Source: Bulleidia sp. zg-1006
Lineage (GTDB): Bacteria > Bacillota_I > Bacilli_A > Erysipelotrichales > Erysipelotrichaceae
Reading direction: 5' to 3'
Assembly (NCBI RefSeq): GCF_016812035.1
Contig: NZ_CP069178.1
Location: forward strand, 558,001 to 622,000
Length of the DNA stretch: 64,000 nt
Shown here: positions 1 through 64,000 of the stretch, in pieces
How the letters are laid out: each line of letters begins with the position of its first letter
Position numbering within the stretch: position 1 is the stretch's first letter
Notes under the pieces: generated by a model
Seen by the model: the letters and a program-made list of their open reading frames with translations, nothing else
What the model was told of the DNA's origin: nothing
The model's database searches: none
Translations under genes and position numbers: made by a program

Positions 1-329
1 GCTAAGACAAACATAAACCATGGAATACCACCATCACTCAATAATTTAAAATGGATGCTTTCGTGAAAAAGAAAGGCTAAAAGGACATTGAACATTTTTT
101 GACTAAAGCCAATACTGATATAGAATAAAATATGCTGTTTGAATTTATCACTTTTATGAAATAAGCCCGATATAAATATAAATAGGGGCATATGAAAGGA
201 ATAGATACTTAGGTAAAGAAAACGAGCTGTTTTTGATATATCGGTAAATTCATAGGCTAAATGACCAATGACCATAAATATAATTAAAAGGAATTTTAGA
301 TTATCCCAAAAAGTAATTCTTTTTTCCAT
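1..329 (-). CDS. Acyltransferase-family membrane protein (partial, 3' end outside window)
   Basis: A minus-strand frame stays open from an ATG at 329 to the window edge, giving the first 109 residues. A GAGGT ribosome site lies just upstream. The start MEKRITFWDNLKFLLIIF, the following Val-Ile-Gly-His and the later Phe-Ile-Ser-Gly-Leu-Phe are typical of the first two membrane segments of acyltransferase-3/fucose-4-O-acetylase-like proteins, which O-acylate surface sugars. It diverges from the aminotransferase operon across about 375 bases and another acyltransferase-3 gene lies 3 kb away, which fits cell-surface polymer modification. The family call is fair; the substrate is unknown. Confidence 0.72.
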   Translation of the reverse strand, partial: MEKRITFWDNLKFLLIIFMVIGHLAYEFTDISKTARFLYLSIYSFHMPLFIFISGLFHKSDKFKQHILFYISIGFSQKMFNVLLAFLFHESIHFKLLSDGGIPWFMFVL

Positions 330-704
330 AAATTGACCTCAATAAAACACTCATATACTATACCATCTTACTTAAAATAATTTAAATGAAAATATCTTAG
401 AATTCTACTTTTTATGGGGTGATTTGACGAGGAATTTTTAATTTATTTGAGTGTATTCCAATGGAAAATTAGTTGGTAGACAATAGGTAGAACAAGGATT
501 TTTTTGATATTGAATGATACTGGAGATATTCTTTTTTATTGTGAAATTCGATGGTCATTTTTACAAACCAATATTTGAAAAAAATCACAGATATACATTG
601 ACCATTTTTTAGATGTGGTATAATTTTAGCGTTAATAACAAACTATCCTGAATGGTCTTAAAACTTTGCTATTAGCCGTTTAATAAAAAGAAATGGAGAG
701 TATT
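330..704. other. Divergent intergenic region
   Basis: This AT-rich gap of 375 bases separates the left-edge acyltransferase (minus) from the aminotransferase operon (plus). Apart from the promoter at 598-624 and the ribosome site of the aminotransferase, I see no reading frame, repeat or strong hairpin in it. Confidence 0.6.
598..624 (+). promoter_or_regulatory. Promoter of the aminotransferase operon
   Basis: TTGACC (598-603) is followed after 15 bases by TATAAT (619-624), which is preceded by TG one base upstream (extended -10). The extended -10 compensates for the short spacer. The transcript would have a leader of roughly 75 bases before the ATG at 705. Confidence 0.65.
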
Positions 705-1778
705 ATGTTAAATTTTACCGTTGGACCTGTCCAATCAAGTGAAGCGGTTCGTGCAATTGGAGCGCAAAATATCCCTTACTTTAGAACACCTGAGTTCTCA
801 GAGGTTATGTTAGAAAATGAAGCTTTAATCAAAGAATTTACGCAATCCGGTGACCAAGCTCGTGTTTTATTCATAACCGGCTCCGGTACAGCCTCCATGG
901 AAGCTTCGGTCATGAATATGTTGACGAAAAAGGATAAAGTATTGGTTGTTAACGGTGGCAGTTTTGGTCAACGATTTGTGGATATTTGTAAAATTCATGA
1001 AATTCCTTACACAGAAATTGTTCCAACTGAGTGGCTTGGAATCCAAAAAGAAGACTTGAATAAGTATGAAGGCAAAGATTATACAGCCTTTCTTGTCAAC
1101 ATTGATGAAACATCGACAGGGGTGTTGTATGATATTAAACTTATTTCTGATTTTTGTAAGAGAAATCATTTATTTTTGATAGTGGATTCCATCAGCTCAT
1201 TCTTATGTGATCCATTAAATATGCAGGAATACGAGGTGGATTGTTTGATTACTGGTTCACAAAAAGCTTTAGCTTGTCCCCCCGGTGTTTCGGTTATTGT
1301 ATGTTCACCAAAGGCAATTGAAAGAATTCAAGTCAATGAAGTCAAGAGTTTATACTTTGATTTAAAGCTGGCTTTATCCAATGGGGAACGTGGTCAAACA
1401 CCATTCACACCAGCGGTTGGAACTTTATTGCAAATAAATCAACGTTTAAAAGACATCAAAGCGGCAGGTGGTGTAGAAGCTGAAATTGCTCGTATTCACG
1501 CTTTGGCAGAAGATTTCCGTGAAAAAATTAAGGCTTTCCCATTTGAAATTGTATCAAAGTCTTTACCAAATGCGGTAACCGCCTTAAAACCAACCACCGC
1601 TAACGCTAGTGATATTTTTAGAATCTTAAAAGATGAGTACCAAATATGGGTTTGTCCAAATGGTGGTCTTTTAAAAGAGCTTGTGTTCCGTGTTGGTCAC
1701 ATTGGTGCTTTAACAAAGGAAGATAATACAACTTTAATTAACGCTTTAGCAGATATGCAAAGGCGAAATCTAATTTAA
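705..1778 (+). CDS. Class V PLP-dependent aminotransferase
   Basis: A 357-residue fold-type I aminotransferase related to 2-aminoethylphosphonate/serine-type class V enzymes. Gly-Ser-Gly-Thr-Ala-Ser (59-64) should bind the PLP phosphate, Asp161 the pyridine nitrogen, and Lys187 in [11 protein letters not shown] is the expected Schiff-base lysine. The ATG at 705 is preferred over the in-frame ATG at 693 because GGAGAG lies five bases before it. It is first in an operon with the cytidylyltransferase fusion (12-base gap) and an acyltransferase, so it may supply an amino compound that is then CTP-activated and put on a surface polymer. No phosphonate-forming genes are nearby, so the substrate is open. 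Confidence 0.8.
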
Positions 1779-1790
1779 ACGGAGAGAATT

Positions 1791-3116
1791 ATGAAAAAAG
1801 TAATCACTTATGGAACTTATGATTTATTGCATTTTGGTCATATTCGCCTTTTGGAAAGAGCGAAGGAACTAGGCGATTATTTAGTTGTCGGCGTTACTTC
1901 AGATGGTTTCGATAAAATTCGTGGGAAGATAAATGTGCAACAGTCTTTAATGGAAAGAATTGAAGCGGTTAAAGCCACTGGTATAGCGGATGAAATCATT
2001 GTTGAAGAATACGAGGGTCAAAAAATTGATGATATTCGTCGCCTCGGAATTGATGTATTTACCGTCGGTTCAGATTGGGTAGGCTACTTTGATTATTTAA
2101 AAGAATACTGTGAAGTGGTTTATTTGGATCGTACCAAAGGTATTTCTAGTACGGAAATCCGCCAAAAGGATAGAAATGTACGCCTTGGTTTTGTGGGTGG
2201 TAGTGCGCATAATATTTTGCATAAGTATTATACAGAAAGCTTAGTAGTCAATGGAGCTGAGGTGGCTGGTATTTATAACATGGGGCAGACTTTAGAGACA
2301 TTAAGGGATGAACCGGTCCAAATGTTTGATGACTATGACAGCCTATTCAATAGCTGTGATGCTTTATATATTGTTTCTAAACCCGAGTTACATTATGAGC
2401 ATGTTAAGAAGGCTTTATTGGCCGGTAAGCATGTTTTATGTGAAGCACCGATGGCTTTGCGTATGGAAGAAATAGAAGAATTAGAAGCTCTTGCTAAAGA
2501 GAAAAAACTAATTCTCATGGATGCTATTAAGACAGCCTATGCGACAGCTTACAATCGTCTTTTGTTGATTGTGAAGTCCGGTAGAATTGGTGATGTTGTA
2601 TCGGTAGATGCAACTTGTACAAGCTTATCAAAGTTTGAAAATAAAGAGGATTATGTCGCAAAAAATTGGAATAGTATTTGCGCTTGGGGACCAACGGCTT
2701 TATTACCGGTTTTCCAACTATTAGGCACTAACTATGAAAAGAAAAATAGGAAATCCCTTTATTTCGACCGAGAGAAGAAGTTTGATTCTTTCACAAGAAT
2801 TAGCTTTGATTATCCAAAGGCGGTTGCGAATATTAAAGTTGGGGTTGGGGCTAAATCAGAAGGCGAATTGGTTGTTTCCGGAACAAAGGGTTATGTCTAT
2901 GTGCCGGCACCGTGGTGGAAGACAGATTACTTTGAAGTTCGTTATGAAAATCAAGAAAAGAATAAACGTTATTTCTATCAACTGGATGGAGAAGGAATTC
3001 GTTATGAACTTTCAGCGTTTATTAAAGCCATTTCTTCCAAAACCCAAAATCGCTTTATTGATTTTCCTGTTAGTAAAGAGATTGTGCGTGTGATAGATGA
3101 TTTTTATCAAGAATAA
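1791..3116 (+). CDS. Cytidylyltransferase fused to Gfo/Idh/MocA-like oxidoreductase domain
   Basis: Two domains are visible in 441 residues. Residues 1-128 are a TagD/GCT-type cytidylyltransferase with the HFGH signature at 14-17 and RTKGISST at 114-121. Residues 129-441 resemble a Gfo/Idh/MocA dehydrogenase, starting with the nucleotide-binding stretch RLGFVGGSAH and containing SKPELHYEHVKKALLAGKHV. The usual catalytic Glu-Lys-Pro is Glu-Ala-Pro here (218-220), so the second domain may be catalytically altered or non-oxidising. GGAGAG precedes the ATG. The operon position suggests CTP activation of a small alcohol or amine for surface-polymer decoration; the real substrate is unknown. Confidence 0.78.
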   Translation: MKKVITYGTYDLLHFGHIRLLERAKELGDYLVVGVTSDGFDKIRGKINVQQSLMERIEAVKATGIADEIIVEEYEGQKIDDIRRLGIDVFTVGSDWVGYFDYLKEYCEVVYLDRTKGISSTEIRQKDRNVRLGFVGGSAHNILHKYYTESLVVNGAEVAGIYNMGQTLETLRDEPVQMFDDYDSLFNSCDALYIVSKPELHYEHVKKALLAGKHVLCEAPMALRMEEIEELEALAKEKKLILMDAIKTAYATAYNRLLLIVKSGRIGDVVSVDATCTSLSKFENKEDYVAKNWNSICAWGPTALLPVFQLLGTNYEKKNRKSLYFDREKKFDSFTRISFDYPKAVANIKVGVGAKSEGELVVSGTKGYVYVPAPWWKTDYFEVRYENQEKNKRYFYQLDGEGIRYELSAFIKAISSKTQNRFIDFPVSKEIVRVIDDFYQE

Positions 3117-3127
3117 AAAGAAATAAA

Positions 3128-4255
3128 ATGAATTCTATGTTGAGTAAGAAAAGAATTTTATGGCTTGATATGGCGAGATGCTTCGCCATATTTTCCATTA
3201 TCTTAAATCATTCGATTGATCGAACTTTACATATAAGTAATTCAATTATAAGCTTTCTATTAGGTAATTTTAGTTTGGATGCTATTTTTAGAGTTGTCTT
3301 ATATGTTTTAAGTCGTTTGGGTGTTCCTATTTTTCTAATGATTACTGGAGCATTAACACTAAGTAAAAAATTTGAAACATGGGAAGATGTGCTTCATTTT
3401 TATAAGCACAACCTATTAAAGATTTTTATCACTTCAGAGCTATGGATTTTGATTATGTACTGGATTATTGTGCTATTTAAAGTACCAGGATATGAACCAA
3501 TTTCTAAATTTTCCAGTCAGCTTATTTGGATGGTAAGAACATTATTATTTGATTCAACTTATACCTATGGTAATATTTGGTATATTCCAGTGATTTTATC
3601 TATTTATACAATCATTCCTTTGGTGGCTATATTTATTCATAAATTTTCCGTAAAGGCAATGTTTTTACCAATATCTTTGCTGTTGTTATATGGGTATCTA
3701 TTACCAAACGTAAATCATGTATTTTTAGTGTTAGGATTTGAAACCGGTCTGGGCATTGGTATGGATACCAGTAATATTTTATCCATTTATTTTCCATACC
3801 TAGTATTTGGTTATTTAATTTATGAGGGTTTCTTGAAACGACTAAAAAGATTTTGGCTATATTTTCTGACTATTTTTTTCTGGATTATAGCGATTTTTTT
3901 GACGTTTAGCTATGAAAAAGTTGATTCGCATTATAATTTTGGCTACTATGATTCCGATATTATGCTTTTAGCGCTCTTTTCCTTTGAAATTATACGTCGA
4001 TGGGGCAGTAGACTTGAAAGCAAACATCCAGCACAGCAATGGGAAATGATTGCTTATATTTCAAAAGTATCTTTTGCAATTTATTTCATTCATATCATCG
4101 TTATGGAAGCCATTCATTTTCAATTAGGTGATATCACTCCATTTGCCTATATCAATTTATTGATTTATCACTTTGTGCCTATTTTTGTTAGTCTTGTGGT
4201 CATTCGTTTGTTGAGTTTATTAGCCTGGACTAAGAAATACCTGGTAATGTTATAA
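3128..4255 (+). CDS. Acyltransferase-3 family membrane protein
   Basis: A 375-residue polytopic protein with about ten hydrophobic segments. The N-terminal WLDMARCFAIFSIILNHS carries the Asp-x-x-Arg and Asn-His pattern of the acyltransferase-3 (OafA/WecH-like) family, which transfers acyl groups to extracytoplasmic sugars. It follows the cytidylyltransferase fusion by 11 bases and ends the operon at a strong bidirectional terminator. The ribosome site is weak; an in-frame ATG at 3137 is an alternative start. The convergent next gene is an LCP-family ligase, which also acts on surface glycopolymers. Confidence 0.82.
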   Translation: MNSMLSKKRILWLDMARCFAIFSIILNHSIDRTLHISNSIISFLLGNFSLDAIFRVVLYVLSRLGVPIFLMITGALTLSKKFETWEDVLHFYKHNLLKIFITSELWILIMYWIIVLFKVPGYEPISKFSSQLIWMVRTLLFDSTYTYGNIWYIPVILSIYTIIPLVAIFIHKFSVKAMFLPISLLLLYGYLLPNVNHVFLVLGFETGLGIGMDTSNILSIYFPYLVFGYLIYEGFLKRLKRFWLYFLTIFFWIIAIFLTFSYEKVDSHYNFGYYDSDIMLLALFSFEIIRRWGSRLESKHPAQQWEMIAYISKVSFAIYFIHIIVMEAIHFQLGDITPFAYINLLIYHFVPIFVSLVVIRLLSLLAWTKKYLVML

Positions 4256-4276
4256 AGATAAAAATACTAAAATATA

Positions 4277-4312
4277 AGAAAAGAAACTAATCTCAAGATT
4301 AGTTTCTTTTCT
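4277..4312. terminator. Bidirectional terminator
   Basis: A perfect 17-bp stem (4277-4293 with 4296-4312) with a two-base centre is rich in A on the left and T on the right. It can end both the plus-strand acyltransferase operon and the convergent minus-strand LCP gene. Confidence 0.85.
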
Positions 4313-4314
4313 AT

Positions 4315-5841
4315 CTATTGTTTCACAGATGTATTTTTCTTAGCTGGATTTTGAATGACTTTGTCATTTTCCATATCTTGAATCATTTGCCTCAATTTGG
4401 CTACTTGCTCTGAATTTGGAAAGACACAAGATAATGGTGTGCTAGGCATCGAAGCTGTCTTAAACATACCAACACTGCCAGTGATACGATAGTTGATAAT
4501 ATCCCAAGCTTTATCAGCCGCCAATGTTTCAGAACCTAATTGATAGAAATAATTAATATCAGCATCAGTTAATAAAGAACCGGATAAAGAGTTCATAAGA
4601 GCAGGAAACTTCGTAATAGCAGATGGAGAACTTACCTTACGGATAATCGCATTTAGTACCAAAGTTTGGTGCATTCCACGACCAAAGTCACCATCTTTTA
4701 AAGAATAACGCTCACGAACATAACCAAGTGCTTCTGCACCATTCAAATGAATCTTACCCTTAGGATAAGTATAGCCTCCCGCATTCGTTGCTACGAACTT
4801 GTATGGATTATCGACATCAATACCACCTAAAGCATCAATAATTTTTGAGAAAGTAACGAAATTGACAATCGCATAATTATCAATTTCCATATTTAACCAA
4901 CGATTTAAAGATTTCGTTGTATTTTGTACACCTTGAACGCCTAGATGCGTTAATTTATCCTTTCCACCACCTAAAGCAAGGTTAGGCACTAAAGAGTCAC
5001 GGGGAATAGATGTAATTAGGATTTGGTGTGTCTTTGGATTAACCGTCACAATCATGTTGACATCAAAACGATCTTTTAAGGATAACTTACCACTACGGGT
5101 ATCACTACCTGCTACATAGAGAGAGAAGGTACCATCTTGTAAAGTTCGACGTTTCACTTCAGGAAGCTTTTCCGTCTTTTTAAAGCTATACACAACTTTT
5201 GTGTCTTTTAAGAAAGTTTTGTATTTCTCATTGCTTGCTAAAAGATTGGCAACATTTTCTGAAAGCACTAAGGCTTGACCTTGGTTACTATATAAAGCCG
5301 CGGCTGCTTCTTCCGGAGAGGATTTTTCAAGCAATTTAATAGTACCAATTTTTTTCTGGACAGCTTCTAAGCCGGCCTTTGTGTCCTCAAGAGAACTGCT
5401 GGTCTGAGATAAGAAAGTTTTATCTTTATAATTTAATATATCGTCGTAGAAATTGGTATCCTTAAAGACATCTTTGTGAGCAGATTTATACTCGCTTGTT
5501 AGGGCGTAGACATTAATCATGGTGCTCTGTTCAGTAACACGTTTGAAGATACCTTCGATATTCCCTTTGATATATGGTAAGAAAATCGATACCACAATCA
5601 AACAAGCGGAGAAGATAAGGTTTAAACCAATCGTAATTTTAGAAAACCAATAGCGCTTTTTAGTGGTGGATAGTAATAAGCGATACAGTAAGAGAATTGC
5701 AACGATTAATACAGCTATAACCCACCATCTAAATGGCACGAAAGGGGAAAATTTTAATACTATAAGAGCTACAATGGAACATAACAATAATAAAATCCAA
5801 GTTGCTCTTCGAAAATCAATGTGATTTTTCTTTTTCACCAT
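4315..5841 (-). CDS. LytR-CpsA-Psr family glycopolymer ligase
   Basis: A 508-residue membrane protein. Three hydrophobic segments near the N-terminus (about 14-32, 36-55 and 68-92) anchor it. The extracellular C-terminal half carries the LCP domain, recognisable by VAGSDTRSG, then RFDVNMIVTVNPKTHQIL, ITSIPRDS and GGIDVDNPY. LCP proteins move teichoic-acid-like or capsular polymers from a lipid carrier to peptidoglycan. The three-segment anchor and the long spacer before the LCP domain resemble CpsA-type members. AAAGGAG precedes the ATG. It is convergent with the acyltransferase operon, supporting a local surface-polymer theme. Confidence 0.88.
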   Translation of the reverse strand: MVKKKNHIDFRRATWILLLLCSIVALIVLKFSPFVPFRWWVIAVLIVAILLLYRLLLSTTKKRYWFSKITIGLNLIFSACLIVVSIFLPYIKGNIEGIFKRVTEQSTMINVYALTSEYKSAHKDVFKDTNFYDDILNYKDKTFLSQTSSSLEDTKAGLEAVQKKIGTIKLLEKSSPEEAAAALYSNQGQALVLSENVANLLASNEKYKTFLKDTKVVYSFKKTEKLPEVKRRTLQDGTFSLYVAGSDTRSGKLSLKDRFDVNMIVTVNPKTHQILITSIPRDSLVPNLALGGGKDKLTHLGVQGVQNTTKSLNRWLNMEIDNYAIVNFVTFSKIIDALGGIDVDNPYKFVATNAGGYTYPKGKIHLNGAEALGYVRERYSLKDGDFGRGMHQTLVLNAIIRKVSSPSAITKFPALMNSLSGSLLTDADINYFYQLGSETLAADKAWDIINYRITGSVGMFKTASMPSTPLSCVFPNSEQVAKLRQMIQDMENDKVIQNPAKKNTSVKQ

Positions 5842-5925
5842 ATAAAACTCCTTTTTATCCTCTTAATACTACCATAGATGAGAAAATGCTGGAATTTAAT
5901 TTTTCATTAAGATAATTCCATATTT

Positions 5926-5952
5926 TTAAAAAAAGAGAAACAACCGTTTCTC
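5926..5952 (-). terminator. Rho-independent terminator of nrdI
   Basis: On the minus strand GAGAAAC and GTTTCTC form a 7-bp stem with a four-base loop, followed by a run of T (plus-strand A run at 5927-5934). It lies just after the nrdI stop. Confidence 0.75.
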
Positions 5953-5961
5953 CCCATCATT

Positions 5962-6339
5962 TTATTGACTTAGTTTTGTTTCTAAAGTTGTCAACATTTC
6001 TTTAATCTTGATTTCATCTGCATCACTTCCACGACCATTTACTATCGCTAATAAAGGAACATGGTACTCTTGTGAAATCTTAAGCCCAGCATAACCAAAT
6101 GTTTCATAATGACGTTCAATAGAACCGGTTGCAATAATAGCCTTTAATAAACGATGATTTGTGGATAAGAATTTTTCAACAATAGCAGGCACTTCGCCCA
6201 CTTTATCAGAGTAGGTAACCAATACATAAGGTTCATTTACCGTTTCACTTCCATCCGCTAATTTAAGAGTCGATGGAACATTTAAAGCATTGACTAAAGC
6301 TTCTGTTTTGCCTTGACGGCTTGCATACACTAGTAACAT
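5962..6339 (-). CDS. nrdI: NrdI-like flavodoxin protein
   Basis: 125 residues beginning MLLVYASRQGKTEALVNAL, a flavodoxin-like FMN-binding start, followed by the NrdI-type pattern with an acidic strand, GEVPAIVEKFL, ATGSIERHYETFGYAG and LAIVNGRGSD. NrdI delivers oxidant for the dimanganese-tyrosyl cofactor of class Ib ribonucleotide reductase. The ATG at 6339 is chosen because AAAGGAG lies eight bases upstream; a longer start at 6360 is less likely. No nrdE, nrdF or nrdH is present nearby, so it is separated from its usual partners. Confidence 0.8.
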   Translation of the reverse strand: MLLVYASRQGKTEALVNALNVPSTLKLADGSETVNEPYVLVTYSDKVGEVPAIVEKFLSTNHRLLKAIIATGSIERHYETFGYAGLKISQEYHVPLLAIVNGRGSDADEIKIKEMLTTLETKLSQ

Positions 6340-6430
6340 ATTATTTTTCTCCTTTAACATTTTGTGACTTTATTATAGAGAAGAAAAGTTCTTGGAACAA
6401 AAGATATGCTCAAAATGATAAAATAGGTCT

Positions 6431-6964
6431 ATGAAACGATGTTTATGGGCCAATGAAAGTGATTTAATGAAACGATATCATGATGAAGAATGGGGAAGAC
6501 CATGTTTCCAAGCGGATTCATTATTTGAAATACTTTCATTAGAAATTTTCCAAGCCGGTTTAAGCCGGTCAACTATTTTAAAAAGAAGAGAAGGAATTCG
6601 TAGGGCCTTTGATGACTTTCATATTGAAAAAGTAGCTTCTTATAGTGAAAATGATGTTAAGCGCTTATTAAACGATAACTTTGTCATTCATTATGAAAGA
6701 AAAATAAGAGCAATTATTCATAATGCGACTTTAATTAAAAAAATGGGGGAAGCGAATTTTGTGCAGTATTGCTGGTCTTTTGTCCAAGGAAAACCACGTA
6801 TTTATCATAATAAAGGTTCTATTGGTCATGATGAACTTAGTGATTTAGTCAGCCAATCTTTAAAAGAAAGAGGTTTTCAATTTTGTGGATCGACAACCAT
6901 TTATTCTTTTTTATCAGCTGGCGGTATCATCAACAACCATGAAGAAGACTGTGTGCTAAAATAA
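6431..6964 (+). CDS. tag: DNA-3-methyladenine glycosylase I
   Basis: 177 residues matching the Tag family over its full length. The N-terminal Cys-x-W then YHDEEWGRP, the LSLEIFQAGLSRSTILKRRE stretch that contains the conserved glutamate of the base pocket, and the C-terminal FCGSTTIYSFLSAGGIINNH with the zinc-ligand pattern ending in His and Cys are all present. Tag excises 3-methyladenine from alkylated DNA. TAAAAT ends six bases before the ATG and no Shine-Dalgarno sequence is seen, so a leaderless message is possible. The next gene starts 19 bases downstream. Confidence 0.9.
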   Translation: MKRCLWANESDLMKRYHDEEWGRPCFQADSLFEILSLEIFQAGLSRSTILKRREGIRRAFDDFHIEKVASYSENDVKRLLNDNFVIHYERKIRAIIHNATLIKKMGEANFVQYCWSFVQGKPRIYHNKGSIGHDELSDLVSQSLKERGFQFCGSTTIYSFLSAGGIINNHEEDCVLK

Positions 6965-6983
6965 AATTGAAAGGGGTGGAAAT

Positions 6984-8147
6984 ATGGAAAACTTTGTACA
7001 CGATATACCAACAAAGTTGTACTTTGGTAAGGGTATGATTTCGCATTTGGAAGAGTCTTTAAAGTCATTTGGTAAACGAGTTCTTTTAACTTATGGTGGT
7101 GGTTCTATTAAAAGAGTTGGTCTATATGATGAAGTTCTGGAAATTTTAACTAAAGCCGGCTTTGAAGTGTTTGAATGCGCTGGTATTGAGCCTAATCCAC
7201 GTGTGGAATCGGTTGCTCGCGGAGCGGATATTTGTAAGAAAGAAAAGATTGATGTGATTTTATCTGTGGGTGGTGGTAGCGTTTTAGACTGTTCCAAAGC
7301 TATTGCGGTTGGAGCCTATTTCAATGGTGATGATTATTGGCAAATGGTCTTAGCGTCAAATGGTAGTCAAAAAGCCTTACCGTTGGTTGCCATTATGACG
7401 ATGGCGGCGACCGGCTCGGAATTTGATAGTGGTGGAGTCATTAGTAATATGGCTATCCATAAAAAGATTGGTCGTACTTTTACTTTTCCAGCTGTATCAA
7501 TTTGTGATCCATGTTATACATTTACCTTGCCAGCCAAGCAAAGCGCTGCCGGTGGGGCGGATATGATGTCGCATATTATGGAAGGCTATTTTTCTCGTAC
7601 AATGAATGCAGACTTATCAGAAGCCATTGAAGAAGGTATTTTAAAATCGGTTATTCATAATTTACCAATTGTCTTACAAGATCCGACAAACTATGAAGCA
7701 AGAGCGAATTTATTTTGGAATTCATCGATTGCTTGTTCGGGAATACCAGAATATGGGAAAGTATCTTCGGGTTGGCCATGTCATGCGATGGAGCATGAAT
7801 TATCGGCTTTCTACGATATTACCCATGGTGTTGGTTTAGCCATTTTAACACCGCGCTGGTTAAGTTATATCTTAGAAAAAGATTCAAGTATTACGCCAAG
7901 ACTGGTGAAGTTTGCGAAAAATGTTTGGGGCTTAGAGAATAAAGATGAAACAGAATTAGCGAAAGCAGGTATTCAAGCCTTGTATGATTTCTTTGTTTCG
8001 GTTGGAATTCCAATGCATTTAAGCGAGTTAGGTATTGATGAAACACATTTTGAAGAAATGGCGAAATCTTGTACACATCCATGGTTTGATAGCTTTGTTG
8101 GCTTAAGTGAAGAAGATGTGGTATGTATCTTTAAGATGTGTCTTTAA
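6984..8147 (+). CDS. Iron-containing alcohol dehydrogenase (YqhD/BdhA type)
   Basis: 387 residues of the group III metal-dependent alcohol dehydrogenase family, NAD(P)H-dependent reduction of aldehydes such as butanal. Gly-Gly-Gly-Ser at 96-99 binds the dinucleotide; Asp193, His197, His267 and His281 are the expected metal ligands, in DMMSH, WPCHAMEH and DITHG. Length equals the YqhD/BDH group. AAAGGGGTGG precedes the ATG. It follows tag closely and ends at its own terminator. A role in fermentative redox balance or aldehyde removal is likely; exact substrate not shown by sequence. Confidence 0.9.
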   Translation: MENFVHDIPTKLYFGKGMISHLEESLKSFGKRVLLTYGGGSIKRVGLYDEVLEILTKAGFEVFECAGIEPNPRVESVARGADICKKEKIDVILSVGGGSVLDCSKAIAVGAYFNGDDYWQMVLASNGSQKALPLVAIMTMAATGSEFDSGGVISNMAIHKKIGRTFTFPAVSICDPCYTFTLPAKQSAAGGADMMSHIMEGYFSRTMNADLSEAIEEGILKSVIHNLPIVLQDPTNYEARANLFWNSSIACSGIPEYGKVSSGWPCHAMEHELSAFYDITHGVGLAILTPRWLSYILEKDSSITPRLVKFAKNVWGLENKDETELAKAGIQALYDFFVSVGIPMHLSELGIDETHFEEMAKSCTHPWFDSFVGLSEEDVVCIFKMCL

Positions 8148-8149
8148 GG

Positions 8150-8173
8150 AAAGGAGAATTTTCTCCTTTTTTT
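8150..8173 (+). terminator. Terminator after alcohol dehydrogenase
   Basis: AAAGGAGAA pairs with TTCTCCTTT around a two-base centre and is followed by a run of T. It begins just after the stop codon. Confidence 0.8.
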
Positions 8174-8230
8174 CCCGTTTTAAAAACAGTACAATAAAGC
8201 TATCTTTTGATGAGTAGAAAGTAGGTTTTT

Positions 8231-8800
8231 ATGGCAAAGTTATATTTTTATTATGGAGCGATGGGCTCTTCAAAAACAGCGAATGCGTTAATGGCTGAAT
8301 ACAATTATCGTGAACGTGGTCAAAAGGCATTGTTAGTAAAAACCAATACCGATACTCGTGATGGTAAGCATACGATTAAGAGTCGTATGGGTTTAGAAAA
8401 AGAATGTGTTTTACTGACAGAAGTTTGTAAGATGAATGAAGAATTGAAGGAGTATGATGCCATTATTGTCGATGAAATTCAATTTGCGAGTGTGGAAGAA
8501 ATTGATTTCTTAGTACATGTGGTGGATGATTTGAATGTACCGGTGTTGTGTTATGGTTTGCGCACGGATTTTCAATTGAATTTATTTGAAGGAAGTGCTC
8601 GTTTAATGGCGCTTGCGGATACGATTAGTGAGGTCAAGACGGTTTGTTGGTGTGGTCATAAAGCAACCTGCAATGCTCGTTATAATGCACATGGTATTGT
8701 GCGAGAAGGCTCACAGGTTCTATTAGGGGCAAATGATGATTATATTGCTTTATGCCGTAAGCATTTCTTAGCAGGAAAGCTACATAAAGAGGACGAATAA
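8231..8800 (+). CDS. tdk: Thymidine kinase
   Basis: 189 residues of the type II (tetrameric, zinc) thymidine kinase family for pyrimidine salvage. The P-loop GAMGSSKT is at residues 9-16, the Walker-B-like VDEIQF is in the middle, the lid region has DTRDG, and a zinc site is formed by Cys-Trp-Cys-Gly-His and a later Cys-x-x-x-x-His near the C-terminus. Its stop codon shares one base with the start of the MATE gene, so the two are translationally coupled. Confidence 0.92.
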   Translation: MAKLYFYYGAMGSSKTANALMAEYNYRERGQKALLVKTNTDTRDGKHTIKSRMGLEKECVLLTEVCKMNEELKEYDAIIVDEIQFASVEEIDFLVHVVDDLNVPVLCYGLRTDFQLNLFEGSARLMALADTISEVKTVCWCGHKATCNARYNAHGIVREGSQVLLGANDDYIALCRKHFLAGKLHKEDE

Positions 8801-10131
8801 TGCGTTCTCATAACATGTTAAAGGGTTCCATTTGGAAAGAAATTTTAATTTTTTTCTTTCCAATTTTACTAGGTTATTTATTTCAACAACTGTATAACAC
8901 AGTGGATGCAATGGTAGTGGGTAACTTTGTTGGAACGATTGCTTTAGGAGCCGTTGGCGGCTCAACTTCAATGATTATTAATTTAATCATTGGTTTTGTG
9001 GTTGGTTTAAGTACTGGAGCAACAGTCATTATCGCTCAATTTATTGGTGCTAATGAGAAAGATAAGGTGCATTTAACAGTTTCAACGATAATGCTTATGA
9101 ATATTGTGTTAGGAATTGTGCTCATGGTATTAGGACTCATTTTTTCAGAAGATATGCTGAAATTATTGTCTGTTCCAAAAGAAATGATGCAAGATGCTCT
9201 TATTTATCTACGTATTTATTTATTAGGCTTGATTCCCACCATGATTTATAACGCTGGTGCAGGCATTTTAAGAGCGGTTGGTGATGCGAAAAGACCTTTA
9301 TATTTCTTGATGGTGGCATCTATCACAAATATTGTTTTAGATATTTTTCTGGTTATTTATGTGCATCTTGGTGTAGCTGGAGCAGCGATAGCGACGGTTG
9401 TTTCACAAGCGGTCACCTGTGCTTTAACGCTGTACATCTTTCATGATAAAGATGAGGTGTATTACTTGGATTTAAAACAGATGAAGTTTGATTATGTTCT
9501 GTTTAAACGCATTATTAGTATTGGTTTGCCAACCGCTATTCAAGGCTCACTTTATTCCTTTGCGAATTTATTCATTCAATCTAGTGTGAATAGTTATGGG
9601 ACAGTTTCTGTCGCTTCTTTTACAGCCTTTGGTAAGATTGATATGTTCTTTTGGAATTTTTCCGGTGCCATGGGGGCTTCTTGTTTGACCTTTGTTGGTC
9701 AAAACTTTGGCGCAAAACAATTTGAACGGGTGAAAAAAGGAATTCGTATTGCTTTAGGAATGTTCCTACTTGGTTCGATTAATATTACGATAGTATCTAT
9801 TTTATTTGGTGAACAATTTTATCGCTTATTTACTCAAGATTCAGAGGTGGTAAAGGTAGGTATGCAGATATTGTGGCTAGTTGGTCCATTCTGGAATGCG
9901 GTGGCTTTCTTGGAAATCTATTCGGCTTCTTTAAGAGCGATGAATGTGATTTTTGTGCCAATGATTATATCGTTGATTGGTGTTGTTGGCGTGCGTATTC
10001 TTTGGATTCTTTTCTATCCGGGACATTCAATTTTGGATACTTTATTGGTGTATCCAATCTCTTGGTGTTTGACTGCTTCTTTCTTTATTCTCTTTTATAT
10101 CAGTGGTATTTGGAAAAAGGGAAGGATTTAA
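8800..10131 (+). CDS. MATE family efflux transporter
   Basis: 443 residues with about twelve hydrophobic segments in two related halves. The N-terminal GYLFQQLYNTVDAMVVGNFVG and the internal AGAGILRAVGDAKRPLYF are typical of the DinF/NorM-like MATE proteins that export cations or drugs against Na+ or H+. The start overlaps the last base of tdk (TAATG). Downstream is a bidirectional terminator shared with the convergent DUF1846 gene. Substrate unknown. Confidence 0.9.
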   Translation: MRSHNMLKGSIWKEILIFFFPILLGYLFQQLYNTVDAMVVGNFVGTIALGAVGGSTSMIINLIIGFVVGLSTGATVIIAQFIGANEKDKVHLTVSTIMLMNIVLGIVLMVLGLIFSEDMLKLLSVPKEMMQDALIYLRIYLLGLIPTMIYNAGAGILRAVGDAKRPLYFLMVASITNIVLDIFLVIYVHLGVAGAAIATVVSQAVTCALTLYIFHDKDEVYYLDLKQMKFDYVLFKRIISIGLPTAIQGSLYSFANLFIQSSVNSYGTVSVASFTAFGKIDMFFWNFSGAMGASCLTFVGQNFGAKQFERVKKGIRIALGMFLLGSINITIVSILFGEQFYRLFTQDSEVVKVGMQILWLVGPFWNAVAFLEIYSASLRAMNVIFVPMIISLIGVVGVRILWILFYPGHSILDTLLVYPISWCLTASFFILFYISGIWKKGRI

Positions 10132-10188
10132 ACCGTCTCTATGAGTATCGTTTATTTAATTGTTCTAATTGTATGTGAAACAAAAATT

Positions 10189-10225
10189 AAAAAGTGAATT
10201 CAACTTGAACTCACTTTTATTTTTT
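10189..10225. terminator. Bidirectional terminator
   Basis: AAAGTGAATTC and GAACTCACTTT form a stem with one wobble, with A-rich sequence on the left and T-rich on the right. It serves the MATE gene (plus) and the DUF1846 gene (minus). Confidence 0.75.
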
Positions 10226-11707
10226 CCCGTGATATAGCTTCTTTTGTGTGTATTGTGGATCAAAGGTCACATCAACACCTAATTTACGAAAAACATTATT
10301 ATCTTCATCCGGTAAGATAACGGTACTATGCGCTTGGCATCCTTTTAGATGATTTAATTGTTCAAGAGCTTCGGTGATGGTTTTATTATCTTTGGAAATA
10401 ATCACGAGAGCCATCAATAATTCATCCGAGTGTAAACGAGGATTATGGTTACCTAGATACTCCGTTTTTAATTTTTGAATTGGCTTAATAAACTCAGGTT
10501 GAATTAAAAGTGTTTCATCATCAATCTTCGCTAAAGATTTTAAAGCATTGATAATCAAGGCTGCACTTGGTCCAAATAAGGAAGAAGTTTTCCCGAGGAC
10601 AATACGCCCATCATTTAATTCCAAAGCCATGGCTGGTGCACCTGTTTCAATTGCCTTTTCTCTAGCTTTCCCCACAACAATACGATCCTCAGGACGAGCT
10701 TCAATATGATTGAGAAGTAATTCTAATTTATTAACCGCATTGGTGGACACTTTTCCTTGTGCTTTCGCAACTAAGATTTGGAAATAACGACGAAGGATTT
10801 CTTGTTTTGAAGCTTCTTTTACTGCCTCATCATCACTAATACAGAAACCAACCATATTGACCCCCATATCCGTAGGAGATTGATAAGGACAAGAACCTTG
10901 TATTTTAACAAATAATTGTTTTAAAACAGGAAAGATTTCAATATCACGATTATAATTGACAGCTTGTTTACCATAGCTTTCCAGGTGATAGGGATCCAAC
11001 ATATTAACATCGTCTAGGTCAGCTGTTGCGGCCTCATAAGCACGATTGACAGGGTGAACTAAAGGTAAATTCCAAACAGGGAAGGTTTCAAATTTCGCAT
11101 AACCGGATTTAATATGATGCATGTGATCGTGGTATAGCTGTGAGATACAGGTTGCCATTTTGCCGGAACCGGGACCGGGAGCCGTTACGACAATTAAATT
11201 ACGACTGGTTTGAATGTAATCATTTTTACCTAAACCTTCTTTGGATACAATCTTTTCGACTTCCATTGGATAACCATCGATGGGATGGTGTAAATAAGAA
11301 GGAATACCATGTCTAGTCAAAGCATGACGAAAGGCATCCGCTGCCGGTTGATTTTGGTAACGAGTGATGACTACAGAGCCTAGGTATAAATCTAAGGAGC
11401 GGAAAGCATCGATCAAACGAAACACCTCTTGATCATAAGGAATACCCAAATCCTGTCTTTCTTTACTGTTCGCAATATTGTTTGCGTTGACGGCAATAAT
11501 GATTTCCACTTGGTCTTTTAATTCAGTTAATAAATGAATTTTATTATTGGGATCATAACCAGGTAAGACCCTGGAAGCATGGAAATCTTCAAACATTTTA
11601 CCTCCAAACTCCAAGTACAATTTTCCATCAAAAGTGGAAATGCGTTCTAAAATCTTATCTTTTTGTATCTGCAAGTATTGTTTTGAATCAAATGCCTTTT
11701 TAAACAT
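10217..11707 (-). CDS. DUF1846 (UPF0371) family protein
   Basis: 496 residues matching the DUF1846 family over full length, with the characteristic start [19 protein letters not shown], the strand [21 protein letters not shown] and the glycine-rich [19 protein letters not shown], a P-loop-like segment. The family is common in Bacillota and has structures but no settled biochemical role. GGAGG precedes the ATG. It stands alone between a convergent MATE gene and the divergent pepF. I do not assign a function. Confidence 0.85.
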
Positions 11708-11801
11708 AAAAAATCCTCCAGCATTTATAATAGCACTACCCTTTATGAAAATAAGGAAAAATGGTAGAATAATCTAAAAATGAAGGGATGTTTAAAAAAC
11801 A

Positions 11802-13583
11802 ATGGATCGAAAAGAGATAGCTTTAGAAGATAAATGGGATTTAAGTACTTTATTCAACAGTGATGAAGACTTTGAAATTGCCTTAAAAGAAGTCCAAAAA
11901 GAAATGAAGAGCTTAGGAAAATACGCCGGTTATTTAAACGAAGTGGCTTCTTTAAAAGAATATTTTGATTTATATTATGAAGTAGAGGGTAAGTTGGACA
12001 ATGTCTTTACCTACGCTTCTTTAAGAGAAAGTGAAGATACACGTCAAGCCAAAGCTAGCGATATGTATGCACGTGCTTATGGTGCTTATGTGGAACTGGT
12101 CAGCTTGGTTTCTTATGTACAACCGGAATTGTTATCGTTAAGTGAATCTGAATTGGAGAGCTTAATGAAGGATGAAGATTTAAAGAAATACCACTTTATT
12201 TTAGAGAAGATGGCTCGTGAAAAAGCCCATACGTTAAGTGAAAAGGAAGAAAGTATTTTAGCTTCTTTACAAGAGGTATTAAGTGCTTCTTCTCAAATCA
12301 GTTCTAAATTGATGGATGCGGATATGAAGTTTGATTCAATTTTAGATAAAGATGGAAATCTACATGAACTGAATGCATCTAATTATATTCTTTATCAAAC
12401 CAGCCCAGACCGTGTGTTAAGAGAGAATTCTTTCCGCTCTTTCTATAAGTCGTTCAAACAATTTAATAACACCTTAGCGCAAACATATAGTACTTGTGTG
12501 ACTAGTGCAACAGGGGTCGCAAAATTACGTCATTTTGATAGCTCTTTAAAGGCTTCTTTATACAATGATGCGATTCCTCAAACGGTGTATGACCAATTGA
12601 TTGAGACTATTCATGAATATATGCCGGTGATGTATCGCTATGTGGCTTTACGTAAGAAAATTTTGGGCTTAGATGAATTGCATTACTATGATTTATACAC
12701 ACCGCTTAGTGAGTTGGAAATGCAATATGATTTAAACCAAGCCAAAGAAATGGTGGTGGAAGCGGTTTTGCCATTGGGTAAGGATTATCAAGATATTGTT
12801 CGTCAAGCTTTTAAGGATCGCTGGATGGATGCATATCCAAACGATGGTAAACATTCCGGGGCTTTCTCGAGTGGAACAAGAACTTCCAATCCATTTATTC
12901 TAACCAACTTCTCGAAGACTTTGGATTCGGTTAGTACGATTGCACATGAAATGGGTCATTCTATGCACACGTATTTCACAAGTCATACGCAAGAACAACC
13001 TTATGCGAATTATTCCTTGTTTATTGCGGAAGTGGCTTCAACGGTAAATGAGAACTTATTGATTGAACAGCTTTTGGACAAAGAAACGGATTTAAAAAAG
13101 CGTCTTCATTTATTAAACCAATACTTAGAAGGATTTAAGGGAACGATTTATCGTCAAACAATGTTTGCGGAATTTGAAAAAGAAGCGCATGCTCACCGTG
13201 AACAAGGTCAAGCTTTAACGACTGAATACCTCAATGATTTATATGAAGGATTAGTGAAGGAATACTTCGGTGATGAATTGGTGATGGATCCAGAAGTGAA
13301 GTATGAATGGTCACGTATTCCTCATTTCTATCGTCCTTTCTATGTCTATGTATATGCGACAGGCTATAGCTCAGCCATTGCGATTTCTGAAAAGCTTCGT
13401 TTAGGTAGTCAAGAAGATAGGGATAATTATCGTCATTTCTTAAGCGTTGGCTCCTCGGTGTATCCTTTAGAAGCCCTCAAGATTGGCGGTGTTGATTTAA
13501 ACACAAGAGAACCGATTCGTTTGGCTTTAGAGAAGTTTAAGAGCATCGTTGAAGAAGCGGAGAAGATTGTTGAAAAGCTTTAG
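11802..13583 (+). CDS. pepF: Oligoendopeptidase F
   Basis: 593 residues of peptidase family M3B, a cytoplasmic zinc metallopeptidase that cuts short peptides. The zinc motif HEMGH sits at His382-Glu383-His386, followed by the downstream glutamate region SLFIAEVASTVNE and the substrate-binding RIPHFYRPFYVYVYATGYSSA. Length is as expected. The ATG follows GAAGGGATG. A terminator follows the stop. Confidence 0.93.
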   Translation: MDRKEIALEDKWDLSTLFNSDEDFEIALKEVQKEMKSLGKYAGYLNEVASLKEYFDLYYEVEGKLDNVFTYASLRESEDTRQAKASDMYARAYGAYVELVSLVSYVQPELLSLSESELESLMKDEDLKKYHFILEKMAREKAHTLSEKEESILASLQEVLSASSQISSKLMDADMKFDSILDKDGNLHELNASNYILYQTSPDRVLRENSFRSFYKSFKQFNNTLAQTYSTCVTSATGVAKLRHFDSSLKASLYNDAIPQTVYDQLIETIHEYMPVMYRYVALRKKILGLDELHYYDLYTPLSELEMQYDLNQAKEMVVEAVLPLGKDYQDIVRQAFKDRWMDAYPNDGKHSGAFSSGTRTSNPFILTNFSKTLDSVSTIAHEMGHSMHTYFTSHTQEQPYANYSLFIAEVASTVNENLLIEQLLDKETDLKKRLHLLNQYLEGFKGTIYRQTMFAEFEKEAHAHREQGQALTTEYLNDLYEGLVKEYFGDELVMDPEVKYEWSRIPHFYRPFYVYVYATGYSSAIAISEKLRLGSQEDRDNYRHFLSVGSSVYPLEALKIGGVDLNTREPIRLALEKFKSIVEEAEKIVEKL

Positions 13584-13593
13584 TGTTTTGGAG

Positions 13594-13625
13594 ATACCTT
13601 AATGGAAACATTAAGGTATTTTTTA
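13594..13625 (+). terminator. pepF terminator
   Basis: ATACCTTAATG pairs with CATTAAGGTAT around a GAAA loop, followed by a T run. Confidence 0.88.
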
Positions 13626-13688
13626 ATGGGAATTGGTTTGACTTTCGTTTAAATTCAGTCTATTTTTTAAGAAAAGAAAGAAGAAATT

Positions 13689-14762
13689 ATGAAATTTAAA
13701 AACAATCCAGTTAACCAAAGTATTCTCTTAATTTTTATATTAGCCATCCTCTTATTAAAGATGGATTGGATTTTTCAATCACTTGTGCATTTTCTATCAG
13801 CGTTTCACTCCTTACTAATAGGGGCAGTATTAGCGTATTTGGTGAATATTGTTTATAGCTTTTTAAGAAAGAAGAAAATCGGAAAAGGATTGGCTTTAGG
13901 ATTAGCTTATGTGCTAATCCTACTCGTCATGGTCGCTCTTTTATTTGTGATGATTCCGGAATTATATAACTCTATTGGTGCTTTAGTGAAGAACTTACCA
14001 AGTGCGATTCAAAGCCTTGGTGAAAATGAACAGTTAAAAAAATACGCCCCTTTGGTTGTTGAACAAATTCAAAAGGTAAATTGGCAAAACTATATAGAAA
14101 ATATTGTAAAGTTTGTGCAAACCAATGTTTTGAATTTAGCGAGTGGCACTTTAAGCGTTGTGAATTCCTTGGTGACGATTTTATCGGATGGTTTGATTGC
14201 TTTGATTTTCTCGATTTATTTATTGGTGAATAAGGATTATTTGAAGAGTGAAATAGCCAAGATTGTGCACCATTTCTTAAAACCGGATTGGATTTCAAAG
14301 TTAAAGTATGCGTATGGTATATTGCACCGAAATTGCCGTAATTTCATCGTTGGTCAGTTGATGGAAGCCTTTATTCTTTCAACTTTATGTGCCTTAGGTA
14401 TGCTTTTATTTCGTTTTCCATACGCTTTGTCGGTTGGTATTCTTGTTGGTTTTATCAATATTATTCCAATCATTGGTGCTTATATTGGTGGTGCTATTGG
14501 GGTATTTATGGTTTTTACTGTCAAACCAATTCTGGCGCTTTTCTTTATTATTTACTTGCTGATATTGCAACAGATTGAAAGTAACTTTATTTATCCAAAG
14601 GTTGTGGGAGCTAGAATTGGTTTACCGGCCATTTGGGTATTTACGACCGTGGTTATTATGGGATCTTTATTCGGCATTATGGGTATGTTAGTAGGAATAC
14701 CACTAGCTTCTACTGCATATCAGGTTTTACAGGAAGAATTGAAGAAAGAGCCGGTTGAATAA
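13689..14762 (+). CDS. AI-2E family transporter
   Basis: 357 residues with about eight hydrophobic segments and the AI-2E (PF01594-type) layout: an N-terminal segment pair, a soluble central part (about 100-150), then FPYALSVGILVGFINIIPIIGAYIGG (shown in part: residues around 245-270) and the C-terminal GLPAIWVFTTVVIMGSL. Members include TqsA and Na+/H+ antiporters, so a signalling role should not be assumed. AAGAAAGAAGAA precedes the ATG, a weak ribosome site. It is followed 44 bases later by a glutathione peroxidase. Confidence 0.85.
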   Translation: MKFKNNPVNQSILLIFILAILLLKMDWIFQSLVHFLSAFHSLLIGAVLAYLVNIVYSFLRKKKIGKGLALGLAYVLILLVMVALLFVMIPELYNSIGALVKNLPSAIQSLGENEQLKKYAPLVVEQIQKVNWQNYIENIVKFVQTNVLNLASGTLSVVNSLVTILSDGLIALIFSIYLLVNKDYLKSEIAKIVHHFLKPDWISKLKYAYGILHRNCRNFIVGQLMEAFILSTLCALGMLLFRFPYALSVGILVGFINIIPIIGAYIGGAIGVFMVFTVKPILALFFIIYLLILQQIESNFIYPKVVGARIGLPAIWVFTTVVIMGSLFGIMGMLVGIPLASTAYQVLQEELKKEPVE

Positions 14763-14806
14763 TCAAATAATATTGTATACAATATAAATAGATGGAGGAA
14801 TTTACT

Positions 14807-15349
14807 ATGAGCATTTATGATTACACATTAGAAAATCGTCAAGGAGAACAGGTTTCTCTTGAACAATATAAAGGCAAGGTGTTGTTGATTGTAAATACAG
14901 CAACCGGTTGCGGTTTTACCCCTCAATACAAGGATTTGCAGGAAATGTATACGTCTTTTCATGAGAGAGGTTTAGAAATTATTGATGTGCCTTGCAATCA
15001 ATTTGCAGGTCAAACACCGGGCAATGATGATGAAGTGCATGAATTCTGTACTTTAAAATACAACACAAGCTTTGATCAATTTCACAAGTCCGATGTGAAT
15101 GGCGAAGATGAGTTACCCTTATTTACTTATTTAAAGAGTCAAAAGGGCTTTGCCGGTTTTGGTAAAGGTCCTAAGGCTTTAGCTATGGCAACGATGTTAA
15201 AGAAACTTCATCCTGACTACAAAGAAACAACGGATATTAAATGGAATTTTACGAAGTTTTTAGTAGACCGAGATGGTCGTGTGGTAGAACGTTTTGAGCC
15301 AACTACGAGTATGAAAAAAGTATCCCAAGCTATCGAAACTTTACTTTAA
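14807..15349 (+). CDS. Glutathione peroxidase family peroxidase
   Basis: 180 residues of the Gpx/BsaA family. The peroxidatic residue is Cys35 in TATGCGFTPQY, encoded as an ordinary Cys codon and not selenocysteine. The glutamine of CNQFAGQ and tryptophan of KWNFTKFLV complete the catalytic triad or tetrad. Such bacterial members usually use thioredoxin; a thioredoxin reductase gene lies at 28856. GGAGG at 14793-14797 supports ATG 14807 rather than the in-frame ATG at 14792. Confidence 0.9.
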   Translation: MSIYDYTLENRQGEQVSLEQYKGKVLLIVNTATGCGFTPQYKDLQEMYTSFHERGLEIIDVPCNQFAGQTPGNDDEVHEFCTLKYNTSFDQFHKSDVNGEDELPLFTYLKSQKGFAGFGKGPKALAMATMLKKLHPDYKETTDIKWNFTKFLVDRDGRVVERFEPTTSMKKVSQAIETLL

Positions 15350-15370
15350 TCCTCCAAGGAGGATTTTTTC
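15348..15370 (+). terminator. Terminator after glutathione peroxidase
   Basis: AATCCTCC and GGAGGATT pair around AA and are followed by Ts; the stem begins inside the stop codon. Confidence 0.8.
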
Positions 15371-15385
15371 TTTTATACTTATAGT

Positions 15386-15646
15386 ATGATAACGAAGAAA
15401 GTCTTATTAAAAGAGATTGTATTTCAAGATAAACCAAATGAAATATTGAAGAAGTCGATTGAACAAAGAGGAATGGCAATTCCGGTTCGAGTGAAGGAAG
15501 TGGATGAGGGTTATCTTTGTTTAGATGGGCATCAACGCTTAACTTGTTTACAAGAATTAGGAAAAAAAGAAGCGATGGTTTGTATTGAAAATAACTTTAA
15601 GAAAGCAGGAAGTGGATTTTGGGGTCATACACAAAATCATCACTAA
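15386..15646 (+). CDS. Small stand-alone ParB-like N-terminal domain protein
   Basis: 86 residues: a short strand-helix unit followed by GYLCLDGHQRLTCLQELG, which resembles the Gly-His-Arg-Arg box of ParB/Srx-like CTP- or nucleotide-binding domains, with Gln in place of the first Arg. It lacks any helix-turn-helix or DNA-binding C-terminus, so it is not a chromosome-partition ParB. TATACT lies six bases before the ATG and no ribosome site is visible, suggesting a leaderless message. The pseudouridine synthase follows 10 bases later. Function unknown. Confidence 0.6.
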   Translation: MITKKVLLKEIVFQDKPNEILKKSIEQRGMAIPVRVKEVDEGYLCLDGHQRLTCLQELGKKEAMVCIENNFKKAGSGFWGHTQNHH

Positions 15647-15656
15647 AAGGAGGAAT

Positions 15657-16382
15657 ATGCAACGATTACAGAAAGTCATTGCTCAAGCCGGCATCGCATC
15701 AAGAAGAAAAGCGGAAGAATTAATTGCTCAAGGAAAAGTGAAAGTAAATGGTAAAGTTGTTCGGGAAATGGGGCTTCAAGTTTCTGCTGAGGATGAAATT
15801 ATCGTTAATGGACAAAGTATTCAAAAAGAAGAAAGGGTTTATTTTCTTTTGAATAAACCGAAGAAAATGATTAGTACGGTTCATGATGATTTGAAAAGAG
15901 CGACGATTATGGATTGTTTTCCAAATGTGAAACAACGTATTTTTCCGGTCGGTCGTTTGGATTATGAAACAACGGGTTTATTATTAGTAACAAATGATGG
16001 TGAATTTGCGAATGCAATGATGCATCCTAGAAATCAGATGGAGAAAACCTATGAAGTTTTCGTAGATGGTTATTTAGAGGATAGTATGTTAGCGAAATTA
16101 AAGGCCGGTGTTCCATTAGAAGATGGTATTACCTTACCAGCTAAAGTAGAAGTTCTTTCCCGAAGTCGTAAAACGAATAAGACACGCATTCATTTAACGA
16201 TTCAGGAAGGTCGTAATCGCGAAATTAGAAGAATGATGGCTTACTTTGGCGTGGATATTCATACCTTAAAAAGAATTGCTTATTCTTTCTTGGATTTGGG
16301 GAATTTAAGACAAGGAGAATATCGTCGTCTAAAGAGCTTTGAAGTAAAAAAGCTACTTAATTCAGCAGCTTGTAAGCGTTAA
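15657..16382 (+). CDS. rluB: rRNA pseudouridine synthase (RluB/RsuA family)
   Basis: 241 residues: an S4 RNA-binding domain at the N-terminus (MQRLQKVIAQAGIASRRKAE), then the RsuA/RluB catalytic domain with GRLDYETTG, where Asp102 is the nucleophile. It should isomerise a uridine in 23S rRNA. AAAGGAGG lies five bases before ATG 15657, so the longer in-frame start at 15585 is rejected. The 3' end overlaps the convergent rqcH gene by 26 bases. Assignment to RluB rather than RsuA is by general resemblance. Confidence 0.88.
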   Translation: MQRLQKVIAQAGIASRRKAEELIAQGKVKVNGKVVREMGLQVSAEDEIIVNGQSIQKEERVYFLLNKPKKMISTVHDDLKRATIMDCFPNVKQRIFPVGRLDYETTGLLLVTNDGEFANAMMHPRNQMEKTYEVFVDGYLEDSMLAKLKAGVPLEDGITLPAKVEVLSRSRKTNKTRIHLTIQEGRNREIRRMMAYFGVDIHTLKRIAYSFLDLGNLRQGEYRRLKSFEVKKLLNSAACKR

Positions 16383-17997
16383 GTTCTTCTTCGTTTGGAT
16401 CAATATAAATGGTTTTATAAGAGCCTAGTTGTACCATACCCGGTTTGGCGCCAGGTATTTTTTTAAGTTCTTTAATCAAACAATAACTGACAGGAACAGA
16501 AGAGGAATAGCGACCGGAAGAGAAATACGCAGCAATATTCGCTGCCAAACGAAGTGTTTCTTCATCCGGAGATTCACTTTCAATCACCACATGAGCGCCA
16601 TGGTAATCTTGGGCATGAAGCCAAGTGAATGATTTGGGACTATGCCAAGTAACTTCTTCATTTTGAAAGCTATTCTTACCAAATCGAATGCCTAGTCCGG
16701 TTTTTGAAACAAGGCTATGAATGGCTAGCTTTCGGTCTTTCTTTTTCTTTTGGTTTTTCCTATTTTTACGTTTTAAATAGCCTTGTTTAATGAGTTGTTC
16801 TTGAATTTGACGAGCGGATTCCACATTTGCATAAGACAATTGTTCTTCAAGGGATAAGAAATAATCACGTTCTAAGATGGTTTTTTGAATTTGTTCTTGA
16901 AGATAAGATTGACTTTTTTTACGTTTGTTATAAAGCCGGAACATCTTACGAGCATTACTCTTACAATCAAGTTCGGGATCTAAAGGAATGGTAATTATTT
17001 CATTGTTTTCATAGCTTCGTAAAGAAATGGAATTTAGCCCTTTTTCAACCTCTTCTTGATGAGCGTAGAGTAAATCTCCATAGATGCGATAACGATTACA
17101 ATCCAAGGCTTCTTGGTATTCTTCTTGTAAACGAGGTAATTTTCTTTCTTGATGTTTTCTTTCTTTTTGAATAAACTTCATGACATCACCAACCAATTGT
17201 TTGATGCGATCTTGTTCTTCAAGGTCTTTGTAAAGATAATCTAAGCCTTCTTCCAAAGAAAGCTCTTTGTTGGTGCCAAGATGGTTTAAAGCAATGGTAT
17301 GAAAATGGTTGGGGTTATGATCGTTTGAAAAATAAAGAGAGTTGGACATTTCAATTTCTTGCATAATGGCAGAAAAATGTTGTCCATGGTCTAGGCGGTA
17401 TTCGATTTCTTTGCTTAAAAGAGGGGAAAAACCGGCAAATTGAGTGGTTAAATTCTTATCTGCATCAAATTGAAAATCTTGAAAAGGATTCTTTTTTTTC
17501 TGAGCTTCACAAGGAATAAACAAAGCACCTGGTTGAATTGTTCGAACTTGATTAGCGAAAGGTGGGATACGTTTTAAGGCATCTAGAATTTTTCCTTCCG
17601 GAGAAACGAGGATACAGTTAGCGTATTTGCCCATGAGTTCAATCACAAATTGGTAATGAACAATATCTCCTAAATGATTATTAGCCCGAATGTTCATAAT
17701 TAACCAACGGTCTAATCCGACTTGTTCAATGCTTTCAATGGTGCTACCTTCTATGTATTTTCGCAATAACATCACAAAAGAAATTGGTTCTTCCGGAGTA
17801 GAGAATTTCCTATTGGTGAATTGAATGCGATTGTATAAAGAATGAGTGCTAATGAGCAATTGTTTCTTAGCATTCTTTCCATGTACTTGAAACAATAGTT
17901 CGGTATTAGACAGATTCCAAATTTTTTGAATACGAAGGGGTAAATCCGCTTGTAAAAGGGGAATCATTTTGTGTAATAAGATGCCATCAACTGCCAT
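16357..17997 (-). CDS. rqcH: NFACT protein, ribosome quality-control factor RqcH
   Basis: 546 residues with NFACT-N (start MAVDGILLHKMIPLL and a following strand-rich domain), a long charged coiled-coil centre (about 280-440) and the NFACT-R domain at the C-terminus (GLGIRFGKNSFQNEEVTWHSP, then WLHAQDYHGAHVVIES). RqcH binds stalled 50S-peptidyl-tRNA and adds alanine tails; older names are fibronectin-binding protein A. GTGAGG precedes the ATG. The tail overlaps the pseudouridine synthase gene on the other strand. Confidence 0.9.
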   Translation of the reverse strand: MAVDGILLHKMIPLLQADLPLRIQKIWNLSNTELLFQVHGKNAKKQLLISTHSLYNRIQFTNRKFSTPEEPISFVMLLRKYIEGSTIESIEQVGLDRWLIMNIRANNHLGDIVHYQFVIELMGKYANCILVSPEGKILDALKRIPPFANQVRTIQPGALFIPCEAQKKKNPFQDFQFDADKNLTTQFAGFSPLLSKEIEYRLDHGQHFSAIMQEIEMSNSLYFSNDHNPNHFHTIALNHLGTNKELSLEEGLDYLYKDLEEQDRIKQLVGDVMKFIQKERKHQERKLPRLQEEYQEALDCNRYRIYGDLLYAHQEEVEKGLNSISLRSYENNEIITIPLDPELDCKSNARKMFRLYNKRKKSQSYLQEQIQKTILERDYFLSLEEQLSYANVESARQIQEQLIKQGYLKRKNRKNQKKKKDRKLAIHSLVSKTGLGIRFGKNSFQNEEVTWHSPKSFTWLHAQDYHGAHVVIESESPDEETLRLAANIAAYFSSGRYSSSVPVSYCLIKELKKIPGAKPGMVQLGSYKTIYIDPNEEELNAYKLLN

Positions 17998-18118
17998 AAG
18001 AAAACCTCACTGATTACTATTTTAACACAAGGGAATTTCTTGTTGAGAAGGATGTATCTAGCTTTTGACTTCGTTTAAATCATGTTACACTTGTAGCATT
18101 AAAAAAAGAGGGTGTTTT

Positions 18119-21100
18119 ATGTTACAGATAAAAGATATATCCAAACAATATAAGACAGGTGATTTGGTTCAAAATGCGTTGAATCAAGTGTCCTTAAATT
18201 TAAGAGATAATGAATTTGTGGCAATCCTCGGTCCTTCCGGTTCAGGTAAGACCACACTTTTAAATATTGTTGGTGGTTTGGAGAGTTATGATACAGGAGA
18301 TTTAATTATCAATGGCATTTCCACTAAAAAATACAAAGATCGAGATTGGGATAGTTATCGTAACCATACCATCGGCTTTGTTTTTCAAGCTTATAACTTA
18401 ATTCCTCATCAATCAGTTTTAGCCAATGTTGAAATTGCCTTAACTATTTCCGGCATTTCTGGAGCTGAACGTAAACAAAGAGCTTTAGATGCTTTAAAGA
18501 AAGTTGGTTTAGAAGCCCAAGCGCATAAGAAACCAAACCAAATGTCTGGTGGGCAGATGCAAAGAGTAGCGATAGCGCGTGCTTTGGTGAATAATCCGGC
18601 CATTTTATTAGCCGATGAACCAACTGGAGCCTTAGATTCTGAAACTTCTTTTCAAGTTATGGACTTATTAAAAGAGGTCGCAAAGGATCGTTTGGTTGTT
18701 ATGGTGACACATAATCCAGAGTTAGCGCAGAAATACGCCACTCGTATTGTGAATTTAAAGGATGGGATTATTCTTTCCGATACCAATCCTTATACGCCAA
18801 GTGCATCGGATCAGCCAACTGTGCATAAAAACTTAGGAAAAGCCTCGATGTCCTTTTTGACCGCTTTATCCCTTAGTTTTCATAATTTACTAACCAAAAA
18901 AGCAAGAACGATTTTAGTTGCTTTTGCGGGTTCGATTGGTATTATTGGCATTGCTTTAATTATGGCTATTTCGAATGGCGTCAACCAATACATCAAAGAT
19001 ACCGAAGAAAAAACCTTATCTCAATACCCACTTGAAATCACAAAACAGGGAATTAATTTATCTTCTTTTATAAGCGAATCAAACTCTTCTAAAAGTCCTG
19101 CCACGAAACAAGAAGGGGTGAAAGAAAGCAAAACAATTTCGAATATGTTCGCAAAGGTTGCCGCAAATGATTTGAAATCTTTTAAATCATATTTAGAAAC
19201 CAATCCAAATCATTTATCTGATTATACAAATGCGATTGAATACCACTTTAATGTGACACCTTATATCTATCAAGAAAATGGTCAGCGAGTGAATCCCTCC
19301 GGTTTTTCAAATCAAAATCCGTATGCGTCTACCTTTGTGCCATCCTCTATGTCTAATAATTCCTTTCACTCACTACCAGAAAATGAAAAATTGTATAAGG
19401 ATGCTTACGAATTAAAGGCTGGTAAATGGCCGACGAATTCACATGAATTAGTGCTTGTTTTAAGTGCAAATGGTACAATGACGGATTTAACGAGTTATTC
19501 TTTAGGATTAAAAGACTATGCAGAACTGAATGAGATGTTTAAAAAGTTTACTCGAGGTGAAGAAGTAAAAATAAATGAAGGAAACTTTTTCTATTCTTAT
19601 GAGAAGGTTTTGCATAAGAAGCTAAAAGTAGTGGCACCAAGTTCTTTGTATAGTTACGATGAAACTTTAAAGTCTTGGTCGGATCATTCGGATGATAAGG
19701 ATTATTTAAAAAAGCTTTTAAGTCAAGCAAAGGATTTAAAGGTGGTTGGGGTTGTTCAACCCAAGAAAAATGAAGATACCACAGTTTTATCACAAGGCTT
19801 AAATTATCCGGCCAGTTTAGTGCGTGAATTAATACAAGAAGCTAAGCAATCGAAGGTGGTTCAAGCGCAGTTGGCGGATAAGAGAACGAATATTTTTACC
19901 GGTAAGGCTTTTGGTGAAGAGAATAAACCTTCGTTTGATATGAAGTCTTTATTTAAGCTAAACCCGGAAAAGCTACAATCGGCTTTTCAAGTTAATCCAA
20001 GTGCAATGAAGCTAGATGGCTTGAATTTGTCGGATATGAATGTTTCAAAAATGGATGCACAAGCTATTCTTTCCAAAATTCACTTGGATACATCGAAGGT
20101 GGATTTAGTTTCTTTATCGAAAAATATTATGGAAGATTATTTCAAGCAATATCCGGATAGTCAGACAGCCTTAACGGATTTACAAGCTTATTTAACTTCC
20201 TTAGAAGCAAGACAGACCATTCAAAAGTATCTTCAGAAACAATATCAAGATAGTTCGGCTTTAAAAGCGGTTCAAACAAAAATGACTGGTTTGTATAACA
20301 CATTGTTGCAAGAATATATCACTTCCTTGCACAATCATCTTCCGGCCAATCAGGCGGAAATGATGCAAGGGTTTATGAAGTATGTTCAAAATCATGGTCA
20401 AGATCGCATCAATCAAAGCTTAAAAGAAGCGATGGCTTCTTTCCAATTATCCGATGCTCAAATCCAAGATTTATTAAAAGCCCTTGGAACAAATTATCAA
20501 TCCTATATTCAAATAAATCATAAGAAAGATATTGCTTTAATCACAAAGAATTTAGAAAAGTATCTAAGTAGTTCAAAAGGACAAGCTAAATTAAGGATTG
20601 AACTTTCTAAGCAAGTTAATCTTCAAGACTTACAAAGTCAAATTGGTAAGGCTGTTGGTCAGGAAATGAGTAAAAATACTGGTCAAATTATGGCTAAGGT
20701 GATGCGCCAATTGACCAGTCAAATGAAGTCAGCTTTCCGTTTTAATCCAAAGGCTTTTTCCCAAGCGCTTCAAATCAATAGTAATCCTGAGCAATTAAAG
20801 AGTATGTTTGCGACGATGTTGAATCAAAAAAATTCAAGCTATGAAGATAACTTAAGGAAACTTGGTTATGCGGATGAAAATGATCCCAATGAAATCGTTC
20901 TTTATCCAAAGGATTTTAACGCTAAGAATGAGATTAAGTCCATCATCAATCGCTATAATTTTGATCAAAGGGCAAATAAACAAGAAAGTAAAGTCATTAC
21001 GTATACCGATTTGGTGGGTACTTTAATGAGTTCCGTTACAAACATTGTGGATGTGATTTCTTATGTGTTGATTGCGTTTGTGGCAATATCTTTAATCGTG

Positions 21101-21460
21101 TCTTCGATTATGATTGGGGTAATCACTTTTATTTCTGTTCTTGAACGAAAGAAGGAAATTGGTATTTTAAGAGCAATCGGTTCTTCAAAGCGTAATATTT
21201 CACAAGTATTTAATGCGGAAACTTTTATTACCGGTTTATTGGCCGGCTTGATTGGGGTAGGCGTAGCTTTATTGCTTCAAATTCCAATCAATCAACTCAT
21301 TCATTATTTGTCTGGCGGAACGAATATTAATGCTTCTTTACCGGTTAAAGCCATGGTTATCTTAATTGCTTTATCGGTTTTCTTGACGATTTTAAGTGGT
21401 TTATTCCCAGCTAGAAAAGCTGCTAAGTCAGATCCGGTAACGGCGCTTCGTTCGGAATAA
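18119..21460 (+). CDS. ABC transporter, fused ATPase and FtsX-like permease (MacB-like)
   Basis: 1113 residues. Residues 1-220 are an ATPase with Walker A GPSGSGKT at 38-45, signature MSGGQMQR and Walker [13 protein letters not shown] membrane segment near 275-300 (ILVAFAGSIGIIGIALIMAI) leads to a very large extracellular region of about 650 residues rich in Gln, Ser and Lys, and three C-terminal membrane segments form the FtsX core, including VLERKKEIGILRAIG. This is the MacB/LolCDE-like mechanotransmission type. AGAGGGTG supports ATG 18119. Cargo is not evident; peptide or lipoprotein handling or antimicrobial-peptide resistance is plausible. Confidence 0.88.
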   Translation: MLQIKDISKQYKTGDLVQNALNQVSLNLRDNEFVAILGPSGSGKTTLLNIVGGLESYDTGDLIINGISTKKYKDRDWDSYRNHTIGFVFQAYNLIPHQSVLANVEIALTISGISGAERKQRALDALKKVGLEAQAHKKPNQMSGGQMQRVAIARALVNNPAILLADEPTGALDSETSFQVMDLLKEVAKDRLVVMVTHNPELAQKYATRIVNLKDGIILSDTNPYTPSASDQPTVHKNLGKASMSFLTALSLSFHNLLTKKARTILVAFAGSIGIIGIALIMAISNGVNQYIKDTEEKTLSQYPLEITKQGINLSSFISESNSSKSPATKQEGVKESKTISNMFAKVAANDLKSFKSYLETNPNHLSDYTNAIEYHFNVTPYIYQENGQRVNPSGFSNQNPYASTFVPSSMSNNSFHSLPENEKLYKDAYELKAGKWPTNSHELVLVLSANGTMTDLTSYSLGLKDYAELNEMFKKFTRGEEVKINEGNFFYSYEKVLHKKLKVVAPSSLYSYDETLKSWSDHSDDKDYLKKLLSQAKDLKVVGVVQPKKNEDTTVLSQGLNYPASLVRELIQEAKQSKVVQAQLADKRTNIFTGKAFGEENKPSFDMKSLFKLNPEKLQSAFQVNPSAMKLDGLNLSDMNVSKMDAQAILSKIHLDTSKVDLVSLSKNIMEDYFKQYPDSQTALTDLQAYLTSLEARQTIQKYLQKQYQDSSALKAVQTKMTGLYNTLLQEYITSLHNHLPANQAEMMQGFMKYVQNHGQDRINQSLKEAMASFQLSDAQIQDLLKALGTNYQSYIQINHKKDIALITKNLEKYLSSSKGQAKLRIELSKQVNLQDLQSQIGKAVGQEMSKNTGQIMAKVMRQLTSQMKSAFRFNPKAFSQALQINSNPEQLKSMFATMLNQKNSSYEDNLRKLGYADENDPNEIVLYPKDFNAKNEIKSIINRYNFDQRANKQESKVITYTDLVGTLMSSVTNIVDVISYVLIAFVAISLIVSSIMIGVITFISVLERKKEIGILRAIGSSKRNISQVFNAETFITGLLAGLIGVGVALLLQIPINQLIHYLSGGTNINASLPVKAMVILIALSVFLTILSGLFPARKAAKSDPVTALRSE

Positions 21461-21539
21461 AAATAGCGATAAATTCTAATAAAACGGATTGCAGAACACC
21501 TTATTTTGTAATACAGTTATTAAAAAGGGAGATGTATTT

Positions 21540-22100
21540 ATGGCCAAGGGTTTATTGATTGTTTTATCTGGTCCTTCCGGTGTTGGTAAGGGAACTGTTC
21601 TTAAAGAGTTTATTCATGATGCCGAGTTGAACTTATCCTATTCGGTTTCTTTGACAACGCGTAAACAAAGACCCGGCGAAGTGGATGGAGTGAATTATCA
21701 CTTTGTATCACGGGCTGATTTTGAAAGGGCACAAAAAGCGGGCGAATTACTAGAGTCAGCTGAATTTGTTGGTAATTATTATGGTACTTCATTGGCACAA
21801 GTTGAAAAGTTACGAAATGAAGGGAAAAATGTCATCTTGGAAATCGAGGTTCAAGGTTGTCAACAGGTTCAAAAGAAGGTAGAAGATGCATTAACGATTT
21901 TTATCGTACCGCCTAGCATGGAAGATCTTGAAAAGAGAATTCGTGGTCGTAATACAGAACCTGAAGAAATTGTTCAAGAACGCTTAGCGAAAGCATCTCG
22001 TGAAATGGATTTGATTGGTATGTACAAGTATGTGGTTTGTAACGATGATCCACAGTTGGCGGCTGATATTATCCGTATGATTATTAAAAGGCATATGTAA
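21540..22100 (+). CDS. gmk: Guanylate kinase
   Basis: 186 residues phosphorylating GMP to GDP. The P-loop GPSGVGKG is at 11-18, the GMP-binding TTRKQRPGEVDGVNYHFVS follows, and LEIEVQGCQQV and the lid RIRGRNTEPEE are present. AAAGGGAG precedes ATG 21540; the longer in-frame start at 21489 has no ribosome site. Usual neighbours (rpoZ, priA) are absent. Confidence 0.93.
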   Translation: MAKGLLIVLSGPSGVGKGTVLKEFIHDAELNLSYSVSLTTRKQRPGEVDGVNYHFVSRADFERAQKAGELLESAEFVGNYYGTSLAQVEKLRNEGKNVILEIEVQGCQQVQKKVEDALTIFIVPPSMEDLEKRIRGRNTEPEEIVQERLAKASREMDLIGMYKYVVCNDDPQLAADIIRMIIKRHM

Positions 22101-22122
22101 AAAGAGGAGAAATCCTCTTTTT
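22101..22122 (+). terminator. gmk terminator
   Basis: AAAGAGGA and TCCTCTTT pair around a GAAA loop, followed by Ts. Confidence 0.85.
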
Positions 22123-22218
22123 AAAATGTTAATTCATACAACATTAAATTATGATTTTGTTTAGAAGAGCTACGGGATGTTTGCTATAGTTAATCTGAAA
22201 AGAAATGATAGGTGATGT

Positions 22219-23466
22219 ATGAATCCATTTACGCAATTATTAAAAAAGGAATTGGTTTGTGCTTTAGGTTGTACGGAACCAATCGCAATAGCCTTAGCTA
22301 GTGCTAAAGCACGAAAGGTCTTAGGTTGTTATCCATCGGAAACAATCATTCGCTGTTCGGGAAATATTATAAAAAATGTAAAAGGGGTAACCGTTCCAAA
22401 TACCGATGGTTTAAAAGGAGTGGAAGCTGCGACGGCAATTGGTTTGATTGCCGGTGATGCTAGTAAGAACTTAGAGGTTTTATCGAAAGTAAACGATAAG
22501 GACATTGAAAAAGCGAAAGAAATTTTAAAGGCTAAGGAAATCAAAGTAGAACTGAAAGAAGGCGCTGAAAATTTAGACATTGAAATATGGCTTAAGGATC
22601 ATCAAGGGAATGATTGTTTGGTTGAAATTCAAAATAAACACAGCAATTTCTTCCGTATTATGAAAAATGGTCAATTTCTTTATCAAGGAAAATTAGTGGA
22701 AGACAAACAGAATCAATGTTTGGAAGAATTATCTATTCATTCGATTGTTCAATACGCAAAAACAGTTCCCTTTGAAGAAGTCCAAGAGATGATTGATAAA
22801 CAGATTGCTTTAAATCAAGAAATCTCAAAAGAAGGCTTAAAAGGAAATTGGGGCGTTGAGGTAGGTAAATTACTTTTAAATGAGGGAGAAGGTCTTCGAG
22901 CAAAAGTAAAAGCCTATGCGGCGGCCGGTTCAGATGCTCGTATGAGTGGTTGCCCTTTACCGGTGGTGATTAACGCCGGTTCGGGGAATCAAGGTATCAC
23001 TTGCTCTTTACCAGTGATTATTTATGCCGAAGAAAAGAATAAATCGCATGAATTATTGGTTCGTTCTTTATTGATATCTAATTTGGTTGCTCTTCATATC
23101 AAGCGCTATATTGGTCGTTTATCTGCTTTTTGTGGTGTTACTTCGGCGGGGGTGGCGGCAGGAGCCGCCTTGGCTTTCTTAGAGAGCCAAGATGAACAAT
23201 TGGTTTCGGATACAATATCAAATTCTTTGATGATTGTTTCGGGAATGGTATGTGATGGAGCGAAGCCATCTTGTGCAGCTAAGATTGCCTCTGCTGTTGA
23301 TGCTGGTTATACAGGTTTTCAAATGGCTCTACGTCAAAAAAATTTTAAAGTTGGCGAAGGTCTTATGAAAGAGAATGTGGAACAAACCATTCAAGCCATT
23401 GGTCATCTAGGTAAAGTTGGTATGAAGCAAACCGATTTAGAAATTTTAAAGATGATGTTGGAATAG
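22219..23466 (+). CDS. cyuA: L-cysteine desulfidase family protein
   Basis: 415 residues of the UPF0597/CyuA family, related to the alpha chain of iron-sulfur serine dehydratases. The start ELVCALGCTEPIAIALASAKA and the later SGMVCDGAKPSCAAKIASAVDAG carry the conserved cysteines expected to ligate a 4Fe-4S cluster. Such enzymes convert L-cysteine to pyruvate, ammonia and sulfide. A TATAGT -10 is upstream (around 22183) and AGGTGATGT precedes the ATG. Cysteine desulfidase is the likeliest activity; serine dehydration is an alternative. Confidence 0.85.
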   Translation: MNPFTQLLKKELVCALGCTEPIAIALASAKARKVLGCYPSETIIRCSGNIIKNVKGVTVPNTDGLKGVEAATAIGLIAGDASKNLEVLSKVNDKDIEKAKEILKAKEIKVELKEGAENLDIEIWLKDHQGNDCLVEIQNKHSNFFRIMKNGQFLYQGKLVEDKQNQCLEELSIHSIVQYAKTVPFEEVQEMIDKQIALNQEISKEGLKGNWGVEVGKLLLNEGEGLRAKVKAYAAAGSDARMSGCPLPVVINAGSGNQGITCSLPVIIYAEEKNKSHELLVRSLLISNLVALHIKRYIGRLSAFCGVTSAGVAAGAALAFLESQDEQLVSDTISNSLMIVSGMVCDGAKPSCAAKIASAVDAGYTGFQMALRQKNFKVGEGLMKENVEQTIQAIGHLGKVGMKQTDLEILKMMLE

Positions 23467-23496
23467 AAATTCATCTTAAGAATTCTTAAGATTATG

Positions 23497-23551
23497 AAAA
23501 GACGGGTTAAATTAAACGCTAAAGATTAAGCGTTACTTTCCTGTCTTTTTA
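23497..23551 (+). terminator. Nested-hairpin terminator of cyuA
   Basis: An outer stem, AAAAGACGGG with CCTGTCTTTT, encloses an inner stem AACGCT/AGCGTT (515-520 with 529-534 of the 23 kb block), then a T run follows. The two-storey shape is unusual for this window. Confidence 0.7.
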
Positions 23552-23632
23552 TTCAGCTTAGTTTGCATACCGATTATTTTTATTGGAAGTTTTGAAGCTT
23601 GTTTATGTGGTATTTTTAAGTGCTTATACACC

Positions 23633-23660
23633 TAAAAAGAAGTCACCAAAGTGACTTCTT
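23633..23660 (-). terminator. rpsD terminator
   Basis: On the minus strand AAGAAGTCAC and GTGACTTCTT form a 10-bp stem with a four-base loop followed by Ts. Confidence 0.88.
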
Positions 23661-23670
23661 AAGATGTTGA

Positions 23671-24273
23671 TTAACGGTTGTAGTATTCGACAACTAATGC
23701 TTCGTTGATTTCTTGGCTTAATTCATTGCGATCCGGAAGACGAACGAACTTACCTTTTTTATTGTCTTTATCTACTTCCACGAAAGCCGGTGGGTTGATT
23801 TGAGATTCAAGAGCTTCTTTAATAACAACTAAGTTTAAGCTCTTTTCCTTCAAGGAAATCTCTTGACCGGGTTTGACTAAAGCAGAAGGGATATTTAACT
23901 TTTTGCCATCTACTAAGATATGACCATGGTTGACTAATTGACGAGCTGCTTTACGCGTGCGAGCAAAACCCATACGATAAACAACGTTGTCCAAACGGCT
24001 TTCAAGTAATACTAAGAAGTTTACACCAGCCATGCCATCCATCTTAGATGCTTTTACAAATAAGTTATGGAATTGACGTTCGTTTAAACCGTACATATTT
24101 CTAATTCTTTGTTTCTCACGTAACTGTGTTCCATAACCAGATAATTTGATACGCTTTGTAGGACCATGTTGTCCTGGAGCATACGTTCTCTTCTTTAATT
24201 CTTCCCCTGTTTCTAAAATTGAAAAGCTTAAACGTCTAGCTTTCTTCCATACAGGACCTGTGTAACGTGCCAT
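23671..24273 (-). CDS. rpsD: 30S ribosomal protein S4
   Basis: 200 residues beginning [20 protein letters not shown], without the N-terminal zinc Cys motif (C-minus type), then the S4 RNA-binding domain around [21 protein letters not shown]4 is a primary 16S rRNA binder and assembly initiator. AGGAGGA precedes ATG 24273, so the longer in-frame start at 24312 is rejected. It stands alone, as in Bacillus, with a 156-base leader likely to be its own control site. Confidence 0.96.
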
Positions 24274-24429
24274 ACTATTTTTCCTCCTATTGTTTGGCTG
24301 AAAACTCGCCATAGGGATAGATCAATCCTAGGGGTGTTTGAATAAGCCTTTTCACACAAGCAGCCGGTTACTAAGGGAATAATAACTTCAAACGCACACT
24401 AAAAAACTCTATCTGCTGCAAAGTTTTAC
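24274..24429 (-). promoter_or_regulatory. rpsD leader, candidate S4 autoregulatory element
   Basis: Between the minus-strand promoter and the rpsD ribosome site lies about 155 bases of leader with short G/C-rich blocks, including AGCAGATAGAG, AACCGGCTGC and ACCCCTAGGATTGATC. S4 in Bacillota represses its own gene through a structured leader; position and length fit. I did not fold it, so this is positional inference. Confidence 0.5.
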
Positions 24430-24435
24430 CTAGGA

Positions 24436-24464
24436 ATAATAGCATTCAAAGTCTATCTCGTCAA
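24436..24464 (-). promoter_or_regulatory. rpsD promoter
   Basis: On the minus strand TTGACG (24464-24459) and TATTAT (24441-24436) are spaced by exactly 17 bases. Confidence 0.8.
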
Positions 24465-24512
24465 TTAAAGAAATTATGCTAAAATAAAATGGCATTAGAA
24501 GGGTGGTCCTTT

Positions 24513-26243
24513 ATGAATCAAATTACAAGTTTTATTTCGGATATCCGATTTATTATAGCTGTCGCCGTTGTAGTGGTACTTGCTTTTGTGTGGTTAATCT
24601 GGGCGGCAATTCGTGGTCGTCATTTTCAAAGAGAATTAAATGAACTAAAAGTACGCTTTGAATCCGTTCGTATGATACCAATCTCTTTGAAGATGAATAA
24701 AGTCATCAATGTCGCAAATGCGAATGAAGAAATTAAACCACAAGTGGAAGAGGCTGGTGAACGCTTCAATAAAGTAACAAGTGCTATTAATAATTTTGAA
24801 GAAAATTTGAAAATCATGGATGAAAATATCCAAACCAATCATTTAAATGGTATAAAGAAATCCATTGCGACTTTGCGTGATGAACTACAAACACTAGAAA
24901 TAGATGTCAAAGAAGTGGAACATAGCTTAGATGGTTTCTTAGCCAAAGAAACGGCTCAACGTCAGGAAGTTACGGCACTTAAAAATCGCTTTCGAGCCAT
25001 GAAAGCTCAGGCTATGGAAATCGCTAATCGCTTGTCATTTGCCTGGCCAATGGTTGAACAGAAATTATCCGATACAGAAAAAATGTTTAGTACATTTGAA
25101 GAATGGATGTTTAATGCGGATTTCGATAAAGCGAACAAAGAGTTATTTCGTATTAAAATCAGTATGCAAGATTTAGACCGTAGCTTAGAACAAATGCCAA
25201 GCTTAGTGCATGATGGACAAGGCACCATTCCTAAGTTGGCTGAAACACTACAAAAAGATTACCTTCATCAACGCAATCGCGGGGTGTACTTAAAACATTT
25301 AGAAATTGAAACGAATTTAAAAGCGATGACGGAATCTTTAAAAGAAAACTTGCGTTTATTGAAGAGCGGCTCAGTGGATGGGGTTCGTGAACATTTGGAT
25401 GACATGATGACGCGTATTAAACAAATGGATACAGCGGTTAAAAAAGAAGGGAAAGCCTTTGAAGAAGTGAATTTATTGACGAAGGATTCTTTGTCTTTGC
25501 GTGATGAAGTGGAAAAGACTTCAGCCTTTGTATTCGATCAATATGAAAAAGTATCAGATCGTTTTGGAATGGAAGAAATGAAGTCTAAGTTAGATACTGA
25601 AAATGAGAAGTTTACGAAGCTTGTTGAAACCATGCCATCCGTAATTGATACCGTTAAAAACCAACAAACACCAGCGACGGATGTTTTGAATAGTTTGCGT
25701 AAATTAATGGATGATTTAAATGAATCTTATATGTCTTTTAAAGTGATGAAGGAAGATTTAGAAGCCGCAACCGGTGATGAAGCTCGTGCTAGAGAGCAAC
25801 TTATGAAGTTACAAGTCACGATGTCCATTGTGCAACTCAAGCTAAGAAAAGCGAAGTTGCCTGTAATTTCTGAAAAGTATGAAGAAGATGTGAATCTTGC
25901 TTACGATTACTTCCATCGCATGAATGATTTATTAGCAGAAAAACCATTGAAGTTGGATTTAATCAATTCAACCCTTCAAGAAGCTGTTCCTTTTGTTTAC
26001 AAATTATTTAGAGAATTAAGTAATGTCTTAGGAACGGCACAAATGGTTGAAGATACTATTGTTTATGGAAACCGTTACCGCTCCACTTATGCGGATATTG
26101 ATTCTGACTTAAGCCGTGAAGAGTTGGATTATCGTAATGGAGAATATACAGCCGCTTTGCATAAAGCAATTTCAACCATGGAAAAGATTGTGCCGGGTAG
26201 CTATGAATCAATGATGAAGAAGAGTCGTGCTTTAGATGCGTAG
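24513..26243 (+). CDS. ezrA: Septation ring formation regulator EzrA
   Basis: 576 residues: one N-terminal membrane segment (FIIAVAVVVVLAFVWLIW, about 11-28) and a long cytoplasmic region of predicted helical, spectrin-like coiled coil. This is the EzrA architecture, a negative regulator of FtsZ ring placement in Bacillota. GAAGGGTGG supports ATG 24513; an in-frame ATG at 24489 sits only eight bases after TATGCT. It overlaps nifZ by 8 bases. The ezrA-nifZ-thiI order is the one known from Bacillus. Confidence 0.9.
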   Translation: MNQITSFISDIRFIIAVAVVVVLAFVWLIWAAIRGRHFQRELNELKVRFESVRMIPISLKMNKVINVANANEEIKPQVEEAGERFNKVTSAINNFEENLKIMDENIQTNHLNGIKKSIATLRDELQTLEIDVKEVEHSLDGFLAKETAQRQEVTALKNRFRAMKAQAMEIANRLSFAWPMVEQKLSDTEKMFSTFEEWMFNADFDKANKELFRIKISMQDLDRSLEQMPSLVHDGQGTIPKLAETLQKDYLHQRNRGVYLKHLEIETNLKAMTESLKENLRLLKSGSVDGVREHLDDMMTRIKQMDTAVKKEGKAFEEVNLLTKDSLSLRDEVEKTSAFVFDQYEKVSDRFGMEEMKSKLDTENEKFTKLVETMPSVIDTVKNQQTPATDVLNSLRKLMDDLNESYMSFKVMKEDLEAATGDEARAREQLMKLQVTMSIVQLKLRKAKLPVISEKYEEDVNLAYDYFHRMNDLLAEKPLKLDLINSTLQEAVPFVYKLFRELSNVLGTAQMVEDTIVYGNRYRSTYADIDSDLSREELDYRNGEYTAALHKAISTMEKIVPGSYESMMKKSRALDA

Positions 26244-27369
26244 GGTGGATTTTGATAGTGCCAGCACCACTAATTTAAATACGGAAGTGCTAAAAACCTA
26301 TATAAGTTTATTAGAAAAAAACTATGTGAATAGTGAAGCTCTTTACGATGAGGGAGTAGCGATGCACTTGAAGCTTGAAAAAGCAAGAGCGGTCATCGCT
26401 TCTTTATTGCAAGTGGAAACGCAAGAGATTATCTTTACCTCTGGTGCTTCCGAAGCCAATAGTGCCGCCATTAAGGGAGTGTGTTTTGCCGGAAAGGAAA
26501 AGAAACATATTTTAACCACTTCTATTGAGCACTCTTCTATTCGTAATGCTGTGAAACAAATGGCTGATGTTTTCGGCTATGAAGTGACCTATTTACCGGT
26601 CAATAAAGAATCGGTGATTTTACTGGAAGATGTGAAGAAAGCATTAAGAGAAGATACAGCGATTGTTTCTGTCATGGCAGTAAACAATGAAGTAGGTTCT
26701 ATTCAACCCATTCAAGAAGTGGGTGAGTTCGTTAAGAAACATTCCCATGCCTATTTTCATGTGGACTTAACACAAGCGATTGGTAAGATTGATTTGAATA
26801 TGAAATATATTGATTTAGCTTCAATGTCAGCCCATAAGATGAATGGCTTAAAAGGCTCGGGTCTTTTAGTGAAAAAGAGACATGTTCCTTTTGTACCATT
26901 GATTAATGGCGGTGAGCAGGAATTTGGTTTAAGAGGGGGAACAGCAAATGCTTTAGCCGATTTAGTTCTCGCCAAAACACTCCGTTTGTACTTAGAAGAC
27001 CAAAAGAAAAACCTTGGTCATATCCAAGCTTTAAAAGAAAGAATGGTGCATGGGTTAGAAGCATTGACGGGTGTTTATATTAATAGTCCAGTTAATTCCA
27101 TTGCGAATATTGTGAATTTTTCTTATCCTAAAATACCAAGTGAAGTGATGCAAAATGCTCTAAACCAAAAAGGCTTTATGGTTTCCGCTAAGAGTACTTG
27201 TGATTCTAAGTCAACAGAGCCATCCGATGTTTTAATGGCTATGGGCTTGGGAAGGGAAATAGCTTTATCTTCTATTCGTGTTTCCTTTCATAGTGATAAT
27301 ACACTAGAAGAGGTAGACACATTTTTAAAGGTCTATAAGGAGGTTATTCAACAATATGGTTCATTATGA
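26236..27369 (+). CDS. nifZ: Cysteine desulfurase NifZ-type, partner of ThiI
   Basis: 377 residues of the PLP-dependent NifS/IscS family. The Schiff-base lysine is Lys201 in SMSAHKMNGLKGSG, His99 stacks on PLP in TTSIEHSS, and the persulfide-carrying Cys323 lies in KSTCDSKSTEPS. It removes sulfur from cysteine. Overlap of 14 bases with thiI, and the same pairing in Bacillus, say that it feeds sulfur to ThiI for 4-thiouridine. It starts inside the last codons of ezrA. Confidence 0.9.
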   Translation: MRRVDFDSASTTNLNTEVLKTYISLLEKNYVNSEALYDEGVAMHLKLEKARAVIASLLQVETQEIIFTSGASEANSAAIKGVCFAGKEKKHILTTSIEHSSIRNAVKQMADVFGYEVTYLPVNKESVILLEDVKKALREDTAIVSVMAVNNEVGSIQPIQEVGEFVKKHSHAYFHVDLTQAIGKIDLNMKYIDLASMSAHKMNGLKGSGLLVKKRHVPFVPLINGGEQEFGLRGGTANALADLVLAKTLRLYLEDQKKNLGHIQALKERMVHGLEALTGVYINSPVNSIANIVNFSYPKIPSEVMQNALNQKGFMVSAKSTCDSKSTEPSDVLMAMGLGREIALSSIRVSFHSDNTLEEVDTFLKVYKEVIQQYGSL

Positions 27370-28543
27370 TACCGTCTTAATTCGTTTTGGTGAATTAACA
27401 ACCAAAGGAAAAAATCGTAAGGATTTTATCAATCGTTTGTACCAAAATATTCTTTATGTGCTTCGTAAAGTTCCGCAATTAGACTATCGTAAGACTTATG
27501 ATCGCATTTATATCACTTTAAATGGGGCTGACCATGAATATGTAAAGGCACAATTAAAAAAGGTATTTGGGATTTCATCCTTTTCTTTTACTGAAGCAAT
27601 TCCTTCAACGATGGAAGATATTACATCGACTTGTTTAAGACTTGCTAAAGAAAGTGATAAAAAAAGCTTTAAGATGATGACCAAACGTCATGATAAAAAT
27701 TTTCCTGAGCATTCCGATACCATCAATCGTAAAGTGGCGACTAAAATTTTAGAAGAAACGGATTTAAAGGTGGATGTGCATCATCCTGAATTAGCCATTC
27801 AAGTTGAAATTCATGAAGGAAAAACATATATTACCTATGATAAGATTGCCGGTATTGGCGGCTATCCTGCCGGTATCAATGGTAAGGTGATGATGATGTT
27901 ATCAGGAGGAATTGATTCGCCAGTGGCGGCTTATCAATTAATCAAACGTGGTTTAAAGATTGAAGCGGTTCATTTTGCTTCGCCACCATATACCTCTGAA
28001 GCAGCTAAGAATAAAGTATTAAAGTTAGCTTCCATGGTTTCAGAATACCAAGGAGGAATGAAGGTTCATGTGGTTCCTTTTACGGACTTACAATTGGATA
28101 TTTATAAGACTGCTAAGGATCCCTATGCAATTACATTGATGCGTCGAATGATGTTTCGCATGGCTGAAAGATTAGCAAAGGAAAATAATTGTTTAGCGAT
28201 TGGAACAGGGGAAAGTTTGGGTCAAGTGGCTAGTCAAACTTTAGAATCTATGGCAACAATCAATGATGTGGTGCATATGCCGGTTTTAAGACCATTGGTA
28301 TCGATGGATAAAGTGGAAATTATTAAGCTGGCACGTGAATTAGGTACTTATGAAACATCTATTTTACCTTATGAAGATTGTTGTACAATTTTCAATCCCA
28401 AAAATCCAGTAACGAAACCAACGATTAAGAAGTCAGTATTCTTTGAAAACAAATTTCCATGGCAAGAATTGTTAGAAGAAGCTATGCAAAAGACTTCTGG
28501 TTCTATTGTGTATCCTGATGAAGAAAAGGAGGATTTCTTATGA
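27356..28543 (+). CDS. thiI: tRNA 4-thiouridine synthase ThiI
   Basis: 395 residues: N-terminal ferredoxin-like and THUMP domains (about 1-165), then the PP-loop ATP pyrophosphatase domain with SGGIDSPV at 183-190. It adenylates and thiolates U8 of tRNA. No C-terminal rhodanese domain is present, as in Bacillus, so a dedicated desulfurase must give sulfur directly; nifZ is immediately upstream. AAGGAGG precedes the ATG inside nifZ. It overlaps the next small gene by ATGA. Confidence 0.93.
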   Translation: MVHYDTVLIRFGELTTKGKNRKDFINRLYQNILYVLRKVPQLDYRKTYDRIYITLNGADHEYVKAQLKKVFGISSFSFTEAIPSTMEDITSTCLRLAKESDKKSFKMMTKRHDKNFPEHSDTINRKVATKILEETDLKVDVHHPELAIQVEIHEGKTYITYDKIAGIGGYPAGINGKVMMMLSGGIDSPVAAYQLIKRGLKIEAVHFASPPYTSEAAKNKVLKLASMVSEYQGGMKVHVVPFTDLQLDIYKTAKDPYAITLMRRMMFRMAERLAKENNCLAIGTGESLGQVASQTLESMATINDVVHMPVLRPLVSMDKVEIIKLARELGTYETSILPYEDCCTIFNPKNPVTKPTIKKSVFFENKFPWQELLEEAMQKTSGSIVYPDEEKEDFL

Positions 28544-28776
28544 GTCGTAAAACGCAAGATATCAAAGAAGAATTTCGTATTAACTTAGAAGGCTGTAAGG
28601 ACTTTAGTGAAGAGAAACTCTTAGAAGAAATCAATAAGACAACCATTAAAGTGGAAAAGTGTGATTTTTATTCCACAAACTTAAAGCTTAAAATCTATGC
28701 CGGATTAAGTACGTTAAGCAATTGTGAACCAAGCACAAGAAAAAGAACGTATAAGAAAGTTCTAAGATTATTGTAA
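28540..28776 (+). CDS. Small charged protein of unknown function
   Basis: 78 residues, rich in Lys and Glu, with two Cys in the middle (at GCKDF and EKCDFY) and one near the end. No family is recognised. It overlaps thiI by four bases (ATGA) after a strong AAAGGAGG, so it is very likely a real, co-translated gene. The stop codon lies inside the loop of the terminator that ends the ezrA-nifZ-thiI transcript. A link to tRNA thiolation is only suggested by position. Confidence 0.65.
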   Translation: MSRKTQDIKEEFRINLEGCKDFSEEKLLEEINKTTIKVEKCDFYSTNLKLKIYAGLSTLSNCEPSTRKRTYKKVLRLL

Positions 28777-28792
28777 TCTTAGGCTTTTTTTT
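28761..28792 (+). terminator. Terminator of the ezrA-nifZ-thiI operon
   Basis: CTAAGATTA and TAATCTTAG pair around TTG and are followed by GC and eight Ts. It overlaps the last codons of the small gene. Confidence 0.85.
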
Positions 28793-28855
28793 GAGCATCT
28801 GACTGGTTGAATACTAAGAACAATGGTACATTTTGAAAGGAAAGAGGAAGTAAGT

Positions 28856-29764
28856 ATGAAGGATATGATTATAGTAGGAGCTGGGACAGCTGGTCTATCG
28901 GCCGCTATTTACGCTCAAAGAGCCGGTTTAAATGCCCTAGTGTTAGAAGGAAATACCTATGGCGGTCAAATCGTGAACACGCCTGATATTGAAAATTATC
29001 CCGGGATTGCTCATATCAGCGGCTTTGATTTTGCGACAGGTCTTTATCAACAGGCTTTGGATTTAGGCGCTAAGGTACAATATGAGAAAGTATTGGAAGT
29101 CATTGATGAAGGTGAAATTAAGGTTGTAAAAACAGCGAAGAATGAGTACAAAACAAAAGCGCTTATTTTAGCAACGGGCTTGGTGCGTCGTCATATTGGT
29201 ATTAAGAATGAAGATAAACTAACCGGAAAAGGAATTAGCTATTGTGCCACTTGCGATGGAGCTTTCTTCCGTAATAAAGTCGTAGCTGTCAATGGTGGTG
29301 GTAATGTGGCTTTGGAAGACGCTCAATACTTAGCGGATTTGTGTGAGAAGGTCTATTTAATCCATCGTCGTAATGAATTCCGTGCTGAACAGGCGGAAAT
29401 CAAGCGCATCATGGAAAAGAAGAATGTTGAATTTGTCTATAATTCTACTGTTACAAAGCTAAACGGTGAAGATTATTTACAATCCATTGAAGTAACGGAT
29501 AAGGAAGGTCATATTCGTCAATTGGATGTGTCGGCTTTATTTATTGCGATCGGTCAAATTCCTTTGAATGAAGTGTTTAAGAATGTGGTGGACTTAGATG
29601 CGGCCGGTTATATTCAAGCCGATGAGTTTGGTAATACCAACCATGCCGGTATCTTTGCGGCAGGGGATTGTCGTGTGAAAAGTCTTCGTCAATTAACGAC
29701 AGCCGCCAGTGATGGAGCGAATGCGGCAACCAGTGCTTATCATTATTTATTAAGCTTGAAATAA
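28856..29764 (+). CDS. trxB: Thioredoxin reductase
   Basis: 302 residues of a low-molecular-weight flavoprotein disulfide reductase. FAD binding is seen in IIVGAGTAGLSAAIYA (5-20), the redox pair is Cys130-Ala-Thr-Cys133, NADPH binding is at VAVNGGGNVALEDAQYLA, and the C-terminal FAD motif is GIFAAGDCR. AAAGGAAAGAGG precedes ATG 28856; the longer in-frame start at 28823 lacks a ribosome site. It would reduce thioredoxin for the peroxidase at 14807 and for ribonucleotide reductase. Confidence 0.94.
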   Translation: MKDMIIVGAGTAGLSAAIYAQRAGLNALVLEGNTYGGQIVNTPDIENYPGIAHISGFDFATGLYQQALDLGAKVQYEKVLEVIDEGEIKVVKTAKNEYKTKALILATGLVRRHIGIKNEDKLTGKGISYCATCDGAFFRNKVVAVNGGGNVALEDAQYLADLCEKVYLIHRRNEFRAEQAEIKRIMEKKNVEFVYNSTVTKLNGEDYLQSIEVTDKEGHIRQLDVSALFIAIGQIPLNEVFKNVVDLDAAGYIQADEFGNTNHAGIFAAGDCRVKSLRQLTTAASDGANAATSAYHYLLSLK

Positions 29765-29769
29765 TGTCG

Positions 29770-29797
29770 AAAGAACGCATGAAAGTGTGTTCTTTTT
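29770..29797 (+). terminator. trxB terminator
   Basis: AAAGAACGCA pairs with TGTGTTCTTT (one wobble) and is followed by Ts. Confidence 0.75.
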
Positions 29798-29830
29798 ACT
29801 TAAAGGGGGCTTTTGACTAGTGGGAATCGG

Positions 29831-29859
29831 TTGACTAGAAGCACTATTTTCTGTATTAT
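29831..29859 (+). promoter_or_regulatory. rplU operon promoter
   Basis: TTGACT (29831-29836) and TATTAT (29854-29859) are spaced by 17 bases. Confidence 0.85.
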
Positions 29860-29861
29860 GT

Positions 29862-29969
29862 TTACGTTATCGCCTCTACAGTAGTCGGTAACCGCACAGA
29901 AAAGGGTTATAACAAATGCGTAAGCTCCCTTAATGGCGCGTCTTAAGATAAGAAATGGAGGTATGTAAA
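29862..29969 (+). ncRNA. Ribosomal protein L21 leader
   Basis: A structured leader of about 105 bases lies between the promoter and rplU. It has the look of the L21 leader known in Bacillota: an early G/C segment (CGCCTCTACAGTAGTCGGTA), a middle hairpin around ACCGCACAGAAAAGGG, and a late AATGGCGCGTCTTAAGA before the ribosome site. Identification is from position and general features, not from a covariance search. Confidence 0.65.
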
Positions 29970-30281
29970 TTGTACGCAATTATCGAAACAGGCGGAAAGC
30001 AAATCAAGGCTGAAGTTGGTCAATCTATCTTTGTTGAAAAGTTAGCTGGTGAAGCCGGGGACAAGGTTGTCTTAGACAAGGTTGTTTTAGTTTCTGATGC
30101 TGATACAAAGATTGGTTCTCCTTATGTGAATGGTGCTAAGGTTTCTTGCACAATTGAAAAGCAAGGAAAAGAAAAGAAGGTCATTATCTTCAAGTACAAG
30201 GCTAAGAAAGGCTCAACTCGTCGTAAACAAGGTCACCGTCAACCTTATACAAAGTTATTAGTTGAATCCATTGAAGCCTAA
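29970..30281 (+). CDS. rplU: 50S ribosomal protein L21
   Basis: 103 residues from a TTG start: (M)[18 protein letters not shown], then the conserved C-terminal [26 protein letters not shown] at 29957-29961 is eight bases before the TTG at 29970 and itself lies inside the five codons of an upstream in-frame ATG (29955), so that ATG is rejected. The stop shares one base with prp. Order rplU-prp-rpmA is conserved in Bacillota. Confidence 0.95.
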
Positions 30282-30595
30282 TGATTCAGATTCGGATTCA
30301 AGAAGTTGATGGTCATATCATCGGCTTACACTTCTCCGGTCATGCTTATAGTAATGAACCAGGAAAGGATCTTGTCTGTGCTGCCATTAGCAGCATCGCT
30401 TTTGGAATATTAAACGCTTTAGAAGAAATGAAACCTCAACAAAAGCTATCGCTTAGTAACAATGCAATTGATATTGAGATTTTAGATGCTGATATGGTGA
30501 CAGATACAATATTACGAACAGCTTATATTCAATGTGAGACAGTTCGTAATCAAAATCAAGGATTTATTCAAATTAAGAAGGAGAAAGTCAAATGA
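30281..30595 (+). CDS. prp: Ribosomal-processing cysteine protease Prp
   Basis: 104 residues of the Prp/YsxB family. The catalytic pair is visible in [28 protein letters not shown]: His (second of the SGHA motif) and Cys of VCAA. Prp removes the N-terminal extension of L27. It lies between rplU (one-base overlap) and rpmA (four-base overlap), and the downstream L27 does carry the extension, so the system is complete. Confidence 0.93.
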
Positions 30596-30885
30596 AACTT
30601 AAGTTTACATTAGATATTCAGTTCTTTGCTAGTAAGAAAGGGGTATCTTCCACAAAGAATGGTCGTGACTCAGCCGGTCGTCGTTTAGGTGCTAAGAAGG
30701 CTGATGGACAATTCGCTACAGCCGGTTCGATTATTTATCGTCAACGTGGTACAAAAATTTACCCGGGCAAGAATGTTATGCGTGGTGGGGATGATACTTT
30801 ATTCGCCACTTGCTCCGGTATTGTTAAATACGAACGTCTAGGTCGTGATAAAAAGCAAGTATCTGTGTATCCACAAGTTGCTTAA
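30592..30885 (+). CDS. rpmA: 50S ribosomal protein L27 with cleavable N-terminal extension
   Basis: 97 residues. The N-terminal [20 protein letters not shown] shows the extension typical of Bacillota with Leu-x-x-Gln-Phe-Phe before Ala-Ser-Lys-Lys-Gly; Prp is expected to cut after the second Phe, leaving the mature N-terminus that reaches the peptidyl-transferase centre. The body has [19 protein letters not shown] and [16 protein letters not shown] lies before the ATG within prp. Confidence 0.96.
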
Positions 30886-30893
30886 TGAAACTA

Positions 30894-30919
30894 TGGCTCC
30901 TGAAAACAGGGGCTTTTTT
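30894..30919 (+). terminator. Terminator or attenuator after rpmA
   Basis: GGCTCCTG and CAGGGGC(T) pair with one wobble around AAAA and are followed by six to seven Ts. It lies just before the obgE ribosome site, so it may only partly stop transcription. Confidence 0.7.
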
Positions 30920-30936
30920 AAAGAAAGGAGGCTGGC

Positions 30937-32211
30937 ATGATTGATGTTGTAAAAATAGCTTTGAAAGCCGGTGATGGTGGTAAAGGTGCGGTTGCTTGGC
31001 GACATGAAAAGTATTATCCAAATGGTGGTCCATTTGGTGGTGATGGTGGTAAAGGGGGCGATATTTATTTCCAAGTTGACACCAATGAAACCACCTTAAC
31101 GAAGCTTCGCTTCACCAAGTCTATTAAGGCAGGCAATGGTATGCCTGGTTTAACGAAAAAGATGCATGGTAAAAGTGCCGATGATGTGATTGTATCAGTT
31201 CCTTTAGGAACGATGATTCGGAATGCGACCAGTCATGATTTGTTGGCTGATTTAACCGAACCGGGGGAAAAAGTTTTAATCGCAAAAGGTGGTCGTGGCG
31301 GTCTTGGTAATAGGCACTTTGCGACTTCGCGTAATGATGCTCCGGAATTTGCACAACCCGGTGAAATTGGTGAAAGCCTTACAATTGTGGCTGAGCTTCG
31401 TTTATTGGCAGACGCTGGTTTAATTGGTTATCCATCGGTTGGTAAGAGTACTTTCTTAAGCGTCGTCACCAATGCGCAACCAGATATTGCCGACTATCCA
31501 TTTACAACCATTGAACCAAATATCGGTGTTGTCTCCTTGCCGGATGGTCGCGGCTTTGTTCTGGCGGATATGCCGGGCTTAATTGAAGGCGCAAAAGACG
31601 GGAAAGGTTTAGGTCATGAATTCCTACGCCATATTCAACGCTGTCGAGTGTTAATTCATGTGGTGGATATGTCAGGTGAATTACGTAATCCAATTGATGA
31701 TTATCGTATTATTAACGAAGAATTATTCCAATACGATGAGGGATTGAAGAAACGTCCACAGCTTGTGATTGCGAATAAGATGGATGATGAATACGCTGGT
31801 CTTCATTTAGAAGAATTTAAAAAAGCTTATCCAGATTTAAAAGTGTATGAAGTATCCACCATTACCCATATGGGTTTAGAAGCGGTTTTATATGAAGTGA
31901 TGCACTTGATTGAAGAAAGTAAGTTAGAGGATGTGAAAGAAACACCAACGGCTGAGGGTGAAGTGGTTTATCGCTTTGAACCTAAGAAACCTGATTTTAC
32001 GATTGTGAATATGGGCAATGGTAAATTCCGTTTGGATTCAGCGAAAGTCGATCATTTATTGGATAGTGTTGACTTTGAAAAGCCGGAAGAGGTCTATCAA
32101 TTTGCGCTTACTTTGCAAAAAATGGGTGTGGATAAAGCTTTAAAAGAAGCTGGTGCGAAACAGGGTGATTCCGTCATTGTTGGAACCTACATTATGGAAT
32201 ATAGTGAATAG
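30937..32211 (+). CDS. obgE: GTPase ObgE/CgtA
   Basis: 424 residues in the three-domain Obg form: glycine-rich Obg fold (1-158, with KAGDGGKGAVAWRHEKYYPN), GTPase domain with G1 GYPSVGKST (164-172), G3 DMPGLIEG and G4 NKMD, and the C-terminal OCT domain (about 335-424). Obg binds the 50S subunit and couples ribosome assembly to ppGpp level. AAAGGAGG precedes the ATG. It follows rpmA, the usual order. Confidence 0.96.
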   Translation: MIDVVKIALKAGDGGKGAVAWRHEKYYPNGGPFGGDGGKGGDIYFQVDTNETTLTKLRFTKSIKAGNGMPGLTKKMHGKSADDVIVSVPLGTMIRNATSHDLLADLTEPGEKVLIAKGGRGGLGNRHFATSRNDAPEFAQPGEIGESLTIVAELRLLADAGLIGYPSVGKSTFLSVVTNAQPDIADYPFTTIEPNIGVVSLPDGRGFVLADMPGLIEGAKDGKGLGHEFLRHIQRCRVLIHVVDMSGELRNPIDDYRIINEELFQYDEGLKKRPQLVIANKMDDEYAGLHLEEFKKAYPDLKVYEVSTITHMGLEAVLYEVMHLIEESKLEDVKETPTAEGEVVYRFEPKKPDFTIVNMGNGKFRLDSAKVDHLLDSVDFEKPEEVYQFALTLQKMGVDKALKEAGAKQGDSVIVGTYIMEYSE

Positions 32212-32240
32212 CACGGAGATACAGTGCTATTTTCTTTTTG
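32207..32240 (+). terminator. obgE terminator
   Basis: AATAGCAC and GTGCTATT pair around nine bases and are followed by a T-rich run. The left arm includes the obgE stop codon. Confidence 0.75.
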
Positions 32241-32273
32241 TGGTATGATAGATACGAGCTTGTGAGGTGTGAC

Positions 32274-32852
32274 ATGATTGCTTTTATACAGGGTGTGATT
32301 ACGGAAATAGGTGATGATTATATTGTCATCAATCGTCAAGGGATAGGATGGTTAATCTATTATCCACATTGCTTAGAAGTTCATCAGGGGGAAGAAGTTC
32401 AGGTTTTTACATACATGTCTGTTTCGGAAAATGATATGCGTTTGTATGGCTTTTCGACAGCTGAAGAAAAATCATTATTTTTAAACTTAATATCGGTGAA
32501 GGGACTAGGACCAAAGACGGCGATGACTTTATTACAAAAGTCAGGCTATGATTTAATCACCGCCGCCATTTCAAAGGGTGATGTTGCGGCACTTAAGAAG
32601 CTACCCGGCATTGGCGCTAAGAGTGCTAGTCAGATTGTGCTTGATTTACAAGGAAAATTAATAGCAGTTGATACTGCTTCCACCAAAGCTATGAATTATC
32701 CATTAGAAATTCAAGAGGCTTTAGAAGCGTTAAAGAATTTTGGTTATAAAGGTGGAGATTTAAATTTGGTAGGGAATAAGATGTTAGAACAAGCATCCAT
32801 GACAACGGAAGAATACATTCGTTTTGGATTGAAGTTCTTTGCGTCGCATTAG
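32274..32852 (+). CDS. ruvA: Holliday junction DNA helicase subunit RuvA
   Basis: 192 residues: OB-fold domain I (MIAFIQGVITEIGDDYIVI...), domain II with two helix-hairpin-helix motifs (VKGLGPKTAM and LPGIGAKSASQIV), and a C-terminal domain III for RuvB contact. The tetramer binds four-way junctions. GAGGTG precedes ATG 32274; the in-frame start at 32238 is not supported. A TATGAT -10 lies near 32245. RuvB follows after 12 bases. Confidence 0.94.
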   Translation: MIAFIQGVITEIGDDYIVINRQGIGWLIYYPHCLEVHQGEEVQVFTYMSVSENDMRLYGFSTAEEKSLFLNLISVKGLGPKTAMTLLQKSGYDLITAAISKGDVAALKKLPGIGAKSASQIVLDLQGKLIAVDTASTKAMNYPLEIQEALEALKNFGYKGGDLNLVGNKMLEQASMTTEEYIRFGLKFFASH

Positions 32853-32864
32853 AAGGGGAAAAGG

Positions 32865-33878
32865 ATGGAAGATCGCTTAGTAACAGCAGAGCGTTTGGCT
32901 ATGGAGCAGGAAGAAGAAAGTCTTCGTCCAACCGGCCTTAATGATTACATTGGTCAAGATCGCTTAAAAGAAAATTTACGAATCTATATTCAAGCCGCCT
33001 TGGAAAGAGAAGAATCTTTAGATCATGTGCTTTTGTATGGTCCACCAGGTTTGGGTAAAACAACCTTGGCTCATATCTTAGCCAATGAAATGCATTCTAA
33101 AATTAAAGTGACTAGTGGTCCTAGTATTGCAAAGGCGGGTGATTTAGCTTCTATTCTATCGGTTTTAAAGCCGGGGGATGTCTTATTTATTGATGAAATA
33201 CATCGTTTACCAAAAGTGGTGGAAGAAGTCCTTTATCCCGCTATGGAAGATTTTGTATTGGATGTAACGATTGGTGGAGATAGTGGTTCAGCCCGCAGTT
33301 TACGCTTGGATTTACCACCGTTCACATTGGTTGGAGCAACCACACGGGCAGGAGATTTAAGTTCACCATTGCGGGATCGTTTTGGTATTACTTCTAAGCT
33401 GGAATATTACAGCCAAGACCAATTAGCTAAGATTGTGGCGCGTACAGCTAGAGTGTTGGATACCTCAATTGAAGATCAAGCGGTTATCGAAATCGCAAAA
33501 CGCTCACGGGGAACTCCTCGTATTGCAAATCGTCTTTTAAGAAGAATTCGTGATTTTGCTCAAGTCTTAAATCATGGCTATTTAAGTTATGAAGTCGCTA
33601 GGGATGCTTTACAACGCCTTCATGTGGATGATTTGGGCTTAGATGAAGTGGATATTCGTTATTTAAAGGGTATTATCGAACGTTTCCATGGTGGTCCTGT
33701 TGGCTTAGACGCCTTGGCTAATGCTATTAGTGAGGAAACCACCACTCTTGAAGATGTGTATGAACCTTATTTAATTCAAATTGGTTTTGTAAATCGAACT
33801 TCCAGAGGTCGTATGGTTACCGAAAAAGCTTATAAACATTTACATATTCGTCAACAAGGGAGCTTGTTTGATATATGA
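32865..33878 (+). CDS. ruvB: Holliday junction DNA helicase subunit RuvB
   Basis: 337-residue AAA+ motor for branch migration. Walker A is GPPGLGKT (59-66), Walker [10 protein letters not shown], sensor 1 VGATTRAG and arginine finger PLRDRFG; the C-terminal winged helix ends [24 protein letters not shown] precedes the ATG. It overlaps the next gene by four bases (ATGA). Confidence 0.96.
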
Positions 33879-34141
33879 GTAAGAAAGAGGAAAAGTGGTA
33901 TTTGTTGTCGATGAAACTACGCTATTTATTTGCGAGTTTCTTTAGCTTTGTGCTTGCCTTCTCACTATTTGCATTATTGATTTGGTTTCTTGAATTGTTT
34001 ATTTCTTTTGGCCCATGGCTTAATCTTTTCTTAGCTATTTTTGGGTTAATATTAAGTGCTTATCTTTGTCCGAGAATTTTAAGAATTCCAATGATTAAAA
34101 ACTGGCTAAACTATGATTTAAACCAAAATGTACATTTGTAA
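33875..34141 (+). CDS. Small membrane protein downstream of ruvB, 3' end altered by insertion
   Basis: 88 residues with two hydrophobic segments (about 15-40 and 46-66). No family recognised. It is coupled to ruvB by ATGA overlap. Its last codons run into the IS end that borders the island: the current tail is Gln-Asn-Val-His-Leu. The 17-bp repeat at the far border of the island continues Asn-Gln-Arg-stop in this frame, so the ancestral protein probably had 85 residues. The change is only at the last few residues and may be harmless. Confidence 0.72.
34111..34127 (+). repeat. 17-bp direct repeat, left copy
   Basis: CTATGATTTAAACCAAA occurs here, inside the end of the small membrane gene, and again at 38064-38080. 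The two copies bracket the island and identify the chromosomal target. Confidence 0.85.
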
Positions 34142-34195
34142 ATGATGTGATACCAAAAACAAAAATAAATATCCCATATATGTTAATCTATGATT
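34128..34195 (+). repeat. 68-bp direct repeat (IS end), left copy
   Basis: This stretch is repeated at 38004-38071 with three mismatches and no gaps. It begins ATGTACATTTGTAAATG and ends TTAATCTATGATT. It is the end of the IS remnant that follows. Confidence 0.9.
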
Positions 34196-34219
34196 GGAGG
34201 CTAGTTCCAATCATAGATT
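34185..34219. terminator. Stem-loop at the 3' end of the IS transposase
   Basis: AATCTATGATTGGA and TCCAATCATAGATT form a perfect 14-bp stem with a seven-base loop. It overlaps the transposase stop codon and may also end the ruvA-ruvB transcript. Its left arm lies in the 68-bp repeat. Confidence 0.7.
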
Positions 34220-34572
34220 TCGCTTTTCAATAGGACTAAGCCAATTTAAAGTCTGCATTGGAAGCCTATTAGATTTATACAAATATCTTTTTATTTGAAG
34301 TTTTAGATTATCGTAACTATAGAAAGATAAACATTTATAAAATCTTTCATTATCATTCCTTAAAATGAGTAAATTCAAATCCGTTATCTATTTGTATGAT
34401 TTCGGGCTGATATCCAAAATAATTGGTAGCCATACCTTTAAAATATCCAAGCTTTCTTAATACTCTAAATAAAGAACAGGGAATATCCATTTCTATAAGT
34501 TTTAGCGGCATGATATCTTGTATCTAAAGTATGTGGCAAATATCTTTGGGCTTTTGGTGTAATTGTATTCAT
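34211..34572 (-). pseudogene. Transposase pseudogene (deletion derivative)
   Basis: From an ATG at 34572 with GGAAGGA upstream the minus strand reads MNTITPKAQRYLPHTLDTRY, then HAAKTYRNGYSL, and stops early. After a frame change, RVLRKLGYFKGMATNYFGYQ and PEIIQIDNGFEFTHFKE follow, then after another gap NDNERFYKCLSFYSYDNL and a tail ending SPIEKRNL-stop. Order and wording match the N-terminus, the DNG-E part of the rve catalytic core and the C-terminus of a transposase of roughly 330 residues, with two or more internal deletions. It cannot be active. Confidence 0.78.
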
Positions 34573-34697
34573 AGAGAGTATCCTTCCTTCTTTTAAATTT
34601 TTGGTTAATTAAATTATATAGGATATCTCTCTGTTTTTCTTTTATTTGGTCTCACTTCCATTATAACGCTACATAGGTGATAATGTTCAATTCGTTA

Positions 34698-34725
34698 TTG
34701 AAATTCGGGAAATTTTTGTTATACT
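34698..34725 (+). promoter_or_regulatory. Promoter of the RiPP operon
   Basis: TTGAAA (34698-34703) and TATACT (34720-34725) are spaced by 16 bases. Transcription would begin near 34732, about 30 bases before the precursor ATG. It lies just inside the island, 25 bases from the IS remnant end. Confidence 0.78.
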
Positions 34726-34763
34726 TAAATTAGTAGTTCTTTAGGCAAGAAAGGAGGAAACAA

Positions 34764-34859
34764 ATGGTTGTTTTAAAAAAGGGCGAAGTTGTAAAAGTCC
34801 ACTGCTATTCTATATTTGTTTGTGGACCATGCTCGCATTTAGGTGGGTGCAGAGGATAA
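34764..34859 (+). CDS. Cys-rich RiPP precursor peptide
   Basis: 31 residues. A lysine-rich start, MVVLKKGEVVKVH, acts as a short leader, followed by the likely core CYSIFVCGPCSHLGGCRG. Cysteines are at 14, 20, 23 and 29, spaced C-x5-C-x2-C-x5-C. AAAGGAGG lies seven bases before the ATG, the strongest ribosome site in the island. A radical SAM/SPASM enzyme and an ABC exporter follow. This arrangement is that of sactipeptide or ranthipeptide loci, where the enzyme links Cys sulfur to backbone or side-chain carbons. I know no described peptide with this sequence, but cannot search. Confidence 0.78.
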   Translation: MVVLKKGEVVKVHCYSIFVCGPCSHLGGCRG

Positions 34860-34888
34860 CAAACAACCAGGGACTCCTGGTTGTTTGT
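34859..34888 (+). promoter_or_regulatory. Stem-loop between precursor and maturase genes
   Basis: ACAAACAACCAGG and CCTGGTTGTTTGT form a perfect 13-bp stem with loop GACT. It starts on the last base of the precursor stop codon and ends six bases before the maturase ribosome site. No T run follows, so it is more likely an mRNA-stability or processing element, or a weak attenuator, which would raise the ratio of peptide to enzyme. Confidence 0.8.
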
Positions 34889-34905
34889 ATATAGGGAGGA
34901 AATAT

Positions 34906-36249
34906 ATGAAATTTTCGAAATATCAAATAGCTACTAGAATTAATGATAAATATATACTATTTAATACCTATAATTCCGCAATAATTGAATTAAATAAACA
35001 GACATATGATAAATATCAACTAGCAAAGAAAACTAATGACTGCACTCTTTTTGATGAGCAAGAAATTGAAATTTTAACGAACGAAAATTTCATTGTAAGC
35101 GAAGATGAGGAAGTTACTAGAGAAAAAGAAATTGCAGATACATATTTTAAGTCAAAGATAAGTAATGGAGCTAGTGTAAAAATTGATATAGGCATTACTA
35201 ATAAATGTAATTTTCATTGTAGCTACTGCTTTGAAAATGGAAACCGAGATACCTATCAAAACACGATGGATGAAGTTAAATTTGAAAAATTATTTTTACA
35301 GTTAAAAGAATATGTAAATAATTGTTTAGATAACGAAATTAAAAATGTGGAAATAGTGTGGTATGGTGGTGAACCATCTCTGGAACTTGAAAGGATTATA
35401 GAAATAAATAAATACTTTTCAAATTATAGCAAAACAAGAGGATTTACCTATTCAAATATAATTATCACTAATGGTTTCTCCATATCTAAAAAATTTTTAA
35501 GTCAATTAAAAGAACAAAATATACAATATATCCAAATAACATTAGATGGTTTAAGAGATTATCACAATGCTAGAAGAAATATCGATAATAAAACTGATTC
35601 ATTTTCAATAATTTTAGAAAATATAAAAAAGTTAATAGAATTTCAAACGGAAGTTGTTATCAGAATTAATATTGATAAAAATAATTCATCAAATATTTTA
35701 AAATTAATTAATTTCTTATATAAATATTTTAATCATGACTATATAGGAAAATATTTATTTATAGCATTAGGAAGAGTTTTTGGATCAATTAGTAGTTACA
35801 CACATGAAGAATATGCTGATATATATTCCAATATTTTTAAAAAAGCAAATAAATTAGGATTTATTAAAGAATTTATAGACTGTGGAGTTGTAACTGCTTT
35901 TTGTACTGCAGAAACCGATAATTTAAACGTTACAATAGATTATGATGGAAATATATATAAATGTTGGAATGATATCTTTAATAAGAATAATATGATTGGG
36001 AATATCTATACTAGAGATAGATTAGAAAGTCCAATAAAAAAAATTTATATGGATGATTTATCCCTAGAAAATGTTAATAATGGAAATTGCCTAAAATGTA
36101 AAATGATTAAATTTTGTGGAGGACTATGTCCATATACAAGATTGTTAATTAAAAAAGGGATTGAAGATAATATTTATACGAATAATGTATGTGAAAAAAT
36201 TGCAAGAAAGCACCTAATTGCTAATCTAAAAGGATATTTATCAAGATGA
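34906..36249 (+). CDS. Radical SAM/SPASM peptide maturase
   Basis: 447 residues. The N-terminal 85 residues (YILFNTYNSAIIELN) form the small recognition-type domain common in Clostridia-type peptide maturases. The SAM cluster motif is Cys101-x3-Cys105-x2-Cys108 (CNFHCSYC), with GGEP at 154-157 and QITLDG near 210. The SPASM region has Cys 326, 333, 353, 395, 398, 404, 408 and 429, enough for two auxiliary 4Fe-4S clusters. Start at ATG 34906 is set by AGGGAGGA; a GTG at 34843 in frame would run inside the precursor gene. It overlaps the exporter by ATGA. Codon use (AGA, ATA) is unlike the surrounding core genes. Confidence 0.9.
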   Translation: MKFSKYQIATRINDKYILFNTYNSAIIELNKQTYDKYQLAKKTNDCTLFDEQEIEILTNENFIVSEDEEVTREKEIADTYFKSKISNGASVKIDIGITNKCNFHCSYCFENGNRDTYQNTMDEVKFEKLFLQLKEYVNNCLDNEIKNVEIVWYGGEPSLELERIIEINKYFSNYSKTRGFTYSNIIITNGFSISKKFLSQLKEQNIQYIQITLDGLRDYHNARRNIDNKTDSFSIILENIKKLIEFQTEVVIRINIDKNNSSNILKLINFLYKYFNHDYIGKYLFIALGRVFGSISSYTHEEYADIYSNIFKKANKLGFIKEFIDCGVVTAFCTAETDNLNVTIDYDGNIYKCWNDIFNKNNMIGNIYTRDRLESPIKKIYMDDLSLENVNNGNCLKCKMIKFCGGLCPYTRLLIKKGIEDNIYTNNVCEKIARKHLIANLKGYLSR

Positions 36250-37988
36250 ATTTAAAAGAAAAAATTAAATTATTTAATATTCTGATAAATCCTTGGTATA
36301 AGTATGCAAAAAAATTAATTATTTTATGTTTTTTTGGAACATGTATTTGTTTGCCTTTATCAGAATATTTTGCAGTCATAATTCCAGAAAAAGTATTAGT
36401 AGCTTTAGAAACTGAAAGTACTTTTATGGAAATATTTATAATAGCAATAAAATATGCATTATTATCGTTAACATTAAGTTTATGTAATAGAGGAATTCAT
36501 GATTTTTATTTTGATTGGAAAAGTAATGCGGTTATTGAAAAAATTGAAAGAGATATCTTTAATAATGTATTACAAATAGATCAATCTAATTTTAATAATC
36601 CCAATTATTTAGATGCATATAAATTAACCACTGAAGAGTTTTCTAAAAAATCTGTAGAAGCCTTTGAAAATGTATTTAAATGTATAAGTAGCATAATAAG
36701 AATATTTTTATTTGGTGCTGTCATAACCTTAAAAGGAACCTATATTATTTTTTTGGTAATTCTATTTTCATTATTTGCCACATCAGCACAAATAGTATGG
36801 AGTAAAGTTTCCGCAAAGAAAAATATTGATGGAGTACGTCACAGAAGAAAGATTGATTATATTAGAAGGTTATTTTTTGATCCTGAAGTAGTTGAAGATA
36901 TAAAAATATCCAGAATATATAGTAAATTAGAAAGCATATTTAATGATGGATATAAAAATACTATTAAAATACATAAAAAATATGCAAAAAGCGTTTTTGG
37001 AATAGATTCTCTTATTGTAATTTCAAAAATTGGAATAAATTTTATAATTCCTCTATATATAGCTCAGAATATTATAAATAAAGAACTGTTTAATATTTCA
37101 ATTTTTTCAACATTATTAATATCATCAGATGCGTTAAAATCTACATTAAATGAATTTGGGTGGTGGAGTGCAAAAATTTCTCAAGAAATTAGCTATGCAC
37201 AACAAGTAAAGAACTTTTTTGAATACGACTCAAGCATTGAAAATAATAATGAAGGATATCAATTAATAGAAGGCAGTATAGAAGTTCAAATGGAGAAAAT
37301 TAGTTTTAAATATCCGGGAAGTGGTTTTAAAGTTAATATTGATAAGTTTGAAGTGAATAAAGGTGAAAAGGTAGCGATAGTAGGAGATAATGGTGCAGGA
37401 AAGTCAACATTAATCAAACTTTTATTACGACTATATGATTTAAATGCTGGATATGTATATATAAACAATAAAAATATAAAAGAATATTCTACTCAAACAA
37501 TTAGAAAGTCTATCGGATATGTATCACAAAAACCGATGATATACGCAATAAGTATTAAAGACTATATAGATATAAATGGAGATGAAGAAAATAATGTAAA
37601 TCAACTATTAGATTTTTTCTGCTTTAAAGAAAGAACAGAAAAAATATTGACTAAAGAATTTGAAGAAGATGGCATTGTATTATCAGAGGGAAATAAGCAA
37701 ATATTAGCATTAGCTAGAGTTTTAAAGAAGAATTATGGTCTTCTTTTACTTGATGAACCAAGCTCGGCATTGGATCCAATAAAAGAAGAAAAAATGATTA
37801 GTCTGATAGAAAACATCTCAACAACGACAATTATTATAGCTCATAGACTATCGGCAATAAAAAATTTAGATAAGATTTTCGTGATGGAAAATGGGAAAAT
37901 TGTTGAAAGTGGAAAACATCAAGAACTGATAAATAAAAAAGGAAAATATTACCAAATGTATAGTGTACAATCAAAAAGATATCAATAA
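36246..37988 (+). CDS. ABC exporter of the RiPP cluster (fused permease and ATPase)
   Basis: 580 residues: membrane domain (about 20-330, segments near 23-47, 62-82, 150-182 and 255-292) then ATPase with Walker A GDNGAGKST (380-388), signature Leu-Ser-Glu-Gly-Asn (479-483) in place of LSGGQ, Walker B LLLLDEPSSALD and H-loop IIIAHRLSAI. There is no N-terminal C39 peptidase domain, so any leader cleavage must be done by another enzyme or not at all. It overlaps the maturase by four bases. It most likely exports the modified peptide and could give immunity. Confidence 0.86.
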   Translation: MNLKEKIKLFNILINPWYKYAKKLIILCFFGTCICLPLSEYFAVIIPEKVLVALETESTFMEIFIIAIKYALLSLTLSLCNRGIHDFYFDWKSNAVIEKIERDIFNNVLQIDQSNFNNPNYLDAYKLTTEEFSKKSVEAFENVFKCISSIIRIFLFGAVITLKGTYIIFLVILFSLFATSAQIVWSKVSAKKNIDGVRHRRKIDYIRRLFFDPEVVEDIKISRIYSKLESIFNDGYKNTIKIHKKYAKSVFGIDSLIVISKIGINFIIPLYIAQNIINKELFNISIFSTLLISSDALKSTLNEFGWWSAKISQEISYAQQVKNFFEYDSSIENNNEGYQLIEGSIEVQMEKISFKYPGSGFKVNIDKFEVNKGEKVAIVGDNGAGKSTLIKLLLRLYDLNAGYVYINNKNIKEYSTQTIRKSIGYVSQKPMIYAISIKDYIDINGDEENNVNQLLDFFCFKERTEKILTKEFEEDGIVLSEGNKQILALARVLKKNYGLLLLDEPSSALDPIKEEKMISLIENISTTTIIIAHRLSAIKNLDKIFVMENGKIVESGKHQELINKKGKYYQMYSVQSKRYQ

Positions 37989-38003
37989 AAAGATGTGCTA
38001 TAT

Positions 38004-38071
38004 ATGTACATTTGTAAATGATGTGATACCAAAAACGAAAAAAAATATCCTATATATGTTAATCTATGATT
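38004..38071 (+). repeat. 68-bp direct repeat (solo IS end), right copy
   Basis: Sixty-five of 68 positions equal 34128-34195. Here only the IS end remains; the rest of a second copy is missing and chromosomal sequence resumes. Confidence 0.9.
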
Positions 38072-38080
38072 TAAACCAAA
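38064..38080 (+). repeat. 17-bp direct repeat, right copy
   Basis: Identical to 34111-34127. It overlaps the last eight bases of the 68-bp repeat (CTATGATT), so an eight-base microhomology between IS end and target may have made this junction. Confidence 0.85.
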
Positions 38081-38085
38081 GATGA

Positions 38086-38114
38086 TTGAATTCATGGCAA
38101 AAGTTTCTTATAAT
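38086..38114 (+). promoter_or_regulatory. valS promoter
   Basis: TTGAAT (38086-38091) and TATAAT (38109-38114) are spaced by exactly 17 bases. It starts five bases after the island border, so the insertion left it intact. Confidence 0.88.
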
Positions 38115-38139
38115 ACTTTTAAGGCTGTGATAGGAAATA

Positions 38140-38326
38140 AGGAAAGGTGCTTGTTATAGAGAGTCTTTGATTGCTGGAAAAAGACACAAGTCTTTGCGTC
38201 GTCGTCCTTGAGCTATTTTTCTGAACTCTTAGTAAGAAAAATCGGTGCAATCCGTTATCGAAGACAAGAAGTAAATAAGGTGGTACCACGTTTGTTTTTG
38301 ACGTCCTTTGTGCAAAGGACGTTTTT
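38140..38326 (+). promoter_or_regulatory. T-box riboswitch of valS
   Basis: A leader of about 190 bases carries the AGAGA-type bulge early (near 38158), GUC repeats around 38200 that may hold the valine specifier, and the T-box AAGGTGGTACCACG at 38277-38290. A terminator follows: ACGTCCTTT (38301-38309), loop GTGC, AAAGGACGT and Ts. Uncharged tRNA-Val would stabilise the antiterminator and permit valS expression. The exact specifier codon was not proven by folding. Confidence 0.92.
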
Positions 38327-38345
38327 ATTTTGGAAAGGACTAAGT

Positions 38346-40961
38346 ATGAAAAATCAATTAAACACAAAATACAATCATCATCAAGTAGAAGATGGTCGTT
38401 ACAATCAATGGTTGGAAAAAGGTTATTTTACGGCTGGAGATAAGAGTAAAGATCCTTTTGTGATTGTTATTCCACCCCCAAATGTGACAGGTATTTTACA
38501 CATTGGTCATGCTTTTGATAATACCATTCAAGATATGATTGCTCGTTATAAACGTATGCAAGGCTATGATGTTTTATATCTGCCGGGTATGGATCATGCC
38601 GGTATTGCAACCCAAGCAAAAGTAGATGCTCGTTTAAAGAACCAAGGTGTTAGTCGCTATGATATCGGTCGTGAGAAATTCCTAGAATATGCCTGGGCTT
38701 GGAAGGAAGAATACGCTGCTACCATTCGTGACCAATGGGCTAAATTAGGCTTATCTTTAGATTATACAAGAGAAAGATTTACCATGGATGAAGGCTTAAA
38801 TGTAGCTGTTCGTCGTGTTTTTGTACAGCTTTATAACGAAGGCTTGATTTACCGAGGTAAGCGCATTATCAACTGGGATCCAGAAGCGAAAACAGCATTA
38901 AGTAATATCGAAGTCGTTTACCAAGATGATGTAGGGAAGATGTATTATTTCTCTTATGATGTGGTTGATAGTGAGGAAAGCTTCACCGTAGCAACGACAC
39001 GACCGGAAACCATGTTTGGTGATGTTTGTGTGGTGGTGAATCCAAAGGATGAGCGCTACCAACATTTAATTGGTAAAAAGTGTGTCAATCCAGCAAATCA
39101 AGATATTATTACGGTGATTGGTGATGAATATGTGGATATTGAATTTGGAACGGGGGCAATGAAATGCACACCGGCTCATGATCCGAATGACTTTGAGATT
39201 GGTAAGCGTCATCATTTAGAATCTATTTTAGTCATGAATCCAGATGGAACCATGAATGAAAAAGCAGGTAAATACGCTGGTATGGATCGCTATGAATGTC
39301 GGGAACAGTTGGTAGCGGATATTGAAAAGACCGGTCACTTGGTTAAGATTGAGGAATTTGTGCATGCGGTTGGTCATTCAGAAAGAACCAATGCGGTGGT
39401 GGAACCTTATTTGAGTGAACAGTGGTTTGTCAAGATGAAACCATTAGCTAAAGATGTATTGGATACACAAGCTAATGAAGAAAAAAAGATGGCTTTCTAC
39501 CCAGCGCGTTTTGAAAAGACCTTTAATGCTTGGTTGGAAAATATTGAGGACTGGTGTATTTCACGTCAATTATGGTGGGGACATCGTATTCCAGCTTGGT
39601 ATCATAAAGAAACCGGTGAACTTTATGTTAATGAAGAAGCACCCAGTGACATTGAAAATTGGATTCAGGATGAAGATGTCTTAGACACATGGTTTTCAAG
39701 TGCTTTGTGGCCATTTAGCACATTAGGTTGGCCGGAAGAAACAGAGGATTTTAAGCGCTATTATCCAACTAGTATGATGGGAACTGGTTATGACATTATT
39801 TTCTTCTGGGTAGCGCGTATGGCTTTCCAAGCTCGTCATTTCACTGGTCAAGTACCATTTAAAGATGTTGTGTTACATGGTTTAATCCGTGATGCCAAAG
39901 GTCGTAAGATGTCGAAGTCTTTAGGAAATGGAATTGATCCAATGGAAGTTATTGATCAATATGGTGTCGATTCTCTTCGGTATTTCTTAACTACGAATTC
40001 CACCCCCGGACAAGATTTGCGTTATATTCCAGAAAAAGTTGAAGCGGCTTGGAATTTTATCAATAAGATTTGGAATGCGTCCCGTTTTGTTTTAATGAAT
40101 TTAGAAGAAGGTCAGGATTTAAGCTTACAAAATAAGATTTTGAGTTCTATTGACACTTGGATTTTAACAAAGCTAAATAAGACGATTGAACAAGTGACCA
40201 TGAATATGGACAAATATGAATTTGGTTTAGCCGGTAATGAACTTTATGGTTTTGTTTGGAGTGATTTCTGTTCCTGGTATTTGGAATTAGCAAAATCGAA
40301 TTTAAGAAGCGAAGATAAGGCGGTTAAGTTAGCGACGGAAGCTACTTTGGCTTATGTGTTAAAGGCGATTGTTTGTTTATTACATCCATACATGCCATTT
40401 GTGACAGAAGAACTTTATTTAAATCTTCCCAAGCATTTAGAATCCATTCAATTAGAAACTTGGCCAGTCGTACTTTCAGTACCTGAATTTGATATGGAAG
40501 CGATGGAAAGAGTGTTAAGTACAATTTCTCGTTTAAGAGAAGTGAAGTCAATTCATGATTTGAAACCAAGCACAGTTCTTCATTTCTGTTTAAAGGATTT
40601 GGACGGGAAAAAGGTTGAAAAGAATGTTGCTTTTGTGACGATGATTCAAACGATGACAAAGTGTGAATGGGTGGATGAAATTGAAGGTGAACAATCCATT
40701 GAAACCCTTCGTGAAGGCAGCTTGGTTTTAGCAATGAAGGAATTAAGTGATCCAAAAGAAGAAAGAGAGAAGCTAGAAAAGGAAAAGATACGCTTAGAAG
40801 CGGAAATCAAGCGTAGTAAAGCTATGTTATCGAATCCAAACTTTGTTCAAAAAGCACCAAAGAAAAAGGTAGAAATAGAGCAACAAAAACAGGAAACGTA
40901 TTTAAAACAATACGAAGTGGTTTTAGCCCGTTTACAAGAGTTGAAAAATAGTGTTGCGTAA
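38346..40961 (+). CDS. valS: Valine--tRNA ligase
   Basis: 871 residues, class I synthetase. PPPNVTGILHIGHA holds the HIGH motif, GRKMSKSLGN the KMSKS motif, an editing (CP1) domain lies between with TTRPETMFGDVCV, and a C-terminal coiled-coil arm (about 805-871) follows the anticodon domain. GGAAAGG supports ATG 38346; the frame is open upstream through the T-box, which is not coding. Regulated by the T-box. Confidence 0.96.
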   Translation: MKNQLNTKYNHHQVEDGRYNQWLEKGYFTAGDKSKDPFVIVIPPPNVTGILHIGHAFDNTIQDMIARYKRMQGYDVLYLPGMDHAGIATQAKVDARLKNQGVSRYDIGREKFLEYAWAWKEEYAATIRDQWAKLGLSLDYTRERFTMDEGLNVAVRRVFVQLYNEGLIYRGKRIINWDPEAKTALSNIEVVYQDDVGKMYYFSYDVVDSEESFTVATTRPETMFGDVCVVVNPKDERYQHLIGKKCVNPANQDIITVIGDEYVDIEFGTGAMKCTPAHDPNDFEIGKRHHLESILVMNPDGTMNEKAGKYAGMDRYECREQLVADIEKTGHLVKIEEFVHAVGHSERTNAVVEPYLSEQWFVKMKPLAKDVLDTQANEEKKMAFYPARFEKTFNAWLENIEDWCISRQLWWGHRIPAWYHKETGELYVNEEAPSDIENWIQDEDVLDTWFSSALWPFSTLGWPEETEDFKRYYPTSMMGTGYDIIFFWVARMAFQARHFTGQVPFKDVVLHGLIRDAKGRKMSKSLGNGIDPMEVIDQYGVDSLRYFLTTNSTPGQDLRYIPEKVEAAWNFINKIWNASRFVLMNLEEGQDLSLQNKILSSIDTWILTKLNKTIEQVTMNMDKYEFGLAGNELYGFVWSDFCSWYLELAKSNLRSEDKAVKLATEATLAYVLKAIVCLLHPYMPFVTEELYLNLPKHLESIQLETWPVVLSVPEFDMEAMERVLSTISRLREVKSIHDLKPSTVLHFCLKDLDGKKVEKNVAFVTMIQTMTKCEWVDEIEGEQSIETLREGSLVLAMKELSDPKEEREKLEKEKIRLEAEIKRSKAMLSNPNFVQKAPKKKVEIEQQKQETYLKQYEVVLARLQELKNSVA

Positions 40962-40964
40962 GGC

Positions 40965-40984
40965 GAGAGTGATTCTCTCTTTTA
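40965..40984 (+). terminator. Weak terminator after valS
   Basis: GAGAG and CTCTC pair around five bases, followed by four Ts. Confidence 0.5.
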
Positions 40985-41044
40985 GGAAGAAACCGGTGTT
41001 TTTTTGGTAAATATGAAGATAGTTCAAGTTTAAATATTGCGAAT

Positions 41045-41060
41045 TGTAAGCGGTTATAAT
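41045..41060 (+). promoter_or_regulatory. cre-like site over the ppdK -10 box
   Basis: TGTAAGCGGTTATA (41045-41058) fits the CcpA operator consensus TGWAANCGNTNWCA with one mismatch, and overlaps TATAAT (41055-41060). No good -35 box was found. This would allow repression of ppdK by CcpA on preferred sugars. Confidence 0.5.
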
Positions 41061-41091
41061 AAAATTTCTATTAGTTAGTTGGAGGTCTTGT

Positions 41092-43734
41092 ATGACAAAT
41101 CAAAAATACGTCTACCAATTCCAAGAAGGAAATGGTTCCATGCGTGCTTTGTTAGGGGGCAAAGGTGCTAACCTAGCAGAAATGAGAAACCTTGGTATGC
41201 CGGTGCCGGAAGGATTTACGGTTACCACAGAAGCTTGTACAGCTTATTATGAAGATGGGAAGAGAATTAATGAATCCATCTTAGATGAAATTAAGAGAAA
41301 CGTTGTTTGGTTAGAAGAAGTTACGGGTAAGAAATTAGGAAGCAAAGAAAATCCACTTTTAGTTTCGGTTCGTTCAGGTGCTCGTGCTTCAATGCCGGGG
41401 ATGATGGATACAATCTTAAATTTAGGGATTAACGATGAAGTGGTGAAGGTCATTGAAGAAAAATCAGGCAATACACGTTTTGCTTACGATTCTTATCGTC
41501 GTTTTATTCAAATGTTCTCGGATGTGGTGATGGGCTTAGATAAGTCGAAGTTTGAAAAAATCATTGATGAAGTGAAAGAAGAACGCGGTGTTGAATTGGA
41601 TATTGATTTAACGGGCGAAGATATGAAGGAATTAACAACTCGTTTCAAGGTTTTCTATGAAGAAAACTTGCATGAAACCTTCCCTCAAGATCCGCATGTT
41701 CAATTAGAAAGATCGGTCGAAGCGGTTTTCCGTTCTTGGAATAATGAACGTGCGATTTATTATCGTCGTATGAATGATATTCCATCTAGTTGGGGTACGG
41801 CTGTCAATGTGATGGAAATGGTGTTTGGTAATATGGGTAACGATTGCGGTACTGGGGTTGCCTTTACTAGAAACCCGGCAACCGGCGAAAAGAAGCTATT
41901 TGGTGAATTTTTAATGAATGCCCAAGGAGAAGATGTAGTTGCTGGTATTCGTACTCCTCAACCAATCGAAGAATTGGCGAAGACAATTCCGAATGCTTAT
42001 AATGATTTCATTGAAATTTGCGGTCGTTTAGAGAAACATTACCATGATATGCAAGATATGGAATTTACAATTGAACATGGTAAGTTATTTATGTTACAAA
42101 CACGTAACGCAAAGCGCACAGCCGCGGCGGCTTTAAAGGTGGCTGTGGATATGGAAACAGAAGGTCTTGTAACAAAAGAGCAAGCACTTCTAATGGTTGA
42201 GCCAAAGCAATTGGATGATTTATTACATCCTCAATTCGATCAAAAGACTTTGCAGGCTAAGTCTGGAGATATTATTGCGAAAGGCTTAGCGGCTTCTCCC
42301 GGAGCCGCTTGCGGTGAAGTGGTTTTCACGGCTGAAGATGCGAAGAATAAGGCTTCTTTAGGTCGTAAGGTTATCTTGGTTCGTTTGGAAACAAGCCCAG
42401 AAGATATTGAAGGCATGCATGTATCACAAGGGATTTTAACGGTACGTGGTGGTATGACATCACATGCTGCGGTAGTAGCTCGTGGTATGGGTACTTGTTG
42501 TGTATCGGGTGCCGGTTCTATTCAAGTTAATGAAGAAGCTGAAACCTTCATTGTTGGTGGTGAAACTTATAAGACAGGGGATGTTATCTCATTGGATGGC
42601 TCTACAGGTAATGTATATCGTGGTCGTATTGAAACCGTTCCTGCAACAATTTCAGGTGACTTTAAGACATTTATGACTTGGGCAGATGAAACTCGTACAA
42701 TGAAGGTTCGTACCAATGCGGATACGCCAGAAGATGCTCGTAAAGCCCTTGAATTTGGTGCTGAAGGTGTTGGTTTAGTTCGTACGGAACATATGTTCTT
42801 TAACTCACAAGAAAGAATTAATGCGATTCGTGAACTATGTATTTCAACTAATAACGAACAAAGAGAAAAAGCGTTGGCTTTATTAGAACCTATGCAACAG
42901 GCTGACTTTGAAGGTATTTACGAAGCTATGGAAGGAAGAAGTGTAACGATTCGTCTATTGGATCCACCTCTTCATGAATTCTTGCCTAAGACAGCACAAG
43001 AAGCGGAACAGGTTGCTAAAGACTTGGGCGTTACCGTGGATGAAATTGTTATGGCTTCCGCAAACTTGCATGAATTTAATCCAATGATGGGTCACCGTGG
43101 TTGTCGTTTGGATGTGACTTATCCGGAAATCGGTCGCATGCAGGCACGTGCTATTATGAAAGCTACCTTAGCAGTGAATAAACGTCATCCGGAATACCAT
43201 TTGGTTCCAGAAGTCATGATTCCTTTGGTTGGTGAAAAGAAGGAATTAGATTATGTTGCGAATATTATTCGTAGTACATTTGATGAAGTGATTAAAGAAG
43301 CTGGTGTTAGTCAAGAGTATAAGGTTGGTACAATGATTGAAATTCCTCGTGCCGCTCTAACAGCCGATCAATTAGCTAAAACAGCGGAATTCTTCTCTTT
43401 TGGAACAAATGACTTAACACAGATGACCTTTGGTTTCTCAAGAGATGATGCCGGTAAGTTCTTGAATGATTACTACGATAAGCATGTCTATGACTTTGAT
43501 CCATTTGCCCACGTGGATCAAACGGGTGTTGGTCAATTAATCCAAATGGCTTGTGATAAAGGTCGTTCGACTCGCTCGGATATTCACTTAGGTGTTTGTG
43601 GAGAACATGGTGGTGATCCGGCAAGCATTAAGTTCTTCCAAAAAGTTGGCTTAACCTATGTGTCTTGTTCACCATATCGTGTCCCAATTGCTCGTTTAGC
43701 CGCCGCACAAGCTGCTATTCTTGAAAAGAAATAA
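41092..43734 (+). CDS. ppdK: Pyruvate, phosphate dikinase
   Basis: 880 residues, full length. The N-terminal nucleotide-binding domain begins YVYQFQEGNGSMRALLGGKGANLAEM; the central phosphohistidine domain has GGMTSHAAVVARGMG with the catalytic His; the C-terminal PEP/pyruvate domain has MIEIPRAAL, FSFGTNDLTQMTFG and GVCGEHGGDP. It interconverts pyruvate, ATP and Pi with PEP, AMP and PPi, replacing or opposing pyruvate kinase. GGAGG precedes the ATG. A cre-like site overlaps its promoter. Confidence 0.97.
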   Translation: MTNQKYVYQFQEGNGSMRALLGGKGANLAEMRNLGMPVPEGFTVTTEACTAYYEDGKRINESILDEIKRNVVWLEEVTGKKLGSKENPLLVSVRSGARASMPGMMDTILNLGINDEVVKVIEEKSGNTRFAYDSYRRFIQMFSDVVMGLDKSKFEKIIDEVKEERGVELDIDLTGEDMKELTTRFKVFYEENLHETFPQDPHVQLERSVEAVFRSWNNERAIYYRRMNDIPSSWGTAVNVMEMVFGNMGNDCGTGVAFTRNPATGEKKLFGEFLMNAQGEDVVAGIRTPQPIEELAKTIPNAYNDFIEICGRLEKHYHDMQDMEFTIEHGKLFMLQTRNAKRTAAAALKVAVDMETEGLVTKEQALLMVEPKQLDDLLHPQFDQKTLQAKSGDIIAKGLAASPGAACGEVVFTAEDAKNKASLGRKVILVRLETSPEDIEGMHVSQGILTVRGGMTSHAAVVARGMGTCCVSGAGSIQVNEEAETFIVGGETYKTGDVISLDGSTGNVYRGRIETVPATISGDFKTFMTWADETRTMKVRTNADTPEDARKALEFGAEGVGLVRTEHMFFNSQERINAIRELCISTNNEQREKALALLEPMQQADFEGIYEAMEGRSVTIRLLDPPLHEFLPKTAQEAEQVAKDLGVTVDEIVMASANLHEFNPMMGHRGCRLDVTYPEIGRMQARAIMKATLAVNKRHPEYHLVPEVMIPLVGEKKELDYVANIIRSTFDEVIKEAGVSQEYKVGTMIEIPRAALTADQLAKTAEFFSFGTNDLTQMTFGFSRDDAGKFLNDYYDKHVYDFDPFAHVDQTGVGQLIQMACDKGRSTRSDIHLGVCGEHGGDPASIKFFQKVGLTYVSCSPYRVPIARLAAAQAAILEKK

Positions 43735-43746
43735 ATAATTAAGATA

Positions 43747-43780
43747 GGGGGGAGTTGTTTTCAACTTTCCCTTCTTTTAT
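43747..43780 (+). terminator. ppdK terminator
   Basis: GGGGAGTTG pairs with CAACTTTCC(C) imperfectly around a T-rich loop, followed by a T-rich tail. Confidence 0.65.
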
Positions 43781-43834
43781 TTAATCAGTGTTTATCATAA
43801 AATACACAGATGAGTATCAATAAATAAAAGAACA

Positions 43835-44060
43835 TAAAAAAAGACTTCACATTGAAGTCTAATAGCACACGATGTGCAGTTGGTCTAAGCCGACGATTTC
43901 AGCAAACTTTTATTTGAACTCGCCGTGTAATTTTTTTGGGGGAAACTGTCGATATGATATATTTCCACAAGCATCATGTACAGTATCTTAACGGGAGCCG
44001 GTAAAATAACAAAGCATAAAAATAAAGAAGTCTAGCTGCGATGGTGTAGCTGGATTTTTT
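43835..44060. ncRNA. Candidate structured non-coding RNA, strand unresolved
   Basis: This stretch of about 226 bases between ppdK and rpsT has no reading frame but several hairpins: AGACTTCA/TGAAGTCT (43842-43860), GCACA/TGTGC (43865-43877), a longer hairpin ACTGT-ATGAT with ATCAT-ACAGT (43945-43984), and TCTAGCTGC with G-T-A-G-C-T-G-G-A (44031-44054) followed by six Ts. The last looks like a plus-strand terminator; the first, read on the minus strand, is followed by seven Ts and looks like a minus-strand terminator. It does not match what I know of 6S, tmRNA, SRP or RNase P RNA. Confidence 0.5.
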
Positions 44061-44090
44061 ATTATTTTATTTTTGAACAGAGAAAAAATA

Positions 44091-44111
44091 AAAAAAGCGA
44101 TGAATCGCTTT
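44091..44111 (-). terminator. rpsT terminator
   Basis: On the minus strand AAAGCGAT and ATCGCTTT pair around two bases and are followed by Ts. Confidence 0.8.
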
Positions 44112-44116
44112 CCTAA

Positions 44117-44377
44117 TTAAAGACTATTAACTAATTTAGCTAAACGAGACTTTTGACGAGCAACATAGTTCTTCTTCTTAATATGAGAAACAAGAGCTTT
44201 GTCCAAAGACTTATTCGCCATGTTATAAGCTTCAGTTGCTGTTGCTTTATCCTTAGCTTCAACAGCCACTAAAACTTTCTTAATAGCTGTCTTTAATTCT
44301 GTCTTTTCACCAGCTAAAGCATGTTGTTTTTTAAGGTTGGTTAAAGCACGTTTCTTTTGCGATTTGATATTTGCCAC
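44117..44377 (-). CDS. rpsT: 30S ribosomal protein S20
   Basis: 86 residues from a GTG start: (M)ANIKSQKKRALTNLKKQHAL, then the all-helical body ending VARQKSRLAKLVNSL. AGGAGGTGT lies just before the GTG at 44377; the frame is open further upstream but without a ribosome site. S20 binds the 5' domain of 16S rRNA. It is divergent from fmt. Confidence 0.95.
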   Translation of the reverse strand: MANIKSQKKRALTNLKKQHALAGEKTELKTAIKKVLVAVEAKDKATATEAYNMANKSLDKALVSHIKKKNYVARQKSRLAKLVNSL

Positions 44378-44493
44378 GATGACACCTCCTGTCTTTATAA
44401 GCTGTTCTATAATACCAAAAGCATAACTAAATTGCAAATATTTATCTCCTAAAAACTATGATAGAATAGAGCCATTGAGAAGGGAGATTGTTA

Positions 44494-45423
44494 ATGAATA
44501 TCCTATTTTTTGGTACACCTGAATTCGCAAAAGAAATGTTAGAAACGCTCTATCAAGAAAAATATAATATTGTAGCCATTGTTTCCCAGCCCGATCATTT
44601 TCTTGGTCGTAAAAAAGTTTTAACACCAACCCCAACGCATCAGTTTGCTTTAGAACATAATATCCCCTGTTTACAACCTGAAAAATTAAAAGAGGCAGTA
44701 GAAGAAGTTCTATCCTATCAACCTGATTTTATTTTAACCTGTGCTTATGGACAATTTATTCCCCAGGCTATCCTCGATTATCCAAAATACAGTTGCTTAA
44801 ATATCCATCCATCCCAACTACCAAAATATCGTGGTGGAGCACCAATTCACCACGCTATTATGAATGGGGAAAAAGAAACGGCTGTTTCCTTAATGAAGAT
44901 GGTTAAGAAAATGGATGCAGGGGATATTTATGCCCAACGTGTGATTGAAGTAGGCGAAGATGAACGATTCTATGAATTAAACCAACGCTTAATTTCTATC
45001 GCAAAAGTTATCATTCGTGAAGACTTACCTTTGTATTTTGAAGGAAAATTAAAAGCTATTGTTCAAGAGGAAGATAAAGTCAGCTTAGGTCTTAATCTAA
45101 CGAAAGAAGAAGAGATGGTTCACTTTCAAACAGAAGCCATTCATCAACTGTATAATCACATCCGTGCCTTATACGATTGGCCAATTGCCTATGGCTTAAT
45201 TGATGGTAAACGCATTAAATTTATCACTTGTCGAAAAGAAGTTTGTGAACATACAAAAACAATCGGTGAAGTCGTTGGCTTAGAAGGAAAAGGGCTAAAG
45301 ATAGCTTGCCAAGGAGGCTATCTTGTTGTCTATGAATTACAACCAGAAGGAAAGAAAACAATGGACGCAAAATCATTTATGAATGGTTTTGGTCGTTCTT
45401 TAATTGGTCATTGTTTTGAATAG
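44494..45423 (+). CDS. fmt: Methionyl-tRNA formyltransferase
   Basis: 309 residues. The N-terminal [20 protein letters not shown], the catalytic part [20 protein letters not shown] with Asn-x-His, MDAGDIYAQ with the catalytic Asp, and the C-terminal OB-like domain (from about 205) are present. It formylates initiator Met-tRNA. AAGGGAG precedes ATG 44494; a TTG two codons earlier is less likely. The usual partner def is not adjacent; lepA follows after seven bases. Confidence 0.94.
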
Positions 45424-45430
45424 GAGTTAT

Positions 45431-47236
45431 ATGGATCAAAATAAAATTCGAAATTTTTGTATTATTGCCCATATTGATCATGGGAAAAGTACTTTAGCTG
45501 ATCGTATCTTAGAAATGACGGATACCGTTTCCCAAAGAGATATGAAATCCCGGCTACTAGATGATATGGAGTTGGAAAGAGAAAGAGGCATCACCATTAA
45601 GCTAAACGCTGTCCAATTGAAATATGAAGCTAAAAATGGGGAAGATTATATCTTTAACTTAATTGATACCCCAGGTCATGTTGATTTTAGTTATGAAGTA
45701 TCTCGCTCCCTAGCGGCTTGTGAAGGGGCTGTTTTGGTTGTGGATAGCACTCAAGGTGTTCAAGCCCAAACCCTAGCAAACACTTATCTAGCTTTAGATA
45801 ATGATTTAGAGATTCTTCCTGTCATCAATAAAGTTGATATGAATAACGCTGACCCTGATAAAACAAAGAAAGAAATTGAAGATATCATTGGTTTAGATTG
45901 TTCTAATGCTCCTTTAATTTCAGCACGTTCCGGTTTGAATGTTGACCAAGTTTTAGAACAAATTGTTGAACATATTCCAAGTCCCAAAGGAGAAAAGAAT
46001 AAACCACTACAAGCTCTAGTGTTTGATTCTTTCTATGATGCCTATCGAGGTGTTATCCCCTTAGTTCGCGTGCGAGAGGGGTCAATTAAAGTGGGCGATA
46101 AAATTCGCTTTATGGCAACCGGGGCGGAATATGAAGTCTTAGAATGCGGTATCCGTACCCCAAGAGAAGTAAAGGTCAACAAGTTGGAATGTGGTGATGT
46201 CGGTTGGATTACAGCTTCTATTAAATCGATTCAACATGTTCATGTGGGGGATACGATTACGCATATTAATCAACCGGCTGAAATGGCTTTAAGTGGTTAT
46301 CGAGTGATGAATCCAATGGTGTATTGTGGACTTTATCCAAGCGATGCGGATCGCTATGGTGACTTACAAGATGCTTTAGATAAATTACAACTCAATGATG
46401 CTTCACTTCGGTATGAGCCGGAAACTTCTCAAGCGTTAGGTTTTGGTTTCCGTTGTGGTTTCTTAGGATTACTTCACATGGATGTTGTCCAAGAACGCTT
46501 AGAAAGAGAATACAATTTGGATTTAATTGTGACTTCTCCCTCGGTTATTTATCAGGTTTATCAAACCGATGGCACCATGGTAGTGGTGGATAATCCAGCC
46601 CATATGCCTGAACCATCTAGGATTAGCCGCATTGAAGAACCCTATGTTTTAGCGAAGATTATGGTTCCAGATACTTATATTGGGGTGGTCATGGAACTAT
46701 GCCAAAATAAACGAGGTATTTATAAAACCATGGAAATCATTGATACCGGTAGAAATGAAATTCATTACGAATTACCACTATCAGAAATTATCTTCGATTT
46801 CTTTGATCGTTTAAAATCTTGTTCAAAAGGCTACGCTTCTTTGGATTATGAAATCATTGGTTATCGTGCGGAAGACTTAGTGAAAATGGATATTTTATTA
46901 AATCATGAAGCTGTGGATGCTTTATCGGTGATTGTTCATCGTCATTCAGCCTTTAATCGTGGAAATGCGATCGCAATCAAATTAAAGAAATTACTTCCTC
47001 AACAACAATTTGAAATACCAATTCAAGCAGCAATAGGTGGGAAAGTCATTGCTCGAACTAATATTAAGGCCTTACGTAAGAATGTCTTGGCGAAATGTTA
47101 TGGTGGGGATATTTCTCGTAAGAAGAAACTTCTTGAGAAACAAAAAGAAGGGAAAAAGAGAATGAAGGCAGTGGGATCAGTTGAAATACCACAAGAAGCT
47201 TTTATGGCTGTCTTATCCATGGATGATGACAAGTAA
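45431..47236 (+). CDS. lepA: Elongation factor 4
   Basis: 601 residues with EF-G-like domains. G1 is AHIDHGKST, the switch region has [10 protein letters not shown]3 DTPGHVDF and G4 NKVD; the LepA-specific C-terminal domain ends with [26 protein letters not shown] (seen near 545-570) and [17 protein letters not shown]. It back-translocates or helps assemble ribosomes. AGGAG precedes ATG 45431. The hemW start lies within its last codons. Confidence 0.96.
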
Positions 47237-48317
47237 AGCTCTATATATTCATGTGCCGTTTTGTGCGCATATCTGTGCTTATTGTGATTTTGCTCATGTT
47301 GGTTACCAATCTTCTCTCGTTAATCAATGGTTAGAAGCCCTACAAACAGAAATAGCTTCAAGGACAATTCCTAAAGATTTAAAGACGCTTTATCTAGGTG
47401 GGGGAACACCGGTTAGTCTAAGGGAAGAGGAATTAAAAAAGTTATTAACTTTATTGGATCCCTATTGCCAAGGGGTTGAAGAATACACGATTGAAATCAA
47501 CCCTGAAGTGATGACTTTAGAAAAAGCTAAAATATGTGCTAAGCATGGAGTGAATCGGGCTTCAATTGGTTTTCAAAGCTCCAATGAAGTTTTATTAAAA
47601 TTGATGGGACGAAAACACAATTATGCAAAAGTGCAAGAAACGATTGCTTTTCTAAAAGAAGTTGGGATAACGAATTTCTCTTTGGATTTAATGTATTCTT
47701 TACCAAATCAAAGTATGGAATTGTTGCAACAATCCGTTCAAGACGCGCTTGCTTTAAAACCGACACATTTATCTCTTTACTCCTTGACGATTGAGCCAAA
47801 TACAGTTTTTGCTCGAAAAGGTTTGAAACCGGCTGAGGCAGAATTAGAAGCGGATATGTATGAATGGCTATGCGCTTATTTACCAAGCCAAGGCTACGAA
47901 CAATATGAAATTGCGAGCTTCGCGAAGAAAGGCTTTCCCTCAAAACACAATCAAGTCTATTGGCAATATGAAGATTTTATAGGCTTATCTTGTGGAGCAA
48001 GTGGAAAAGAAAATCATGAACGCTATGATAAACCAAGGAGCTTGAAAGCGTATCTAAAAAATCCATTAGCCAAAAAAAGTATTCCTTTATCCAAGGAAGA
48101 TGAAATGTTTGAATCAATTATGATGGGCTTGCGTTTAAGAAAAGGAATTCATCTACGTCATTGGCAAGATTGTTATAAGGAAAATCTACTAGAGTATTAT
48201 AAGGAAGCTGTTAAAAAACATGTCGATAATGGTAATCTTATCATGGAAGAGGCTTTTATCCATTGTACCAAGCAAGGATTTCCTGTTTTGCAGTCAATAT
48301 TAGTTGATTTTCTTTAG
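47223..48317 (+). CDS. hemW: Radical SAM heme chaperone HemW
   Basis: 364 residues. The radical SAM motif is Cys14-x3-Cys18-x2-Cys21 in [10 protein letters not shown], with LGGGTPVSL and the HemW C-terminal domain. HemW-type proteins bind heme and were long misnamed coproporphyrinogen oxidase; true HemN activity is not implied. It overlaps lepA by 14 bases; two ATG codons (47223 and 47226) are possible. lepA-hemW order is conserved, but the usual hrcA heat-shock operon does not follow. Confidence 0.92.
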
Positions 48318-48332
48318 TCTTTAAGCTATTAT
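48304..48332 (+). promoter_or_regulatory. rpsO promoter
   Basis: TTGATT (48304-48309) and TATTAT (48327-48332) are spaced by 17 bases; the -35 lies inside the end of hemW. Confidence 0.75.
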
Positions 48333-48338
48333 GAATAA

Positions 48339-48413
48339 GCTTTTGGACTGGGTTTACTGATTCCTCAACGATAAACTCGGTTTAGAAGGAAAAGAAAGAA
48401 AGAGGAACATACA
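48339..48413 (+). promoter_or_regulatory. rpsO leader, candidate S15 control site
   Basis: ACTGGGTTTA (48347-48356) pairs with TAAACTCGGT (48372-48381) with two wobbles, forming a 10-bp hairpin upstream of the ribosome site. S15 often represses its own message through such leader hairpins; binding is not shown here. Confidence 0.5.
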
Positions 48414-48680
48414 ATGTTATCCAAAGAAAAGATTGCTGAAATCACAAAAGAATTCGGACATAAAGAAGGCGATACAGGTTCTGTTGAAGTTCAAGTGGCT
48501 TTGCTGACAAACCAAATCAACTCTTTAACAGAACACATGAAAGTGAATAAGAAGGACTATTCTTCAAACCGTGGTTTATTGAAGATGGTTGGTCGTCGTA
48601 AGAATATGTTGGAATACTTAAAGAAGAAGGATATTAATCGTTACCGCGATTTAGTTAAGGCTTTAGGTTTAAGAAAGTAA
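48414..48680 (+). CDS. rpsO: 30S ribosomal protein S15
   Basis: 88 residues: [20 protein letters not shown], then [21 protein letters not shown] and [19 protein letters not shown], the full S15 fold. It binds the central domain of 16S rRNA. AAAGAGG precedes the ATG. In many Bacillota pnp follows directly; here five other genes or domains intervene. Confidence 0.97.
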
Positions 48681-48688
48681 TGTAAAGG

Positions 48689-48717
48689 ACCGTAAACAAG
48701 TGTTTTACGGTTTTTTT
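48689..48717 (+). terminator. rpsO terminator
   Basis: ACCGTAAA pairs with TTTACGGT around a short loop, followed by seven Ts. Confidence 0.85.
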
Positions 48718-48745
48718 GTGCTTATGAATAGCCTATAATGAGAGT

Positions 48746-49447
48746 ATGAAGATGATTGAGTTAAAAGGGGTTAAAAAAACTTATATTATGGGTGAAGTTC
48801 AGATACCAGCCTTGGCTGGTGTTGACTTCTCAATTGATGAAGGACAAGTGGCCGCTATTGTTGGTAATAGCGGTGCTGGTAAGTCAACCATATTGAATAT
48901 TTTAGGTGGTATGGATTACGTCACATCAGGGGAAGTGTATATTCGTGGACAAGCCATTCACAAGATGAATGAAAAAGATTTAACCAATTATCGTCGTTTA
49001 CAAGTTGGTTTTGTTTTCCAGTTTTATAATCTGGTGGGAAATTTAACCGCTTTAGAAAACATTGAGTTAGCTTCGGAAATATCCAATCATCCTTTAAAGC
49101 CGGAAGAAATCTTAGATTTGGTTGGTTTAAAAGATCGCAAAGCCCATTTTCCTGCTCAATTATCCGGTGGTGAACAACAACGTGTTGCGATTGCCAGAGC
49201 GATTGTTAAAAATCCCGATTTATTGTTATGCGATGAACCAACGGGAGCCTTAGATGATAAAACAGGTAAACAAATTCTTCAATTGCTTCAAGATATGTCC
49301 CGACAATTTCATAAAACAGTGATTATCATTACTCATAATCAAGCTATTTGTCCAATGGCGGATGTCGTCATTCGTGTGAAAGATGGTTTAATTCAATCTT
49401 ATACAGAAAATAAACATCCATTAGCGGTGGAGGAAATTGAATGGTAA
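48746..49447 (+). CDS. ABC transporter ATP-binding protein (MacB/LolD type)
   Basis: 233 residues: Walker [10 protein letters not shown] (40-48), Q-loop [10 protein letters not shown], signature LSGGEQQR, Walker [13 protein letters not shown] and H-loop IIITHN. It pairs with the large FtsX-like permease that starts seven bases before its stop. TATAAT (48734-48739) lies six bases before the ATG and there is no Shine-Dalgarno sequence, so the message may be leaderless. Confidence 0.92.
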
Positions 49448-52400
49448 AAGCCAAAACCTTTTGGAAATCATTAGGTCGCTTAATTCTCAAAACAAAAGGG
49501 CGCTACATCAACCTCGTTGCGATTGTGGCGATAGGGGTGGCTTTTTTCGTGGGAGTTTCTTCTTCGGCAGGAATTATGGCACATTCTGTTTCTTCTTATA
49601 ATCAAAGATACAAGCTAAAACAAGCGACCATTTATTCGAATTATGGCTTTGAACAAGAAGATGTCGATAAAATAGCGAAACAGGCAGAAATCAAGCAAAG
49701 TGAAGCTTCTTATTTCGAGGATGCCCAAGTACTAAGTAATCATGAAACAAGAATTACCCGTATTCATTCCTACAATCCTAAAAAGAGTATCAATCAATTT
49801 GAACTAGTCGAAGGTCGTATGCCAGAAAATAATCAGGAGGTACTTGCTGAAAAGGGTTCCAGTATTATGCCCGGTTTTAAACTAGGGGATGCTTTAAGAC
49901 TTGAAAAGAAAGATACTATTCTCAAGGTGAAACAATTCAAAGTGGTTGGTTTGGTGAAAACACCTTTATACCTCAATCAAATGAAAGAAAATTCTACTTT
50001 ACAAAATCAAAAAATCTCCACTTATCTTTATCTACAAGAAGACGGGTTTAAGAGTGACCGTTATCGCGAAGTAAATTTGATTTTTAAAGGGAATTTTGAT
50101 ACGAATGAATTCTCTAAGGATTACCAAAACCAATTGGATAAAATTCAAGAAACTTTAAAACCAAAACTAATGAAATTAGGTAAAGAGGAAGGAAACCGTG
50201 TTAAAGAGAGTGCTTTAAAAGACTATCAATCCGGTTTAGATACTTATCAAAAAGAAAAAATGAAATTCAAGGATAAGAAACAAGCCGTCAATCAAAAACT
50301 TAATGAAACGAAAGAAAAGTTAAAGAAGAGTGAAAAAGAGATTAATCAAGGCAAAGTTCAATTGGATAATGCCAAACATGACTTAATAAAACAAGAAGAG
50401 ACATTGAAACAGAAGGAAAAAGAAACGAAAGAAAAAATTCAAATTTCCTATCAAAAGCTTCAAGCTAAAAAATTTTTTTCAAGCAAACAACTTCAATCTT
50501 TATGCAAACAAAAAGAAACATTGCTCAAACAAAAAGAAGAGCTAATTAAACAAAAAGGACAAGTAGAACAAGTAAAACCAATCCTAAATCAATTGGAAGG
50601 CTTAGAACAATTGATTCATCTTATTTCCAGTGAACAAGCTATTTGGTCCAGCTATCCGGATGAAACAATTGTAGCGACGATTCCGACTATTCATAGTGAC
50701 CAATATGGTTTTGATACTCAACAAAATGTGGCGTCTTTAAAGGCTTATTTGGTACAACTTTTGCAACAAAAGCAACGTATTTTAAATGAATTAAAGTTTT
50801 TAAACGGGAATAAAGTTAGTGAAAAAAAGGCGGATTTAAAGCAGAAATTAAGTCAAATCGAACAAGGCTTAAAACAAATCGAGTCTGGTTTAGAACAAAT
50901 TAAAGAGGGTAGCCAAAAAATACAAACCGGCTTACAGACGTTAGAACAAGCTTTTAAAACCATCCAAGCAGAGAAAATAAAAGGCACTAGTCAATTCAAT
51001 TTGGCTCGAAAGAAATTAAATCAAGCTAAAAAGACCCTCCGGCAAAAAGAGGTACAGTGGAAGGATGGGCATGTGAAATTACAATCAGCTGAGAAGAAAT
51101 ACCAAGAAGTCCAGAAAGAAAGCCAAGAAAAATTAGTCGATGGAGAAAGAAAATTAAAAGAAGCGAAGTATAAATTAGTGGATGCCAAAAAAGAAATCAA
51201 TCGTTTGGAAGATGGAGAATGGATTTATGTGGATCGTTGCCGTCATTACGCTTCCATTACTTTTAGAAATACGGTTGACCAAATGAAAGCTATTGCGCGT
51301 ATTTTTCCAGTGTTTTTCATTCTTATAGCAATGCTAGTGTGTTTAACCACTATGACACGTCTAGTGGAAGAAGACCGTAGTGAATTAGGAACTTTCCGTG
51401 CTTTAGGCTATCAGCGTAAACGTTTATTCCAAAAATATGCTTGTTATTCATTATCGGCAACCGGATTGGGCTTAATCTTGGGCGTTTTAATTGGTATGGC
51501 CAGTTTCCCATTTATCATCTATGAAGCTTGGAAAATGATGTTTATTCTTCCAAAGATACAAATGGAAATTTCATGGTTATTTATCACTCGGACCGTTGTT
51601 GGTTTCTTTGTGGTGATGTATGGAACTACTTGGTTTGCGGTACAGCGTGATACGAAAGAAATGCCGGCCTCATTGATGCGACCAAAAGCGCCAAAAATTG
51701 GTAAAACCATCTTATTAGAAAGAATTCCATGTTTGTGGAAACGCCTTAGTTTCTTACATAAAGTTACCTTTCGTAATCTCATTCGCTATAAGAAACGCTT
51801 CTTTATGTCCATTATTGGTATTGCCGGCTGTTCTGCTTTAATGGTGATGGGTTTTGGTATTCGTGATTCCATTACTTCTTTAGTGAATCTTCAATTCAAA
51901 AAAATTCTTCATTATGATGGTGTTGTTGAGGCCAAGGATGACGTAAATACTTTAAAGTTAGACTTAGAAAAAGATTCGGATATTGCATACGTAAAAGAAG
52001 GTTTGTCTTTTAATACAAGTATTAGTTATAAAGGAAAAGAAAAAAGTGCTAGTCTTTATTCAGGATTACACTTAGAAACACTGTATCAATTAGAAGATTT
52101 GCATAGGCAGAAAATATCTTTTCAAGAAGATGGCTTGATTATCAGTGAAAAAGTAGCTCAACAGCTTGGAGCTCGTGAAGGGGATGTTGTTACTATTGAA
52201 AATGCGGTTGGGAAAAAGTTTGAAGTACCCATTCGTAAGATTGTGGTTTATTATGTGCAACATGGTATTTGGATGAATCCAGCTACTTATGAAAAGATTT
52301 TCCACGAAAAAGTAGTTGAAAATAGTGCCTTTGTGAAAGTGAAAAAGAATGTTTCAGTAGCGGATTTGGAGAAGAAGCTCTTGCAAAGAATGGATGTAAA

Positions 52401-52857
52401 AAAGATTGAATTCTTTCGTCCGCAAATTGAAAACTTTAACCAAATGATTTTAGGATTGGATGCGATAGTTTGGGTGTTGATTGCATCGTCAATGTTACTG
52501 GCGTTTGTGGTCTTACAAAATCTAATTAGTTTAAATATTTCTGAAAGAATAAGAGAAATTGCTACCTTAAAAGTACTGGGTTTTAGAAAGCGGGAGATAG
52601 AACGTTATGTCTTCCAAGAAAATATTTTATTAACTGCACTGGCTTCATTGGTTGGTTTACCAATTGGTATCTTATTGCATCGAGCTATTATGACAACCAT
52701 ACAGGTAGAAAATATTACCTTTCCAATTCAAATTCATTGGCTAAGCTTTGTGTATGCGTTCTTATGGACCGCTTTGTTTGGTCTTGTGGTAACCAGATGG
52801 ATGCGTAAATATATTCATCGTATTGATATGGTAGAAAGTTTAAAGAGTTTAGAATGA
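49441..52857 (+). CDS. FtsX-like permease with long extracellular coiled coil
   Basis: 1138 residues. One membrane segment near 20-40 leads to an extracellular region of about 580 residues; from about 255 to 600 it is extremely rich in Lys, Gln and Glu with heptad character, a coiled coil. The first FtsX core (three segments, about 620-740) contains DRSELGTFRALGYQRK; after a second extracellular domain a second core (about 1010-1138) contains IREIATLKVLGFRKREIE. It works with the upstream ATPase as a mechanotransmission-type ABC system. Cargo is unknown. Confidence 0.87.
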   Translation: MVKAKTFWKSLGRLILKTKGRYINLVAIVAIGVAFFVGVSSSAGIMAHSVSSYNQRYKLKQATIYSNYGFEQEDVDKIAKQAEIKQSEASYFEDAQVLSNHETRITRIHSYNPKKSINQFELVEGRMPENNQEVLAEKGSSIMPGFKLGDALRLEKKDTILKVKQFKVVGLVKTPLYLNQMKENSTLQNQKISTYLYLQEDGFKSDRYREVNLIFKGNFDTNEFSKDYQNQLDKIQETLKPKLMKLGKEEGNRVKESALKDYQSGLDTYQKEKMKFKDKKQAVNQKLNETKEKLKKSEKEINQGKVQLDNAKHDLIKQEETLKQKEKETKEKIQISYQKLQAKKFFSSKQLQSLCKQKETLLKQKEELIKQKGQVEQVKPILNQLEGLEQLIHLISSEQAIWSSYPDETIVATIPTIHSDQYGFDTQQNVASLKAYLVQLLQQKQRILNELKFLNGNKVSEKKADLKQKLSQIEQGLKQIESGLEQIKEGSQKIQTGLQTLEQAFKTIQAEKIKGTSQFNLARKKLNQAKKTLRQKEVQWKDGHVKLQSAEKKYQEVQKESQEKLVDGERKLKEAKYKLVDAKKEINRLEDGEWIYVDRCRHYASITFRNTVDQMKAIARIFPVFFILIAMLVCLTTMTRLVEEDRSELGTFRALGYQRKRLFQKYACYSLSATGLGLILGVLIGMASFPFIIYEAWKMMFILPKIQMEISWLFITRTVVGFFVVMYGTTWFAVQRDTKEMPASLMRPKAPKIGKTILLERIPCLWKRLSFLHKVTFRNLIRYKKRFFMSIIGIAGCSALMVMGFGIRDSITSLVNLQFKKILHYDGVVEAKDDVNTLKLDLEKDSDIAYVKEGLSFNTSISYKGKEKSASLYSGLHLETLYQLEDLHRQKISFQEDGLIISEKVAQQLGAREGDVVTIENAVGKKFEVPIRKIVVYYVQHGIWMNPATYEKIFHEKVVENSAFVKVKKNVSVADLEKKLLQRMDVKKIEFFRPQIENFNQMILGLDAIVWVLIASSMLLAFVVLQNLISLNISERIREIATLKVLGFRKREIERYVFQENILLTALASLVGLPIGILLHRAIMTTIQVENITFPIQIHWLSFVYAFLWTALFGLVVTRWMRKYIHRIDMVESLKSLE

Positions 52858-53492
52858 ATTATGTTTATATCTTAGAATGTGAGGATGGTAGCTTTTATAC
52901 CGGATGGACAAGGGATATTGAGAAGCGTTTTACTTCCCATTGTTTAGGAAAAGGTGCAAAATACACTCGAAGCCATCCACCAAAAAGAATTGTGTATTGC
53001 GAAATACTGTCCAGCAAACAAGATGCAATGTCCAGGGAATGGCACATCAAACGATTAAGTCACCAAGCAAAAGAAGAATTGGTGCAATCGTATCAAAGAA
53101 CAAACGAAAAGAGGAGGAAAAGTATGTCAAATTTAAAGTTTTACAAATGTGAAAATTGTGGAAAGATGATGGTTCAATTAAATTCTGAAGCAAGTGCTTG
53201 CCCAGCCGGAATGGTAGAACTAACCACCGCCAGCCAATCGGGAGCAGTTGAAAAACACCAGCCTGTTGTTACAGTGAATGGGAATCACTACAAAGTTCAG
53301 GTTGGTGAAGTAGCTCACGTTATGACTGAGGAACATTTGATTGAATCTATTGTTGTTGAATTTGTGAATGGATTTAGAGTATTTCATTTGGGCGTTGGTG
53401 CTAATCCGGAAGTTGAATTTGATAGTGAAGAAAAACCGGTAGCGGTATACGAGTATTGCAATTTACATGGTCTTTGGAAAGAGAGTTTATAA
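52854..53492 (+). CDS. GIY-YIG domain read in frame into a superoxide-reductase-like protein
   Basis: One open frame of 212 residues joins two families. Residues 1-90 are a UPF0213/YhbQ-like GIY-YIG domain (YVYILECEDGSFYTGWTRD). Residues 91-212 are a desulfoferrodoxin-like protein. Met91 (53124) has a strong GAGGAGG seven bases upstream, so a separate 122-residue product is likely; there is no stop between the two. In the second part His45, His65, His71, Cys112 and His115 (own numbering) match the superoxide-reducing iron site. The rubredoxin-like site has only Cys9, Cys12 and Cys26. It overlaps the FtsX gene by four bases. Confidence 0.82.
   Translation: MNYVYILECEDGSFYTGWTRDIEKRFTSHCLGKGAKYTRSHPPKRIVYCEILSSKQDAMSREWHIKRLSHQAKEELVQSYQRTNEKRRKSMSNLKFYKCENCGKMMVQLNSEASACPAGMVELTTASQSGAVEKHQPVVTVNGNHYKVQVGEVAHVMTEEHLIESIVVEFVNGFRVFHLGVGANPEVEFDSEEKPVAVYEYCNLHGLWKESL
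53124..53492 (+). CDS. Desulfoferrodoxin-family protein (internal start)
   Basis: 122 residues from the internal ATG with its own strong ribosome site. The iron-site ligands are spaced exactly as in class I superoxide reductases (20, 6 and 3 residues apart; EKH and CNLHGLW motifs). The first of the paired cysteines of the desulforedoxin domain is alanine (Ala25-Cys26), so the electron-entry iron site is probably lost or changed. It would reduce superoxide to peroxide in the cytoplasm, with electrons from another donor. Confidence 0.78.
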   Translation: MSNLKFYKCENCGKMMVQLNSEASACPAGMVELTTASQSGAVEKHQPVVTVNGNHYKVQVGEVAHVMTEEHLIESIVVEFVNGFRVFHLGVGANPEVEFDSEEKPVAVYEYCNLHGLWKESL

Positions 53493-53495
53493 GAG

Positions 53496-53521
53496 AATGT
53501 GTGCTTCGGCACACATTTTTT
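53496..53521 (+). terminator. Terminator after the superoxide-reductase-like gene
   Basis: AATGTGTGC and GCACACATT pair around a TTCG tetraloop, followed by Ts. Confidence 0.9.
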
Positions 53522-53587
53522 ATGGAAAGAATGAAAAAACAGCTATGGTTTGTGGTACTATTACTATAATTGAAAAGTGGAGAAAAG

Positions 53588-55789
53588 ATGGAAAAGTTTA
53601 AGAAAAGTTGGTCTTTTTTTGGAAAGACAATTACCGTAGAAAATGGTGAAATCGCAAAACAAGCTGGTGGAGCTGTCATTGTTCGATATAATGACACGAC
53701 AATTCTTTCCACCGCAACCGCTAGTTCGCAAGCGAAAGATACAGATTTCTTTCCGCTAACGGTTTTATATCAAGAAAAAATGTATGCGGCAGGTAAGATA
53801 CCAGGTGGTTTCTTAAGAAGGGAAGGACGTCCAAGCGAACATGCGACCTTAACAGCACGTTTGATTGACCGTCCCATTCGTCCTTTATTTGCGGAAGGTT
53901 TCCGTAATGAAGTACAAGTTGTTAATACTGTTTTATCCAATGATCCAGATGCAAGTAGTGAAATGGCATCCTTATTTGGTTCTTCTTTAGCTTTATGTGT
54001 ATCTGATATTCCTTTTAATGGACCAGTGGCAGGTGTGCAAGTGGTTCGTGTTAATGGTGAATTTTTAATCAATCCAAGCATGGAAGAAAACGCGAAAGGG
54101 GATTTACATCTAACCGTTGCCGGTACAAAACAAGCTATCAATATGGTTGAAGCAGGAGCAAAGGAAGTTTCAGAAGAAACAATGTTAGCAGCCCTACAAG
54201 CAGGTCATGATGCAATTAAGATTCTTTGTGAAATTCAAGAAGAAGTTATCGCAGCTTGTGCAAAGGAAAAGATGGAAGTAACTCTATATGAGATTGATCA
54301 AAAGATTAAAGCTTATATAGATGAACATGGTGCTAAGCATATTCAAGAAGCTGTTTCAATCAAAGGAAAATTAGAACGCTATTCAACGATTGATTCCTTA
54401 ATTGAAGAAATGGTTCAAGCCGTTTCTGAATGGGATTATGAGACAGAAGTGGATAAGAATAAAGCAATGAAACAAGCCCATGAATATGGCGTGGAGATTG
54501 AAGCTAATGAAGTTCGCCGCTTGATTTCCGAAGATAAAGTGCGCCCTGATGGTCGTGCCTTAGATGAATTACGTCCTTTAGACAGTCAGGTGGATTTATT
54601 GCCTAGAGTCCATGGTTCAGCTTTATTTACCCGTGGTGAAACACAAGTTCTTTCGGTTACAACTTTAGGACCTTTAAGTGATGCACAAATGATGGATGAT
54701 TTAGGTATTGAAGAAGAAAAGAGATTTATGCACCAATATAATTTCCCACCCTTCTCAGTTGGGGAAGTTGGTCGTATGGGTTCTCCGGGGCGTCGTGAAA
54801 TTGGTCATGGTGCTTTAGGGGAAAGAGCCTTAGCTCAAGTTTTACCAAGCGAAGAAGAATTTCCTTATGCGATTCGTACATCAGCCGAGGTATTGGAATC
54901 CAATGGTTCTTCCTCACAAGCTTCGATTTGTGCGGGTACGATGTCTTTAATGGCTGCTGGTGTACCAATTAAAGCCATGGTAGCTGGGGTTGCGATGGGA
55001 CTTATCACCGTAGGTGATACGTATTCAGTATTAACCGATATTCAAGGCATGGAAGACCATTATGGTGATATGGATTTTAAGGTAGCTGGTACGCGTGATG
55101 GAATCACGGCATTACAAATGGATATTAAAGTAACCGGTATTTCACAAGATATTTTAAGAGAAGCTTTAGCCCAAGCTTATAAAGGTCGTATGCAGATATT
55201 GGACAACATGGAAGCGTGTATTAGTGAGCCAAGAGCGGATGTATCGAAGTGGGCGCCTAAGATGGATCGTCTAATCATTCCTGAGGATAAGATTCGTATC
55301 GTTATTGGTAAAGGTGGCGAAATGATTGATAAGATTATCGCAACTTGTAACGATGTTAAGATTGATATTGAAGATGATGGATCTTGCGTCATTTACCACA
55401 TGAACCGTGAAATGATTAATAAAGCGAAAGAAATGATTGAAAACTTAATCAAGGAAGCGAAAGTTGGTGAAGTTTATGAAGCAACGGTTACAGATGTTCG
55501 TGAAAGCTTTGCATTTGTGAACTTATTTGGTAATGTGGATGCTTTATTGCATGTATCACAATTAGCTTGGGAACGGGTTGAAAATATCAAAGATAAAGTG
55601 CATGTTGGTGATCATATTCAAGTCAAGGTCATTCAAGTAGACGATGCTGGCAAAGTGAAGGTTTCAGCGAAGGAACTTTTAGAAAAACCAGAAGGTTATG
55701 TTGAGCCACAACGTAAGCCATTTAAATCACAAAAATCAGAAGGTGAAACACGCGTCTTTAGAAAGAAGAAAGAAGAAGAGAAGGTTTAA
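53588..55789 (+). CDS. pnp: Polyribonucleotide nucleotidyltransferase
   Basis: 733 residues: two RNase PH domains (first start TITVENGEIAKQAGGAVIVR, second with RGETQVLSVTTLG and the phosphate-binding SNGSSSQAS), then KH (VIGKGGEMIDKIIATC) and S1 domains (VGEVYEATVTDVRESFAFV). It degrades RNA 3' to 5' with phosphate. GTGGAG supports ATG 53588. It ends at a terminator whose loop holds the stop codon. Confidence 0.97.
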   Translation: MEKFKKSWSFFGKTITVENGEIAKQAGGAVIVRYNDTTILSTATASSQAKDTDFFPLTVLYQEKMYAAGKIPGGFLRREGRPSEHATLTARLIDRPIRPLFAEGFRNEVQVVNTVLSNDPDASSEMASLFGSSLALCVSDIPFNGPVAGVQVVRVNGEFLINPSMEENAKGDLHLTVAGTKQAINMVEAGAKEVSEETMLAALQAGHDAIKILCEIQEEVIAACAKEKMEVTLYEIDQKIKAYIDEHGAKHIQEAVSIKGKLERYSTIDSLIEEMVQAVSEWDYETEVDKNKAMKQAHEYGVEIEANEVRRLISEDKVRPDGRALDELRPLDSQVDLLPRVHGSALFTRGETQVLSVTTLGPLSDAQMMDDLGIEEEKRFMHQYNFPPFSVGEVGRMGSPGRREIGHGALGERALAQVLPSEEEFPYAIRTSAEVLESNGSSSQASICAGTMSLMAAGVPIKAMVAGVAMGLITVGDTYSVLTDIQGMEDHYGDMDFKVAGTRDGITALQMDIKVTGISQDILREALAQAYKGRMQILDNMEACISEPRADVSKWAPKMDRLIIPEDKIRIVIGKGGEMIDKIIATCNDVKIDIEDDGSCVIYHMNREMINKAKEMIENLIKEAKVGEVYEATVTDVRESFAFVNLFGNVDALLHVSQLAWERVENIKDKVHVGDHIQVKVIQVDDAGKVKVSAKELLEKPEGYVEPQRKPFKSQKSEGETRVFRKKKEEEKV

Positions 55790-55801
55790 CCTTCTCTTTT
55801 A
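55778..55801 (+). terminator. pnp terminator with stop codon in the loop
   Basis: GAGAAGG and CCTTCTC pair around TTTAA, which contains the TAA stop, and four Ts follow. Confidence 0.75.
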
Positions 55802-55815
55802 TCAAGAGGGAATTT

Positions 55816-56472
55816 ATGGCAAGAATGCGAACAAAAAAATGGGCAATGCCTTGGATTGAAGAACATGGTGATTTAATTCTTCAAGATCCTCGCCCTTTAA
55901 AGGGAAAATGGAAAGAAAAACTACATAGTCAAAAACTACATTTAGAAATAGGATCAGGAAAAGGTGCCTATTTAAATCAAATGGCAACTTTATACCCCAA
56001 TGATGCTTGGGTAGGAATTGAAAAAGAAGTGGCGGCGATTGCGATGGCTGCTCGTTATAGTTATGAAGAAAATCCAAATTCTTTTAATAATAAAGTTTTT
56101 GTGCTAGGCGATGCGGATCAAGTACTAAATTGGTTTGAAGCAAAGGAAATTCATAGTTTACACTTAAATTTCTCAGATCCTTGGCCTAAAAAATACACAC
56201 ATAAAAGAAGATTAAGCTCACAAAAATTCTTAGAACGTTACCAAGTTATCTTGGAAGATGATGGTGAAATCATTATGAAAACGGATAATAAAGGTTTATT
56301 TGAGGACAGCTTGGTGTATTTCAATGAATCTGGCTTTCTTTTAAAAGAAGTATCGGTAGACTATCGAAGAAATCAACATCCAGAAGATGCGATTACAGAA
56401 TACGAACAACGTTTTATGGATTTAGGACAGCCGATTTATCACTGTATTGTGCAGAAAAATAAGTTAGAATAA
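55816..56472 (+). CDS. trmB: tRNA (guanine-N7)-methyltransferase
   Basis: 218 residues. SAM binding is in LHLEIGSGKGAYL, the acidic loop VGIEKEVAAIAMAA follows, and the TrmB signature LNFSDPWPKKYTHKRRRL-type stretch and the C-terminal TEYEQRF are present. It methylates G46 of tRNA. AAGAGGG precedes the ATG. It is 26 bases after pnp. Confidence 0.94.
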   Translation: MARMRTKKWAMPWIEEHGDLILQDPRPLKGKWKEKLHSQKLHLEIGSGKGAYLNQMATLYPNDAWVGIEKEVAAIAMAARYSYEENPNSFNNKVFVLGDADQVLNWFEAKEIHSLHLNFSDPWPKKYTHKRRLSSQKFLERYQVILEDDGEIIMKTDNKGLFEDSLVYFNESGFLLKEVSVDYRRNQHPEDAITEYEQRFMDLGQPIYHCIVQKNKLE

Positions 56473-56476
56473 GAGT

Positions 56477-57106
56477 ATGAAAAAGTTGCTCTTATTTTTA
56501 CTGACCTGTGTTTTGCTTGGCTGTTCTTCAAACATTCATTGGCAACAAAAAATACCGGTTTTAACAAGTTCCAACAGTAATGTATTCCAAAAGAGCTACC
56601 ACTTTTATATACCAAGTTCAATAGGACGTTTTGAAAGCAATGGGGATAGTTATGTTCTGGATTATCAGGGTACAAAGTTTCAAATGACCTTTAATCTTTC
56701 AACAGTGTTATTTGATTATAAAGAACCATTCTTGAAGAAGCCGCAGTTTAAAGGGGAATATATAGATGTTCATCAGGACAAACAAATGTATTTGGTTTCT
56801 TATGAAAAGCTTGAAAATCAAAAGTATTATTTGATTTATGAAAGCCCGGCTTTTATTGGTACAAGTATTTGTGAAAAGGTTGAAATGGCTGCCATTGTAA
56901 GGACGATGGTGCAGATTTCACAAAGTTTACAGGTGGATAAAAAGACCTTGCAAGAACAGTTTGTAAAGATTGACCGTAAAAAATACATAGCCGATGCGAT
57001 TCCTTTTTTTGAAAAGAAAGTCGCAAAAGAAGGGCGTATTGAAGATTTATTTAGCAATAACTTAGAGGAAAGTGAAAAGAAGATGGTTGAGCATAAAGGT
57101 GATTGA
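56477..57106 (+). CDS. Predicted lipoprotein of unknown function
   Basis: 209 residues. A short signal peptide ends in the lipobox Leu-Leu-Gly-Cys (Cys16), so the mature protein is lipid-anchored outside the membrane. The rest is a soluble, mixed alpha/beta domain without recognised family. It starts four bases after trmB and is probably co-transcribed. TAAGAGT before the ATG is a weak ribosome site. I cannot assign a role. Confidence 0.75.
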   Translation: MKKLLLFLLTCVLLGCSSNIHWQQKIPVLTSSNSNVFQKSYHFYIPSSIGRFESNGDSYVLDYQGTKFQMTFNLSTVLFDYKEPFLKKPQFKGEYIDVHQDKQMYLVSYEKLENQKYYLIYESPAFIGTSICEKVEMAAIVRTMVQISQSLQVDKKTLQEQFVKIDRKKYIADAIPFFEKKVAKEGRIEDLFSNNLEESEKKMVEHKGD

Positions 57107-57172
57107 TTTTCTTTTACAACTTTTTAAATATAGACTAAAATAGTAAAGTACATAGGAAGGGCTGAAAATTCT

Positions 57173-57892
57173 ATGATTAAGAAGATACAAAATTTATTAT
57201 TTGAAGATGAAATACCGGAAGAATTAGAAAATGAGACGGTTGAGAAGGAAGAAGAAAAAGCAAGTGTTGTGGAAAAGATAGCGGAACCAATCGCACCAGT
57301 TCAAGAAAAGAAAGTGGTAACACCGGTTGTTCCGGTAGAAGAAGAAAAAATTGTTGAAACACCAAAGCCATCTTTTCCTAACATCACAATTGATGATAAG
57401 AAAGCTAGTGCACCGGCAAAACGTATGAAAAAAGAAAGTCGTAAGGTGAGTGAAACAAAATCTTTTGATTACAAATTTCAACCTGTCATTAGTCCTATTT
57501 TTGGTGCAAATGAAAAGGATGTTGATGCCTTGAAATCAACTGCTTCAAAACTAAATGAGAAAGAAAAGAAGAAGCATATGGAGAATGTGACAACGATTCT
57601 TTCACCAATGTGGGGTAGTGAAGGAAATAATCCTATTCACAATGTTAAAGAAGAAGTGAAGGAAACACCTTCGAGTGTGTTATTAAATGATTCCCAAATC
57701 GATGATGAAATTCCTGAGTTCTCCTTGGATGATATTTTAAATGAGCGTGATAAGGTTTATGGCAAAGTATCGGCAGGGGATACAATGTATGATAGTGAAA
57801 GTGGTGTTTTTCCGCAATTAAATTTATTTGATGATGAGCTGGAAGATGCAGAAGATTCCACAACGGTTATTAAAAAAACGATGAAGCATTAA
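57173..57892 (+). CDS. Acidic, low-complexity protein with two SP-x-x-G motifs
   Basis: 239 residues, very rich in Glu, Lys, Val and Pro, probably disordered, with no membrane segment. Two short hydrophobic motifs stand out: FQPVISPIFGA (about 103-113) and TTILSPMWG (about 142-150), i.e. a repeated Ser-Pro-hydrophobic-aromatic-Gly pattern, perhaps binding sites for a partner. An acidic C-terminal part (DIL, FPQLNLFDDELEDAED) follows. Similar proteins occur near cell-division genes in some Bacillota as I recall; unverified. AGGAAGGG precedes the ATG. Confidence 0.65.
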   Translation: MIKKIQNLLFEDEIPEELENETVEKEEEKASVVEKIAEPIAPVQEKKVVTPVVPVEEEKIVETPKPSFPNITIDDKKASAPAKRMKKESRKVSETKSFDYKFQPVISPIFGANEKDVDALKSTASKLNEKEKKKHMENVTTILSPMWGSEGNNPIHNVKEEVKETPSSVLLNDSQIDDEIPEFSLDDILNERDKVYGKVSAGDTMYDSESGVFPQLNLFDDELEDAEDSTTVIKKTMKH

Positions 57893-57899
57893 GGTATTT

Positions 57900-57981
57900 A
57901 AAGAGGATGAGATGAAGTACAGCTCCAAAAGTTAGTTTGATGGTCAACTTTTGGGGTTCAGTTCAGAGTATCCTCTTTTTT
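57900..57981 (+). terminator. Large nested terminator structure
   Basis: AAAGAGGAT pairs with ATCCTCTTT across about 60 bases that contain an inner 9-bp stem, CCAAAAGTT with AACTTTTGG (57925-57954). Ts follow the outer right arm. It ends the preceding gene and is bigger than a normal terminator. Confidence 0.7.
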
Positions 57982-58025
57982 AATTGAATCTTTGAAAATG
58001 TTTTAATGATTTTCATTACATTTAA

Positions 58026-58054
58026 TTGAAAGTGTTTACAAATATCTTTATAAT
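58026..58054 (+). promoter_or_regulatory. Promoter with cre-like operator, DUF948-YtxH-ccpA operon
   Basis: TTGAAA (58026-58031) and TATAAT (58049-58054) are spaced by 17 bases. TGAAAGTGTTTACA (58027-58040) differs from the CcpA operator consensus at one position and covers the -35 box. Since ccpA is the third gene of the operon, autoregulation is suggested. Confidence 0.72.
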
Positions 58055-58074
58055 ATTAAATAGAGGTAGACTAT

Positions 58075-58407
58075 ATGGATGCATTATTGAATGATTTACA
58101 ACTAGTATGTGCAAAATTACTACCTGTTTTAGGGGTAGTGGTTTTGGTATTTATCTGTATGGTTTTAAAGCGGTTGATTACCTTATTAGAATCCATCAAT
58201 AAAACAGTGAACCAATTAGAACCGACAATGAAGTTGGTGGATGAAAGTCTTGAAAAAGTACAAGCTCCTTTGGACACAACTGTTAAGTATTCTAAGAGCT
58301 TAGATTCTATTCATGATAAGGTATCTTCAGCTGTATCAAAAGCAAGTAAAGCGGTTAGTGACAATTTGAAAAAGAAAAAAGAGGAGGGAGATTTAAATGA
58401 CAAATAA
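58075..58407 (+). CDS. DUF948 family membrane protein (YtxG-like)
   Basis: 110 residues: one N-terminal membrane segment (VLGVVVLVFICMVLKRLI, about 20-37) followed by an amphipathic helical region, the DUF948 layout. In Bacillus, ytxG and ytxH lie near ccpA in the same order, and this synteny supports the call. AGAGG precedes the ATG. It overlaps the next gene by 11 bases. Function unknown, possibly stress or envelope related. Confidence 0.75.
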   Translation: MDALLNDLQLVCAKLLPVLGVVVLVFICMVLKRLITLLESINKTVNQLEPTMKLVDESLEKVQAPLDTTVKYSKSLDSIHDKVSSAVSKASKAVSDNLKKKKEEGDLNDK

Positions 58408-58936
58408 GAATGAAAACTATGATGATTCTTTTGAAAACATCGAAAAAACGGTTGAAGACCTAAAAAAGAAGTTACAGCAGTTAGAGGAAGAAAAAGCAGA
58501 ATCTTTCGAGGAAGATGATGTTCCAAGGGAAGTGAATTTGTTTGAAGAAATGAAACAAAACACAAAGGAATTAAAGGAAGAAACGTTTCAAAAAGTCGAA
58601 GACTTAGAAAAAAAGATAGCCGACAATGAACAATTCCAAAAGACGCTAGCTTACATCAAAGAACATGCGCGTAAAAGTCGTCAAAAATTATCGAATACTT
58701 GGGATGACGTTCAATCGAGTGAACAATGGAAAACTTTATCAGCTAAGGCAAAAGAGGGTAAAGAACAATTTGGAAAAAAGGTTCTGCCTAAAGTGGAAGA
58801 AGGCGCTAAAATCATTTTTGATAAATCAAGAGAAGTCATCCAAAGTGATTTTGTTCAAGATACTTTTACAAAGGTTAAAGAAGTTGGCGAAACAATTTGG
58901 CATAAAATCCAAGATGAAATAAATGATAAGAAATAG
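58397..58936 (+). CDS. Charged helical protein in YtxH position
   Basis: 179 residues, nearly all predicted helix, rich in Lys and Glu, with apolipoprotein-like repeats (KAKEGKEQFGKKVLPKVEEG). It has no clear membrane segment, unlike typical YtxH. GAGGGAG precedes the ATG within the DUF948 gene. It ends nine bases before ccpA. Its role is unknown; the position between a DUF948 gene and ccpA matches YtxH. Confidence 0.65.
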   Translation: MTNKNENYDDSFENIEKTVEDLKKKLQQLEEEKAESFEEDDVPREVNLFEEMKQNTKELKEETFQKVEDLEKKIADNEQFQKTLAYIKEHARKSRQKLSNTWDDVQSSEQWKTLSAKAKEGKEQFGKKVLPKVEEGAKIIFDKSREVIQSDFVQDTFTKVKEVGETIWHKIQDEINDKK

Positions 58937-58945
58937 GGTTTGAAT

Positions 58946-59944
58946 ATGAAACGTGTAACAATTTATGATGTCGCTCGTGAAGCGAATGTGTCCTTAGCAA
59001 CGGTATCTCGTGTTATCAATGGTTCAAATGTGGTGAAAGCACCAACGCGTGAAAGGGTTGAAAATGCGGTTGAAAAGCTAGGTTATAAGCCAAATGCGAT
59101 TGCGCAAGGCTTAGCTCTACAGAAAACAACAACAATTGGTTTGGTTGTTCCAGAAGCTTCTTTCACGTATACTGGTCAAATTATCAACGGTTTAATCGAT
59201 GTCGCTAAGATTTATAATTACAACATTATGTTGCATACGATTACAGATGGTATTACGGATTTGAATTCAGTGGTGGAAGATATTATTAAATCCCATGTAG
59301 ATGGGGTGATTATTTTCAATGATAAATTAAGAGCCGGTGATATGGTTGCTTTAAATCGCTATAATATTCCTGTCGTTGTGATTGGCAACAAAATTGAAGC
59401 GAAAGATGTATGTTCAGTTTATGTAAATATTGAAAAAGCTATTTATGAACTGGTGATGAAGTATCTTGAAGAAGGTAAGGAAAATATTGCAATTTTAGAA
59501 GATCGCAAAAATCCACAACAATATCAGCATATCTTACAAGGAGCAAAGAAGGCTTTTGTTTCTAAGGGTAAGGAATTTAATGGTCAGTTGAATTTACCGG
59601 CCGGAACCCGCACTTCGTATGGCTTTTTAAAGGATTGGTTAAAGAATCATCGTTATGATTTGATGATTGGCTATCGCGATTCACAAGCTATGGCGATTAT
59701 CAATGCTGCAAGAGAAAATAATATTTCAGTCCCAGAGGATATGGAAGTGGTTTGTATCTTAGATACAAAATACAACACTATTATGCGTCCACAGGTATCC
59801 TCATTCTCGATTCCGTCTTATGATTTAGGGGCTGTATCTATGCGCATGATGACCAAGATGCTACAAAGAAATGAAAATGAAGATCGTGAAGATTCGATTG
59901 AATTGAGTTATTTATTTACATCACGTCAATCAACCAAAGAATAA
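58946..59944 (+). CDS. ccpA: Catabolite control protein A (LacI family)
   Basis: 332 residues. The LacI-type helix-turn-helix and hinge are TIYDVAREANVSLATVSRVI (5-24) and following residues to about 60; a periplasmic-binding-like effector domain follows. With HPr-Ser-P, CcpA binds cre sites. ATG 58946 is chosen over an in-frame TTG two codons upstream. The downstream neighbour is tyrS, as in several Bacillota. Identification as ccpA rather than another LacI protein rests on N-terminal wording and context. Confidence 0.85.
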   Translation: MKRVTIYDVAREANVSLATVSRVINGSNVVKAPTRERVENAVEKLGYKPNAIAQGLALQKTTTIGLVVPEASFTYTGQIINGLIDVAKIYNYNIMLHTITDGITDLNSVVEDIIKSHVDGVIIFNDKLRAGDMVALNRYNIPVVVIGNKIEAKDVCSVYVNIEKAIYELVMKYLEEGKENIAILEDRKNPQQYQHILQGAKKAFVSKGKEFNGQLNLPAGTRTSYGFLKDWLKNHRYDLMIGYRDSQAMAIINAARENNISVPEDMEVVCILDTKYNTIMRPQVSSFSIPSYDLGAVSMRMMTKMLQRNENEDREDSIELSYLFTSRQSTKE

Positions 59945-59984
59945 AGATTGAAAACCTTGTTTGGTTTTGTTAAAATACTCCAAA

Positions 59985-60196
59985 AGCGTTGAAGAGAAGA
60001 AGTACCATTTGGAAGAATTGTAGAGAGAGCTTGTTCGGTGAAAAAGCTTGTTTGGAAGAATTGGGAATACATCTTGGAGCTATTTATCTCAAAAGGTAAA
60101 TCGTTAGCCTGCGTTAAAGGTAGTTAAGGGCATAGATAAATCTATGAACTAAGGTGGTACCGCGCAATAGCGTCCTTAGAATGAAGGGCGCTTTTT
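59985..60196 (+). promoter_or_regulatory. T-box riboswitch of tyrS
   Basis: A leader of about 210 bases carries a specifier loop with TAC (60068-60070, in GAATACATC), the T-box AAGGTGGTACCGCG at 60151-60164, and a terminator AGCGTCCTT/AAGGGCGCT followed by Ts (60169-60196). TAC is a tyrosine codon, so the leader should sense uncharged tRNA-Tyr. Confidence 0.93.
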
Positions 60197-60218
60197 ATAT
60201 GCCCTAGAAGGAGAAAAT

Positions 60219-61469
60219 ATGAATTTTTTAGAAGAATTACAATGGCGAGGATTAGTTAAAGATTACACAGATTTAGAAGCTTTGCGGAAACAATTAGAAA
60301 AGCCGACAACGGTTTATTGTGGTTTTGATCCAACAGCCGATTCTTTACATGTGGGTCATTTACAGCAGATTATGCTATTACGTCGTTACCAAAAGGCCGG
60401 TCATCATGTTCTAGCCTTAGCAGGGGGATTTACTGGCATGATTGGTGATCCACGTCCAACAACGGAAAGAAAATTATTGCGACATGAGGATGTTTTACAC
60501 AATGTGGAATGTATTAAACACCAATTGGCAATGTTTATTGACTTTAAGGGTGATAACGCTGCCGTGATGGTAAACAATAATGATTGGTTGGAAAAGATGA
60601 CAACCTTGGATTTTTTACGTGATTTTGGTAAGCAATTCAATATCGCTTATATGCTACAAAAAGACACAATTAAAAAAAGAGTAAACACCGGCTTATCTTA
60701 CTTAGAATTTTCTTACACTATTTTACAAGCCATTGACTTCTATCATTTATTTAAGGAATACAATTGTCGTGTGCAAATTGGTGGATCGGATCAATGGGGT
60801 AATTTAACTTCCGGCATGGATTTGATTAAGAAGCTAGAGGGCAATGATACAGAGGTCTTTGGAATTACTTCACCACTAATCACGAAAAGTGATGGTTCTA
60901 AGTTTGGTAAGAGTGAAGGGAAGAATATTTGGTTAGATCCAAGCCGTACGAATGCGTATGAATTCTATCAATTCTGGCTGAATACTCCAGATGATGCAAT
61001 TGTAGATTATCTGAAACGATTAAGCCTAAAGTCGCCAGAAGAAATTGAACATTTGGCACACTTGGTTGAAACAGAACCAGAAAGAAGAGAAGCACAAAAA
61101 GCCTTAGCAAGTGAACTAACAACTTATGTTCATGGACAAGAAGGTCTTGAGAAAGCTTTGCGTATTTCAGAAACTTTATTCTCAGGTGATTTTATGACTT
61201 TAAGTTCGGCGGAATTAAAAGAGGGATTAAGTGATGCTAAGAAGGTATTAGTGGATAGTGGTATTGGTATCTTAGATGCTTTAGTAGCAGCGGAAATTTG
61301 TAAGTCGAAATCGAATGCTCGTCAACTAATTCAACAGGGTTCTATTTCGATTAATGGTATTAAAATTCAAGCGATTGATGGCATTTTGGTCAAAGAGGAA
61401 GCGATTGATCAGGAATTTATGATTTTAAAAAAAGGTAAGAAGAACTACTATATTGTGGAATTTAAATAG
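60219..61469 (+). CDS. tyrS: Tyrosine--tRNA ligase
   Basis: 416 residues, class I synthetase. The HIGH equivalent is HVGH in ADSLHVGHLQ, KFGKS replaces KMSKS, and the tyrosine pocket has YMLQKD and QIGGSDQWGN. A C-terminal S4 domain (from about 350) binds tRNA. AAGGAG precedes the ATG. A radical-SAM remnant begins right after its stop. Confidence 0.96.
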   Translation: MNFLEELQWRGLVKDYTDLEALRKQLEKPTTVYCGFDPTADSLHVGHLQQIMLLRRYQKAGHHVLALAGGFTGMIGDPRPTTERKLLRHEDVLHNVECIKHQLAMFIDFKGDNAAVMVNNNDWLEKMTTLDFLRDFGKQFNIAYMLQKDTIKKRVNTGLSYLEFSYTILQAIDFYHLFKEYNCRVQIGGSDQWGNLTSGMDLIKKLEGNDTEVFGITSPLITKSDGSKFGKSEGKNIWLDPSRTNAYEFYQFWLNTPDDAIVDYLKRLSLKSPEEIEHLAHLVETEPERREAQKALASELTTYVHGQEGLEKALRISETLFSGDFMTLSSAELKEGLSDAKKVLVDSGIGILDALVAAEICKSKSNARQLIQQGSISINGIKIQAIDGILVKEEAIDQEFMILKKGKKNYYIVEFK

Positions 61470-61856
61470 ATTCTCCAATTGATTTCAAACCCATTTCTTT
61501 CAATCAATCCAAACGTTACACTGATATTCAAACTTGTAGTGGGGGGGAAGAGTGGTATTGTAGTTTTTACAGATGGTACTGTTGGAATTTGTGAAAGGCT
61601 TATTAGAAATGACTTAAAAGTCGGAAACATATATAAATCCAGTTTGTTTGATATTTGGGACTCAATTAATCTAAAGAATATAATTGAGCCAAATAGAGAA
61701 CTATTTAAAAATACAGAGTGCTATTCGTGTGAAAAATTTAAAGAATGCGTATATGGAAAAGGGATTTGTTATGTTAGGGCAAAAGTTATATATGGAAATT
61801 ATTATTCAATAGATCCCTTTTGCCCAAAATCTAATAGTAATCAAAGAATGAGCTAA
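61470..61856 (+). pseudogene. C-terminal fragment of a radical SAM/SPASM protein
   Basis: From the tyrS stop one frame reads SPIDFKPISFNQSKRYTDIQ then TCSGG; at a run of seven G (61541-61547) it must shift to continue KSGIVVFTDGTVGICERLIR and a cysteine-rich end (ECYSCEKFKECVYGKGICY, then DPFCPK). With six G the two parts join into one frame. The Cys pattern and the DG-V-x-x-C box are those of a SPASM domain binding auxiliary iron-sulfur clusters. No SAM-binding CxxxCxxC part and no start codon with ribosome site are present, so this is a broken gene. A TTG start gives an open frame of 125 residues but is not believable. Confidence 0.72.
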
Positions 61857-61874
61857 TTTTATGGGTGGAATTAA

Positions 61875-62009
61875 TTGGGTAAGTTTTATTATAAATGCGA
61901 CATGAGTTGTTTTACAGTGGAAGAAGATTCAAAAGCAAAAAAGGAATATACAAATTGTTTCAAAGATATAGCAAGAATAGTATTGGATTTAAGACGTCAA
62001 ATGAAATGA
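61875..62009 (+). other. Short Cys-containing open frame in the decayed region
   Basis: A TTG-started frame of 44 residues reads GKFYYKCDMSCFTVEEDSKA and continues with KEYTNCFKDIARIVLDLRRQ. No ribosome site is seen. Just after it, in another frame, MIENYFNKAT and LDSFLSHMFDNTGVYG are interrupted by stops, so the whole stretch to about 62100 looks like a degraded gene of foreign origin. I cannot name the family. Confidence 0.35.
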
Positions 62010-62154
62010 TTGAAAATTATTTTAATAAGGCTACTTAAGTATTAGATAGTTTTTTGTCACATATGTTTGACAATACTGGAGTTTATGGTGAAACAGACCA
62101 TTAGAGGGCTTGCTATTTTGGAATAAAACAGGTAGACTATAGTCATAGAAAGAA

Positions 62155-62176
62155 AAGGAGTGCTTCGGCACTCCTT
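62155..62176 (+). terminator. TTCG-capped stem-loop before rimP
   Basis: AAGGAGTGC and GCACTCCTT pair around TTCG. The following bases are only moderately T-rich, so it is a terminator of the remnant region or an upstream element of rimP. Confidence 0.65.
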
Positions 62177-62195
62177 CTATTGTGTATGGAGGCTT

Positions 62196-62648
62196 ATGAA
62201 ACAAATTAGTGAAATCGAAGCTTTACTATCCTCAGCTCTGCAAAAACATGGCTTTGAAGTGGAAGAAGTAAAATGGATTTCCGATGAAAAGACATTACAA
62301 ATTAGTGTCAACAACTTACAAGGTGAAACGGATTTAGATGCTTGTGCTAAAGCAAACGAATGGATTTCAGAAATCTTAGATGAAAAAGATCCAATACCTG
62401 AAGAGTATAACTTAGAGGTTTGTTCTCCAGGTGCAGAAAGAGAAATCAAAGATATTCATCTCATTCAAAAAGAAACCTATGTTCATGTGGATTTTAAAGA
62501 GGCGGTTAATCAGCACCAAAGTCTTGAGGGTTATTTATCCGTAACAGAAAAGGGATATATGCTTCAATATCGTGAAAAAGCGGTTTTAAAGAAAATTGTA
62601 TTAGATGAAAAAAATATTGCGTTTATACGCCATGCAGTAAAGGTTTAG
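62196..62648 (+). CDS. rimP: Ribosome maturation factor RimP
   Basis: 150 residues: MKQISEIEALLSSALQKHGF, then the alpha/beta N-terminal domain with LEVCSPGAEREIKD (the conserved SPG block) and an SH3-like C-terminal domain. It assists 30S assembly. GGAGG at 62188-62192 supports ATG 62196. It is followed after nine bases by nusA, the standard rimP-nusA order. Confidence 0.94.
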   Translation: MKQISEIEALLSSALQKHGFEVEEVKWISDEKTLQISVNNLQGETDLDACAKANEWISEILDEKDPIPEEYNLEVCSPGAEREIKDIHLIQKETYVHVDFKEAVNQHQSLEGYLSVTEKGYMLQYREKAVLKKIVLDEKNIAFIRHAVKV

Positions 62649-62657
62649 GAGAATAAA

Positions 62658-64000
62658 ATGAAATTAGATTATAAAAAATTACTCATTGCTTTAACGGATG
62701 TGGAAGAGGAAAGAAATATTCCTCAAACTGTCATCTTAGATGCTTTAAAAGAAGCAATGGCGAAAGCTTATAAGAAGAATGAAGAATTGCCGGATATTGA
62801 TGTTGTAGCGGAAATCAATGAAAAGAAGAAATCGATTGATTTGTTTCAAAACTACGTTGTTGTAACAGATGTGGAAGATGATGAGCTGGAAATGAGCGTA
62901 GAGGAAGCACACACTTTGGATAAAAATGCACAAATTGGCGATACGGTTCGTCGTCCTGTTGAAATAGAAACCATGTCTCGTGCAGCAGCTACTTTAGCGA
63001 AGAATGTGATGCGTCAAAAGATTCGTGAAGCTGAAAAGGAAGCAGTTTATAACGAATACATTGGTCAATTACATGAAATGGTTTTTGGTACGATTGAAAG
63101 TATTAAAGATAAGTTCACTTTGGTGAATTTAGGTAAGACAACTGCTTTGATGTTAACCGGTGAACAAATCCCGGGGGAGAGGCTAAAAGAAAACCAACGC
63201 ATTAAGGTGGTTATTACAGAAGTCAACAAGGAAAGTAAAGGTGCTCAAGTGCTTGTTTCGAGAGGAGATGCGATGTTAGTGCGTCGCTTATTTGAAGCCG
63301 AAGTTCCAGAAATTTTCCAAGGGATTGTAGAAATTAAAGCCATTGCTCGAGAAGCTGGTGAACGTACGAAGATGGCTGTCTTAAGCCATAATCCAGAAGT
63401 CGATCCAATTGGGGCTTGTATTGGTCCTCGCGGAGCTCGTGTGCAAGAAATTATTAAGGAATTAAAGGGTGAAAAAGTGGATATCTTTGAATGGAGTGAA
63501 GATATTACTTCCTTAGTTCAAAACGTTTTATCACCAGCAGAAATTGATGCGGTTATTCCAAATGAAGATGGTTCTTTGATTGTTATCGTAGCAGAAGATC
63601 AATTAAGTTTAGCGATTGGTAAGCGTGGTAAGAATGCTCGTTTGGCAGTTAAATTAACCAACCGTAAGATTGATATTAAGACACGTGCTGAATTAGAGGC
63701 GAATGGAGTGAACTATGAGGCTTTAATGGAAAAGGCTAAAGAACGTAAAGAAAAGATTCAGTTAGAAGCCTTAGAAAAAATCCGCAAAGCAGAATTAGAA
63801 GCGGCTAAGTTGGCAGAAAGTAAGCGTCTTGAAACATTAGAAAAATTAAGGGCTGAAAATTCAGAAGAATTAGAACAAGAATTTTTCCCGGAGGAAATGC
63901 AAGAAGTGATGGACGATGGCTTAGTTGAAGAAGTTGATCATGTTGAAGAAACAAGTCCAGAAGTCAAGGAAGAAGAAAAGATTGAAGAAGTTGTTGTAGA
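62658..64000 (+). CDS. nusA: Transcription termination/antitermination protein NusA (partial, 3' end outside window)
   Basis: The frame is open to the window edge, giving 447 residues. The order is NusA N-terminal domain (1-125, with YKKLLIALTDVEEERNIPQT), S1 (about 135-200), KH1 and KH2 (with PIGACIGPRGARVQEIIKEL and LSLAIGKRGKNARLAV). Beyond about residue 350 an acidic, Glu-rich extension continues past the window edge, longer than the Bacillus protein. AGGAG precedes the ATG. Confidence 0.95.
   Translation, partial: MKLDYKKLLIALTDVEEERNIPQTVILDALKEAMAKAYKKNEELPDIDVVAEINEKKKSIDLFQNYVVVTDVEDDELEMSVEEAHTLDKNAQIGDTVRRPVEIETMSRAAATLAKNVMRQKIREAEKEAVYNEYIGQLHEMVFGTIESIKDKFTLVNLGKTTALMLTGEQIPGERLKENQRIKVVITEVNKESKGAQVLVSRGDAMLVRRLFEAEVPEIFQGIVEIKAIAREAGERTKMAVLSHNPEVDPIGACIGPRGARVQEIIKELKGEKVDIFEWSEDITSLVQNVLSPAEIDAVIPNEDGSLIVIVAEDQLSLAIGKRGKNARLAVKLTNRKIDIKTRAELEANGVNYEALMEKAKERKEKIQLEALEKIRKAELEAAKLAESKRLETLEKLRAENSEELEQEFFPEEMQEVMDDGLVEEVDHVEETSPEVKEEEKIEEVVV

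Follow-up and report, generated by a model that had tools for sequence, protein, structure and literature searches.

An intact, recently imported RiPP cassette in a gut-type bacterium probably makes, crosslinks, and exports a 31-residue cysteine-rich peptide

Besides thioethers, SPASM enzymes can yield C-C, ether, and cyclopropane products. SCIFF enzymes use Thr as acceptor, and host proteases serve many RiPPs. For PapB, the acceptor needs to be Asp or Glu (PMC9413430), and for NxxcB (NxxC type) it is Asn (PMC13361665). Known sactipeptides have leader lengths of 8-29 residues (PMC8326336). Apart from SuiB, every known RRE recognition sequence is bound as a beta-strand (PMC12710340). According to the SkfB paper (PMC6231123), Aux I of CteB has an open site that is occupied by a Cys from the substrate. 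The locus described here is an intact RiPP cassette of this known kind, recently imported and with an unseen core. As a kind of system it is not categorically new; this peptide and this divergent maturase branch are new members of that kind. With its three genes, a gut-type bacterium probably makes, crosslinks, and exports a 31-residue Cys-rich peptide. The window is the whole stretch of DNA that was analysed, 64 kb in length. A preliminary description had placed three genes at 34764-37988, the peptide gene having a strong ribosome site and the other two being joined by an ATGA overlap, and these coordinates and signals were confirmed. The features of the cassette are as follows.

34698-34725, plus strand: sigma-70-type promoter TTGAAA-16-TATACT with TG ahead of the -10 (consensus match only, 10/12)
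34764-34859, plus strand: precursor peptide, 31 aa, four Cys, sequence MVVLKKGEVVKVHCYSIFVCGPCSHLGGCRG
34859-34888, plus strand: perfect hairpin of 12-13 bp that starts 2 nt past the peptide stop codon and has no U run
34906-36249, plus strand: radical SAM/SPASM maturase, 447 aa, with CxxxCxxC at 101/105/108
36246-37988, plus strand: ABC exporter, permease and ATPase in one chain, 580 aa, with an ATGA overlap with the maturase stop at 36246

The four Cys of the peptide are at residues 14, 20, 23, and 29 (spacings 6, 3, 6). Residues 1-13 (MVVLKKGEVVKVH) are proposed as the leader, and the core (CYSIFVCGPCSHLGGCRG) is proposed to begin at Cys14; it contains Tyr, Phe, Val, Ile, and His and no Asp, Glu, Asn, or Thr. 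A leader of 13 residues had at first been regarded as unusually short, a view that is not upheld, since it lies within the lengths cited above for known sactipeptides and is therefore ordinary. The calculated monoisotopic mass of the unmodified, reduced peptide with Met1 is 3304.65, and each crosslink would lower it by 2.016. A near-perfect ribosome site (AAAGGAGG) lies 6 nt 5' of the ATG; across the 64-kb window, no other ATG ORF of 18-60 aa has a strong one. By chance, 1.85 such ORFs would be expected per 64 kb, and 0.03 with at least four Cys (first-order Markov sequence). The precursor had no family match in NCBIfam or Pfam profile searches, found nothing in plasmids when used alone as query, and occurs once in the source genome, with no second copy there. 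The hairpin downstream has an energy of -20.7 kcal/mol (z -5.1), and no shuffled sequence was equally stable; hairpins are found at the equivalent place in three other loci (L046, L047, and L087, the last from Beduini massiliensis). A coupled terminator downstream of the peptide was considered and rejected for want of a U run in the hairpin; the element is called attenuating or stabilising. It probably sets the ratio of peptide to enzyme.

The maturase matched Radical_SAM in the Pfam profile search, and its SPASM domain has the full set of seven Cys (333/353/395/398/404/408/429). These and the CxxxCxxC motif are kept in 49-50 of the 50 members of the family alignment. Scores against the models of described families were all far below the cut-offs, at 174 bits for TIGR04463 (cut-off 525), 172.1 for CefB NF038107 (600), 159.8 for Clo7bot TIGR04334 (600), 97.6 for PapB NF047865 (340), and 59.2 for SCIFF TIGR03974 (425). 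The structure was modelled using AlphaFold2 (five models), with input rows from plasmid and phage records left out, which gave a mean pLDDT of 88 and a pTM of 0.88. In the model, strands 7-12, 15-20, and 25-29 and then helices 31-43, 51-59, and 66-89 precede the radical SAM barrel, and the pLDDT of region 7-89 is mostly 88-96. On this model, the N-terminus (about 1-89) is an RRE of beta-beta-beta-alpha-alpha-alpha order and a candidate leader-binding domain. The best full-length structural match was CteB (5why; Z 27.4, 390 residues, model 4-446), followed by TigE (8vpo; Z 23.1, 400 residues); the two align from maturase residue 4 or 1 and thus cover the N-terminal domain, and anSME matched the rest of the maturase without it. 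Following the usual SPASM assignment, Aux I would be held by three family-wide Cys (Cys333, Cys353, Cys408) and Aux II by four (Cys395, Cys398, Cys404, Cys429). Cys326, which is non-conserved and private to this maturase, might be a fourth Aux I ligand. A viperin identity suggested by a PADLOC pVip match was rejected, as the radical SAM core alone is in common and there is no viperin context.

The ABC protein has six TM-like segments, and its Walker A, signature (LSEGNKQ), Walker B, and H-loop are intact; export of the product by this protein would be the natural reading. No C39 peptidase domain was found in it by Pfam and NCBIfam profile searches, and within the cassette there is neither a leader peptidase nor a recognisable immunity gene, so that "complete", as the unit had been called, was too strong. 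Leader removal must fall to something encoded outside the cassette; as many RiPPs rely on host proteases, a leader peptidase is not a required feature. Between ORF88 and valS, no regulator-like ORF is present.

The collections searched held no close homologue of the maturase, the best having 30-32% identity. Among 316 genomes from the order, 395 from the class, and 392 from the phylum, no maturase exceeded 32% identity, and single-sequence scans of genome contigs and viral contigs gave nothing confirmed. Distant relatives were therefore used for the question of the precursor. About 10 of these have upstream short Cys peptides with an N-terminal motif resembling that of the window peptide. Upstream of the relatives' maturases, 16 short Cys ORFs preceded by a ribosome site start with M-x-hydrophobic-hydrophobic-x-polar on the coding strand, against 0 ORFs with the same motif and Cys on the opposite strand; the motif was derived from the same data, and the counts are therefore supporting, not independent, evidence. 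Annotated Clo7bot peptides are among these ORFs (MKFIKKPARKFEEGYC.. and MKYIVKPTGYRHGFC..), as are 20-aa candidates from two Sarcina plasmids (MKLIGKSGLEVDSICGVQIG and MIILNEKKPLVLIDKCPARA), and Clo7bot relatives often have several peptides of variable size per maturase. The pattern also holds for the window peptide (MVVLKKGEVVKVHC..). Short Cys peptides at the equivalent place are, for example, MKFIKKP.. in Clo7bot, MKLIGKSGLEVDSICGVQIG in Sarcina, and MTVYSTGIKDLLRICDASGGCNFSCGVYRV in Beduini. In a tree of 100 proteins, the window maturase is a weak sister (SH-aLRT 83) to the Beduini massiliensis enzyme and lies on a long, isolated end branch of 1.38 changes per site, and the exporters of the two loci were alignable across the ATPase domain only. 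Because the Beduini locus repeats the order of peptide, hairpin, maturase, and overlapping ABC gene, the layout is taken as conserved and the core sequence not. As for the short frame that the preliminary description expected upstream of close maturase homologues, the distant homologues, the only ones found, have one at the same place and in the same size class, with different cores. The assignment as a RiPP operon, also made in the preliminary description, is well supported by the domain model, the positional Cys peptides of the relatives, and the exporter motifs.

Several further loci were noted during these searches. Two plasmids of Sarcina sp. JB2 have unannotated 20-codon ORFs (L046:2353-2415 in NZ_CP051762.1, MKLIGKSGLEVDSICGVQIG; L047:3844-3906 in NZ_CP051759.1, MIILNEKKPLVLIDKCPARA), both of which have a ribosome site; after each come a U-run hairpin, a radical SAM/SPASM gene, and a transporter. 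These ORFs may encode RiPP precursors whose cores would be no longer than 5-6 residues. Besides a maturase, an unverified 2.8-kb record named "Enterococcus phage IME_EF3" (L209, PQ520162.1) encodes a 46-aa Cys-rich peptide (MKWLTEETKIEKRGVITC..) and an IS200-type transposase; it resembles mobile DNA of bacteria more than a phage. Phage carriage is not claimed from PQ520162 (maturase 32% identity), as the record is unverified and partial. The source genome also has a second radical SAM/SPASM maturase (L230:5200-8555, G000:C1:1502199-1505554) with frame breaks and a missing start region, adjoining an ABC ATPase and two permease genes; this is a decayed peptide-modification locus.

The cassette is a recent import and was horizontally acquired. 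No other 3 kb of the 64-kb window is as AT-rich (24.5% GC vs a median of 36%). In the nearest relative compared (G091, RuvB 94% identical), the upstream small gene is followed by the valS T-box and valS without the cassette, and the 17-bp duplication listed below is absent in the empty site (L238). The features of the insertion site are as follows.

34111-34127, no strand: left copy of the 17-bp duplication (CTATGATTTAAACCAAA), at the insertion junction
34128-34195, no strand: left copy of a 68-bp direct repeat, of which the first ~32-40 bases are an insertion-sequence end
34196-34665, minus strand: decayed, internally deleted insertion sequence with a transposase remnant (weak rve match)
38004-38071, no strand: right copy of the 68-bp direct repeat, 96% identity, insertion-sequence-end repeat
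38064-38080, no strand: right copy of the 17-bp duplication, from which the sequence carries on to the upstream gene's native end and the T-box region of valS

The 17-bp sequence is the tail of the upstream small gene and flanks both sides of the 3,936-bp insert, in keeping with insertion by a transposition-type event that duplicated the target; an alternative origin would be recombination between insertion-sequence ends. The insertion-sequence end of the 68-bp repeat is found in three other places in the source genome. A sibling of the remnant is at G000:C1:1112154-1112660; this copy and the one at window 34128-34665 are both shrunken and have the end GTACATTTGTnnATGATGTGA in common, and ends standing alone are found at G000:C1:1512145 and 1513813. 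Just inside the left repeat, a perfect inverted repeat (AATCTATGATTGGA / TCCAATCATAGATT, 34186-34219) holds the start of the duplicated target and may record rearrangement during insertion. The small membrane-protein gene 3' of ruvB (33875-34141) has lost its native end ..DLNQR through the insertion and has NVHL instead. T-box leaders (Rfam RF00230) at 38118-38311, ahead of valS, and at 59980-60180 are ordinary.

The favoured reading, which is considered likely, is that of a horizontally acquired RiPP cassette whose leader is bound by the RRE, whose core is crosslinked by thioethers, and whose product is exported. The peptide would be made in excess over the enzyme through its strong ribosome site and the hairpin ahead of the maturase. 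Residues 1-13 would dock as a beta-strand on the N-terminal RRE of the maturase, hydrogens of the core would be abstracted by the radical SAM centre, and Cys thiolates, held at the three-Cys Aux I cluster, would attack the core; as many as four thioether crosslinks would result, with alpha-carbons as the likeliest points of attachment (sactionine type). Export of the product would fall to the ABC protein, and the leader would be cut off by a protease encoded elsewhere. For the product, we infer a role in competition or signalling.

As the core has no Asp, Glu, Asn, or Thr, the Calpha thioether is the most economical guess for the crosslink, and a better guess than ranthionine. Its main rival is a wholly different radical product, with the peptide still the substrate, in which a C-C bond, ether, cyclopropane, or epimer is formed, with the Cys engaged in disulfides or in metal binding. 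The core offers Tyr, Phe, Val, Ile, and His, which could react in this way, and TigE, the second full-length structural match, belongs to a system making cyclopropane-bearing residues. For that system, compare PMC9062424; SPASM chemistry in general is diverse (PMC13361665). Such a product is nevertheless unlikely, as the family-wide Cys-rich precursors and the CteB-like three-Cys Aux I suit thioethers better. Non-alpha thioethers, the ranthipeptide alternative named in the preliminary description, are suggested by CteB, the closest solved enzyme, whose SCIFF substrate now counts among the ranthipeptides (PMC8326336). We regard this outcome as quite unlikely, since the known acceptors (Asp/Glu, Asn, Thr) are all missing from the core, which disfavours known ranthipeptide chemistry, and the maturase is far under the PapB and SCIFF cut-offs (97.6 vs 340 and 59.2 vs 425).

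On another reading, the cassette could be decaying cargo whose product is no longer made, given that it adjoins a decayed insertion sequence and that the second maturase locus of the genome is broken. This is very unlikely, as the three ORFs are intact, no catalytic or cluster residue is missing, and promoter and ribosome site are complete. Alternatively, the short ORF could be a regulatory leader peptide and not a precursor, for instance a cysteine-sensing attenuator of the maturase-exporter pair; its many Cys codons, the strong hairpin 2 nt later, and the maturase ribosome site after that would be in keeping with this. The hairpin has no U run, however, and the Cys codons are scattered; the peptides of relatives vary in size, have the N-terminal motif in common, and are often several per maturase, and an RRE-bearing maturase requires a peptide substrate, for which there is no other candidate ORF. 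A regulatory leader peptide is therefore very improbable. On a more speculative and doubtful proposal, the maturase would be the head of an undescribed branch on ultra-short precursors (20-31 aa, with a 13-15-residue beta-strand leader; window, Beduini, and Sarcina plasmids), crosslinking acceptors outside the known ranthipeptide set.

The cassette is a minimal, mobile, self-contained peptide-modifying unit with one 31-residue substrate, one enzyme, and one exporter, and is small enough to be expressed whole as a compact test system. The four-Cys core without Asp, Glu, Asn, or Thr is a clean substrate for the determinants of alpha vs non-alpha thioethers. Because the precursor matches no tested model and the maturase is far below the cut-offs, rule mining based on precursor families probably misses the cassette.

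Among known systems, those of the PapB type have Cys-X3-Asp/Glu motifs, whereas the window peptide has no Asp or Glu after Cys14, and Cys-every-fifth (Cef) peptides have a Cys at every fifth residue in place of the 6, 3, 6 spacings. Streptosactin and other streptococcal RaS-RiPPs are alike in their compact precursor with a radical SAM enzyme and in being from Bacillota, but have an Rgg/SHP regulator, and none is in or beside the window cassette. The thermocellin system (CteB/CteA, a SCIFF ranthipeptide) has the same RRE, radical SAM, and SPASM domains and a predicted three-Cys Aux I; the structural identity of CteB to the window maturase is 17%, and SCIFF precursors have six Cys in forty-five residues, compared with four Cys and no Thr in the window core. 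The uncharacterised Beduini massiliensis locus (L087) differs in its three-Cys core, a non-alignable ABC membrane part, and a gap of 133 nt between peptide and maturase, and is alike in its 30-aa Cys peptide, which has its own ribosome site, its hairpin, its maturase (30% identity), and its overlapping ABC gene. Clo7bot systems (TIGR04333 peptides, TIGR04334 maturase CtpM; e.g., Paraclostridium plasmid NZ_CP079738.1) have up to seven annotated peptides, compared with one 31-aa peptide here, and the window peptide had no match to TIGR04333 at E <= 10, where true Clo7bot peptides score 36-52 bits. The two are alike in a short leader of the form M-x-aromatic/aliphatic-I-x-K, a Cys-rich core, a homologous maturase (31% identity), and a downstream ABC exporter.
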